DNA of 44,609 nt. It comes from Streptosporangiaceae bacterium (GTDB lineage: Bacteria > Actinomycetota > Actinomycetes > Streptosporangiales > Streptosporangiaceae). The position numbers and the translations under genes are program-made. Of the stretch, positions 1 through 44,609 are shown piece by piece; within the stretch, counting starts at the first letter, position 1, and each line of letters opens with the position of its first letter. The stretch lies in NCBI GenBank assembly GCA_030038295.1, contig JASHPF010000041.1, forward strand, positions 1 through 44,609, given 5' to 3'. The notes under the pieces were generated by a model. That model was given only the letters and a program-made list of their open reading frames with translations, ran no database searches and was not told the DNA's origin.

Positions 1-557
1 CCGCGGCTGCCCGCGGCGAGGACGCCCCGGAACCGTTCGCCAGCCGGCCGCTCGGCGAGCAGCGCGCCCCCGAGCATGACCAGGGACAGCACGAGCGGGC
101 ACAGCACCACGTCGTAGCCGATCGTCGACGGCAGCACCACCCGTACCTGGCTGAGGGTGGCCGATCTGGGCGCCACCAGCAGGCTGACCGCGGCCGACAC
201 TATCTCGGCCGCCCCTACCACCAGCGCCAGCAGGCCCGTCGCCAGCAATCCAGCCGACTGCCGCGTCGAATGGCTGGCAACCGGGCTCAGCCGTCCGGCC
301 GCCCAGCCGACCAGGCAAAAAACCAGCGCGTACTGCCCAATCGCGGCGCTGCCCGGCGGTGCGAGGTCCAGACACAGGCCGGCGGCGAAGCCGGTGACCG
401 TGCCCGCGACCGGGCCCGCCGCCATGGCCAGCGCCGCCACCAGCACGAGCACGAGGTCGGGTACGCCGCCGCCCGGCAGACGCAGCCCGTTCAGCACGGT
501 CAGCTGAACCACGAGCGCGACCGCGAGCGACACGACGATCACCCAGGCGGCGCGCAT
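1..557 (-). CDS. mreD: Rod-shape-determining protein MreD (partial, 3' end off window)
   Basis: Integral membrane component of the MreBCD elongation complex, which positions lateral cell-wall synthesis. Translating the minus strand from the ATG at 557 gives 185 open codons to the window edge. The protein begins MRAAWVIVVSLAVAL and is almost entirely hydrophobic, with about five predicted membrane segments separated by short loops, the usual MreD pattern (about 160-220 residues in actinomycetes). The start ATG overlaps the mreC stop as ATGA (559-555), so translation is probably coupled to mreC. No stop is reached inside the window, so the C-terminus is missing. Identity rests on the mreB-mreC-mreD order and topology, since MreD has no strong catalytic motif. 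Confidence 0.85.
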   Translation of the reverse strand, partial: MRAAWVIVVSLAVALVVQLTVLNGLRLPGGGVPDLVLVLVAALAMAAGPVAGTVTGFAAGLCLDLAPPGSAAIGQYALVFCLVGWAAGRLSPVASHSTRQSAGLLATGLLALVVGAAEIVSAAVSLLVAPRSATLSQVRVVLPSTIGYDVVLCPLVLSLVMLGGALLAERPAGERFRGVLAAGSR

Positions 558-1504
558 CACGGGACCGCCGTCGGGGTCGGCGACGCTCCCGGAGCGGCCG
601 GTCCCGGCCTCGCGGTGACGGTGACAGTGACCGTCGGGCCGGGATGCGGCAGCGGCGGCACGGCCGCGAACGCTGGGTTGGTCGCGGGCGGCACCAGCAC
701 GACGCCGACGACCGACAGCGCGCTGTAGTCGACGTACGGCCGGACGTCCGCGGCCTCGGTCAGCGCGCCGTTGACGCTGATCAGCTTCGTGATCACGCCG
801 ACCGGCACGCCAGGTATGTAGGGCTGGTCCGAGGCCGACGGGCCGGTCACCAGCTGATCTCCCGGCGCCAGCACGGCCGCCGAGCTGAGCATCTGCAGGC
901 GCATGACACCAGTGCCGCCTGCGGTTTTGCCCGGACCGGTTACCCACCCCAGCTGGCCGCTCGGCGCGACCGCGACGCCGATCACGGCGGACCCGGCGTC
1001 GGCCAGCAGGACGGTCGACGTGTCGCCGGATACCGCGGTGACGTCGCCGACCAGGCCCTGGCCGTTCAGCACGGTCTGGCCGACCCGGACGCCGTCGCTG
1101 CTGCCGACGTCCAGCGTGACCGTCTGCTGGTAACCCTGACCGACCGCGATCACGCTGGCGGCCACGACCTTTACCTGGTCCGCGCCGGCGACCAGCAGCA
1201 TCTTGCGCAGCGCTGCGTACTCGGACTTGCTCACCTGCGCCTGGCTGAGCTCGGCGCGCAGCTGGAGCACTTCCTTCTGCAGGCCGGCGACCTGACTGGA
1301 GTCCGAGCCAGACCCGCTGAAGAACCGGCCGACCGAGCTGGCTGCGCGCTCGGCGCCACCGAACACGTCACTGCTCGCAGCGCGCACGGGCCGGAGCACG
1401 GAATTGCCGCTGTCGGCGTAGCTGACCACGATGAGGGCGAGCGCGACTGCCACCAGCACGGCCAGCACCACACGGGTCCGCCGTGTGTCGCGCACTCCAA
1501 TCAC
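557..1504 (-). CDS. mreC: Cell-shape protein MreC
   Basis: Bitopic cell-envelope protein that links cytoplasmic MreB to periplasmic/outer wall-synthesis enzymes. The 315-residue product has a basic N-terminus, one membrane anchor at about residues 11-29, a predicted coiled coil at about 68-95 (alternating LQKEVLQLRAELSQAQ) and then the beta-rich MreC core (about 100-270) with typical VIAVG and LDVGSSDGVRVGQ segments. The tail of about 40 residues is rich in Pro, Thr and Val and probably disordered. It lies 41 bp downstream of mreB and its TGA overlaps the mreD start by one ATGA, so mreBCD form one operon. Length and domain order are normal. Confidence 0.95.
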   Translation of the reverse strand: MIGVRDTRRTRVVLAVLVAVALALIVVSYADSGNSVLRPVRAASSDVFGGAERAASSVGRFFSGSGSDSSQVAGLQKEVLQLRAELSQAQVSKSEYAALRKMLLVAGADQVKVVAASVIAVGQGYQQTVTLDVGSSDGVRVGQTVLNGQGLVGDVTAVSGDTSTVLLADAGSAVIGVAVAPSGQLGWVTGPGKTAGGTGVMRLQMLSSAAVLAPGDQLVTGPSASDQPYIPGVPVGVITKLISVNGALTEAADVRPYVDYSALSVVGVVLVPPATNPAFAAVPPLPHPGPTVTVTVTARPGPAAPGASPTPTAVP

Positions 1505-1545
1505 CTCGCAGTCCTAGGCCCGGCACCCCCGCTGCGGTTCGGGGC

Positions 1546-2577
<1,032 letters not shown>

Positions 2578-2909
2578 CGAGAGGAAAAACCTTCCAGCCG
2601 GTCCTGCGGTGTTGTTCTGGTGCTGCGCGTGGCCAGTCGCAGCCGGTTCCTAGTCCTGCCCAGCCGAGACCTAATCACGCCTGCCGGTCGCCCCGGCTTG
2701 CACCAGCACGCGGTCGCCTCACCGCCACGTCCAACGCGCCGGTACAGCCGATAGTGCCACCGCAGGAAACCCGATCCGGCATTCCGCGAAATTGCCACCG
2801 TCAGCCACCGGATACGTGCTCGCAGTAGCAGCCATACCGCAGCGCGTATCCCAGGTTCGACAGCCTACAAGCCGGTTGTGCGGCCCGGCCGGCGGGGCGC
2901 GCCGGTTGG
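2578..2909. other. Intergenic stretch upstream of mreB; ndk not present
   Basis: This 332-bp stretch lies between the DUF4233 gene and mreB. I see no open frame with recognisable protein sequence on either strand, and no NDK-like motif (the NxxHGSD active-site segment). In many actinomycetes ndk (about 410 bp) sits here. The gap is too short to hold it. It probably contains the mreB promoter, but I could not assign convincing -35/-10 boxes. Confidence 0.5.
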
Positions 2910-3257
2910 TCACCCCTTGGGGCTTTGCTGACCCTCGGCATGCTCGGCGTGCTCGACGCGATAACCGAGCCAGATGCCGATAGCCCACAGCGCCGCGAAG
3001 ATGGTGCCGAGGAAATACATCGCCGGCACGACCGAGCCGGACGCGATGACGAAAACCTGCACGAGGCTCCCGCCCACCAGTGTCACCGGCAGGATCCGGC
3101 GGGCGACGCCGGCGAAGGCCACCGCCGCCGCGGCCGCGATCCCCGCGGTCAGCCACGCCGATCCGAGCGCCTGGTGGTTCATCCGCACCGCCACGGGGAC
3201 GGCGAGGCAGAGCACGATGGCCTCCATGATCAGGACGGTGGCGCACAGCCGCTTCAT
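2910..3257 (-). CDS. DUF4233 membrane protein
   Basis: Small membrane protein of unknown function that accompanies folC in actinomycete genomes. The preferred start, ATG at 3257, gives 115 residues ([20 protein letters not shown]) and overlaps the folC stop as ATGA. A longer in-frame version starting at 3326 would run deep into folC and is less likely. About four hydrophobic segments are visible, ending in a short charged tail (YRVEHAEHAEGQQSPKG). The four-base overlap indicates coupling to folC and membership in the valS-folC operon. The family assignment rests on context plus the pattern of a membrane segment beginning MEAIVLxLAVPV. No enzymatic motif is visible. Confidence 0.8.
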   Translation of the reverse strand: MKRLCATVLIMEAIVLCLAVPVAVRMNHQALGSAWLTAGIAAAAAVAFAGVARRILPVTLVGGSLVQVFVIASGSVVPAMYFLGTIFAALWAIGIWLGYRVEHAEHAEGQQSPKG

Positions 3258-4726
3258 GGCCGGTCCCCCGCGCTGCCCGGCTGGGACACCGACTGCCGTC
3301 GCCGGTCGGGCCGCGGGGCTAGCCACGAGGAATCGCCCGCACCGCCGCCGTTCCCCTCCCGCAGCAGCACCCGCGCCTCGCCCGCGGTGACCACCGAGCC
3401 GGTGATCAGCACGCCGACCTGTCCCGGCGCGCCGCCCGCGCGAGCGTCCGCCTCGTCGGCGAGCGCGACACCTAGCTCGATGGCGTCGTCCAGACGCTCG
3501 GCGACCGACACCCGGTCTGGCCCGAGTATCGCGGCCGCCGCGGTACCGAGGGCGTCGGCCGACATCGACCGGTCCGACGAGTTGGCGGTGGCTACCAGGT
3601 GGCCCGCGACCGGCTCGAGCTCGCCGAGGATCCCGGCCGCGTCCTTGTCCGCCATGACGGCCAGGATCACGATCAGGTCCGTGAAGCTGAACGCCTCGGT
3701 CAGCGCCGCCACGCTTTCTGCCATCCCGCCCGGATTGTGCCCGGCGTCCACGATCACCACAGGGCTGCGCCGGACAACCTCGAGCCGACCTGGCGAGGTC
3801 ATCGTCGCCACGGCCTGCCGGACAACGGCCGCGTCGAGCGCGGTGTCGAAGTCGCCGGCCACCGCGGCGGGGGTGCGCGCGAATGCTTCCGTCGCGGCGA
3901 TCGCGCAGGCCAGGTTGCCTGCCTGGTGCGCACCGAACAGCGGCAGGTACAGGTCCGGGTAGTCGCCGAGCAGCCCGCGGATCGAGACCTGCTGGCCGGC
4001 GACCGCGAGCTCGCGGCTGACCACACCGAACTCCAGCCCCTCGCGGGCCACGCCCGCGCCCACCGCCGCCGCCCGGCGCAGCAGCACCTCGGCGACGGCG
4101 GGCGGCTGCTGTGCCAGCACGGCTACCGCGCCTGGCTTGATGATGCCCGCCTTGTCCGCCGCGATCTCCTCGACGGTGCTGCCGAGGTACTGGGTGTGAT
4201 CGAGCGAGATCGGCGTCACCACGGCGACCACGCCGTCGGCGACGTTGGTGTTGTCGAAGGTGCCGCCCATGCCGACCTCGAGCACGCAGACGTCGACCGG
4301 AGCGTCGGCGAACACCGCGAACGCCATACCGCAGAGGATCTCGAAGAAGGACAGCGGTACCTGCTGGCTGGCGTCCACCAGGTCCGCGTACGGCTTGATC
4401 TCGTCGTAGGCGGCGACGAACCGCTCGGCGTCGAGCGGCTGTCCATCCACGCAGATCCGCTCCCCCACCTGCGACAGGTGCGGGCTCGTGAACAACCCGG
4501 TGCGCAGGCCGCGAGCCCGCAGCAGCGCTTCGGTCATCCGCGCCGTCGAGGTTTTCCCGTTGGTGCCGGTGATGTGGATCACCGGGTACGCGCGCTGCGG
4601 GTCGCCGAGCAGCGTCACGAGCGCCCGGATGCGCTCCAGCGACGGGTCGATCGAGTGCTCGGGACGGCGGGCGAAGATCTCCCGCTCGACCGCACGCAGC
4701 CGCCGCCGCGCCTCGTCACCGGTCAC
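3254..4726 (-). CDS. folC: Bifunctional folylpolyglutamate synthase / dihydrofolate synthase
   Basis: Mur-ligase-type enzyme that adds glutamate to dihydropteroate and to reduced folates with ATP. The 490-residue protein has the P-loop [14 protein letters not shown] (about 51-64), the FTSPHL segment (about 79-84), the metal/nucleotide motif [13 protein letters not shown] (about 150-162) followed by SLDHTQYLG, and the C-terminal Mur-ligase domain with [10 protein letters not shown]. The C-terminal 30 residues, rich in Gly, Arg and Ser, look like an unstructured extension. The start overlaps the valS stop by 4 bp and its own stop overlaps the DUF4233 start, so valS, folC and DUF4233 are translationally linked. 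Length is normal for actinomycetes. Confidence 0.95.
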
Positions 4727-7383
4727 GACAGGGCTGCGATCCGCTCGGTGAGGCTGGCGACCTCGCGTTGCGCAGCCGCGAGCCGGTCCCGGCTCTTGGC
4801 CACGATCTGCGCCGGCGCCCGGTCCACGAAGGCCGGATTGGCCAGCTTGCGCTCGGTGGCGGCCACGTCCGCGGCGGCGGCGGCGAGGGCCCTGGCCAGC
4901 CGCGCCCGCTCCGCGGCCACGTCAAGCCCGGCGGCGGTGTCCAGCTCGACGGTGACGCCCTCGGCGTGCACGCTGGCAGTCGGCTCGAACCCCGGACCGG
5001 CCTCGCCCAGCCGCAGCAGCGTCCTGATCCTGTCCTCGTGCGGCGCGAGCGCGGTCCGGCCAATCCCCGCGAGCCTCGCCGGGACCTGCTGGGACGGCCG
5101 CAGGCCCTGGTCAGACCGGAACCGCCGCACCTCGGTCACCAGCCGCATCAGCGCGGCCATCTCGGCCTCCGCGGCCCGATCGGCGGCCAGCTCGGGAAGC
5201 TGGCCCGGCCAGCGGGCGATGACGACCGACTCGCCGCCGGTGAGGGCGGTCCACAGTTCGTCGGTGACGAACGGCAGCAGCGGATGGATCAGTCGCAGCA
5301 GCCGGTCAAGGACCTCGCCGAGCACCAGCCTCGTGGTCTCGGCGGCCACCCTGTCCGAGCCGGTCAGGGCCGGCTTGGCCAGCTCCAGGTACCAGTCGCA
5401 GACCTCATCCCAGGCGAAGTGGTACAGCGCATCGCACACCTTGGCGAACTCGAACTGCTCGAACAGCGCGTCTACCTCGGCCGTTACCGCGCCGAGCCGG
5501 GACAGGATCCACCGGTCGGGCACCGACAGCCGGTCCGCGGCCGGCCGCCGCGCCTCATCGGCACTGTCCGCGGCCGCCGGCCGGACGCCGTTCAGCAGCG
5601 CGAACCGCACGGCGTTCCAGAGCTTGTTGCAGAAGTTGCGGGCCCCGGCGACCCAATCCTCGCTGACCGCGACGTCCCCGCCGGGAGTGGCGCCGCGGGC
5701 CAGCGTGAACCTGGTGGCGTCCGCGCCGAACCGGTCGATCCAGTCCAGCGGGTCGACCGTGTTCCCGCGCGTCTTCGACATCTTCTTGCCGTACTGGTCG
5801 CGGACCAGCCCGTGCAGCGCGACCTTACGGAACGGCACCGCGCCGTCCGGCCCGGCCGCGGCCATCGCATAGAGCCCGAATAGCATCATCCGGGCCACCC
5901 AGAAGAACAGGATGTCGTACCCGGTGACGAGCACGCTGGTCGGGTAGAAGGCGCGCAGGTCGGGGGTGTCGTCCGGCCAGCCCAGGGTCGAGAAGGGCCA
6001 CAGCCCGGACGAGAACCAGGTGTCCAGCACGTCCGGGTCCTGCCGCCAGCCCTCGCCGGTCGGGGGCGCGTCATCCGGCCCGACGCACACGACCTCCCCG
6101 GCTGGCCCGTACCAGATCGGGATCCGGTGCCCCCACCAGAGCTGCCGGCTGATGCACCAGTCGTGCATGTCATCGACCCAGTCGAAGTACCGGGCCGCCA
6201 GCTCCGCCGGGTAGATCTGGACGCGGCCGTCCCGCACCGCGTCGCCCGCCGCCTTCGCCAGCGGCTCCACCTTCACGAACCACTGCAGCGACAGGCGCGG
6301 CTCCACGGTGGTGCCGCACCGCGAGCAGTGCCCGACCGCGTGCAGGTACGGCCGGCGCTCGGCCACGACCCGGCCCTCGGCCCGCAGTGCCGCGAGCACG
6401 GCGGGCCGCGCCTCGAACCGATCCAGGCCCTCGAACGGGCCGGCGGCGGTGATCACGCCCCGCTGGTCCATGATCATCAGGCTGGGCAGGCCGTGCCGCC
6501 GGCCGATCTCGAAGTCGTCAGGGTCGTGCGCCGGGGTCACCTTCACCGCGCCGGTGCCGAACTCCGGGTCGACGTGCGGGTCGGCCACGACGGGGATCCA
6601 CCTGCCGGTGAGCGGCAGCTCAATCTGCCTGCCGACCAGGTGCGCGTACCGCGGGTCGTCCGGGTGCACGGCCACGCCGGTGTCGCCGAGCATGGTCTCC
6701 ACCCGGGTCGTGGCGACGACGATCTCATCCGGCCCGTCGCCGTACCGGATGGAGACGAGCTCGCCCTCATCCTCGGTGTGCTCGACCTCGATGTCCGACA
6801 GCGCCGTCAGGCACCGCGGGCACCAGTTGATGATCCGCTCGGCGCGGTAGATCAGTCCGTCGGAGTACAGCCGCTTGAACATGGTCTGCACCGCGCGGGA
6901 CAGCCCCTCGTCCATGGTGAACCGTTCGCGCGACCAGTCCACGCTGTCGCCGAGACGGCGCATCTGGCCGAGGATCACGCCGCCGGAGGAGGCCTTCCAC
7001 TGCCAGACCCGGTCGACGAACGCCTCGCGGCCCAGGTCGTGCCGGGACAGCCCCTCCCTGGCGAGCTCGCGCTCGACCACGTTCTGGGTGGCGATGCCGG
7101 CGTGATCCATGCCCGGCAGCCAGAGCGTGTTGTAGCCCTGCATGCGGCGCCGCCGGATCAGCGCGTCGATGAGCGTGTGGTCGAGGGCGTGGCCCACGTG
7201 CAGCGACCCGGTGACGTTGGGCGGCGGGATCACGATCGTGTAGGCCGGGGCCGCCGACTCGGCGTCGGCGGCGAAGTATCCCGCGGCCACCCAGCCCTCG
7301 TATCGGCGCGCCTCGACCTCGGCCGGGCTGTACTGCGCCGGCAGGCCCGGGTCAGCCTGCACGGTATCGGTTCGGGTGGTCAC
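4723..7383 (-). CDS. valS: Valyl-tRNA synthetase
   Basis: Class I aminoacyl-tRNA synthetase that charges tRNA-Val and edits mischarged threonine. The 886-residue product has the HIGH-type motif HVGH (62-65) after PPPNVTGSL, the CP1 editing domain with [13 protein letters not shown] (about 226-238), the KMSKS-type loop KMSKT (534-538) followed by RGNTVDP, an anticodon-binding domain, and a C-terminal alanine-rich coiled coil (about 825-885). The start is GTG. There is no clear Shine-Dalgarno, but a TAGACT box 8 bases upstream suggests a leaderless transcript. The 3' end overlaps folC by 4 bp. The last KMSKS residue is Thr rather than Ser, which occurs in some class I synthetases. Confidence 0.97.
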
Positions 7384-7397
7384 AGCAGCCGAGTCTA
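7384..7397 (-). promoter_or_regulatory. Possible leaderless valS promoter (-10 box)
   Basis: On the minus strand TAGACT (7397-7392) fits the actinobacterial TANNNT -10 consensus. It ends 8 bases before the valS GTG, which would put the transcription start on or beside the start codon. No Shine-Dalgarno is present between box and start. No convincing -35 was found, so this is only a candidate. Confidence 0.35.
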
Positions 7398-7456
7398 GTG
7401 GTGCCGCGCGGGGCCCCCAGGCGGGCCGGGCGGGCCGGCCGGGCCGGGTGCGCAGC

Positions 7457-8737
7457 TCAGGCGGACTTCTCCCGGGGGGTGCGCCGGGCGACGTCCCGCG
7501 GCACGAGCGTCGGGTTCACGTTCTGCAGCACCACGTCCGCGCTGATGACGACCTTCTCCACGTCCTTCCGGCTCGGCACCTCGTACATCACCGAGAGCAG
7601 CACTTCCTCCAGGATCGCCCGCAGCCCGCGCGCGCCGGTGCCGCGCAGGATGGCCTGGTCCGCCACCGCCTCGAGCGCGTCGTCGGTGAACTCCAGGTCG
7701 ACGCCGTCCAGCTCGAACAGCCGCCGGTACTGCCGGACCAGCGCGTTGCGGGGCTCGGTCAGGATCCGGATCAGCGCCTCCCGGTCGAGGTTGTGCACGC
7801 TGGTGATGACCGGCAGCCGACCGACGAACTCCGGGATCATCCCGAACTTCAGCAGATCCTCGGGCATTACGTCGGCGAACGGGTCGGACTCGGTCTTGTC
7901 GGTCTTGACCCGCAGCACGGCGCCGAAGCCCATGCCGCTCTTGCCCACCCGCTGCTCGATGATTTTCTCCAGCCCCGCGAACGCCCCGCCGCAGATGAAC
8001 AGCACGTTCGTGGTGTCGATCTGGATGAACTCCTGATGGGGGTGCTTCCGCCCGCCTTGCGGCGGCACCGAGGCCGTGGTGCCCTCGAGGATCTTCAGCA
8101 GCGCCTGCTGTACGCCCTCGCCGGAGACGTCCCTGGTGATGGACGGGTTCTCGCTCTTGCGGGCGATCTTGTCGATCTCATCGATGTAGATGATCCCGGT
8201 CTCGGCCTTCTTCACGTCGTAGTCGGCCGCCTGGATGAGCTTGAGGAGGATGTTCTCGACGTCCTCGCCGACGTACCCGGCCTCGGTCAGCGCGGTGGCG
8301 TCGGCGATGGCGAACGGGACGTTCAGCAGCCGGGCGAGCGTCTGCGCGAGCAGCGTCTTGCCGGACCCGGTCGGCCCGAGCAGCAAGATGTTCGACTTCG
8401 CCAGCTCGACGCCGTCCTCGGCCGGTCCGACCCGGTCGCCGCCGGACTGGATGCGCTTGTAGTGGTTGTAGACCGCGACCGACAGGCCCTTCTTGGCCTT
8501 CTCCTGTCCGATCACGTAGGAGTCGAGGAACTCATAGATCTCTCGCGGCTTCGGCAGGCTGTCCCACTTCAGCTCGGTGGGCTCGGCCAGCTCCTCCTCG
8601 ATGATCTCGTTGCACAGGTCGATGCACTCGTCGCAGATGTACACGCCGGGGCCGGCGATGAGCTTCTTGACCTGCTTCTGGCTCTTTCCGCAGAACGAGC
8701 ACTTCAGCAGGTCACCGCCATCACCGATGCGTGCCAC
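7457..8737 (-). CDS. clpX: ATP-dependent Clp protease ATP-binding subunit ClpX
   Basis: AAA+ unfoldase that recognises substrates, unfolds them and threads them into the ClpP1P2 chamber. The 426-residue protein has the N-terminal zinc-binding domain with Cys13, Cys16, Cys35 and Cys38, Walker A GPTGSGKT (121-128), pore-loop region GYVGED (about 154-159), Walker [10 protein letters not shown] (182-190), the [21 protein letters not shown] region, and the ClpP-docking IGF-type loop, here GMGFG. The start is GTG with AGGGAG seven bases upstream. It is separated from clpP2 by 190 bp containing a palindrome (8847-8865), so it probably has its own promoter. Length is typical. Confidence 0.97.
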
Positions 8738-8846
8738 CTCGTTACTCCCTCTAGCCTGGCTGGCCGGCTAGCGCCGGCCCGGCATCCCGACCACATCGAC
8801 GAATGAAACCGATGTCCGTAAAACCTAGACGGTACCGCCTCGGCGG

Positions 8847-8865
8847 CCTTAGGGGTGGCCTAAGG
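8847..8865. promoter_or_regulatory. Palindrome between clpP2 and clpX (operator or hairpin)
   Basis: CCTTAGG, five spacer bases, then CCTAAGG: a perfect 7-bp inverted repeat (8847-8853 and 8859-8865). It lies about 110 bp upstream of the clpX start and 62 bp past the clpP2 stop. It could be a protein-binding operator of the clpX promoter or a weak terminator for clpP1P2. No T-run follows on the minus strand. It is not a CGC-N5-GCG ClgR site. Confidence 0.45.
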
Positions 8866-8927
8866 AACACCTCGCCGGCGCGCCGGCCGTCGCAGCATCC
8901 CGCGCTGCGGCCCCGACGCCAACCGCC

Positions 8928-9593
8928 CTAGGACGACACTACCTCCGGCTTGCGCTTCAGCATCGTCAGAACCTCATCGACCAGACCGTACTCCTGCGCC
9001 TCGTGCGCGCTGAAGAACTTGTCCCGCTCGATGTCGCGCCGAACCCGGTCCTCAGCCTGGCCGGTGTGCCGCGCGAGGATGGTCTCCATGGCCGACCGCA
9101 TCCGCAGGATCTCCCTGGCCTGGATCTCGAGGTCGCTGGACTGGCCGTAGCCGCTCTCCACCGCCGGCTGGTGGATGAGGATCCGCGCGTTCGGGAGCGC
9201 GAAGCGCTTGCCCTTGGTGCCGGCCGCGAGCAGCACCGCCGCCGCCGACGCCGCCTGGCCGAGGCAGTAGGTCTGGATCTCCGGCTGGATGTACTGCATG
9301 GTGTCGTAGATCGCCATCATCGAGGTCATCGACCCGCCCGGCGAGTTGATGTAGATGAGGATGTCGCGGGCGGGGTCCATCGACTCGAGGGTGATCAACT
9401 GCGCCATCACGTCGTTGGCCGAGGCGTCGTCGATCTGCACGCCGAGGAAAATGATCCGCTCCTCGAACAGCTTGTTGTACGGGTTCATCTCCTTGACGCC
9501 GTACGACGTGCGCTCGACAAACGACGGCAGCACGTAGCGCGCCTGGGTGCGGCGCGGCCGGTCCGGCTCCAGCCCGGCGGAGTCAGCGGTCAC
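8928..9593 (-). CDS. clpP2: ATP-dependent Clp protease proteolytic subunit ClpP2
   Basis: Serine peptidase subunit that assembles with ClpP1 into the two-ring tetradecamer. With the GTG start at 9593 the protein is 221 residues. The start was chosen because a strong AAGGAGG lies 7 bases upstream. An in-frame ATG at 9635, which would overlap the clpP1 stop as ATGA and add 14 residues, is the alternative. Visible motifs are the substrate-groove loop INSPGGSMTSMMAIYDTMQ, the catalytic serine in GQAASAAAVLL, the catalytic histidine in RILIHQP, and the aspartate region ERDKFFSAHEAQEYGLVD. It is directly downstream of clpP1 and co-transcribed with it. Confidence 0.93.
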   Translation of the reverse strand: MTADSAGLEPDRPRRTQARYVLPSFVERTSYGVKEMNPYNKLFEERIIFLGVQIDDASANDVMAQLITLESMDPARDILIYINSPGGSMTSMMAIYDTMQYIQPEIQTYCLGQAASAAAVLLAAGTKGKRFALPNARILIHQPAVESGYGQSSDLEIQAREILRMRSAMETILARHTGQAEDRVRRDIERDKFFSAHEAQEYGLVDEVLTMLKRKPEVVSS

Positions 9594-9631
9594 TGTCGGA
9601 CCTCCTTGCTGTGCCTTCGGTAGCGGGGCAC

Positions 9632-10336
9632 TCATGACACGGGACCGGCGGACGGCACCTCGGTCGCGCTCGTGACCACGTGGTCGACGATCCCGTAGTC
9701 CCTGGCCTCCTCGGCCGTAAACCACCGATCCCGGTCGGAGTCGGCCTCGATCTGCTCCACCGACCTGCCGGTGTGCATGGCGATCCGCTCGGCCATCAGC
9801 CGCTTGATGTACAGGCTCTGCTCGGCCTGGATCCTGATGTCGGTCGCCGTGCCGCCGATGCCGCCGCTCGGCTGGTGCATGAGGATCGCCGCGTGCGGCA
9901 TGGCGTACCGCTTGCCCGGCGCGCCGGCGCTCAGCAGGAACTGGCCCATCGAGGCGGCCATCCCCATGGCGTACGTCGCCACGTCATTCGGGACGAACTG
10001 CATCACGTCGTAGATGGCCATTCCGGCATAGACGGACCCGCCTGGCGAGTTGATATAGAGGCTAATGTCCCTCTTGTCATCTTCGGCCGCGAGCAGGATC
10101 AGCTCGGCGCAGATCCGGTTTGCCAGGTCATCGTCTACCTGCTGACCCAGGAAGATAATCCGGTGCCGGAGCAGGCGCTGGAACAGCATGTCGCCCAGCG
10201 GCTGCACCGGCGCCTCAGCGGTCCTGGCCCATACCGGCTGATCCGGCACGGTGTGGTCCAGCACGGTGTGGTCCAGCACAGCGTGATCCAGCCCGGAGGC
10301 GATACGCCGCAGGTCGTCGGGAGGCGTGGTCACCAT
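9632..10336 (-). CDS. clpP1: ATP-dependent Clp protease proteolytic subunit ClpP1
   Basis: Partner peptidase subunit of ClpP2. The ATG at 10336 gives 234 residues; the GTG one codon on is also possible because GAGGTGA is better spaced for it. The conserved fold starts at about residue 45 (LGDMLFQRLLRHRIIFLG). Catalytic serine lies in GMAASMGQFLL, histidine in AILMHQPSGG and aspartate in DSDRDRWFTAEEARDYGIVD. The N-terminal extension of about 40 residues contains a small repeat (VLDHTVLDHTV), encoded by a 15-bp tandem repeat, and may be a propeptide: actinobacterial ClpP subunits are processed at the N-terminus. A ClgR-type operator lies about 90 bp upstream. Confidence 0.93.
   Translation of the reverse strand: MVTTPPDDLRRIASGLDHAVLDHTVLDHTVPDQPVWARTAEAPVQPLGDMLFQRLLRHRIIFLGQQVDDDLANRICAELILLAAEDDKRDISLYINSPGGSVYAGMAIYDVMQFVPNDVATYAMGMAASMGQFLLSAGAPGKRYAMPHAAILMHQPSGGIGGTATDIRIQAEQSLYIKRLMAERIAMHTGRSVEQIEADSDRDRWFTAEEARDYGIVDHVVTSATEVPSAGPVS
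10247..10291. repeat. Three 15-bp tandem repeats inside clpP1
   Basis: The plus strand shows CACGGTGTGGTCCAG twice (10247-10261, 10262-10276) and a third, diverged copy CACAGCGTGATCCAG (10277-10291). Being a multiple of three, the repeat stays in frame and encodes the L/V-D-H-T/A-V units of the ClpP1 N-terminal extension. Copy number could vary between strains without breaking the gene. Confidence 0.8.
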
Positions 10337-10423
10337 GTCACCTCGCTGTCGTCGCGCCGCGCCTGTCTTGACTGTGACCATAACGCGCGGCCGGGACCCC
10401 CCTCGCCGCCGAGGCCCGCTGTT

Positions 10424-10434
10424 CGCTGACGGCG
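10424..10434. promoter_or_regulatory. Probable ClgR operator upstream of clpP1
   Basis: CGCTGACGGCG matches the core CGC-N5-GCG described for the Clp gene regulator ClgR, and in this orientation fits the stricter CGCYNANRGCG form recalled for Corynebacterium. It lies 88 bp upstream of the clpP1 start, where ClgR activates clpP1P2 in other actinobacteria. clgR itself is not in this window. Confidence 0.6.
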
Positions 10435-10508
10435 CAGGCAGAGCGACCATTTCCGGTGCTGGCGCGCGATCGCGCCGATAAGGGAACGGGCTGCGTGCGG
10501 GCCGGCGG

Positions 10509-11942
10509 TTAGTCCGCCTGGTCGCCGTTTTCGGCGCCGTCCGCAGTAGCGCCCTCGTCGGCCGCGTCGTCCTCGGCGTCGCCATCCTCGGTTTCGGCTG
10601 CACCTTCCTGGTCGCCCGTCTCGGCGGCCGCCGCGCCGCTGCTCAGGTCCACCGGCCGGCCGGCCTCGTCGACGATCCTGGCGTGCTGGGCGAGCCAGCT
10701 GAGCGCGTTACCGCGGAGCACGTCGGCCGCCACGGCCGGCAGCTGGCCGTTGTCGGAAAGCTGCCGTGCGAGCTGATCAGGGGCGACGCCCATCCGGTAG
10801 GCCTGCTCCGTCACGTAGGCGCTGAGCTCTTCCGGCGAGACCTTGAGGTCCTCCTGGGTGGCGACCTTGTCGAGGATGAAGCCCGCCTTGACCGACCGCC
10901 GGGCATCCGCCAGGAAGTCCTCCTCCAGCTTGGCCTGCGTGGTGCCGGCGGACTCCAGATAGGCCTGCATGGTGAGGCCAGCTCGGGTCAGCTGGTCCTG
11001 CAGGCTGTGCCGGCGGTGCTCAGCCTCCGACTCGACGATGCGCTCGGGCAGCGGGATATCGAGCTGGTCGATCAGCGCGTCGAGCAGCCGCTGCCGGGCC
11101 TGGCCGGCCTGGCCAGCCTGCCGGACCGCCGCCAGCTGCCGGCGAGTCGCGGCGCGCAGCTCGCCGATGGTGTCGAACTCGCTTGCCGACTGGGCGAACT
11201 CGTCGTCCAGCTCGGGCAGGTCCTTGACCTTCACCGAGTTGACGGTCACCTGGATGTCGGCCATCTTCCCGGCCTGGGAGCCGCCGGCCAGCTCCGCAGC
11301 GAAGGTTTTCGTCTCGCCCGCGGTCATCCCGGCGAGCGCCTCGTCGAGCCCGTCCAGCATGGACTCGCTGCCCACCTCGTAGGAATAGCCAGTGGTCTGT
11401 GCGTCGTCCACGGCCGTGCCGTCGACGGTCGCGGCCAGGTCGATGGAGACGAAGTCGCCGCTGCCCGCCGGGCGGTCGACGGTCCGCAGCGAGGCGAACC
11501 GCTCGCGCAGCGTAGCCAGATACTCCTCGACCTGGTCGGGGTCGACGTCGGCGTTCTCGACGGTCACCGACAGGGCGTCCAGATCAGGGAGATCGAAATG
11601 CGGCCGGACGTCGACCTCCGCGGTGAACGTTAGCTCCTTGCCGTCGTCCAGCTTGGTGACCTCGACGTCGGGCTGGCTCAGCGGCACCACATCGTGCTCC
11701 GACACCGCCTTGCTGTACAGCTCGGGCACCGCGTCGTTCACCGCCTGCTCGAGCACCACGCCGCGGCCGATGCGCATGTCGATCACCCGCGGCGGCACGT
11801 GCCCCGGCCGGAACCCCGGCACCCGGACCTGGCGCGCCACCTCCCGGTATGCCTTGTCCAGGTTCGGCTTGAGCTCGGAGAACGGAACTTCGATAGTCAG
11901 CTTGATCCTGGTCGGGCTGAGCTCTTCGAGGTCGGTCTTCAC
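10509..11942 (-). CDS. tig: Trigger factor (ribosome-associated chaperone)
   Basis: Peptidyl-prolyl isomerase and chaperone that binds nascent chains at the ribosome exit tunnel. The GTG at 11942, preceded by AGGAAG nine bases upstream, gives 477 residues starting VKTDLEELSPTRIKLTIEV. The ribosome-docking signature is VRVPGFRPGHVPPRVID (about 40-56, the GFRxGxxP motif). The FKBP-type domain follows at about 155-245 (GDFVSIDL and SMLDGLDEALAGMTAGETKTF), then the helical C-terminal domain. The last 45 residues form a strongly acidic, Gly/Ala-rich tail common in actinobacteria. A 13-codon longer start at 11981 lacks conservation. It heads the tig-clpP1-clpP2-clpX block, separated from clpP1 by 172 bp. 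Confidence 0.96.
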   Translation of the reverse strand: MKTDLEELSPTRIKLTIEVPFSELKPNLDKAYREVARQVRVPGFRPGHVPPRVIDMRIGRGVVLEQAVNDAVPELYSKAVSEHDVVPLSQPDVEVTKLDDGKELTFTAEVDVRPHFDLPDLDALSVTVENADVDPDQVEEYLATLRERFASLRTVDRPAGSGDFVSIDLAATVDGTAVDDAQTTGYSYEVGSESMLDGLDEALAGMTAGETKTFAAELAGGSQAGKMADIQVTVNSVKVKDLPELDDEFAQSASEFDTIGELRAATRRQLAAVRQAGQAGQARQRLLDALIDQLDIPLPERIVESEAEHRRHSLQDQLTRAGLTMQAYLESAGTTQAKLEEDFLADARRSVKAGFILDKVATQEDLKVSPEELSAYVTEQAYRMGVAPDQLARQLSDNGQLPAVAADVLRGNALSWLAQHARIVDEAGRPVDLSSGAAAAETGDQEGAAETEDGDAEDDAADEGATADGAENGDQAD

Positions 11943-12028
11943 CTGGGGTCGCTTCCTGGGAATGGTGGTTGCCGCTAGCACGACGCGGCTGGTTGCTGCC
12001 CGCCAAGTCTAGGACAGCCTCCGGCTAT

Positions 12029-12045
12029 TCACCCGCGACGGGTGA
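12029..12045. promoter_or_regulatory. TCACCC-N5-GGGTGA palindrome upstream of the HdeD gene
   Basis: TCACCC (12029-12034), five spacer bases (GCGAC), then GGGTGA (12040-12045): a perfect 6-bp inverted repeat about 100 bp before the HdeD-family gene. The same arms and spacer length recur at 15887-15905 upstream of the DUF7144 gene, with the intervening LuxR-type regulator as the obvious candidate binder. It could also act on tig, whose start is 87 bp to the left. Confidence 0.5.
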
Positions 12046-12143
12046 TGATCACGGGAACTCGCCCCGCGCAGCATGGCAGGTGGTGGCCTGGGCAGACGCC
12101 GCCACGTTGGCGCTGCCCGGCACCTGACTTCTCGGGAGGCGAG

Positions 12144-12923
12144 ATGACCGATCCGCTGGGCTCCGGAAGTGCCGGAGCGAGCGGCAGCACGTCGGGCGCC
12201 AGCGGCACGCACGCCACGGCAGCACCGACGCAGGTGCCTCAGCAGTACGAGCCGCGAGCTGGCGACCGCGACCAGGATGAGCGCGGTCAGCGGAACTTCG
12301 GCGCGGATGCGGCCGCGGTCGACGCCCGCGGTGACGCCCTCCTGGCCAAGGCCGCGCGACAGTCGTGGCCGGCCGTGCTGCTCGGCGGCCTGGGCATGAT
12401 CGCGCTGGGCATCTGTCTGCTGGTCTGGCCGCACGCGTCGCTCATCGTGGTGGCGATCCTCATCGGAGCGGCCCTCGTGGTATCCGGGCTGATCAAGCTG
12501 TGGGAGGGTCTCACCGCCAGCGACCGGAGCGGCGGCATGCGAGCCGCGTACGTCGTCATCGGCATCGTCGCCGTGCTCGCCGGGCTGTACTGCCTGCGGC
12601 ACCACGCGCTCAGCCTGTTCCTGCTGACGTTCCTGATTAGCGTCTATTTCATCGCGCACGGCATCGCCGACATCGGTGTCGCAGTGTCCGCACGGGTCCC
12701 TGGCCGCGGCGTCCGCGCGGTGCTCGGCCTCTGCAGCCTGGCTGCCGGGATCATCTTGCTCGTCTGGCCGGCCATCACCCTGGTGCTGCTGCTGACCATC
12801 GCGGGCGCCTGGCTGATCTTCTACGGCCTCGTGCTCGGGGGGCTGGCCTTCAGCCTGCTGCGAGCGAGTCGGGCACTGACCAGGCGGTCTGAGTCGAGCC
12901 GCTACGTCCCGAGCGCCGCGTAG
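12144..12923 (+). CDS. HdeD family (DUF308) multi-pass membrane protein
   Basis: Membrane protein of the HdeD/DUF308 family, which includes an E. coli acid-resistance protein. The molecular function is unknown. The start ATG at 12144 follows GGGAGG with good spacing and gives 259 residues. The first 75 residues are hydrophilic and rich in Ser, Gly, Thr and Ala, probably a cytoplasmic disordered arm. About six membrane helices follow (residues 78-245) in the family's repeated two-helix units, each ending with a LLVWP signature (LGICLLVWPHASL and AAGIILLVWPAITL). The 3' end overlaps the convergent LuxR-type gene by 22 bp, so antisense interference between the two transcripts is likely. It probably belongs to the stress module with the DUF7144 gene. 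Confidence 0.88.
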   Translation: MTDPLGSGSAGASGSTSGASGTHATAAPTQVPQQYEPRAGDRDQDERGQRNFGADAAAVDARGDALLAKAARQSWPAVLLGGLGMIALGICLLVWPHASLIVVAILIGAALVVSGLIKLWEGLTASDRSGGMRAAYVVIGIVAVLAGLYCLRHHALSLFLLTFLISVYFIAHGIADIGVAVSARVPGRGVRAVLGLCSLAAGIILLVWPAITLVLLLTIAGAWLIFYGLVLGGLAFSLLRASRALTRRSESSRYVPSAA

Positions 12924-15682
12924 CCGCCGTCAGCCCGCCGTAACAGCAGTTCCAGCCGGCGGCCCTGCGCGATCGCCTGGCGCCGATTCGCTACGCCCAG
13001 CTTCCGATATACCGAGCTCAGGTGCGTCTTGATGGTGTTGATGGAGAGGAAGAGCGACTCGGCGATCTCCTGGTTCGTCATGTGGGACGGCAGGAACCGC
13101 AGCACTGCCAGCTCGCTGTCGGTGAGCAGCGCCGCTGGCTGGCTGGCGACTGGCCGGGACAGTCGGCCGTCGAACCGGTCCAGGATCCGGGCGGCGAAGC
13201 GGGCGCACCGGTTGGACGGGGAGATGAGCACCGTGAGCGCCGACCGGACGGCCGACCCGGCCAGCAGGAACGGCCCGCAGGCGTCGTCCGGCTCGGCCAG
13301 CGCCAGCGCCTGCGACAGCAGCTCGGCCGCTTCGCCCGGCTGACTGAGCCTGCGGTGCGCGATCACCGCGGTCAGCAGGGCCGTGATCCGGTCGGTGGTC
13401 GAGCAGCTTCCGGCCGGCTCGGCGAGCACCGGCTCGACGAGCTTCAGCGCGGCCTTATCGTCTTCGTCGGCGATGAGCAGCCGCGCCTGCCCGACGGCGA
13501 CCTCGGCCCGGGTGGCCGGGTCGGCCGGCGGCCCGGCGGCAGGCCCGGCTAGCTCCGCGAGCGTTGCCCTGGCGCGCTCTCGCTCCCCCGCCGCGAGGCT
13601 GATCTCGGCGTCCAGCAGCGCCACCACGGCCGCGGCGCCCTGTGTCCGGCCCGGCCCCTCGGCTTGGTCCGAGCCCGCCGCCGGGCCCGGCACCGCGGGC
13701 AGGTCGGCGAGCTGAACCGATCCGGCCGCGGCGTCCGTGAGCCACCTGACGAGCCCGCGAGCGCCGGGCAGGTTCCCGTCTGCAACCGCGAGCCGGGCCC
13801 GCAGCAGCCCGCTGAGCAGCGCAATCGATGGCTCGCCCGCGGGCCGTGGCGCCATCGCTGCCAGCTGGGCCTGGTCGAGCAGCGCCGACGCCTCGTCCAG
13901 CTCGTCGCGACCGAGGCTGACCACGGCGCTGGCCAGCGCGAGCACCGGCGCGAGCTCGCCGTCCTGGCCGTGCGGGCCGTCGGCCACGGTTGTCGTGAGC
14001 CGCGACGCGGCCGCGAGGTCGCCGTACAGCGCCGCGGCGACGGCCTCCCAGCACCGGCCGCGCTCGCGCAGCGCCAGCAGTCCCCCGGCCGACAGCTGGG
14101 AGCCCGCGTGCAGCAGCGCCGATCGCGCCTGGTGCAGGTCGAACGAGCGCAGGGCGGCGAAGCCGAGCGCGAGCCACAGCAGGCCGAGCGCCTCGTGCTG
14201 CCGCCCGCGTGGGTCGCCGTGCACCCGGCTGGCGAGTGTGCGCTCGGCGTCGAGCCAGCCCGGCCGGGCGGTCTCCGGCCCCGCCGCGGCGGCCTGGTAG
14301 AGCACGTGCAGCGCCGCGAGCCAGAGCTCGGCCTGGCCGCGCTCGGCATCGGCGAGCCCGGCGAGCGCGTGCTGCGCCTCTTCCAGATGTGGCAGCGCTC
14401 CGTCCGCGTCACCCTGCCACAGCCGCCCGGCGGCGAGCACCATCGCGGGCGTGGCCTCCCCGGCGACCCAGTCCGGCGGCGCCCCGGCGAGCGCCTGCTC
14501 CACCGCGGGACCCTCGGCCGACAGCATGACCGACGGCCCGGCCCGGTTGAGCACCTGTGCGCCGAAGTCCCAGTCACCGACGTCGGCCGCGGCTCGCACC
14601 GCGGCCGCGACCTCCCCGTGCGCCGCGTGCCAGCGTGCCACGCGGCGCTGCAGGTCCGGGACCTCCTCCGGCAGCTCCCGGCGTAGGCATCCGGTGAGCA
14701 CGTCCCGCAGCATCGGGTGGTACCGGTACTCGCCCGAGTCGGGCGCCACCGGCGCGACCAGGCTGCCCGCCCGGCTCAGCCGGTCGAGCACCTGAGCGGC
14801 CGCCGGATCACCGGTCAGCTCGCTGGCCAGCGTGGCCGGTACCGACTCGGTCAGGCAGGTGCGCTGCAGGAACCGGCGCACGTCGGCCTGGAGGGGGCCC
14901 AGCACCTCGTCCTGCACGTAGTCCGCCACCAGGGCGTGTGCGGTCACCCGGTCGGCCTGGGCGGACAGCACGGTGAGCCGCAGCCCGGCCAGCCAGCCCT
15001 CGGTGCGGCGGATGACCTCGTCGCGCTCGGCCGGGCGCAGCGGCCGGCCGAGCATGTCGAAGTAGGCGCCGATCTCCTCGCTGGTACAGGCCAGCTCGGC
15101 GGCGCCGATCTCGGCCAGCTCGCCGGCCAGCCGCAGCCGCGCCAGGCCCAGGGCGGGCGCCGACCGGCCGACCAGGACGAGCCGGAGCCCGGCCGGCTCA
15201 TGCCTGATGAGCTCGTCGAGCCCGGCGAGTGCCGCGCTGCCCGCGATCAGGCCGACGTCGTCGAGGACAAGCACCACCGGCGGCGCTGTCGCCGGGACGG
15301 CAGTAGCGAGCCAGTGCGGGACGTCGTCCGGGCGGACGCCGTCGGGCGGGGTGGCGACGCCGGTCACCGACAGCGCCGCGGTCAGGTACCGCCAGAACCG
15401 GCCCGGCTCGGCGTCGCCGGCGTCGAGCGTGACCCACGCCGGGCGGCGAGCCGGTGGGCGCGCCGCGGCCCACTGCCCGGCGGCCATCGTCTTCCCGGCG
15501 CCGGGCGGCCCGGTGATCAGCGTGACCGGACAGCCGACGGCGGCCTCGATGCGGGCGGTAAGCCTGGGCCGCGCGAGCACGGCGACGCCCGGCCGCGGTA
15601 TCCGCAGCTTGTCAGCTAGCAGCGACCCAGCCGCGGCGTGCCGACTCATGGACACGGCCGGGCCGCCGACGACGCTCGTCAT
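12902..15682 (-). CDS. LuxR family transcriptional regulator, large ATP-binding (MalT/LAL) type
   Basis: Large ATP-dependent signal-integrating transcription factor of 926 residues. Walker A is GPPGAGKT (58-65) and Walker B VVLVLDDVGLI lies near residue 140. A winged-helix/arm region covers roughly 200-330, followed by a long alpha-helical TPR-like sensor domain (about 340-840) very rich in Ala and Leu. The C-terminal LuxR helix-turn-helix spans about 855-915 (LTDSELAVLRFLPSHMTNQEIAESLFLSINTIKTHL, split here for its two helices). The ATG at 15682 has a G-rich ribosome site; Met12 is an alternative. It converges on the HdeD gene with a 22-bp overlap and has 350 bp of regulatory DNA upstream, shared with the divergent DUF7144 gene. 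The ligand is unknown. Confidence 0.92.
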   Translation of the reverse strand: MTSVVGGPAVSMSRHAAAGSLLADKLRIPRPGVAVLARPRLTARIEAAVGCPVTLITGPPGAGKTMAAGQWAAARPPARRPAWVTLDAGDAEPGRFWRYLTAALSVTGVATPPDGVRPDDVPHWLATAVPATAPPVVLVLDDVGLIAGSAALAGLDELIRHEPAGLRLVLVGRSAPALGLARLRLAGELAEIGAAELACTSEEIGAYFDMLGRPLRPAERDEVIRRTEGWLAGLRLTVLSAQADRVTAHALVADYVQDEVLGPLQADVRRFLQRTCLTESVPATLASELTGDPAAAQVLDRLSRAGSLVAPVAPDSGEYRYHPMLRDVLTGCLRRELPEEVPDLQRRVARWHAAHGEVAAAVRAAADVGDWDFGAQVLNRAGPSVMLSAEGPAVEQALAGAPPDWVAGEATPAMVLAAGRLWQGDADGALPHLEEAQHALAGLADAERGQAELWLAALHVLYQAAAAGPETARPGWLDAERTLASRVHGDPRGRQHEALGLLWLALGFAALRSFDLHQARSALLHAGSQLSAGGLLALRERGRCWEAVAAALYGDLAAASRLTTTVADGPHGQDGELAPVLALASAVVSLGRDELDEASALLDQAQLAAMAPRPAGEPSIALLSGLLRARLAVADGNLPGARGLVRWLTDAAAGSVQLADLPAVPGPAAGSDQAEGPGRTQGAAAVVALLDAEISLAAGERERARATLAELAGPAAGPPADPATRAEVAVGQARLLIADEDDKAALKLVEPVLAEPAGSCSTTDRITALLTAVIAHRRLSQPGEAAELLSQALALAEPDDACGPFLLAGSAVRSALTVLISPSNRCARFAARILDRFDGRLSRPVASQPAALLTDSELAVLRFLPSHMTNQEIAESLFLSINTIKTHLSSVYRKLGVANRRQAIAQGRRLELLLRRADGGYAALGT

Positions 15683-16033
15683 CGCCCCCCCGAAGTGACC
15701 CGCGGTTTCGCGGCGCTGGCGACCGGGAGCTCACGAAGTGTGCCCGCTGCCCCCGTCACCCGCCGCGGTGAAACTGCAGCTCAACGCCCGGTACGCGGCA
15801 TACCCAGGCGGGCTGGCCATCAATCGGAGCGACCCGGTATGCCCGGAATACAGGGCTCCGGGGCACCCGCTGGGCCGACCTCGCGGATCACCCCCGCCGG
15901 GTGATGCCCGTGACGCGCGGCCGTCCGTAGCGTCCATAAGAGAACCCGGGCAACCGGTCAGCAAGCGGGCGGCCGCTGCCTGACAGGGGTAGCGGCGCGT
16001 CTGGCCTGCGGGCCAGGTCAGAGGGGAGTGTTC
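15683..16033. promoter_or_regulatory. Divergent regulatory region luxR-type gene / DUF7144 gene
   Basis: No supported gene lies in these 351 bp; open frames here have no recognisable protein features. The stretch separates two divergent starts and holds the perfect palindrome at 15887-15905 and, closer to the regulator, an imperfect version at 15756-15771 (TCACC-N6-GGTGA). It probably contains both promoters and an autoregulatory site. Confidence 0.5.
15887..15905. promoter_or_regulatory. ATCACCC-N5-GGGTGAT palindrome upstream of DUF7144 gene
   Basis: ATCACCC (15887-15893), spacer CCGCC, GGGTGAT (15899-15905): a perfect 7-bp inverted repeat 128 bp upstream of the DUF7144 start. It shares arm sequence and spacer length with the site at 12029-12045. 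The arrangement is typical of a dimeric helix-turn-helix regulator such as the LuxR-type protein encoded between the two sites. Confidence 0.55.
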
Positions 16034-16711
16034 ATGAGGAGAGCACACGACAAGTCCTCGTCCTCGGGCTGGCAGGAGGACCAGGCGGGCCAGACCGGGC
16101 AGCAGACCGGTGCTACGGGTACCGGGCCCGGTACGGCCTCGGGAGCACAGGCGACGGGCGGGACAGGCCAGACAGGCGATCAGTACAGCACGACCACCAC
16201 GAGAACCTACCAGGGAAGCGCGCAGCCGACGCAGGGCTACGGCCGCACTGGGCGGGAGGAGCCCGGGCCCCCTGGGCCCTACGGTCAGAGCGCGATGGAA
16301 ACGTACGCGAACACCGTGCACGGGGGGCTGTTCCTGGTGCTGGGAGGGCTGCTGACCTTCCTCGTCGGGCTAGCCTTCGTGGTTCGGCACAGCTTCTATC
16401 ACTCCTTCGCGGGCTACGCCTACAACTGGGGCATCGTGTCCTGGGGGTGGGTGCTGTTCGGGCTCGGCATCGTGACGTTCGCGGTCGGGGCGTGCCACCT
16501 GCTCGGACTTCCGTTGTCCCGGCCGCTCGGCATCGTCATGGGGGTGCTGACGGCGGTCGCGGGCTTCATGGTGATCCCGTTCTATCCGCTGTGGGGCATC
16601 ATCATCGTCGCCCTGGGTATCGCGGCGATCTGGGGGCTCGCGCACGGTGCGCAGAGCAAGGCGCGCGAGCGGGAACTCCGGGAGTACGAGCGGCAGCACC
16701 AGACGATGTAA
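16034..16711 (+). CDS. DUF7144 family membrane protein
   Basis: Membrane protein of unknown function, 225 residues. The ATG at 16034 was chosen because GAGGGGAG ends five bases before it; a GTG at 16028 would overlap that site. The first 90 residues are a hydrophilic, Gly/Thr/Gln-rich arm with repeated TG and QTG steps. Four membrane helices follow (about 97-119, 133-155, 160-180, 183-202) with the family's landmarks: aromatic-rich YNWGIVSWGWVLFGLG and VIPFYPLWGIIIVALGIAAIWGL. The end is charged (RERELREYERQHQ). An upstream palindrome links it to the HdeD gene and the LuxR-type regulator. A strong hairpin starts 39 bp after the stop. Confidence 0.85.
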   Translation: MRRAHDKSSSSGWQEDQAGQTGQQTGATGTGPGTASGAQATGGTGQTGDQYSTTTTRTYQGSAQPTQGYGRTGREEPGPPGPYGQSAMETYANTVHGGLFLVLGGLLTFLVGLAFVVRHSFYHSFAGYAYNWGIVSWGWVLFGLGIVTFAVGACHLLGLPLSRPLGIVMGVLTAVAGFMVIPFYPLWGIIIVALGIAAIWGLAHGAQSKARERELREYERQHQTM

Positions 16712-16746
16712 CGCCGTCGGCGAGCCGCCAGCCTTGCCGGCCGCGG

Positions 16747-17316
16747 TCAGCGAGCCCCGTCCTGCCCATCAGGGACGGGGCTCGCCCCGTCCTGCGCCGG
16801 GCGCATGCGGCGCGAGGCGCGGGTCCGCAGGAAGCCGGACACGAGGCCCGCGGCCAGGCCGATGAAGACCAGGTTGAAGACCATCTGCACGGTCACCGCG
16901 GCGCGGGCGAGCTGCCCCGCGGCGTGCACGTCCCCGAATCCGACCGTGGTCAGCGTGCTGACCGTGAAGTACAGGGCGTCGATCTTGGTGTGCAGCTGGG
17001 CGAACTGCCCGGGCAGCATCGCGAGGGAGTTATCGCACCACGAGAAGAACAGCACGGTCAGGACCAGCAGCAGCACCAGGCCCCGGATCCTCGCCCCCTC
17101 GCCCGCCCGGAGCAGGCGCCGGACCGCGAGCAGAATAAGCAGGCCAAGGACGACCACGCCGCAGCTGAACAGCAACTCCCACGAGCTCTGTCGCATCCGG
17201 CCAGGGATGGGCAGGAGGAAATAGACAACCGTGGTGAGCAGCGCGATCCCGACCGTCCCAGCGAAGTCCCGGCCAGGGTGCGGGCGGGCGGCTCCCGCCG
17301 CGCCGTGCGGCTGCAT
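16747..17316 (-). CDS. Potassium-channel-like protein (Ion_trans_2 type)
   Basis: Predicted cation channel, 189 residues from the ATG at 17316 (MQPHGAAGAARP). Membrane segments are predicted at about 21-38, 47-66, 78-95 and 140-160. Between the last two lies a pore helix and the selectivity filter TTVGFGD (123-129), the potassium-channel signature. The soluble C-terminus is short (about 25 residues, basic then QDG-repeat) and has no RCK/TrkA-N domain, so gating by cytosolic ligands is unlikely. The final codons contain the 13-bp hairpin that probably terminates the facing DUF7144 transcript. A longer frame beginning upstream lacks hydrophobic or conserved sequence. Confidence 0.88.
   Translation of the reverse strand: MQPHGAAGAARPHPGRDFAGTVGIALLTTVVYFLLPIPGRMRQSSWELLFSCGVVVLGLLILLAVRRLLRAGEGARIRGLVLLLVLTVLFFSWCDNSLAMLPGQFAQLHTKIDALYFTVSTLTTVGFGDVHAAGQLARAAVTVQMVFNLVFIGLAAGLVSGFLRTRASRRMRPAQDGASPVPDGQDGAR
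16750..16785. terminator. 13-bp perfect hairpin between convergent genes, inside channel CDS
   Basis: GCGAGCCCCGTCC (16750-16762), a 10-base loop, then GGACGGGGCTCGC (16773-16785). The stem is perfect and GC-rich and lies 38 bp after the DUF7144 stop, where it would terminate that transcript. It is embedded in the last codons of the convergent ion-channel gene. No T-run follows, as is common in actinomycetes. Confidence 0.65.
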
Positions 17317-17492
17317 GGGCCGATTGTGGCATGCCCACGCGCGGCCCCTCGCTGCCCGGCCCAGTGCCAGCAGCGGCAGACCTCCCCGTGTCGGCACGCG
17401 CCGCGTGGCCTGCCGCTGCCCACCAGCGTGTTTCCCGCGCTCCGCCCGGGCGACGCCACCCGCAGCGGGCTATGTGCCGGAGCGGCCCCTGG

Positions 17493-18002
17493 TCAGCCTG
17501 GCCGCAGCCCTAGCCGGGTGATGATGCCGGCCGCCAGCTGGCCGGGCGGCTGGTCCCCGGTCGTGACCGGGTATACCCGGCGCTCGTCCGGCTCGGGCAG
17601 CTCCAGCGTGGCGTACTGGCTCGCCAGGAGCTCCGCACCGAAGAAGTGGCCCCGGCGGCCGAGCATCCGGGTCCGGTCCTCGTCACGATTGATCATGAGA
17701 AATACCATGACCGCGTCGTCGCGACCGCTGAGCAGCTCGTCCCGGTAGCTCCGCTTGAGCGCGGAGCAGGCCAGCACGGCCGACTGACCGGTGGCGATGA
17801 TGTCGTCCATCCACGACGTGATGGCCGCCAGCCAGGGCTTGCGGTCGGCGTCGGTGAGCGGCAGGCCAGCGCGCATCTTCGCGACGTTCGCGGCTGGGTG
17901 GAACGAGTCACCGTCGGCGAAAGTCCAGCCCAGCCGCCGGGCTAGCTGCTGGCCGACGGTGGTCTTGCCGCTGCCGGCCACGCCGGCCACCACCAGGATC
18001 AT
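17493..18002 (-). CDS. gntK: Gluconokinase (thermoresistant, GntK/IdnK family)
   Basis: Phosphorylates D-gluconate to 6-phosphogluconate with ATP, feeding the pentose-phosphate or Entner-Doudoroff route. The 169-residue length is standard. Walker A is GVAGSGKTT (7-15). The family's substrate region is ADGDSFHPAANVAKMRAGLPLTDADRKPWL (split by its DGDSFHP and NxxKMxxGxPLxDxDRxPWL motifs), followed by CSALKRSYRDELL and GHFFGAELLASQYATLELPEPDE. It is divergent from the G6PDH-like gene with only 62 bp between them, so both ways of making 6-phosphogluconate share one promoter region. The ion-channel gene downstream is on the same strand, 176 bp away. Confidence 0.95.
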   Translation of the reverse strand: MILVVAGVAGSGKTTVGQQLARRLGWTFADGDSFHPAANVAKMRAGLPLTDADRKPWLAAITSWMDDIIATGQSAVLACSALKRSYRDELLSGRDDAVMVFLMINRDEDRTRMLGRRGHFFGAELLASQYATLELPEPDERRVYPVTTGDQPPGQLAAGIITRLGLRPG

Positions 18003-18064
18003 TTGCTGGTGAGCCTAGCGTGCAAGGCTTTTCCGCGGGAGCACGCGAGTCAAGGGAGCACCGC

Positions 18065-19447
18065 ATGTCCGATCAGCAGGTTGACGCGCTCGTCATCTTC
18101 GGCGCCACCGGTGACCTGGCCAAGCTGGAGACCTTCCCGGCGCTGGTCGGCCTCGTCGACCGGGGCGTGCTCAGCGTCCCCGTCGTCGCCGTCGCCAAGA
18201 GCGGCTGGGGCCTCGACCAGTTCCGCCAGTACGCCACCGCGTCGCTGACGCTCAACAGCATGGATCCGGCCAGCCCCGCCGCGAGAACGATGCTCGGCCT
18301 GCTGCGCTACGTGGACGGCGACCTTGACGACCCGGCGACGTATCAGGCCATGAGCGCCGCGCTGGGCGACGCGGAGCGGGTGCTGTACTACCTCGAGGTG
18401 CCGCCGAGCCTGTTCGCCAGGGTCGCGGGGGGCATCGCGGCGGCCGGGCGGGCCGCTAACGCGCGGGTGATGGTGGAGAAGCCGTTCGGTACCGACCTGG
18501 CCAGCGCGATCGCGCTGAACCAGACCATGCACGGCTACTTTCCGGAGGACGCCATCTACCGGGTTGACCACTGGCTCGGCCTCGAGCCAGTGGAAAACCT
18601 CCTGTATGCCCGGTTCGCGAACTCCATCATCGAACCGCTGCTGACCCGTCAGCACGTGGCCAGCGTCCAGATCACGATGGCCGAGTCGTTCGACGTGGCG
18701 GACCGCGGCAGCTTCTATGACAAGACCGGCGCGATCCGGGATGTGCTGCAGAATCACCTGCTCCAGGTGCTGGCCACGGCCTTGGCCGAGCCGCCGGACG
18801 GCACCGGCCTGGACGCGTGGCGGGATGACAAGTCGCAGTTCATCGGCGCGCTCGAGCCGCTCAGCCCGCAGGCCACCGTCCGCGGCCAGTACGCGGGCTA
18901 CCTCGACGTGACCGGCGTCGCGCCCGGCAGCTCTACGGAGACGTACTGCGCGGTCCGGCTGACGGCCCAGTCCTGGCGCTGGGGCGAGGTGCCGATCCTG
19001 ATCCGGGCGGGGAAGTGCCTGCCGCTGACGGCGACCGAGGTAGTGTTCCGGTTCCGCAGGCCGCCGCACGACGTGTTCGGGATCGGCGTGACGGCCGGGT
19101 CGAACCAGCTACGGATTCGGGTCTATCCCGACGACCAGGAGGGGCTCACGCTCGTCGGCAAGAAGCCGGGTGCGGACCTGGCGCCGGAACTGCGCGAGCT
19201 GGCCCACACCGGCGAGCCCGCCAGCGAGCTGATGCGTCCGTACGACCGGCTCATCGGCGCGGCGCTGAGCGGGGACCGTTACCTGTTCGCCCGGCAGGAC
19301 ACGGTCGAGGCGGCGTGGCGGGTCGTCGATCCCGTGCTCGGCGACGTCGTACCCGTCGTGCCCTACGCGCGCGGCAGCTGGGGTCCGGCAGCGGCCGATG
19401 CGCTCGTGCCGGACGGCGACGCCTGGCACAACCCCGGTGGCTCGTAG
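18065..19447 (+). CDS. zwf: Glucose-6-phosphate dehydrogenase, divergent (zwf family)
   Basis: Family that oxidises glucose 6-phosphate to 6-phosphogluconolactone with NAD(P)+. The ATG at 18065 gives 460 residues. The Rossmann motif is GATGDLAK (13-20), followed by EKPFGTDLASA (138-148), RVDHWLG (166-172), FYDKTGAIRDVLQNH with catalytic-type His231, and IRAGKCLP. Two normally basic positions are changed: after GDLAK the sequence is L-E rather than R-K or K-M, and the Lys of DHYLGK is Leu173. The Lys of RAGK is kept. Overall similarity is closest in feel to the mycobacterial zwf1 type. Activity on glucose 6-phosphate is therefore not certain. The gluconokinase gene is divergent next door. Confidence 0.85.
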   Translation: MSDQQVDALVIFGATGDLAKLETFPALVGLVDRGVLSVPVVAVAKSGWGLDQFRQYATASLTLNSMDPASPAARTMLGLLRYVDGDLDDPATYQAMSAALGDAERVLYYLEVPPSLFARVAGGIAAAGRAANARVMVEKPFGTDLASAIALNQTMHGYFPEDAIYRVDHWLGLEPVENLLYARFANSIIEPLLTRQHVASVQITMAESFDVADRGSFYDKTGAIRDVLQNHLLQVLATALAEPPDGTGLDAWRDDKSQFIGALEPLSPQATVRGQYAGYLDVTGVAPGSSTETYCAVRLTAQSWRWGEVPILIRAGKCLPLTATEVVFRFRRPPHDVFGIGVTAGSNQLRIRVYPDDQEGLTLVGKKPGADLAPELRELAHTGEPASELMRPYDRLIGAALSGDRYLFARQDTVEAAWRVVDPVLGDVVPVVPYARGSWGPAAADALVPDGDAWHNPGGS

Positions 19448-20030
19448 CACGCCGCCCGCCGCACCCGGCGCCTTGCTGCGGCTGCGCTGGTTGCTCGCGG
19501 TGCTCGCCATCATCGTGGTGCTGACGGCCGGCTGGCCGCTGATCAGCACCACGGTGGCCGGTCTCCGGCCGCTGATCGCCGGCGCGACGGTCACCGTCGG
19601 GCCATCCGCCACCAGCTCCGGCCGAATCACCGTAGGACCGGGCTGGTCGGTGCTGACCTCGAGCAGCAACCCGCACGAGTACTACTTGTTCGGCCGGGGC
19701 CCGGTGCGACTCCTGGTCCGGTACGTGCGACTGACCCGGGCCGGCGACCGGCGCCGGCTGTGGGAGGGGATGCGGCAGATGCTGCGGGTCAGCTACCCGG
19801 GTCTCACGCCCGGCCGGCCGCGGCCCATCATCGTGGCTGACGGCAGCCGGGGCCTCCTCGCCCATCTGTCCGGTCCGGGCCGGAGCGGTAAGGCCGCGGT
19901 CGTGGCCGCCCCTGATGCGCCGTTCGCCATCGAGATGGTCATGGTAGGGCCGTCCAGCTCCAGTGCCGTCCTGATCGCCGTCGGCCTCCCGGTCCTCCGG
20001 TCGCTGCGCTTCCCGGCGGCCGCGCGATGA
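19437..20030 (+). CDS. Membrane-anchored protein of unknown function
   Basis: The family is not recognised. The likely start is GTG at 19437, overlapping the end of the G6PDH-like gene by 11 bp, and gives 197 residues. A basic N-terminus (LLRLRW) precedes one strong membrane helix at about residues 17-36. The rest is a soluble, probably extracytoplasmic, beta-rich domain with a VTVGPSATSSGRITVGPGW repeat-like stretch and the segment EYYLFGRGPVRLLVRYV. It ends at an ATGA overlap with the PrsW-like protease gene, so the two are co-translated. A role as partner or substrate of that protease is a guess from position only. Confidence 0.65.
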   Translation: MARSTPPAAPGALLRLRWLLAVLAIIVVLTAGWPLISTTVAGLRPLIAGATVTVGPSATSSGRITVGPGWSVLTSSSNPHEYYLFGRGPVRLLVRYVRLTRAGDRRRLWEGMRQMLRVSYPGLTPGRPRPIIVADGSRGLLAHLSGPGRSGKAAVVAAPDAPFAIEMVMVGPSSSSAVLIAVGLPVLRSLRFPAAAR

Positions 20031-21013
20031 CCGAAGCTGCCAGCATCACGCTGGCGCGCATCACCGCCGGAGTCGTGTGCGTGTTCGGCGCGGTGGTGCT
20101 GGCCTCTGCGTTTCTCCGGTACCTGACCGTGCTTCCTGGCGACGCCGCGGTGGCCATCGTGGTCGAGCTGCCGCTGGTGGTCGTCGGCGGCTGGGCGGCG
20201 CGGCGGCTGCGCCCGGTACACGCGCCCCCGCTGATCTGGTCTGCCGCGGCGATCATCTGGGGCGCGGCCGCCGCGGCTGGCTGCGCGCTGCTCGCGAACG
20301 AGGGGCTGGGCGGACTCTGGGCCAAGAGCGCGGGCCCGGCATTCGCGGCCACCTGGTCGGCGTCCCTGTCCGCCCCGCTCAACGAGGAACTGCTCAAGGT
20401 CTGTGGCGTGGTCATGGTCGTGCTGGCCGCGCCGCAGGTGATTCGCGGACCGCTGGACGGCATGATCATCGGGGCGCTGACCGGGCTGGGCTTCCAGGCG
20501 GCCGAGAACGTCACCTACGGCCTCAACGCCGTCGCGCTCCACGGCGCCCTCGACCCCGCCAGCGCCATCCTGAGTTCAGCCGGCTACCGGATCGGAGTGA
20601 CCGGTCTCGGCTCCCACTGGGCGATGACGGCGGTGGCAGGCGCCGGGGTCGGCTATGTCGTCCGCCGCGGCCGCAGCGGTTTCCCTCCGGCCCTCGCCTG
20701 CCTGCTCGCGGCGATGGCGATGCACGCGCTGTTCGACGCCCCGTACGTGCCGGTGCTGGCAAAGGTCAGCGTGAATCTGGCCGCGGTTGCGGTGTTCTAC
20801 CTCGTGCTCAGGCGCCGGTACACGGCGCGGGCTCGCGGCTTCCTGGCCGGGCAGGTCGCGGCGGGCACGCTGTCCAGCTCGCAGGCTGCCGACCTCGTCA
20901 GCCGGTTCTGCCGCCGCCGGTCGGTGCGCCTGGCCGCCTCCGGTCCGGAGCGCGAGGCGGTGCGGGCCGGCCAGCAACGGGTGCTGGCGGAGCTGGACAT
21001 CGCAGCCGGGTAG
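20027..21013 (+). CDS. PrsW family intramembrane metalloprotease
   Basis: Predicted membrane-embedded glutamyl/metal protease, related to PrsW that cleaves anti-sigma factors. The 328-residue protein has about eight membrane helices. All family motifs are present: the EExxK motif in APLNEELLK (Glu120-Glu121-Lys124), the FxxxEN motif GFQAAEN (Glu160-Asn161), a conserved His in GSHWAM (His197) and HALFD (His233, Asp237). The C-terminus (about 265-328) is a soluble basic helix-rich tail. The start overlaps the upstream gene as ATGA. The substrate is unknown; no sigma/anti-sigma pair lies in the window. Confidence 0.9.
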   Translation: MTEAASITLARITAGVVCVFGAVVLASAFLRYLTVLPGDAAVAIVVELPLVVVGGWAARRLRPVHAPPLIWSAAAIIWGAAAAAGCALLANEGLGGLWAKSAGPAFAATWSASLSAPLNEELLKVCGVVMVVLAAPQVIRGPLDGMIIGALTGLGFQAAENVTYGLNAVALHGALDPASAILSSAGYRIGVTGLGSHWAMTAVAGAGVGYVVRRGRSGFPPALACLLAAMAMHALFDAPYVPVLAKVSVNLAAVAVFYLVLRRRYTARARGFLAGQVAAGTLSSSQAADLVSRFCRRRSVRLAASGPEREAVRAGQQRVLAELDIAAG

Positions 21014-21028
21014 GCGGCCGGGCCAGGA

Positions 21029-21056
21029 ACCGCCGGTGAGCGACCGCCGGCGCGGT
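21029..21056. terminator. Possible bidirectional terminator between PrsW and HxlR genes
   Basis: ACCGCCGG pairs with CCGGC..GGT across a 10-base loop (core CGCCGG 21031-21036 and CCGGCG 21047-21052). It fills the 48-bp space between two convergent genes. The stem has a small bulge and there is no T-run. Confidence 0.4.
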
Positions 21057-21061
21057 GCGGC

Positions 21062-21523
21062 CTAGGGCCGCGCCGTCGCCCCGGGGCCCGGCACGCCCCT
21101 GGTGTTGATCGCGGTGACCTCGCCGCCGCAGCGCGGGCAGGTCAGGTCCGGGTGCATGGTCTCGCCACACGGGGCGTGCACGAGCTGCACGGGCGGTCCG
21201 GCTGAGCCAGGCGCCCAGTCGTCTCCCCATCGCAGCAGCGCGGTGATGACCGGGAACAGCGCCCGGCCCTTCTCCGTGAGCACGTACTCATGCCGTGGCG
21301 GGTGCTCGCTGTACTGCCGCTTGTCCAGCACGCCCGCGTCGGTGAGCTTGTGCAGCCGGGCGGTGAGCACGCTGCGGGCCATGCCGAGGCTCGCCTGGAA
21401 GTCATCGAACCGTCGGACGCCGCGGAACGCGTCCCGCAGGATCAGCAGCGTCCACCACTCGCCCACCACGTCCAGCGTCCTGGCGATCGAGCAGTTCCAC
21501 TCCGCGAGGCTCGTGAGCTGCAT
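21062..21523 (-). CDS. HxlR family winged-helix transcriptional regulator
   Basis: DNA-binding repressor or activator of the HxlR/MarR-like group, 153 residues from the ATG at 21523 (MQLTSLAEWNCSIARTLDVV). The winged helix covers about 10-100: WWTLLILRDAFRGVRRFDDF, then recognition-helix region LGMARSVLTARLHKLTDAGVL and wing RQYSEHPPRHEYVLTEKG. An added C-terminus carries H-x2-C and CPRCGG, a possible zinc ribbon not found in the shortest family members. TATAGT lies 7 bases before this ATG, so the message may be leaderless. It is divergent from the exporter gene and probably controls it and itself through the two operators between them. Confidence 0.9.
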   Translation of the reverse strand: MQLTSLAEWNCSIARTLDVVGEWWTLLILRDAFRGVRRFDDFQASLGMARSVLTARLHKLTDAGVLDKRQYSEHPPRHEYVLTEKGRALFPVITALLRWGDDWAPGSAGPPVQLVHAPCGETMHPDLTCPRCGGEVTAINTRGVPGPGATARP

Positions 21524-21530
21524 GGTCACC

Positions 21531-21536
21531 ACTATA
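21531..21536 (-). promoter_or_regulatory. -10 box of the HxlR gene
   Basis: TATAGT on the minus strand (21536-21531) fits the TANNNT -10 consensus and ends 7 bases before the ATG at 21523, predicting a leaderless or nearly leaderless transcript. Its -35 region would fall inside operator 1. Confidence 0.5.
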
Positions 21537-21541
21537 GCGCA

Positions 21542-21564
21542 CTAAGTAGCTTGACAAGACTTAG
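21542..21564. promoter_or_regulatory. Operator 1, HxlR/MFS divergent promoter
   Basis: CTAAGT (21542-21547), 11 bases, ACTTAG (21559-21564): a perfect inverted repeat with the same geometry as operator 2. It covers the -35/spacer region of the HxlR promoter and contains a TTGACA (21551-21556) that could be the -35 of the exporter gene. Confidence 0.65.
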
Positions 21565-21588
21565 GCACCGTGTCAGCCTCGATAGCGA

Positions 21589-21611
21589 CTGAGTCTTTTC
21601 AACAGACTAAG
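21589..21611. promoter_or_regulatory. Operator 2, HxlR/MFS divergent promoter
   Basis: CTGAGT (21589-21594), 11 bases, ACTAAG (21606-21611). Arms differ from operator 1 by one base each, with identical 6-11-6 spacing. It ends 26 bp before the exporter start codon, so a bound regulator would block transcription or initiation. Confidence 0.6.
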
Positions 21612-21637
21612 GCCAGGCAGCGGCACGACGGGAGACC

Positions 21638-23320
21638 ATGATGGCGGCAGCGGACACTGAATCGAGCGCCGCGGATGGGTCAGGCGCGGACCAGCCCGTG
21701 ACGATCCGGCACTGGATCACGCTGGCGGTACTCTGCCTGGGCACCTTCGCGGTGCTGCTGGACTCGACCATCGTCAACGTGGCACTGCCGAGCATGATCA
21801 CGGCGCTGCACGCCTCGCTGGACCAGGCGCTCTGGGTGGTCAACGGGTACCTGCTGGTGTTCGCCGCGCTGCTCATCCTGGCCAGCAGGCTCGGTGACCT
21901 GTTCGGCCCGCGTCGGCTGTTCACCATCGGCCTCGCGGTCTTCGCGATCTCGTCCGCGCTGTGTGGCGCCGCCCAGCAACCCGGCGAGCTCATCGGCGCG
22001 CGGGTGCTGCAGGGCGTCGGCGCCGCCGCCATGACCCCGCAGGCGATGGTCATCATCCAGGCGGTGTTTCCCCGGCAGCGGATGGGCGCGGCGTTCGGCG
22101 TGTTCTCGTCGATGGTCGGGCTGGCGGCGGTGAGCGGTCCGGTACTCGGCGGCATCATCACCACCGACATCGGCTGGCGCTGGATCTTCTACGTCAACCT
22201 GCCGATCGCCGCGGCGGGCATCGCGGGCAGCTACGCCTTCGTACCCGACGTCCGCACGGGCCGGAGGCACCTGCTCGACGTGCCCGGCGTGCTGCTCGGC
22301 TCGGCGGGCCTCGCGGTGCTGCTCTACGGCGTTATCGAGGGCCAGCGGTACTCCTGGGGCACCGTGGCGCACGGCATCACCATCCCCGAGATCATCATCG
22401 CCGGCGCGCTGCTGCTGACGGCGTTCTGCGTGTGGGAGCGCAGGCACGCGCAGCCGCTGCTGCCGGGTGCGCTGCTCCGCAATCGCACCTTCACGATCAT
22501 GGTGGTGCTGAACCTGGCCACCCAGTTCGCCCTCCAGAGCATGCTGCTGGTCAACGCGATCAACCTGCAGAGCGTGCTCGGCTTCACCGCGGTCCACGCC
22601 GGGCTGACCGGTCTGCCGCTGACGCTCGCGCTGACCGCGGTCGCGCCCTTCGCGGGCCGCCTGACCGACCGGGTTGGCGGCAAGTACGTCCTGATGGCGG
22701 GCCTGACCACGTACGCAGCCGGGATCGTCGGCGTGACGCTGCTCGCGTCGGCGCACGCAACGTCGCTCACGTTCGCGCCAGCCCTGCTGGTCGCCGGCCT
22801 CGGGATGGGCGCCATCTTCGCGCCGGTCGCAACCACCGCGATGCGGGCCGCGCCGCCCGAGCTGGCCGGCGCCGCCTCCGGCGCGCTCAACACCGGGCGG
22901 CAGCTGGGCGGCACGCTCGGCGGCGCGATCACCGGTGCGGTGCTCGCGACGCAGCTCAGCTCGGCGCTGCGGACGCGCGCCGCGGTGGCCGCCGCGGCCC
23001 TGCCCGCACCTGTCCGGCGTCCGTTCGTGGCGGGGTTTGCCCGGGCGGCATCCGCAGGACTTCAGGTCGGCCGCGGGCAGTCGGCCGCCGTGCTACCGCG
23101 GACGGTCCCCGCGGCGCTCGTGCCCCGGCTCGAGCAGCTGGCCCACGCCGTGTTCGTACAGAGCTACCTGCACGCGATGCATCCGACGCTGGCGATCTCT
23201 GTGGTGCTCCTGGTCACCGGCGCCGCTGCGTGCCTGCTGCTGCGGCGTCACCCGGTCGCGCGGCCGAGCACGGCAGCCGTCGTCGCACCTCGGGCCGTGG
23301 AGCTGGCCGACCGGCAGTAG
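21638..23320 (+). CDS. MFS drug exporter, DHA2 (EmrB/QacA) family, 14 TM
   Basis: Proton-coupled multidrug efflux pump of 560 residues. The N-terminus (MMAAADTESS) is hydrophilic; ATG at 21641 is an equally good start after GGGAG. Family motifs are LDSTIVNVALPSM in helix 1 (motif D1), LASRLGDLFGPRRLF (motif A), RVLQGVGAAAM (motif B) and SGPVLGGIITTDIGWRWIFYVNLPI (motif C, antiporter, here quoted in two parts by position about 165-190). About 14 membrane helices are predicted. It is divergent from an HxlR regulator, the usual local-repressor arrangement, and two matching operators lie in the gap. The substrate cannot be told from sequence. Confidence 0.93.
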   Translation: MMAAADTESSAADGSGADQPVTIRHWITLAVLCLGTFAVLLDSTIVNVALPSMITALHASLDQALWVVNGYLLVFAALLILASRLGDLFGPRRLFTIGLAVFAISSALCGAAQQPGELIGARVLQGVGAAAMTPQAMVIIQAVFPRQRMGAAFGVFSSMVGLAAVSGPVLGGIITTDIGWRWIFYVNLPIAAAGIAGSYAFVPDVRTGRRHLLDVPGVLLGSAGLAVLLYGVIEGQRYSWGTVAHGITIPEIIIAGALLLTAFCVWERRHAQPLLPGALLRNRTFTIMVVLNLATQFALQSMLLVNAINLQSVLGFTAVHAGLTGLPLTLALTAVAPFAGRLTDRVGGKYVLMAGLTTYAAGIVGVTLLASAHATSLTFAPALLVAGLGMGAIFAPVATTAMRAAPPELAGAASGALNTGRQLGGTLGGAITGAVLATQLSSALRTRAAVAAAALPAPVRRPFVAGFARAASAGLQVGRGQSAAVLPRTVPAALVPRLEQLAHAVFVQSYLHAMHPTLAISVVLLVTGAAACLLLRRHPVARPSTAAVVAPRAVELADRQ

Positions 23321-23518
23321 CGCGCCGCGGCCGCGGACGCCGAGTCGATCGGCCAGGTGCTGCGCACCGTCGCCGAGCCCGACCAGGCGACCGCAGACCT
23401 GATCGCGCTGGCGATGGCCGGCGGTGCGCCCGACAACGTCACCTGCATCGTCGCCGACGTGCTGCCCGCTACCGTCCCGGTCGCCACGCTCCCGGCCGCC
23501 GCCGTGACCAGCCGGTAG
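23321..23518 (+). pseudogene. C-terminal remnant of a PP2C-type Ser/Thr phosphatase
   Basis: Directly after the exporter stop, and in the same frame, 65 codons stay open to TAG at 23518. They read AESIGQVLRTVAEPDQ, then LIALAMAGGAPDNVTCIVADV. GGAPDNVTCIVADV is the last conserved motif of PP2C phosphatases (GGxDNVTxVVxDV), whose Asp binds metal. The rest of the phosphatase (over 150 residues, including DGxGG) is missing and there is no start codon ahead of the motif except ATG 23414 just before it. It is most likely debris of a phosphatase gene cut off when the exporter locus inserted or recombined. Readthrough of the exporter stop is a less likely alternative. Confidence 0.7.
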
Positions 23519-23530
23519 CCGACCGGCAGC

Positions 23531-24493
23531 TCACGCAAGCTCGGGGGCACCCAGCCTGGTCAGCAGGCTGGACCGGGCGGCCGGACGGAGCGCGTAGCCG
23601 AGGGTGAACATCGCCTCGCGCATCAGCCGCTGCGCGTGATCGGACCGGAGCAGCGCCTGGCCGCCACGCCTGCCCAGCAGCGCAGCGGCGGCTCGCATCG
23701 CGAGCTCGCCCGCCGCCGCGCGGGCCTCCTGGATCCCCGGCCCGAGGCGGTCCAGCTCCGCCCGCAGCTCCGCCAGCTCGCGGTCAAGCGACGTCGGCCC
23801 GAGCAACCAGCAACATCGGGAGGTGACGCCGAGCGCGAGCGCCGCGTGCAGCCGTAGCGCCTCCGGCGCCACGCCGCCGCTCGCCGGGTGGAGTCCGGTC
23901 ACCCGGTCACCGCTGACCCGAAGCCCGGTGCAGGTCATCCGGACGGTGGCGGTCGCATTCAGCGCGGCGAGGCGCAGCCGCTCGACCCGCAGCGCCGGAC
24001 CCTCGGCAGCATCGGCGATCAGCCACACGATCTGATCGTCGGGGGTCCTGGCGGCGAGATGGATGACGTCGATGCGCCCCCAGCCGGAGACGAACGGTGA
24101 CACCCCGTCTACGAGCCAGCCGTCCTCGTCGGACCTCGCGTGCAGGGTCGGCTGCGGCAGGGCGCCCGCGAGTCCGACCCCGGCCCGGATGTCGCCCGCT
24201 GCCAGCGGCGCGAGCCATCGGGCGGCCACGTCGGGCACGCTGCCCACGGCCAGCGAGCGCACGAGTCCGAGATGCTGCACCCACACAAACGTCGTCGTCA
24301 GGCAGCCGCTCGCGAGCGCTTCCACCACCGCGCAGGTGGTTGTGAGGTCGGCGTCCACCGCGATGCCGTACAGCCCGGCGGTCGCGAGCTGGTCAAGCAG
24401 GTCGCGCGGCACCACATCGGCGGCATCCGTCGACAGCGCGGCGGGAAACAGCACCTCGTCCGCCAGCCGGCGGGCAGCGGCGAGATAGTCCAC
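23531..24493 (-). CDS. Acyl-CoA dehydrogenase-like flavoprotein
   Basis: The 320-residue protein resembles the acyl-CoA dehydrogenase fold but is about 60 residues shorter than the standard enzyme. The N-terminal helical domain (about 1-85) includes YGIAVDADLTTTCAVVEALASG. The middle beta domain (about 100-200) has a GVGLAGALPQPTLHARSDEDGWLVDGVSPFVSGWGRIDVI segment like the flavin-facing PxxG...G.K.YITNG region, with Gly-rich turns but a poorly conserved flavin contact. The C-terminal helical bundle ends AAALLGRRGGQALLRSDHAQRLMREAMFTLGYA. No clear catalytic Glu can be placed. It could be a monooxygenase-type or degenerate member. It precedes two hydrolase genes on the same strand. Confidence 0.75.
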   Translation of the reverse strand: MDYLAAARRLADEVLFPAALSTDAADVVPRDLLDQLATAGLYGIAVDADLTTTCAVVEALASGCLTTTFVWVQHLGLVRSLAVGSVPDVAARWLAPLAAGDIRAGVGLAGALPQPTLHARSDEDGWLVDGVSPFVSGWGRIDVIHLAARTPDDQIVWLIADAAEGPALRVERLRLAALNATATVRMTCTGLRVSGDRVTGLHPASGGVAPEALRLHAALALGVTSRCCWLLGPTSLDRELAELRAELDRLGPGIQEARAAAGELAMRAAAALLGRRGGQALLRSDHAQRLMREAMFTLGYALRPAARSSLLTRLGAPELA

Positions 24494-24520
24494 AGCTGAC
24501 CCTACCGGGAACAGGTCTGG

Positions 24521-25426
24521 CTAGTCGGCGGCCGGCGGGCCGACCGGGGCGGCATCATCACCGGCTTGCTGCGCGAGCGCCGCGGCCGCGTCGGCGATCT
24601 CGTCGAACAGCGCTGGCGGGAGGTCGTGGCCCAGGCCGGGAACCACCCACAGCCGCGCGCCGGGAATCGCCGCAGCGGTCGCCCGGCCCCCGCTGACGTC
24701 GACCATCGGGTCGGCATCCCCGTGCAGCACCAGCACCGGCAGGGCGAGCGTGCGCAGCGCACGAGACCGGTCGCCCGACGCCAGGATCGCCGCGAGCTGG
24801 CGGCCGGCGCCCGCCGGATGGTTGCCCCGGTCATACTCTGCCGACGTCCTGGCCCTGGTCTCCGGCTCGTCGAAGCCGAACGCGGGCGAGCTGATGGCCC
24901 TGGACAGCTCCACCCCCTGGTCGATCGCCGCCGCCCTGTCGGCCGGCCGCGGGCTCAGCAGCATCTCGACGATGTCGGGACGCGGCTGCCCGACGGCGGG
25001 GTCACCGGTCGTCGACATGGCCGAGGTCAGCGTGCGGACTCGGGCCGGGTGCTCGATGGCGATCGCCTGGGCGATCATGCCGCCCATCGAGACGCCGAGC
25101 ACGTGCGCCGACGGGACGCCGAGCGCGTCAAGCACCGCGACGCCGTCCGCGGCCAGGTCCGCCAGCAGGTACGGCGGCCGTGCCGTCCCGGCCAGCACCG
25201 CCAGCAGGTCGACCTCCCCGGCCTCGTCCAGCCACGCGGACTTGCCCGCGTCCCGGTTGTCGTAGCGGATCACGAAGAAGCCCCGGTCGGCCAGCGCCGC
25301 GCGCAGCCCGGGCGGCCACCACGTCAGCTGCGCGCCGAGGCCCGCGACCAGCAGCACCGGCGGTCCCGCCGGGTCACCCTCGGTCTCGTAGCAGATCCGC
25401 AGGCCGCCCGCGCTAGCCTCAGGCAT
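24521..25426 (-). CDS. Alpha/beta hydrolase
   Basis: Predicted serine hydrolase or esterase of 301 residues, starting at ATG 25426 (MPEASAGGLRICYETEG). That start overlaps the upstream CocE-like gene's stop by 8 bp. A longer frame upstream is low-complexity Arg/Pro/Ser sequence and belongs to the other gene's shadow. Features are the oxyanion segment VLLVAGLGAQLTWW, the IRYDNRDAGKS strand-loop, the nucleophile elbow GVSMGGM (Ser about 124), the acid in LHGDADPMVD and the catalytic His in PGLGHDLPP. These fit the RdmC/DnrP-like methylesterase subgroup, but the substrate is unknown. Coupled translation with the CocE-like gene suggests a shared role. Confidence 0.88.
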   Translation of the reverse strand: MPEASAGGLRICYETEGDPAGPPVLLVAGLGAQLTWWPPGLRAALADRGFFVIRYDNRDAGKSAWLDEAGEVDLLAVLAGTARPPYLLADLAADGVAVLDALGVPSAHVLGVSMGGMIAQAIAIEHPARVRTLTSAMSTTGDPAVGQPRPDIVEMLLSPRPADRAAAIDQGVELSRAISSPAFGFDEPETRARTSAEYDRGNHPAGAGRQLAAILASGDRSRALRTLALPVLVLHGDADPMVDVSGGRATAAAIPGARLWVVPGLGHDLPPALFDEIADAAAALAQQAGDDAAPVGPPAAD

Positions 25427-27200
25427 CCAGCACCGCCGCCGTGTTGGCCGCGGCTTGCCCGGGCGGGATGATCGGCAGCGTGATGTACGACGGGTGCTCG
25501 GCGTCGTGGCAGATGGTCTGGTGGGCCACCACGAAGTCGCGCTCGGTGGCCGTCGCCGCGACCGCGCCGTTGCCGGGATTGCGGTCAAAGCACGGGAAGT
25601 TCGAGCTGGCGACGTCGACCCGTACCCGGTGACCCGCGTTGAACACCTGGCTCGTCGCGATGAGGTCGATCAGGTACTCGTAAACCGCGCCCGGCGTGAT
25701 CGGCGCGGGCTGTCCGGTGCCATCCCGGTAGCGGGCCCGCACGATCCCGTCGGCCACGCCCATCGCGCGCCCGTCCGGCCATACGTCGACGAGCCTGGCG
25801 GTGAAGTCGGTGTCGGCCGCCGAAGTCGCCGCGTGTAGCGTCACCGTGAGCGGACCGGTGACCTCGAGGTCCTCGGCCAGCACCGCGCTGGTGAAGGACA
25901 GCACGTCTGGTCGCGCCTCGATCCCTCGCTGGTCCCGCGTCCCGCCCAGCCAGCTGACATCGCCGTCTGGCCCGGGCGGCAGGAGGACCGGCCCGCCGAC
26001 GGTAGGCACCGGGTCAGCCGGGTCGTAGGTGAACCGGGACGTGCCGGCGCCGACCTCGGGCTCCGCTGTCGACAGCGTGCCGCCGGGGTGCAGGTACCAC
26101 CGCGTCCACTCGGTCCGAGCCAGCGGCCAGTCGTCCTCGTCGCGCCACACGTTGGCGCCCATGACGAACAGCTTGACGCGCAAGCTGCCCCGTTCCCTCT
26201 CCTGATCGTCGATGAACGTGCGGAGGAATCCGACCTGCTGCTGTTCGAGCCCGATCGCCTGCGCCGACGCGAGCGCGCCGAAGTGGAGCTCGCCAGCCAG
26301 CCCGGTCTGGTCGGCGTGCGTCCACGGACCGACGATGAGGGCCTGGTGGCGCCGCGCGTGCTCGGTCGCCGCGTGCCGGCGCAGCGTTCGGTAGTTGTCC
26401 AGGGTGCCGCCGAGGAAGAGGTCGAACCACCCGCCCACGTGCAGCGCGGGCGTGGTGATCCGATCCCGCCTGGCGGCGTACGACAGCTCGCGCCAGTACC
26501 CGTCGAGCGTCTCGTGGTCGAGCCAGCGCTGCCAGCCGGGCAGGATGCGGCTGACCGCGGGCATGTCCCTGGCGGGCAGCTGCCGGTATTCGGCGGGCAG
26601 GCTGGCCGCGTGCGCCAGCAGCGCGGCCCCGTCAGCGCTGACGTCCTCACCCGCCATGGCGCGGTAGCCCACGGTCTGCGCCGACTTCATGGTGTACCAG
26701 CCGAGCAGCTGGCCGAGCTGGAAGGCGCCCTGACGGTACGCCAGGCCGCCGTAGTAGTCAGCCGGGGTGACGATGGGCACCAGGCACTTCAGCGCCGCCG
26801 GCGCGTGCACGGCCGCGGCGAGCTGGACCATGCCGACATACGACGACCCCCACATCCCGACCCTGCCGTCGCACCACTCCTGCCGCGCGCACCACTCGAT
26901 GCAGTCCACGCCGTCCTCGGCCTCGCTCTCGAACGGGGTGAAGTCCCCGTCCGAGGTGCCGGTGCCACGGCAGTACTGCAGTACCACGGCAAACCCCGCG
27001 TCGAGCGCGGGCAGCACCGGGGCGGTGCGGATGGCGGGCTCGCCGTACGGAGTCCGGATGAGCAGGGTGGGGAACGGGCCACCGCGGGCCGGCCGATAGG
27101 TGTCCGCCCGCAGCAGCGTGCCATCGCGCATGGGGATCGCCGCGTTGTGCTCGGCCGCGAGCGGCACGGCCTGCAGGTCCAGCTTCGCCATGTGCCCCAT
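25419..27200 (-). CDS. CocE/NonD family hydrolase (X-Pro dipeptidyl-peptidase S15 like)
   Basis: Serine hydrolase of the CocE/S15 group, which cleaves acyl esters or X-Pro peptides. The start is uncertain among in-frame codons at 27212 (GTG), 27200 (ATG) and 27191 (ATG); 27200 gives 593 residues. The alpha/beta-hydrolase core begins IPMRDGTLLRADTYRP and includes the VLQYCRGTGTSDGDF oxyanion region with Tyr, the nucleophile elbow GMWGSSYVGM, and the C-terminal jelly-roll domain (about 400-590) with VTGPLTVTLHAATSAADTDFTARLVDVWPDG. It is the first gene of a two-gene unit with the alpha/beta hydrolase and is divergent from the CoA-transferase gene, 152 bp away. Confidence 0.9.
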   Translation of the reverse strand: MGHMAKLDLQAVPLAAEHNAAIPMRDGTLLRADTYRPARGGPFPTLLIRTPYGEPAIRTAPVLPALDAGFAVVLQYCRGTGTSDGDFTPFESEAEDGVDCIEWCARQEWCDGRVGMWGSSYVGMVQLAAAVHAPAALKCLVPIVTPADYYGGLAYRQGAFQLGQLLGWYTMKSAQTVGYRAMAGEDVSADGAALLAHAASLPAEYRQLPARDMPAVSRILPGWQRWLDHETLDGYWRELSYAARRDRITTPALHVGGWFDLFLGGTLDNYRTLRRHAATEHARRHQALIVGPWTHADQTGLAGELHFGALASAQAIGLEQQQVGFLRTFIDDQERERGSLRVKLFVMGANVWRDEDDWPLARTEWTRWYLHPGGTLSTAEPEVGAGTSRFTYDPADPVPTVGGPVLLPPGPDGDVSWLGGTRDQRGIEARPDVLSFTSAVLAEDLEVTGPLTVTLHAATSAADTDFTARLVDVWPDGRAMGVADGIVRARYRDGTGQPAPITPGAVYEYLIDLIATSQVFNAGHRVRVDVASSNFPCFDRNPGNGAVAATATERDFVVAHQTICHDAEHPSYITLPIIPPGQAAANTAAVLDA

Positions 27201-27352
27201 GATCGCCCGCACGCCGCCAGCCGGCTAACGCCCTTCCGCCTGGCGCAAGCGGGCCGGCGCGCCGCGGACGGGCGACCGCCTGTCGAAGGGCCGCGCCATC
27301 GGGTGATGATAGGAGCGAGACGGTCATCGGGGCGGGTAACGGGCGGTGCGGC

Positions 27353-28534
27353 GTGACTACGAAACTTCCGCTTGACGACATCCGCGTCATCGACCTCACC
27401 GTTGCCAGGGCGGGTCCGACGTGCGTCCGTCAGCTCGCCGACTGGGGCGCCGACGTGATCCGGATCGAGCCACCCGCCAGCCCGGACGCGCCCGGCTTGG
27501 TCGGCAGCCGGCACGGCCCGGACTTCCAGCACCTGCACAGGAACAAGCGGTCGCTGGCGCTCAACCTCAAGGCACCCGGCGCGCGCGAGGTGCTCATGCG
27601 CCTGGTCGACGGCAGCGACGTGCTGATCGAGAACATGCGCCCGCCGGTCAAGCACCGGCTCGGCTTCGACTACGAGACCGTGCACGCGCGGAACCCGCGG
27701 CTGATCTACGGGTCGATCTCCGGCTTCGGTCAGGACGGCCCGTACGCCGACCGCGGCGGCGTCGACCAGATCGCGCAGGGCATGGGCGGCCTCATGAGCG
27801 TCACCGGACTGCCGGGCAGCGAGCCGACGCGGGCCGGCATTCCGGTGTCTGACCTGGCCGCCGGCCTCTACCTCGCCATCGGCGTGCTGGTCGCTCTGCA
27901 CGACCGGGAGCGGACCGGCAGCGGGCGCTGGGTGCAGACATCGCTGCTGGAATCGATGATCGCGATGATGGACTTCCAGGCGGCCCGGTGGACCATCGGC
28001 CACGAGGTACCCGCGCCGGCCGGGAACCATCACCCGATGAGCGTGCCGATGGGCTGCTTCGCCACCGCGGACGGCTACGTCAACATCGGCGGCGCGGACG
28101 GACGGCTGCTGGCGAGCCTCTGCGAGGTGGTCGGCCTGCCGTGGATCCCGGCCGACCCGCGTTTCGACTCCCTGCCCCGGCGGTCAGCAAACCGCGCCGA
28201 GCTGAACGCGCTCATCGGCGAGCGGCTGCGGACCCGGAGCACAGCGGAGTGGGTCGATACGCTGAACGCGGCCGGGGTGCCATGCGGCCCGGTGTACCGG
28301 ATGGACGAAGTGTTCGCCGACCCCCAGGTCGAGCACCTCGCCATGACCCAGGCCGTGGAGCACCCGACGCTCGGCACGCTGGACATCGTCCGCAACGCGG
28401 TGCGGATGACCGACACGCCGCCGACTGTGCGCGCGCCGAGTCCGGAGATCGGCGCGCACACCGGGGAGGTTCTCGGCGAGCTGGGCTTTCAGCCCGCGGA
28501 GATCGACCGGCTCCGTGCGGACGGCGTGATCTGA
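27353..28534 (+). CDS. CaiB/BaiF family CoA-transferase
   Basis: Class III CoA-transferase that moves CoA between carboxylic acids through a covalent aspartyl intermediate. The GTG at 27353 gives 393 residues. Visible motifs are IRVIDLTVARAGPTCVRQLADWGADVI (two parts, about 10-37), HRNKRSLALNLK (62-73), ENMRPPVKHRLGFDY (93-107), YGSISGFGQDGPYA (119-132) and the catalytic Asp167 in AGIPVSDLAAGLY. The partner acyl group is unknown. A crotonase-fold gene lies 42 bp downstream on the same strand, suggesting a two-gene CoA-ester catabolic operon, for example carnitine-like or branched-chain acids. Length is normal. Confidence 0.92.
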   Translation: MTTKLPLDDIRVIDLTVARAGPTCVRQLADWGADVIRIEPPASPDAPGLVGSRHGPDFQHLHRNKRSLALNLKAPGAREVLMRLVDGSDVLIENMRPPVKHRLGFDYETVHARNPRLIYGSISGFGQDGPYADRGGVDQIAQGMGGLMSVTGLPGSEPTRAGIPVSDLAAGLYLAIGVLVALHDRERTGSGRWVQTSLLESMIAMMDFQAARWTIGHEVPAPAGNHHPMSVPMGCFATADGYVNIGGADGRLLASLCEVVGLPWIPADPRFDSLPRRSANRAELNALIGERLRTRSTAEWVDTLNAAGVPCGPVYRMDEVFADPQVEHLAMTQAVEHPTLGTLDIVRNAVRMTDTPPTVRAPSPEIGAHTGEVLGELGFQPAEIDRLRADGVI

Positions 28535-28576
28535 AGCTGCCGGACAGGCTGGACCCTGAGCGGAGAAAGGACCCGC

Positions 28577-29398
28577 ATGACGTCATCGAACTCCCGCGCG
28601 CGGCACGAGACGGGCACCGACCTGCTCCTTGTCGAGGTGACGGGTGCTGTCGCCGTCGTGACCTTCAACAACCCGGCCAAGCACAACGCCTTGTCCCGCG
28701 AGATCCGGGCCGCGCTGCCGGGCTCGCTGGCGGCGCTGCAGGCCGATTCGGAGGTCCGGGTGGTGGTGGTCACCGGGGCCGGCGACAAGGCCTTCGCGTC
28801 GGGTGCCGACATCTCCGAGTTCGGCGAGCTGCGTACGACGCCCACCGCGCGGGCGGACTACGACCGCGGCCAGGCGGCGCTGGCGGCCGCGTGGAGCGGC
28901 CTCGGCAAGCCGGTGATCGCCATGATCCGCGGCTTCTGCATGGGCGGCGGCCTGCTGACCGCGCTCCAGGCAGACATCAGGATCGCCAGCAACGACAGCC
29001 AGTTCGGCGTTCCCGCGGCCCGGCTCGGCCTCGGCTACGGCTTTTCCGGCGTCACCACGCTGATGGGACTCGTCGGCCCGGCCTGGACCGCCGAGATCCT
29101 GTTCTCCGCGCGGCGGTTCTCGGCGCCCGAGGCCCTGCAGATGGGCCTCGTCAACCGCGTCGTGCCCGCCGCCGAGCTCCGCGATCAGGTCATGACGCTG
29201 GCGGGCGGCATTGCCCAGAACGCGCCGCTGACGGTCGCGGCGGCTAAGGCCGCGATCCACGAGGCCGGCCGGGCGCCTGAGGTGCGCGACCTGGCCAGGG
29301 TCGAGGACATGGTCGAGGCGTGCTTCCGGTCCGAGGACTACCGGGAGGGCCAGCGCGCGTTCGCGGAGAAGCGGCCGCCAGCGTTCACCGGCCGCTGA
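28577..29398 (+). CDS. Crotonase-fold protein (enoyl-CoA hydratase/isomerase family) lacking both catalytic Glu
   Basis: Crotonase-family CoA-binding enzyme, 273 residues, starting at ATG 28577 behind GGAGAAAGGA. The fold signatures are present: FNNPAKHNALS (30-40), the first oxyanion segment AFASGADISEF (72-82), and the second, GFCMGGGLLTAL (119-130). The two glutamates used by classical enoyl-CoA hydratase are absent: the GGGCE position is GGGLL (Leu127) and the QPE position is VPA (Ala147, in QFGVPAARLGLGYG). Water addition is therefore unlikely by the classical mechanism. Isomerase, decarboxylase, thioesterase or hydrolase activity is possible. It is probably co-transcribed with the CoA-transferase and converges on glyA with a 12-bp gap. 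Confidence 0.85.
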   Translation: MTSSNSRARHETGTDLLLVEVTGAVAVVTFNNPAKHNALSREIRAALPGSLAALQADSEVRVVVVTGAGDKAFASGADISEFGELRTTPTARADYDRGQAALAAAWSGLGKPVIAMIRGFCMGGGLLTALQADIRIASNDSQFGVPAARLGLGYGFSGVTTLMGLVGPAWTAEILFSARRFSAPEALQMGLVNRVVPAAELRDQVMTLAGGIAQNAPLTVAAAKAAIHEAGRAPEVRDLARVEDMVEACFRSEDYREGQRAFAEKRPPAFTGR

Positions 29399-29410
29399 AG
29401 CGGCGGGGCA

Positions 29411-30892
29411 TCAGCCCAGGTCGAGACCGGGATACAGCGGATGGTGGGCGAGCAGCTCGCCGGCCGCCGCGCGGGTCCGCTCCGCCACGCCGTCGGCGAT
29501 CAAGTACCTGGCCTTGGACGCGCCACCGGACGGGGCGGCGGCGGGGCTGGTGGCCGACAGCACGCCGACGATGAGCTCGGCCACCCGGTCGAGGTCGTCG
29601 GTGTCAAAGCCGCGCGAGGTGAGCGCCGGGGTGCCGAGCCGCACGCCGGAGGTGTACCAGGCCCCGTTCGGGTCGCGCGGGATCGCGTTGCGGTTGGTCA
29701 CGATGCCGGAGTCGAGCAGCGCTGACTCGGCTTGGCGGCCGGTCAGCCCGAACGGGCTGACGTCCAGCAGCACGAGGTGGTTCTCCGTGCCGCCGGTGAC
29801 GAGGCGGGCGCCCCTGGACAGCAGCCCGGTCGCCAGCGCGGTGGCGTTGTCGGCGACCTGCTGCGCATACTGCCGGAAGGACGGCTGGCGGGCCTCGGCG
29901 AGCGCGACGGCTTTCGCGGCGATGACATGCCCGAGCGGTCCGCCCAGCACCAGCGGGCAGCCGCGGTCGACCGCGTCCGCGTACTCGGGCTGGCACAGCA
30001 CCACGCCGCCCCGCGGGCCGCGCAGCGACTTGTGCGTGGTCGTGGTCGTGACGTGGGCGAACGGCACCGGGTCGAAGTCACCGGTGAACACCCTGCCCGC
30101 GACCAGCCCGGCGAAGTGCGCCATGTCCACCATGAGCGTGGCGCCGACCTCGTCGGCGATCTCCCGCATGACCGCAAAGTTGATCTTGCGCGGATAGGCC
30201 GAGTACCCGGCGATCAGGATGAGCGGCCGGAACTCGCGCGCCTGCGCGCGCAGCGCTCCGTAGTCAAGCAGCTCGGTGCGCGGGTCGGTGCCGTACGACG
30301 CCTGGTGGAACATCTTGCCGCTGATGTTGGGCCGGAACCCGTGGGTCAGGTGACCGCCGGCGTCCAGCGACATGCCGAGCGCGCGCTGGTTGCCGAGCTG
30401 CTGCCGGAGTGCCTCCCAGTCCTCGTCGGTCAGGTCGTTGACGTGCCCGGCGCCGAGGCTCGCCAGCGCGGGCGCCTCCACCCGGTGCGCCAGGATCGCC
30501 CAGAAGGCCACGAGGTTCGCGTCGATGCCCGAGTGCGGCTGGACGTAGGCGTGCGGCGCGGCGAACAGCGCCCTCGCGTGGTCGGCCGCGATCTGCTCGA
30601 CGGTGTCGATGTTCTGGCAGCCCGCGTACATCCGGCGGCCGATGGTGCCCTCGGCGTACTTGTCCGATAGCCACGTGCCCATCGTGAGCAAGACCGCAGG
30701 CGAGGCGTAGTTCTCGCTGGCGATGAGCTTGAGGGTGGCCCGCTGATCGGCCAGCTCGCTGCGGATCGCCGCGGCGATGCCGGGCTCGACCGCTGCGATG
30801 ACGTGCAGCGCGCTGCGGTACGCGGTCGACGCGGCGTCGGCGTCGAACGATTCCGGTGGCTGGGCTGGGGTCTCAACGTGCTGCGAAGCCAT
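29411..30892 (-). CDS. glyA: Serine hydroxymethyltransferase (long actinobacterial form)
   Basis: PLP enzyme that interconverts serine and glycine while charging tetrahydrofolate. The 493-residue protein starts at ATG 30892 behind AGGAGG. Motifs are [30 protein letters not shown] (typical YAEGxPGxRYYGGC region, with Ile-Gly-Arg-Arg here), [12 protein letters not shown], the PLP-lysine sequence [15 protein letters not shown], and [18 protein letters not shown]. It is longer than E. coli GlyA (417) because of an insert of about 60 residues after [17 protein letters not shown] ([18 protein letters not shown]...), as in other actinobacterial long forms. It probably works with the folate pathway. 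No folate or glycine riboswitch was recognised in its leader. Confidence 0.93.
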
Positions 30893-31071
30893 GGCGCGCC
30901 TCCTGCGGTCGCCGGTACGGCGGCCCAGGCGTCCGGTCTCGCGCTGGACGTCTTCCCCGGCGGGCCCCTACCCTACCGAAGCTAGCTCAGGTCCGATCAC
31001 CTGGCGCCCTGCCGACCGCCGACCTGTGCCAGCATCGTGCTCACCGGATGTGGCCGAAGGAAGACAGGGAC

Positions 31072-31632
31072 ATGGACCTCGGGCTGCTGCTGTTGCGCCT
31101 TGTGCTCGCCGCGATCTTGTACATGCACGCCACCCAGAAGACGCTCGGCTGGTTCTCCGGTCTAGGGCTGGACCGGATGGCGCCGATCTTCGAGAGCCTC
31201 GGCCAGCGCCCTGGCCGGCAGATGGTCAAGCTCGCAGCGGCCTGCGAACTGACCGGCTCGCTCCTCATCGCCATCGGCCTGGCCACGCCTCTCGGTGCGG
31301 CGATCCTCGCCGGGACGATGGCCGTCGCCGGCGGAGCCTCGACGTTGTCGAAGGGCACGGTGTGGAACGTCGCGGGCGGTGGTGAGTATCCGTTCGTGCT
31401 CGGGGCTTTCGCGGTGGTACTCGGGTTCACCGGACCCGGCAGCTGGTCACTGGACTCGGTGGTGAATGCGCCGTGGGTGCCGAAGTCCAACGCGGCGGCC
31501 GCGGTGATCGGCGTGATCGTCCTGGTCGTCGCGGCCCTGGCCGCCGTCGCCGCACACCTGCGCACCCGGGCGCACCTGGCCGCCGGCGCCGCGGACGCGG
31601 CCGCCGAGTCGGCCCCGCCGACCTCCGCCTGA
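31072..31632 (+). CDS. DoxX family membrane protein
   Basis: Small membrane protein of the DoxX/MauE-like group, 186 residues from ATG 31072 (MDLGLLLLRLVLAAILYMHA). An upstream in-frame ATG at 31048 is possible. Four to five membrane helices are predicted. Family landmarks are HATQKTLGWFSGLGLDRMAP (usual HGxQKLxGWFGGxG), a Gly/Pro-rich ESLGQRPGRQMVKLAAACELTGSLLIAIGLATPLGAA and the last helix at about 145-165. The C-terminus is a short Ala-rich tail. Members have been linked to redox or thiol stress in mycobacteria, but the activity is unknown. It converges on the hot-dog protein gene. Confidence 0.85.
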   Translation: MDLGLLLLRLVLAAILYMHATQKTLGWFSGLGLDRMAPIFESLGQRPGRQMVKLAAACELTGSLLIAIGLATPLGAAILAGTMAVAGGASTLSKGTVWNVAGGGEYPFVLGAFAVVLGFTGPGSWSLDSVVNAPWVPKSNAAAAVIGVIVLVVAALAAVAAHLRTRAHLAAGAADAAAESAPPTSA

Positions 31633-31638
31633 GGCAGG

Positions 31639-31651
31639 CCGCCGACGGCGG
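31639..31651. terminator. Short hairpin between DoxX and hot-dog genes
   Basis: CCGCC, three bases, GGCGG between two convergent stop codons only 22 bp apart. The stem is short (5 bp) but all GC. It is a weak terminator candidate for either strand. Confidence 0.3.
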
Positions 31652-31654
31652 GCG

Positions 31655-32527
31655 CTACCGGCTCACCGAGTCGGCCTGATATCGCGGCGATGACTGCTTG
31701 AGCTGGCGCAACATCATCCGCATCTCGGCGACGAGCGTGCCGTCGGCGTCCAGGGCCCTGCTGTCGAACCACAGCACCTCGGTCTTCGGCGTCTGGCTGA
31801 GCGCGACCACCTCACCGGTGACGCGGTAACGCCGGTCGGTGAAGACCGGGCCGGACCTGAACCGGATCTCGATCGCGCCGAACAGCCCGACGTGGTCGCC
31901 CATTGATTCCCGCGCGTCGTCGAGCAGGCGCCGGTAGAGCAGGTCCACGACGGTCGACGGGGCGGCGATCGGACCACCCCACGGTGATGGCCCGGTGTAC
32001 CAGTCGAGCGGCTCGGTCATGGCACCCGCGCCGATGCGCCGCTGCTGTCGTTCGCCGTCCGGCGCCATCATCACGTCGCCGAGCACCGCGCCGGGTCGCA
32101 GGCCAGCCAGGATGCGCAACTGCGCTGGGTCGACCGGACGCAGATCGCGCGACCGCAGCGCAGACGGCTCAGCCGGGTTCCCGCGGCCTGCCGTTCCCTC
32201 GGCGACGAGGACGTCGCCGGTCGTGGTCGCCCACGCGCGGGTCTGGACGTCCCGCGACCGGGGCGGTGCCTCGACGAAGGCGCGGACGGGCTCGCCGTCG
32301 GTGGTCGCGTAGCGGAAGTACAGCGACAGGCTGCCATCGGTGAACCAGCCGTCGCCGAAGGCGCGCAGCGCGAGCGGCGGGAACTGATCCATGTGGATGC
32401 TGCCGGCTACGGTCCCGCCGCGGAAGCCGAGCGCGGTGGCCGTCCCATCGTCGTGGATGCTCCCGACGACGCCGGCGGAAAGGTTGCGTGGGTTGCGGAC
32501 TGGTCCTGCGAGCACGTCGACTGTCAT
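31655..32527 (-). CDS. Double hot-dog fold protein (thioesterase/dehydratase-like)
   Basis: The function is not known. The ATG at 32527 was chosen because a strong AAAGGAGG lies 7 bases upstream, giving 290 residues. Two hot-dog-like units are suggested. The first (about 25-125) has GFRGGTVAGSIHMDQFPPLALRAFG, resembling the GG...G......... helix of MaoC-like dehydratases, and DGSLSLYFRYATTDGEPVRAFV. The second (about 195-285) has GAIEIRFRSGPVFTDRRYRVTGEVVAL and EVLWFDSRALDADGTLVAEMRMMLR. The second is typical of acyl-CoA-binding dehydratase/thioesterase domains. No clear catalytic Asp-His pair can be assigned. It is divergent from argG, whose promoter lies within 130 bp. Confidence 0.65.
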   Translation of the reverse strand: MTVDVLAGPVRNPRNLSAGVVGSIHDDGTATALGFRGGTVAGSIHMDQFPPLALRAFGDGWFTDGSLSLYFRYATTDGEPVRAFVEAPPRSRDVQTRAWATTTGDVLVAEGTAGRGNPAEPSALRSRDLRPVDPAQLRILAGLRPGAVLGDVMMAPDGERQQRRIGAGAMTEPLDWYTGPSPWGGPIAAPSTVVDLLYRRLLDDARESMGDHVGLFGAIEIRFRSGPVFTDRRYRVTGEVVALSQTPKTEVLWFDSRALDADGTLVAEMRMMLRQLKQSSPRYQADSVSR

Positions 32528-32615
32528 GGGGGTGCCTCCTTTGACCAATCCAACGCGGTACGCAACGGCCTGCCTAGGGGGTTATCGCCACCGTGCCGGG
32601 CAAAGTCCCGTGAGA

Positions 32616-34111
<1,496 letters not shown>

Positions 34112-34222
34112 GGCAGCCACGTACAGTTCGGGTAAGGACAGGGGAACGGGCTCGTCCGGCAACTCGGCCCGGGGCTGCACAGCCGTCGCGGCTCGCCCGC
34201 CCCCACCAAGGAGCGCCCACGA

Positions 34223-35848
34223 ATGACACCAGCCGCCCTGGTCGATCCCACTTCGGCGCCGCGGCCGCAGGCGCCGGACGCGGGGATCGCCGCTCCCCTC
34301 GATTCACTGGCGGGCCGCAAGGTCGCGCTCGTGAAGAACGCGTGGCCGTCCTGGCACCGGATGGCCGACCGGCTCGGCAGCCTCCTCGCTGATCGGGAGC
34401 ACAGCGCCGGGACGCCGCAGCACCTGGTGCCCAACGGGTCCGCGGCCGACCCCGAACAGCTCAGGCTCATCGCGGCAGCGGCCGACGCCGCCGTCGTCGG
34501 GCTGGCCAACTGCGGATCGTGCACCGCGTGGAGTCACCACGACGCCGTCGTGCTGTCATCCCTCGGCATACCCGTCGTGCTGGTCGTCACCAGCGAGTTC
34601 ACCAGCCTCGTGGACGCCCTGGCGAAGAGCACCGGGGTCCGGCTGCCCACGGTGACGATCGGCACCAACCCGGAGACCGTCGATGCGGGCACCGCGCTGC
34701 ACCTGCTGGACGACGCCTACCCCGCCGTCATCCGGGCGCTCACGACGCCGCCGACACCGGCCGACGCCGGGCGCGCCTGGCCGGCGAGCGGCGCGCGGTC
34801 GGCCGCCGGAGCCGACGGCGGGCGCGCGGTGCTCGCGGAGCCGATCCTCGCGGACGGGGACGAGGCGGACGCCGTCGAGCGCTGTCACAGGCTGGGCTGG
34901 ACCGACGGCCTGCCGGTGATCCCGCCCACCGGGCATCGGGTCGAGAAGATGCTGGCCGTCCTCGGCGACCCGGATGACGTCGTGGCCTCGATGCCGCCGT
35001 CCGGCGCTCCGGTGACCAACCGCGCGCTCGCCGCGAACGCCGTCATGGCCGGCTGCCTGCCGGCGCATCTCCCGGTGCTCGCCGCCATCGTCCGCGCCGT
35101 GTGCGTGCCCGAGTTCAACCTGCACGGCATCGCCACCACGACCGGACCATCGACGCCGTTCGCGGTCGTCAGCGGGCCGGCCGCTGGCGACGCCGGCCTC
35201 AACGCGGGCCGCGGCGCGCTCGGCCCTGGCTGGCGGGCGAACGCCAGCATCGGGCGCGCGCTTCGGCTGCTGATCGCGAACGTCGGCGGCGCCCGCCCCG
35301 GCGAGGTGTCGAAGTCGATCATGGGGCAGCCGGGCCGGTACACCATGTGCATCGCCGAGAACGAGGCCGAGTCGCCCTGGGAGCCGCTACGCGTGACCCT
35401 GGGCCTGGACCAGAGCCAGAGCGCCGTCACCGTGCTCGGCGCCACCGGGACCATGAACGTGCTGACGCCCCGCGGTGACGTCGACGCGATGCTGACGATC
35501 CTGGCCGACTCGCTGGCCTACCTGGGCAACCCCAACGTCGTGATGGGCAAGGGCACGGTCGGCGTCCTCGTCACGCCCGGCCACGCCGCGGCCATGGCTC
35601 GCGCCGGGCTCGCCAAGGCCGACGTCGCGGCCGAGATCTGGGCCCGGTCGTCGATCCCGCTCGACCGGTTCCCGGCCTCCGGCCATCCCGACCCGCCGTA
35701 CGAGTTCATCCTCCGCGACGGCCGCGTGTACCCCGTAGCCGGGCCCGAGCGCGTCTGCGTGATCGTCGCCGGCGGACCGGAGCCGACCCACGCCACCGTC
35801 GTGCCGAGCCACCCGAGCTGCAATCCGGTGACCGTTCCGATCACGTAG
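34223..35848 (+). CDS. UGSC-type (Cys form) domain fused to a large conserved domain of unknown function
   Basis: The 541-residue protein has two parts. Residues about 28-170 form a Rossmann-like UGSC domain: ALVKNAWPSW, then AAVVGLANCGSCTAWSHHD with Cys97-Gly-Ser-Cys100 where selenoprotein relatives carry Sec-Gly-Ser-Cys, then LGIPVVLVVTSEF. The codon at 97 is TGC, so this is the cysteine version. After a Pro/Ala-rich linker (about 175-215) comes a domain of about 320 residues with WTDGLPVIPPTGHRVEKML, AVMAGCLPAHLPVLAAIV, EFNLHGIATTTGP, GPGWRANASIGRALRL and CIAENEAESPWEPL. I know this second family only as conserved and uncharacterised, often near UGSC proteins. It overlaps the convergent kinase gene by 8 bp. 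Confidence 0.8.
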   Translation: MTPAALVDPTSAPRPQAPDAGIAAPLDSLAGRKVALVKNAWPSWHRMADRLGSLLADREHSAGTPQHLVPNGSAADPEQLRLIAAAADAAVVGLANCGSCTAWSHHDAVVLSSLGIPVVLVVTSEFTSLVDALAKSTGVRLPTVTIGTNPETVDAGTALHLLDDAYPAVIRALTTPPTPADAGRAWPASGARSAAGADGGRAVLAEPILADGDEADAVERCHRLGWTDGLPVIPPTGHRVEKMLAVLGDPDDVVASMPPSGAPVTNRALAANAVMAGCLPAHLPVLAAIVRAVCVPEFNLHGIATTTGPSTPFAVVSGPAAGDAGLNAGRGALGPGWRANASIGRALRLLIANVGGARPGEVSKSIMGQPGRYTMCIAENEAESPWEPLRVTLGLDQSQSAVTVLGATGTMNVLTPRGDVDAMLTILADSLAYLGNPNVVMGKGTVGVLVTPGHAAAMARAGLAKADVAAEIWARSSIPLDRFPASGHPDPPYEFILRDGRVYPVAGPERVCVIVAGGPEPTHATVVPSHPSCNPVTVPIT

Positions 35849-36593
35849 CGGTTGCGTGACCTGGCCGTACCCGGTGGTCGGCAAGCAGCCGCGGGCGGCC
35901 GAAGTCCGTGTTGTCGATGATGACGTCGGCGAGGGCACGCGGGTTGACTTCGGCGACGTAGATTCCCACCGCTACGCCGTAGCGGTCGCGGTGCACGCGC
36001 GTTGCTTCCTCGGCGCCTTCGGCAGCCGTGTCGCGGCTGACCCCGCGCTGCACCGCAACCTCGGCAGCTACCTCGAGCCAGATCCGGTACTCCCAGTGGC
36101 AGTTGTACTCCGGCCGGAAGGCGAAGACCGAATCCACGATGAGAACCGCGTCCGACGGCGCGCTGATCGTCGTGCCCCGATGGTCCTCGCCGGTCAGCGG
36201 ATCGTGCCCGCACAGTGCGACATTCCCGGTCCCGGCGGCTCCCGCGGGACGCAGCAGCAGGTCTCGCGCGGAGTCGAAATCGTAGGCGTTGCGGTAATAC
36301 CCTTCGCCGCTGAGCCGGTCGTAGCCGTGCTCGCGCGCGTGCCGCCACGGGTGCTTGAAGTCATCGAGCGAGGCGCGCATGGTCGGGCGGCCGAGATCCC
36401 GCAGCGCAGCCGCCAGCTCATGCCCGAAGCTCGTCTTTCCCGCACCGGTCAGGCCATCGACTGCGACCCGCAGCCTGCGGGGGCCAAGGTCCGCGATCCG
36501 CCGCGCAACGCCGGTGATCAGCTCGGTGCGAGCTCGGGACGCCGACGGCGGAGCCGGCTGCCGCCACGTCGACACGGACTCGAACGCCTGCAC
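35841..36593 (-). CDS. Uridine kinase-like P-loop NTPase
   Basis: Predicted small-molecule kinase, 250 residues with a GTG start at 36593. Walker A is VDGLTGAGKTSFGHEL (about 45-60). The LID/substrate region has SLDDFKHPWRHAREHG and GYYRNAYDFDSARDLLLRP, typical of the uridine/phosphoribulokinase group (DDFY... and N.DHP.AFD-type segments). VLIVDSVFAFRPEYNCHWEYRIWLEV holds Walker B, and the C-terminus has the RVHRDRY...P...ADVIIDNTDF pattern. The phosphate acceptor cannot be told. It overlaps the preceding convergent gene by 8 bp and lies 16 bp downstream of a membrane-protein gene on the same strand. Confidence 0.85.
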   Translation of the reverse strand: MQAFESVSTWRQPAPPSASRARTELITGVARRIADLGPRRLRVAVDGLTGAGKTSFGHELAAALRDLGRPTMRASLDDFKHPWRHAREHGYDRLSGEGYYRNAYDFDSARDLLLRPAGAAGTGNVALCGHDPLTGEDHRGTTISAPSDAVLIVDSVFAFRPEYNCHWEYRIWLEVAAEVAVQRGVSRDTAAEGAEEATRVHRDRYGVAVGIYVAEVNPRALADVIIDNTDFGRPRLLADHRVRPGHATAT

Positions 36594-36609
36594 GCCATGA
36601 GCTTACGAG

Positions 36610-37287
36610 TCAGGCGGGCGCCCCGAATCGAACGCGGAGGCCGGATTGGCGCATCGCCCGGACAAACCACAGTGCCGACGCGGCCGTGCCAGCGGCTACA
36701 CCGCCGACGGTGGCGGCGGTGGTGAACAGCAGGAACGCACCGGCCGACTCGGTCGCCAGAAGAATTCCCATGCCCACGGTCGAGGCGGCGAAGATCCCGG
36801 CCCAGAGCCACGTCGCCTGGCGGAAGAACCTGTCCAGGCCGGGCTGCCGGCCAGTCGGCTGGCGCAACGCCACTACCTCGGCGGCCAGCTGGGCCACCAG
36901 CGGCCGGTGCGTCGGCGCGGTCCGCGCGAACAGCACGCACAGGGCAAGGTTGGCCAGCGGGAACTGCAGCAGGAAGAACAGCTCGCTGCCGGTGGCGATC
37001 ACCAGGATCGTCTGCAGGGTGAGCACGAGCGCCGAGATCGTCAGCAGGCCAGGGACTGCCCGCGACGTCACCCTCCGAACCGCTGCCGTCAGCCAGACCA
37101 CGGCCGTCGCCGCGATCATGCCGCTCGTACGCCCGGCCAGGGCGGCACCGCCGAGGTATCCGGCGACCGGCAGGCCGAAGGACTCAGCCAGGCTCATGAT
37201 CGCGGACAGCACGAGCCGACCTGGTCGGGGTAGCTCGAGGTCCGAGCTGGTGGCGGCGTGGGCGGCGGGCGGGGTGTCAGAGAGCAC
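36610..37287 (-). CDS. Multi-pass membrane protein (VC0807-like, tentative)
   Basis: Membrane protein of 225 residues with a GTG start at 37287. After about 22 hydrophilic residues, six hydrophobic stretches follow: about 24-47, 52-72, 75-97, 98-118, 155-175 and 178-208. The pattern of ESFGLPVAGYLGG, then ...TISALVLTLQTILVIATGSELFFLLQFPLANLALCVLFARTAPTHRPL..., and FFRQATWLWAGIFAASTVGMGILL, resembles the VC0807 family of intracellular-septation-like proteins, but I am not certain. No enzymatic residues stand out. It may be co-transcribed with the kinase-like gene. The 271 bp upstream is non-coding. Confidence 0.6.
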   Translation of the reverse strand: MLSDTPPAAHAATSSDLELPRPGRLVLSAIMSLAESFGLPVAGYLGGAALAGRTSGMIAATAVVWLTAAVRRVTSRAVPGLLTISALVLTLQTILVIATGSELFFLLQFPLANLALCVLFARTAPTHRPLVAQLAAEVVALRQPTGRQPGLDRFFRQATWLWAGIFAASTVGMGILLATESAGAFLLFTTAATVGGVAAGTAASALWFVRAMRQSGLRVRFGAPA

Positions 37288-37558
37288 GTCCGATGACTCA
37301 TTTCTGCTATGTCGAGGGCTTTGCCGACAATGTTCGGTTTAGCGGCGCTGGTGGCGCCTCACCCGATCCAGCACACAGAGTAAACCTGAACGGGGACTGG
37401 ATACTCTCCGTAATCGTCCTGCGGGCCGGGCCGGCGCCCCTGCCGGGCCGGCGCCGGGCCTGGCCGGTACAGGCCGGCCGGGCCGACTGAGCTGTGGTAG
37501 CCCGGGGTATGCCAGGCGCAGGCACAGGCCGTTTCCAGAACGCTGGTGGTGTGAGCAC
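37288..37558. other. Non-coding divergent stretch with GC-rich inverted repeats
   Basis: These 271 bp separate two divergent genes and show no supported open frame. The right half is a run of GGCC/CCGG words. It includes GGCCTG-N7-CAGGCC and, further left, GGCGC-N5-GCGCC. These may be hairpins or simply GC-rich filler. Both promoters should lie here, but I could not place them. Confidence 0.4.
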
Positions 37559-38437
37559 ATGAGCAACGCAACAGGCCGCGGACCGGTCCGCGTAGCCGTA
37601 CTCGGCATCGGGATCATGGGGTCGGCGATGGCCCGCAACCTCGCCCGTGCTGGGCTGAATACGACGGTGTGGGACCGGACCGCCGCAGCGACCGTGCCGC
37701 TAGCCGATGCCGGGGCACGGGCGGCAGCCTCCGCCGCCGAGGCCATCACCGGGGCGGACGTCGTCATCACGATGCTGCCCGACGCCGCCGCCGTCTCCGC
37801 CGTCTTGTTCGACGGGACGGCCGATGCGTTCGCCGACGGAGCCGTCTGGGCGCAGATGGGCACTATCGGGGTAACCGCCACCGGCGACATCTCCCGCCGG
37901 CTTGCCCAGTCTCGTCCGGACGTGCTGTTCGTCGATGCCCCGGTGTCGGGCAGCAAGGGCCCGGCGGAACATGGCGAGCTGCTGATCCTGGCCTCCGGGC
38001 CAACCGCTGCGGTGCCCGTCCTGACTCCGGTATTCGACGTGCTCGGCCGCAAGACGGTCTGGCTGGGCGACGCCGGCGCCGGCAGCCGGATGAAACTGGC
38101 CGTCAACGCCTACATGTCCGTGCTGATCGAGGGCGTCGCCGAGGCGCTCGAGCTGGTCGACCGGCTGGGCATCGACCCGGCAAAGCTCGATGACGTCATC
38201 GAGGGCGGGCCGCTCGACGCCCCGATCGCCGACGCCAAGCTGCACAAGATGGAGCGCGGCGACTATAGCCCCGAGTTCCCGCTGCAGTGGGCGCTCAAGG
38301 ACGTCGACCTGGCGATCGAGGCGGCCGGCGGAGAGGCGCCGCCGCTCCTCGCCGCGCTCTCCCGCCAGTGGCGAGCAGCGGTCCAGGCCGGTCACGGCCG
38401 CGACGACGTCAGCGCCGCCCGCCTCGCCCTGGGGTAG
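37559..38437 (+). CDS. NAD(P)-dependent beta-hydroxyacid dehydrogenase (HIBADH family)
   Basis: Oxidoreductase of the 3-hydroxyisobutyrate dehydrogenase/GLYR1 family, 292 residues. The cofactor-binding motif is VAVLGIGIMGSAMARNL (about 12-28, GxGxMGxxMAxNL). The substrate motif is FVDAPVSGSKGPAEHGELLILASG (about 125-148), and the catalytic lysine lies in GAGSRMKLAVNAYM (usual GxxxKxxNN, with Ala-Val-Asn here). The C-terminal helical domain has FPLQWALKDVDLAIEAAGG. After the first strand-turn the residues are WDRT, with Arg following, which suggests NADP preference. The exact substrate (3-hydroxyisobutyrate, tartronate semialdehyde or another aldehyde-acid) is not determined. It is followed 51 bp later by the SCO4226-like gene. 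Confidence 0.9.
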   Translation: MSNATGRGPVRVAVLGIGIMGSAMARNLARAGLNTTVWDRTAAATVPLADAGARAAASAAEAITGADVVITMLPDAAAVSAVLFDGTADAFADGAVWAQMGTIGVTATGDISRRLAQSRPDVLFVDAPVSGSKGPAEHGELLILASGPTAAVPVLTPVFDVLGRKTVWLGDAGAGSRMKLAVNAYMSVLIEGVAEALELVDRLGIDPAKLDDVIEGGPLDAPIADAKLHKMERGDYSPEFPLQWALKDVDLAIEAAGGEAPPLLAALSRQWRAAVQAGHGRDDVSAARLALG

Positions 38438-38488
38438 ACAGCAGCCGCGTCATCCTGGACAGTTGCGTGGATAGCTGGGGAGGGCAAC

Positions 38489-38734
38489 ATGGCGAAGTTC
38501 ATGGACTATCACGACGACCTCAGGCTTCCGGCCGAGGCGATCGAGAGCATCACGCAGGCGACGAAGGACGGCGCGACGGATCAGTTCGGGGTCCGGCAGC
38601 TTGAGCTCTACCACAACGCCGACGGCAAGGTGTACTGCCTGCTCGAGGGCCCGGACGAGGAAGCGATCCGAAACCACCACGCGGCGCTGGACGTACCGTG
38701 CGGCGAGGTGCACAGGGTCGACAGCCTGCTCTGA
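38489..38734 (+). CDS. SCO4226-like (DUF4242) small protein
   Basis: The 81-residue protein starts MAKFMDYHDDL, very like Streptomyces SCO4226, a small ferredoxin-like-fold protein reported to bind nickel. It has the family's VYCLLEGPDEEAIRNHHAALD stretch (usually VYCLxEAPxxExVxxxH...G) and ends GEVHRVDSLL. Candidate ligands are His8, the paired His at about 64-65 and His75. A GGGGAGGG ribosome site precedes the ATG. The next gene starts 8 bp after its stop, so it is co-transcribed with the PHP phosphoesterase gene. The biological role of the family is unknown. Confidence 0.85.
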   Translation: MAKFMDYHDDLRLPAEAIESITQATKDGATDQFGVRQLELYHNADGKVYCLLEGPDEEAIRNHHAALDVPCGEVHRVDSLL

Positions 38735-38742
38735 CCCAGCGG

Positions 38743-39756
38743 ATGGATCCGGACCGCGCGCTGCGGCGGATCGCCTTCGAGCTGGAGCGTTCCGGCGCCC
38801 CGACCTACCGGGTGCAGGCGTTCCGCCGGGCCGCGGCCGTGCTGGCGGAACTGCCCGCCGACGAGCTGGCCAAGCGGATCGCCGACGGCACGCTGCAGGA
38901 CCTGCGCGGTGTCGGGCCAGCGACGGCGACTGCGGTCGCTCAGGCCGCGGCCGGCGAGCGGCCGGATTACCTGGTCCGGCTCGAGGCCGCCTACGAGCCG
39001 CCGCCGCGGACCGTGCTGCGGTCCGCGCTGCGCGGCGACTGCCACACGCACTCGGACTGGTCCGACGGCGGCAGCCCGCCGCTGGAGATGGCCGAGGCTG
39101 CGCAGGCCCTCGGGCACGAGTGGATCGCGCTGACCGATCACTCGCCGCGCCTGACGGTGGCCAACGGGCTGTCGGTCGAGCGACTCGAGGCGCAGCTCGC
39201 GCTCATCGACAAGCTGAACACCGAGCTGGCGCCGTTCCGTATCCTCAGCGGAATCGAGGTCGACATCCTCGAAGACGGCAGCCTCGATCAGCGCGAGGAC
39301 TTGCTCGCGCAGCTTGACGTCGTCGTGGCCAGCGTGCACTCGAAGCTCCGCATGCCGGCCGAGCCGATGACCGAGCGGATGCTGGCCGCCATCGCGAATC
39401 CGCGCGTCGACGTGCTCGGACACTGCACCGGCCGGATGAGCATGCGGGCCAGGAGCCGCCCGGAGTCGCAGTTCGACGCCGAGTCCGTGTTCGCGGCCTG
39501 CCGAGCGCACGACGTGGCGGTCGAGATCAACTGCCGGCCCGAGCGCCAGGATCCGCCGGATGGCCTGCTGCGGCAGGCGGCCGAGGCGGGCTGCCGGTTC
39601 GCCATCGATACCGACGCCCACGCGCCGGGCCAGCTCGACTGGCTCGACAACGGCTGTGAGCGAGCCGAGCGCGCGGGCATCACGCCCGACCGAGTGCTGA
39701 ACGCCCGGCGCGCGGCCGACATCACCGGCATTGACACGTCCGCTTCGAAGGAGTGA
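38743..39756 (+). CDS. PHP domain phosphoesterase with N-terminal helix-hairpin-helix (PolX-like C-terminal half)
   Basis: Predicted metal-dependent phosphoesterase or nuclease of 337 residues from ATG 38743. The N-terminal 85 residues look like the DNA-polymerase-beta 8-kDa/HhH region: YRVQAFRRAAAVLAELP and LQDLRGVGPATATAVAQAA. The PHP domain (about 95-320) has all metal motifs: DCHTHSDWSDG, ALTDHSPRL, GIEVDIL, VVASVHSK, VLGHCTGR, EINCRPERQDPP and AIDTDAHAP. The polymerase domain of bacterial PolX is absent, so this is a stand-alone repair-type PHP nuclease, as is common in actinobacteria. It follows the SCO4226-like gene by 8 bp. A strong hairpin lies just after the stop. Confidence 0.9.
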   Translation: MDPDRALRRIAFELERSGAPTYRVQAFRRAAAVLAELPADELAKRIADGTLQDLRGVGPATATAVAQAAAGERPDYLVRLEAAYEPPPRTVLRSALRGDCHTHSDWSDGGSPPLEMAEAAQALGHEWIALTDHSPRLTVANGLSVERLEAQLALIDKLNTELAPFRILSGIEVDILEDGSLDQREDLLAQLDVVVASVHSKLRMPAEPMTERMLAAIANPRVDVLGHCTGRMSMRARSRPESQFDAESVFAACRAHDVAVEINCRPERQDPPDGLLRQAAEAGCRFAIDTDAHAPGQLDWLDNGCERAERAGITPDRVLNARRAADITGIDTSASKE

Positions 39757-39762
39757 GCCTTT

Positions 39763-39810
39763 TCTCAGCTGGCGCACCGGTGTGCCGCCAGGCTGGCTCG
39801 ACTGCTGAGA
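39763..39810 (+). terminator. Hairpin terminator after the PHP gene
   Basis: The inner hairpin CTGGCGCAC-CGGT-GTG-C-CGCCAG (39769-39791, one bulged base) is nested in an outer 7-bp repeat TCTCAGC/GCTGAGA (39763-39769 and 39804-39810). It lies 7 bp after the PHP stop and 26 bp before the FAH-family gene, separating the two transcription units. Confidence 0.6.
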
Positions 39811-39835
39811 CTCCCGATCGCAAAGAGAGCACCGC

Positions 39836-40771
39836 GTGAAGCTAGCGTTCTTTGACGAATTCCGCCTTGGCGTCGTGCGGGACGACCAGATCTTCGACGT
39901 CTCCGCGGTCACCGCCGAGATTCCACGGGCTCATCCGCACGACGTGCTGCGCGCCGTGATCGAGGACTGGGACGAGTGGCGACCCAGGCTTGACTCGGCG
40001 GCGGACCACGGACACGGCGTGCCGCTGCCGGCCGTTGCGATGCGCCCGCCCGTGCCGCGGCCGGTGACCATCGACTGCATGGCGGTGAACTACCTGGAAG
40101 GTGGGCCGCTGAGCGCGCTCCCGCCGATCAGCGCGTTTCACAAGACGCCGAACGCCATCATCGGCCCCGGCGACACCATGGTCCTCCCGGATGTGCCGGC
40201 GACCATCTTCGAGGGCGAGGCCGAGCTCGCGCTCGTGATCGGCAGGCGCGGGAAGGATGTGCCGCTGGCAGCGGCGATGGATTACGTGTTCGGCTACACC
40301 AATCTCATCGATGGGTCGGCCCGCGGGCTGCCGGGCACCAACGTCTTTTATCCGATGAAGTCACGGGATACGTTCTGCCCGATCGGCCCGTTCCTTGTTA
40401 CGAAAGACGAGATTCCCGACCCGCAGCACCTCGCCGTCCGGCTCTGGAACAACGGCGAGCTCATGCAGGATTTCAGCACGAGCGATATGGCGCATCCGAT
40501 TCCGCGGTGCGTCGAGTTCATCTCCTCCGTGCACACGATCGAGCCGGGCGACCTGATCGCCACCGGGACGAATCACGGCGGCTTGAACCCCTTCATGGAC
40601 GGCGACGAGATCGCGCTCGAGGTCGAAGGTCTCGGGTGGCTCCAGATCAGCATCCGCGACGACCTGAAGCGGACCTGGAAGCGAGAGACCCGCCACGACC
40701 GCCAGGCGCAGGGAAAGGCGGGCACGACTCCACAGCTCACCGGAAAGTACGCGCCGGACGGCGAGCGCTAG
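39836..40771 (+). CDS. Fumarylacetoacetate hydrolase (FAH) family protein
   Basis: Metal-dependent enzyme of the FAH superfamily (hydrolysis, decarboxylation or isomerisation of 2-oxo acids and ring-fission products). The GTG at 39836 gives 311 residues. The N-terminal lid domain (about 1-75) precedes the core: AFHKTPNAIIGPGD (100-113), metal ligands Glu126 and Glu128 in FEGEAELALVIGRRGKDV, and Asp159 in VFGYTNLIDGSARG, followed by KSRDTFCPIGPFLVT and the TGTNHGGL turn. The C-terminal tail (about 275-311) is hydrophilic. It is followed after 21 bp by a VOC protein gene, a pairing seen in aromatic-ring catabolism. The actual substrate is unknown. Confidence 0.9.
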   Translation: MKLAFFDEFRLGVVRDDQIFDVSAVTAEIPRAHPHDVLRAVIEDWDEWRPRLDSAADHGHGVPLPAVAMRPPVPRPVTIDCMAVNYLEGGPLSALPPISAFHKTPNAIIGPGDTMVLPDVPATIFEGEAELALVIGRRGKDVPLAAAMDYVFGYTNLIDGSARGLPGTNVFYPMKSRDTFCPIGPFLVTKDEIPDPQHLAVRLWNNGELMQDFSTSDMAHPIPRCVEFISSVHTIEPGDLIATGTNHGGLNPFMDGDEIALEVEGLGWLQISIRDDLKRTWKRETRHDRQAQGKAGTTPQLTGKYAPDGER

Positions 40772-40792
40772 CACTAAGCGGAGGAACTAGGC

Positions 40793-41245
40793 ATGCCGAA
40801 GGTAACCGGTCTCGGCCACGTCGGGATCTACGTACGCGATCCACAGCGGATGATCGACTTCTACTCGGGCTTCCTCGGCATGTCCGTCACCGACCGCGGG
40901 CCGGACGACTGGATCGTCTTCCTCAGCGCGAACCCGGAGGTCGAGCACCACGAGTTCGCGATGGTGCGATCCGCGGACCATAACAGCGATCCGCAGCAGA
41001 TCTCGTTCACGGTGGGCTCGCTCGCCGACCTCAGGACCTTCTACGCCCAGATCGTCGAGCGCGGCTACCCCGTCGAGATGGTCGTGAATCACGGCAACGC
41101 CATCGGTTGCTATTTCCGTGACCCGGAACAGAACGTGGTCGAGGTCTACTGGCATACCGGCAGGGACTGGCCGCAGCCCTACGGCGATCCAATCGACCTG
41201 TCGAAGTCCGAAGCGGAACTGCTCGACATCGTCGCGGCGCTCTGA
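40793..41245 (+). CDS. VOC superfamily protein (glyoxalase/extradiol dioxygenase-like)
   Basis: The 150-residue protein has the two beta-alpha-beta-beta-beta modules of the vicinal-oxygen-chelate fold. The first module starts GLGHVGIYVRDPQRMIDFYSGFLGM with His9, and the second contains QQISFTVGSLADLRTFYAQIVERGYP. It ends CYFRDPEQNVVEVYW with Glu118. Candidate metal ligands are His9, His52/53 and Glu118. The position where many family members carry His in the second module is Gln69, so a classical 2-His-1-Glu extradiol centre is uncertain. A GGAGGA site precedes the ATG. It is co-transcribed with the FAH-family gene. It may act on a ring-cleavage intermediate. Confidence 0.88.
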   Translation: MPKVTGLGHVGIYVRDPQRMIDFYSGFLGMSVTDRGPDDWIVFLSANPEVEHHEFAMVRSADHNSDPQQISFTVGSLADLRTFYAQIVERGYPVEMVVNHGNAIGCYFRDPEQNVVEVYWHTGRDWPQPYGDPIDLSKSEAELLDIVAAL

Positions 41246-41325
41246 CCGGCGACCCAGAGTGCATCCGGGGCGACCGGGCGCCCCCCGGCGCGCGCGTCAT
41301 TCCGGCCGACTAGCCGGGCTCATGA

Positions 41326-41604
41326 CTATTCCGGTGCCCCGGCTGTGCCGGGGAAACTCGCCTGGTCGCCGGGATCGTACTGCGGCTGTCCCGCGCTGGC
41401 TCCCGCCCGGTCGATCGCCTCGAGCAGCATCCGCACCGCACCCGGCATCTCCACGAGCGCCGCACGCAGATCGTCAAGCTCCTGCTGACCGTGCGGCTCG
41501 GCCTCCGCAGCGGCCTCGGCCGCGTCATAGTCCTCCAGGCGATCGCGTGCCGTTTGCACCTCAGAGGACACGAGCAGTTCTTCTAGTGCGTTGCCGGGCA
41601 TCAT
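41326..41604 (-). CDS. Small acidic helical protein, unknown
   Basis: The family is not recognised. The start is ATG 41604 (a second ATG follows at 41601) behind GGTGGGA, giving 92 residues. The sequence is strongly amphipathic and helical (LEELLVSSEVQTARDRLEDYDAAEAAA, by heptads) with a second helix LDDLRAALVEMPGAVRMLLEAIDRA, then a short disordered QPQYDPGDQASF tail. It is acidic overall, with no Cys and no membrane segment. It is divergent from the carboxylesterase gene and could be a small regulatory or adaptor protein. Coding support is the ribosome site and regular helix periodicity. No motif supports a function. Confidence 0.55.
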   Translation of the reverse strand: MMPGNALEELLVSSEVQTARDRLEDYDAAEAAAEAEPHGQQELDDLRAALVEMPGAVRMLLEAIDRAGASAGQPQYDPGDQASFPGTAGAPE

Positions 41605-41718
41605 GTTCCCACCGCATCCTTGTTCGCCGGCTGAGTGATCTCGCCGCCTCGCGCCATGGACGCGCGTTACCCGGACGGCACTGGCGCAAACCCCGGCGGC
41701 CGGAGAGGAAGCACAGCC

Positions 41719-43194
41719 ATGAGCACGGCTGAGACCAGGCAGGGAACCGTCTCTGGCACGTATGCGGACGGCGTGCACGCCTTCAAGGGCATTCCGTACG
41801 CTGCTCCTCCGTTCGGCCCGAGACGAATGCGCCCGCCCGAGCCACCACCAGCGTGGGCTGGCGTGCGCGACTGCACCCGGTACGGGCCGACCGCCCCGAA
41901 GAACCCGTATGCGCCACCCTTCGACACGCTGCTCGCCGAGCCGGCGATTCCGGGCGAGGACTGCCTGAACCTGAACGTCTGGACACCGGAGCTGGGCGGG
42001 GCCGGGCTGCCGGTGCTGGTGTGGATCCACGGCGGCTCCTTCACCAACGGGTCGGGCGCGGTACCCCAGTACGACGGCACCGCGTTCGCGCGCCACGGCG
42101 TCGTGTGCGTGACCATCAACTACCGGCTCGGCGCGGACGGCTTCCTCTTCCTGCCCGACGGGGTTGCCAACATCGGCCTGCTCGATCAGGTCGCCGCGCT
42201 CGAGTGGGTTGTCGACAACATCGCCCGCTTCGGCGGCGATCCCGCCAGGGTCACGATCGCGGGCGAGTCGGCCGGCGCGATGAGCGTGACCACGCTGTTG
42301 TCGATGCCCCGCGCCGCAGGACTATTCCGGCGCGTCATCGCCGAGAGCGGCGCCGGGCAGCACGTCCTGTCGCCCGCCACGGCCACTCGGGTCGGCGGCT
42401 ATGTTGCCCAGAAACTCGGCGTGCCGGCGACGCGCGAGGCCATCGCCGCCATCCCGATCCAGCGCCTGCTTGCGGCGCAGACCGCCGTCGGCCTCGACCT
42501 CCAGACCAACCCCGATCCGTCCCGATGGGGAGAGATAGCCGCGAACCTGATGGTGTTCGAGCCGGTCGTGGACGGCGATATCGTGCCCGCGGTCCCGCTG
42601 GACGCCATCCGGCAGGGGGCGGGACGCGACGTCGACGTCCTCATCGGCAGCAACACCGATGAGTGGCGGTTCTTCGTGGTGCCGCCCGGCGTGCTTGCGC
42701 ACATCGATGACGGCCTGCTGCAGGCGACAGCGGCCGCGCACGGGCTCGGCGACGCCGCGCTGCAGATCTATCGATCGAACCGCCCTGGTGCTTCCGCGGG
42801 TGACGTCTACGCGGCCGTGGTCACCGACTGGTTCTTCTGGATCCCGGCGATCCGGGTCGCCGAGGCACGCGGTGAATCGCCGACCTGGGTCTACGAGTTC
42901 GGCTGGAAGTCGCCGGTCCTCGGCGGCCAGCTGGGCGCCTGCCATTACGTGGAGATCCCGTTCGCCTTTGACACCCTGCGCTCCGAGGGAGCCGCGCCGA
43001 TGGTCGGATCGGCGCCCCCGCAAGGCGTGGCCGAGGACGTGCACCTGGCCTGGGTGCGCTTCGCGACCTCGGGCGTCCCTGGCTGGCCCCGCTACGAAGC
43101 CGCCGACCGGGCGACCATGCTGTTCGACACGCACAGCGACGTCGTCCATGATCCGCGCGCCGGCGAACGCCGGCTGTGGGACGGCCTGCGCTGA
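41719..43194 (+). CDS. Type-B carboxylesterase / para-nitrobenzyl esterase family
   Basis: Serine esterase of 491 residues from ATG 41719. Motifs are the oxyanion region IPYAAPPFGPRRMRPPEP, the type-B signature EDCLNLNVWTP, IHGGSFTNGSG (oxyanion hole), the nucleophile elbow GESAGAMSV, GLLDQVAALEWVVDNIARFGGDP and the acid/His region IGSNTDEWRFF and GACHYVEIPFAF (catalytic His). No signal peptide is visible, so it is probably cytoplasmic. The N-terminal 28 residues of a longer frame are unsupported. Substrate is not predictable from sequence; the family hydrolyses short aryl and alkyl esters. A hairpin follows the stop, shared with the convergent DinB-like gene. Confidence 0.92.
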   Translation: MSTAETRQGTVSGTYADGVHAFKGIPYAAPPFGPRRMRPPEPPPAWAGVRDCTRYGPTAPKNPYAPPFDTLLAEPAIPGEDCLNLNVWTPELGGAGLPVLVWIHGGSFTNGSGAVPQYDGTAFARHGVVCVTINYRLGADGFLFLPDGVANIGLLDQVAALEWVVDNIARFGGDPARVTIAGESAGAMSVTTLLSMPRAAGLFRRVIAESGAGQHVLSPATATRVGGYVAQKLGVPATREAIAAIPIQRLLAAQTAVGLDLQTNPDPSRWGEIAANLMVFEPVVDGDIVPAVPLDAIRQGAGRDVDVLIGSNTDEWRFFVVPPGVLAHIDDGLLQATAAAHGLGDAALQIYRSNRPGASAGDVYAAVVTDWFFWIPAIRVAEARGESPTWVYEFGWKSPVLGGQLGACHYVEIPFAFDTLRSEGAAPMVGSAPPQGVAEDVHLAWVRFATSGVPGWPRYEAADRATMLFDTHSDVVHDPRAGERRLWDGLR

Positions 43195-43195
43195 C

Positions 43196-43243
43196 CTGAC
43201 GGCACGCCGCCCGAGCGCCCGTATCGCCCGTGGGCGCCGTCAG
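43196..43243. terminator. Bidirectional terminator, carboxylesterase / DinB-like genes
   Basis: The outer arms are CTGACGGC (43196-43203) and GCCGTCAG (43236-43243), with an inner GCGCCC/GGGCGC pair. It starts 1 bp after the carboxylesterase stop and covers the DinB-like stop, so it can serve both convergent transcripts. Confidence 0.55.
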
Positions 43244-43848
43244 TGCGACGCCCGCTGAGCGGACCTGGCTATGCCCTCCAGCTTGTCGTAGTGCCGTTTC
43301 CACGCGGCGGCATCCGCATCCGCCGGCATGTTGCTGACACCCTGGCGCAGCCCGACAGCACCGTCGATCGATTCCCTGATGATGTCCGCATGGCCGGCGT
43401 GCCTGGCGGTCTCCTGGATCGTGTGTACCAGCAGGGTGTGCAGCGTCGGGTTGCTCCGCTCCGCCGGCCACCACGGCACGGTGCCGCGCGAATCCAGCGC
43501 CAGCGCTTCGATCGTGGCGTCGGAGTGCGCCCACACCCGCCGGTAAAAGTCGGTCACCTGCGCGCGGGATTCCGCCTCGGCCGCATACAGGTGACCGCTC
43601 AGCTCGGCGTCGTCGTCATCGGGCCAGTCCAGGTCGTGCTCGCCGGGGAACGGCCGGCCAACCACGCCCCCGAAGTAGCCGCACTCGACCCCCGCGCAGT
43701 GCTTGACCAGCCCCAGCAGGTTGGTGCCGGTCGGCGTCATCGGCCGCCTGATGTCGTAGTCGGAGAGTCCGTCGAGTTTCCATAGCAGCACTTCGCGGGC
43801 ATTCTGCAGGTACCGGTGCAGGGTCTGCTTTTCATCAGCGGCGGTCAT
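43240..43848 (-). CDS. DinB/DUF664 family protein
   Basis: Four-helix-bundle protein of the DinB/DUF664 (mycothiol- or bacillithiol-dependent enzyme-like) superfamily, 202 residues. Helix 1 is EKQTLHRYLQNAREVLLWKLDGLSDYDIRRPMTPTGTNLLGLVKHCAGVECGYFGG, shown here by its landmarks: RRPMTPTGTNLLGLVKH with the first metal-binding His, and the second ligand pair in LLVHTIQETARHAGHADIIRE (His-x3-E...HaGH). These three His form the usual metal site. The C-terminus is hydrophilic (DADAAAWKRHYDKLE). Members transfer or hydrolyse thiol conjugates, or are of unknown role. It is divergent from the cupin gene, with an inverted repeat between them. Confidence 0.88.
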   Translation of the reverse strand: MTAADEKQTLHRYLQNAREVLLWKLDGLSDYDIRRPMTPTGTNLLGLVKHCAGVECGYFGGVVGRPFPGEHDLDWPDDDDAELSGHLYAAEAESRAQVTDFYRRVWAHSDATIEALALDSRGTVPWWPAERSNPTLHTLLVHTIQETARHAGHADIIRESIDGAVGLRQGVSNMPADADAAAWKRHYDKLEGIARSAQRASH

Positions 43849-43937
43849 GGCTGAGAGTCTGGCTCAGGCGCCGCGGCTCGTACACCGGTTTTATCGGCGT
43901 CGACTGCGGCAATCCGGGCGGGTGGCGCCAGGCCCAG

Positions 43938-43972
43938 CCGCGGGTGTTCCGATGTTTCCAAGACACCCGCGG
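43938..43972. promoter_or_regulatory. Perfect 10-bp inverted repeat between DinB-like and cupin genes
   Basis: CCGCGGGTGT (43938-43947), 15 bases, ACACCCGCGG (43963-43972). It lies between two divergent starts, ending 23 bp before the cupin ATG. Because neither transcript ends here, an operator or a 5'-leader hairpin is likelier than a terminator. Confidence 0.5.
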
Positions 43973-43995
43973 GGACCCGAGGGCACCCTGAGCGC

Positions 43996-44430
43996 ATGGA
44001 TACAGGGACGGCTGACCGCGGCTCTTCTCCGGCCGTCGCCGGGTTTGACTTGTCCGCGATTTATGTCCATCTCGGCCTGGGGGCGCGGGCCGAGACGCTC
44101 CCGGACTTCGCCTGGAGCCCAGCGTCGCTGGCCCGGTATGAGGCTGATCACCAGGCCGACGGCGACGAGGGGCGCCTGGTGCTGATCGGCCCCGCCGAGG
44201 CGACGTGGACAACCTGGGAGCGCCATCCGGCCGGCGATGAGCTAGTCGTCGCGCTGTCGGGCCGCCAGACCCTGATTCAGGAGATTGATGGCCAGCTCCA
44301 CCTGATCGAGCTGCGCGCCGGCCAGGCCGCGATCAACCCGCGCGGCGTGTGGCACACCGCAGACGTGCACGAGCCCGGCTCGGCCTTGTTCATCACCCCC
44401 GGCCGAGGCACCGAGCATCGCCCGCGATAG
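43996..44430 (+). CDS. Cupin domain protein
   Basis: Small cupin of 144 residues from ATG 43996. After about 60 variable residues the single beta-barrel holds WTTWERHPAGDELVVALSGRQTLIQEIDG (motif 1, with His and Glu ligands in the reduced form ERHPAGDE) and AGQAAINPRGVWHTADVHEPGSALFITPG (motif 2, with His in GVWH). These are the family's usual metal positions. It has no DNA-binding domain, so it is a stand-alone cupin. The activity is not known. The ribosome site is weak. Two hairpins follow downstream. It is divergent from the DinB-like gene, sharing the inverted repeat at 43938-43972. Confidence 0.85.
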   Translation: MDTGTADRGSSPAVAGFDLSAIYVHLGLGARAETLPDFAWSPASLARYEADHQADGDEGRLVLIGPAEATWTTWERHPAGDELVVALSGRQTLIQEIDGQLHLIELRAGQAAINPRGVWHTADVHEPGSALFITPGRGTEHRPR

Positions 44431-44467
44431 CTGGCTTGGCCGGCTTGGTGGTGGCGGGGGATGCGTG

Positions 44468-44526
44468 CGCGGGCGCTGACGGTGGCTGCCGGGCCGGGTG
44501 GCCTGGCGGCTGGGTCAGCGCCCGCG
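44468..44526. repeat. 13-bp perfect inverted repeat with imperfect inner repeat
   Basis: CGCGGGCGCTGAC (44468-44480) and GTCAGCGCCCGCG (44514-44526) are perfect inverted copies 33 bases apart. The space between holds a second imperfect pair (GCCGGGCC/GGCCTGGC). The folded RNA would be a long bipartite stem just after the cupin gene. It may be a terminator or a REP-like element. Confidence 0.6.
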
Positions 44527-44530
44527 TGGT

Positions 44531-44552
44531 CCCGCCTGCGCCGCAGGGCGGG
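44531..44552 (+). terminator. Second hairpin after the cupin gene
   Basis: CCCGCCTGC, a short loop, GCAGGGCGGG: a GC-rich stem with one bulge, 5 bp after the first inverted repeat. No T-run follows. The rest of the window to 44609 holds no supported gene. Confidence 0.45.
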
Positions 44553-44609
44553 AGTCCTGCCGGGCCGGGGCGGTCAGGCCTCCGGCCGGCGGTCTGCGCA
44601 GGGGGCCGC

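Follow-up and report, generated by a model that had tools for sequence, protein, structure and literature searches.

A fusion of UGSC to an unknown conserved domain, termed UGSC/Unknown_1, was described in 2008 from Global Ocean Sampling data, and that report supposes a thioredoxin-like (Trx-like) fold and a redox function for UGSC (PMC2398784). A 2026 review lists UGSC among the selenoproteins with largely uncharacterised functions (PMC13188914). The other described proteins that bear comparison are GrdB, with its relatives GrdF and GrdH, and PrdB of amino-acid-fermenting clostridia. They are the catalytic selenoproteins of the reductases acting on glycine, sarcosine, betaine and D-proline, and have GrdE or PrdA as a pyruvoyl partner. 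In C. sticklandii, selenocysteine (Sec) occupies position 350 of 436 in GrdB and position 152 of 242 in PrdB, and glycine reduction is driven through thioredoxin reductase (PMC3091704).

We analysed a fused UGSC gene lying in a window of 44,609 nt, the whole stretch of DNA under study (Table 1). The preliminary description had read this ORF as a UGSC domain of the Cys form joined to a large uncharacterised domain, and profile searches together with motif reading confirmed that assignment. The three motifs that it had assigned to the second domain, hereafter DGLP, were all found (DGLPVIPPT, EFNLHGIATTTGP and GPGWRANASIG), the second of them at residues 297–309 of the 541-aa protein, and the domain measures about 330 residues. 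Both cysteines of the active-site motif are encoded by TGC, at 34511–34513 for Cys97 and at 34520–34522 for Cys100. The studied copy is a fused member of the Cys form without an adjoining trxB; no trxB homologue was found within the window, and two are present elsewhere in the host genome. The UGSC/Unknown_1 fusion of the 2008 report shares with our protein a full-length UGSC domain, the same motif and a large uncharacterised fusion partner (PMC2398784). The UGSC fusion is therefore not new, and Unknown_1 is likely the DGLP domain. The accessible text of that report gives no link to GrdB or PrdB; the link comes from the present analysis.

Table 1 Features of the fused gene and loci with a neighbouring thioredoxin-reductase-like gene. 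Positions are those of the window.
Feature	Position	Strand	Remarks
Fused UGSC-DGLP protein, 541 aa	34223..35848	+	single ORF, ATG start, TAG stop
Shine-Dalgarno-like AAGGAG, 9 nt 5' of ATG	34208..34213	+	direct sequence reading
UGSC domain PF24696, residues 6-174	34238..34744	+	profile match and model; predicted alternating alpha/beta (Rossmann-like)
Cys97-Gly-Ser-Cys100 active-site motif	34511..34522	+	most relatives have Sec (TGA) at position 97
Linker, residues 175-209	34745..34849	+	structure model; low confidence, core pLDDT 26-40
DGLP partner domain ('Unknown_1'-type), residues 210-541	34850..35845	+	without Pfam/NCBIfam family
DGLPVIPPT motif, residues 228-236	34904..34930	+	Asp228 99%, Pro231 100%, n=77
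GPGWRANASIG (334-344) plus Arg345	35222..35257	+	Arg345 99%, n=77
AENE motif	35354..35365	+	Glu379 invariant, n=77
Loci with a thioredoxin-reductase-like neighbour			L013, L014, L157, L158, L186, L187, L188, L193, L207, L211

The N-terminal half matched the UGSC profile PF24696 well above its curated cut-off (E=6.8e-28, 98.4 bits against a cut-off of 25), with residues 6–174 covering profile positions 2–171 of 172, in agreement with the preliminary description. The NCBIfam equivalog model NF041046 (UGSC_fam) scored 64–67 bits, under its 125-bit cut-off, and gave scores of 124–175 for eight of ten other UGSC members; the studied copy therefore belongs to a divergent subgroup. It carries Cys where Sec is usual in the family (PF24696/NF041046). 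Across 35 aligned UGSC domains, with Sec written as C, positions 97 and 100 are invariant. Sequence searches of the PDB, whether with the whole protein or with a profile of either half, returned no significant match, and no relatives were found in the viral contigs searched for a deeper alignment.

The exchange of Sec and Cys takes place at a single alignment column. Among 88 distinct UGSC sequences, position 97 is TGA (Sec) in 59 and Cys in 28, with a few further TGA variants beyond the 59 (USTC, or UGSC with Ile or Val as the next residue). Supporting the preliminary claim that the CGSC cysteine aligns with Sec, the in-frame TGA of these 59 relatives falls exactly at position 97. It is found in L013, L014 and L015 and in nearly all copies from alphaproteobacteria and Chloroflexota. 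SelA was found in every tested Sec-form genome except one and in 6 of 14 genomes holding the Cys form alone. The latter include the host genome, which has a partial SelA copy (G000:C357:3293-3826) though all four of its UGSC copies use Cys.

Several variants of the motif were observed. HUSTCAP occurs in L113 and L115 (about 1504–1986), and the same genomes have a thioredoxin-reductase-like gene adjoining (L207, L211); this variant resembles the UGTC of GrdB. An IncP plasmid of Acidovorax sp. T1 carries a fused Sec-form gene (L213:7956-9488), which the gene table for that locus gives as a short hypothetical protein ending at the TGA. In two further fused UGSC-DGLP genes (L215:7317-9041 and L217:7323-9008), both active residues are lost, with DMGTS replacing CxxC. 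Both are plasmid-borne, in Sporomusa termitida and Vibrio europaeus, and lie beside aconitase X and DUF126 genes. In the Sporomusa/Vibrio branch, DGLP must function without these two thiols, unless the protein has another role.

UGSC and DGLP are near-obligate partners. Within 448 genomes, 297 of them actinobacterial (the host's class) and 151 from Chloroflexota, 28 were UGSC-positive, and all 28 also hold DGLP. The actinobacterial genomes comprised 17 with UGSC, 18 with DGLP and 17 with both, the eighteenth DGLP match being a 40-residue fragment; the corresponding numbers for Chloroflexota were 11, 12 and 11. The hypergeometric P values for this co-occurrence, about 1e-26 for actinobacteria and 7e-16 for Chloroflexota, overstate the certainty because related genomes are not independent. 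Of 66 UGSC copies, 60 have a same-strand DGLP no more than 600 bp away. The suggestion in the preliminary description that the two parts act together is thus strongly supported by both the shared presence and the proximity.

The pair is mostly encoded by separate genes. In the set of 88 sequences, DGLP was downstream of UGSC in 35, upstream in 33 and fused in 13, giving 68 adjacent separate genes, and it was missing from the fetched stretch in 7. The fused locus L014, whose frame breaks past the UGSC part, was counted as separate. UGSC comes first in every fused gene whose order was read. A UGSC tree required six changes of fusion state and six Sec/Cys changes. In this tree, in which many inner branches have weak support, the studied copy groups with three fused Cys-form actinobacterial sequences, and the wider group around it includes separate Sec-form genes of Chloroflexota. 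Each of the four UGSC copies of the host genome has a DGLP, two as fusions and two as adjacent genes. The three copies outside the window (G000 contigs C164, C180 and C420; L001, L002 and L004) are two adjacent-gene pairs and one fusion, the latter carrying a CGRC motif. Paralogues are expanded in Chloroflexota, with 12 UGSC copies in the 4.1 Mb of G627 and 8 in the 2.0 Mb of G612, most of them adjoined by DGLP.

We scanned the 35 UGSC domains against 18,950 NCBIfam models. Besides UGSC itself, solely five GrdB/PrdB-type selenoprotein families were matched by at least 3 of the 35 members, namely glycine reductase selenoprotein B (10), PrdB (9), sarcosine GrdF (9), general selenoprotein B (6) and betaine GrdH (3), counts that are not independent since UGSC members are related. 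The single-sequence matches were weak, with E values from 4.6e-4 at best to 0.17; the best reached 10–18 bits and the curated cut-offs of the GrdB/PrdB models (65–800 bits; PF07355, TIGR01917, TIGR01918, TIGR04483) were not reached, nor did the Pfam GRDB model PF07355 match any of the 35 domains. The UGSC Sec/Cys maps to position 346–350 of TIGR01917 and to position 148 of the PrdB model, and this register with the Sec positions of C. sticklandii supports a relation to GrdB/PrdB. When the UGSC alignment was compared by hhalign with short PrdB-like proteins of alphaproteobacteria, the Cys/Sec columns aligned and P was 9.6e-5; the same set compared with DGLP gave P 0.6. These short proteins carry UPxC, or CPNC in one case (L073 and L136-L144, for example the L136:1628 region), and many of the genomes encoding them also carry UGSC. 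Judged from these profile and alignment matches, UGSC is likely homologous to the domain of GrdB/PrdB that bears Sec.

The UGSC-DGLP system differs from the clostridial ones in several respects. The UxxC/CxxC centre lies in register with the Sec-carrying C-terminal domain of GrdB/GrdF/GrdH and PrdB (PF07355, TIGR01917, TIGR04483), but GrdB has an N-terminal part that UGSC lacks. Even at E 10, none of 11 DGLP sequences was matched by a GrdE or PrdA model; the pyruvoyl partner was not detected for UGSC, and DGLP is its regular neighbour instead. Unlike the proteins of fermenting clostridia, UGSC-DGLP was found here in actinobacteria, alphaproteobacteria, Chloroflexota and on haloarchaeal plasmids.

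A thioredoxin-reductase-like gene with CxxC lies close by in 12 of about 69 UGSC/DGLP neighbourhoods (see also Table 1). Annotated trxB genes occur on the plasmid records of Roseovarius sp. THAF8, where DGLP, UGSC and trxB are consecutive, and of Variovorax sp. SRS16. Across 16 genomes, 12 of 47 thioredoxin-reductase-like genes were close to UGSC compared with 0.26 expected, an excess that is inflated because most of these genomes (11 of 16) were picked after the association was seen; new cases are those in G488, in G312 and at a second place in G297. As the pair often adjoins a thioredoxin reductase gene, UGSC-DGLP is probably a thiol-driven reductase. The redox chemistry proposed in the preliminary description accordingly finds indirect support, through the similarity to GrdB/PrdB and the neighbouring thioredoxin reductases. 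At L013 (4046–7988), L188 and L186, genes for another DGLP and for a thioredoxin-reductase-like protein accompany a Sec-form fused protein (CUGSC); the L013 and L188 clusters are possible three-gene operons.

DGLP itself matched no Pfam or NCBIfam family over its residues 210–541. Its conservation goes far beyond chance, since it is retained from actinobacteria, alphaproteobacteria and Chloroflexota to haloarchaeal plasmids. The conserved residues include Asp228, Pro231, Arg345, Asn353, Glu379 and Trp386, and no cysteine is fully invariant (Cys278 86%, Cys376 73%; n=77), a pattern more in keeping with binding than with redox chemistry. AlphaFold2 gave a pLDDT of 76 and a pTM of 0.79 for the whole protein (12 sequences); the model of DGLP alone (10 sequences) reached 80 and 0.85.

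Based on the near-obligate pairing, the one-position Sec/Cys exchange, the GrdB/PrdB register and the thioredoxin-reductase neighbours in other lineages, we consider it reasonably probable that the studied protein is a fused two-part reductase that depends on a selenol or thiol, receives thioredoxin-type electrons and holds its substrate in DGLP. Cys97, which is Sec in most relatives, would be the nucleophile of the UGSC domain, and Cys100 the resolving thiol. DGLP would most likely bind and orient a small organic substrate, occupying the role of the pyruvoyl protein GrdE/PrdA. Cys97 or Sec97 would attack this DGLP-held substrate, or accept its leaving bond, in a putative reductive cleavage. 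Cys100 would then resolve it as a CxxC disulphide or UxxC selenosulphide, and a thioredoxin/thioredoxin-reductase chain, the presumed electron source, would reduce Cys97–Cys100 again.

We propose more tentatively, and with some doubt, that UGSC-DGLP may represent a widespread group of two-component (seleno)reductases that has so far gone undescribed. Such an enzyme would combine a selenol domain of the GrdB/PrdB type with a new kind of substrate-binding protein that is not of the pyruvoyl type and with its own thioredoxin reductase, and would serve bacteria and haloarchaea other than the fermenting clostridia in cleaving bonds between carbon and heteroatoms in small organic molecules. If so, selenol chemistry of the amino-acid-reductase type, in altered form and also with Cys, would reach far beyond those clostridia. 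Linking UGSC with GrdB/PrdB, an obligate partner and thioredoxin reductase turns an orphan selenoprotein into a defined system of two or three genes that can be expressed and assayed. The fused Cys-only copy is practical for this because it is one gene and Sec insertion is unnecessary.

Other readings of the pair were weighed against a thiol-dependent reductase. DGLP could be the enzyme itself, for example a hydrolase, lyase or hydratase, with UGSC as a subunit for regulation or redox sensing, or as an alternative nucleophile. We regard this as unlikely, and leave it some weight mainly because the Sporomusa and Vibrio fused proteins lost CxxC, retaining both domains despite MGTS in its place and standing beside aconitase X genes. 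Asp228, Arg345, Asn353 and Glu379 are strongly conserved polar residues, as would suit an enzyme, and the DGLP model gave weak structural hints in the same direction: class I fumarate hydratases were the top Foldseek matches (E 2e-4, but rmsd 12–18), and in VIA-align, with a best Z of 6.2, cyclic amide hydrolases reached Z 5.8 (rmsd 6.1 over 162). However, these hints fall under any safe threshold, and neither a fumarate-hydratase-like nor another named fold was assigned to DGLP; iron-sulphur chemistry of the fumarate hydratase kind is further disfavoured because three conserved cysteines are lacking. Moreover, nearly all relatives keep CxxC or UxxC, a non-catalytic role would hardly account for Sec at this position, and the neighbouring thioredoxin reductases point to thiol turnover.

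The 2008 view would instead make UGSC a thioredoxin-fold thiol oxidoreductase or peroxidase, with the second domain as an accessory. The UxxC motif suits this reading, and a paper on a peroxidase activity of GrdB appears in the reference list of PMC3091704. In the UGSC model, however, strands and helices alternate, with Cys97 at the N-terminus of a helix directly past the third strand; among the structural matches of this part, those ranked highest are mostly Rossmann- or receiver-like (best VIA-align Z 11.2, rmsd 2.4 over 118 residues). No thioredoxin-fold entries were among the structural matches listed for the UGSC part, which does not by itself exclude that fold, and no thioredoxin-family model in Pfam or NCBIfam matched the UGSC domains. 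The predicted Rossmann-like sandwich speaks against the Trx-like fold, and a peroxidase with a large obligate partner would be unusual; we hold this reading to be less likely still than an enzymatic DGLP. That fusion and adjacency are a historical accident without shared function is very improbable. Some DGLP genes are solitary, and 7 of the 88 fetched stretches had none near UGSC, but several of these exceptions sit at contig ends or in multi-copy genomes, and the pair is complete in 28 of 28 genomes, in either gene order and through about six fusion-state changes on the tree.

Recurrent neighbours of UGSC-DGLP are CoA-transferase III genes (15 stretches), SDR genes, Opp/Dpp-type ABC transporters, amidohydrolases and RraA-like genes, joined by tripartite uptake systems and acyl-CoA dehydrogenases. 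This set suggests catabolism of organic acids or related compounds, and is too mixed for a substrate to be named. A general link to aconitase X was rejected, as it is present beside three loci only. The argininosuccinate synthase gene directly upstream of the fused gene was likewise set aside as a functional clue: it is the sole copy in the host genome and the arrangement is shared with one close relative only, so we take it as a chance neighbour. CoA-transferase III commonly neighbours UGSC-DGLP in other genomes; in the window, a class III CoA-transferase-like gene (27368–28531) and an enoyl-CoA hydratase gene (28577–29398) lie 5–7 kb upstream of the fused gene.
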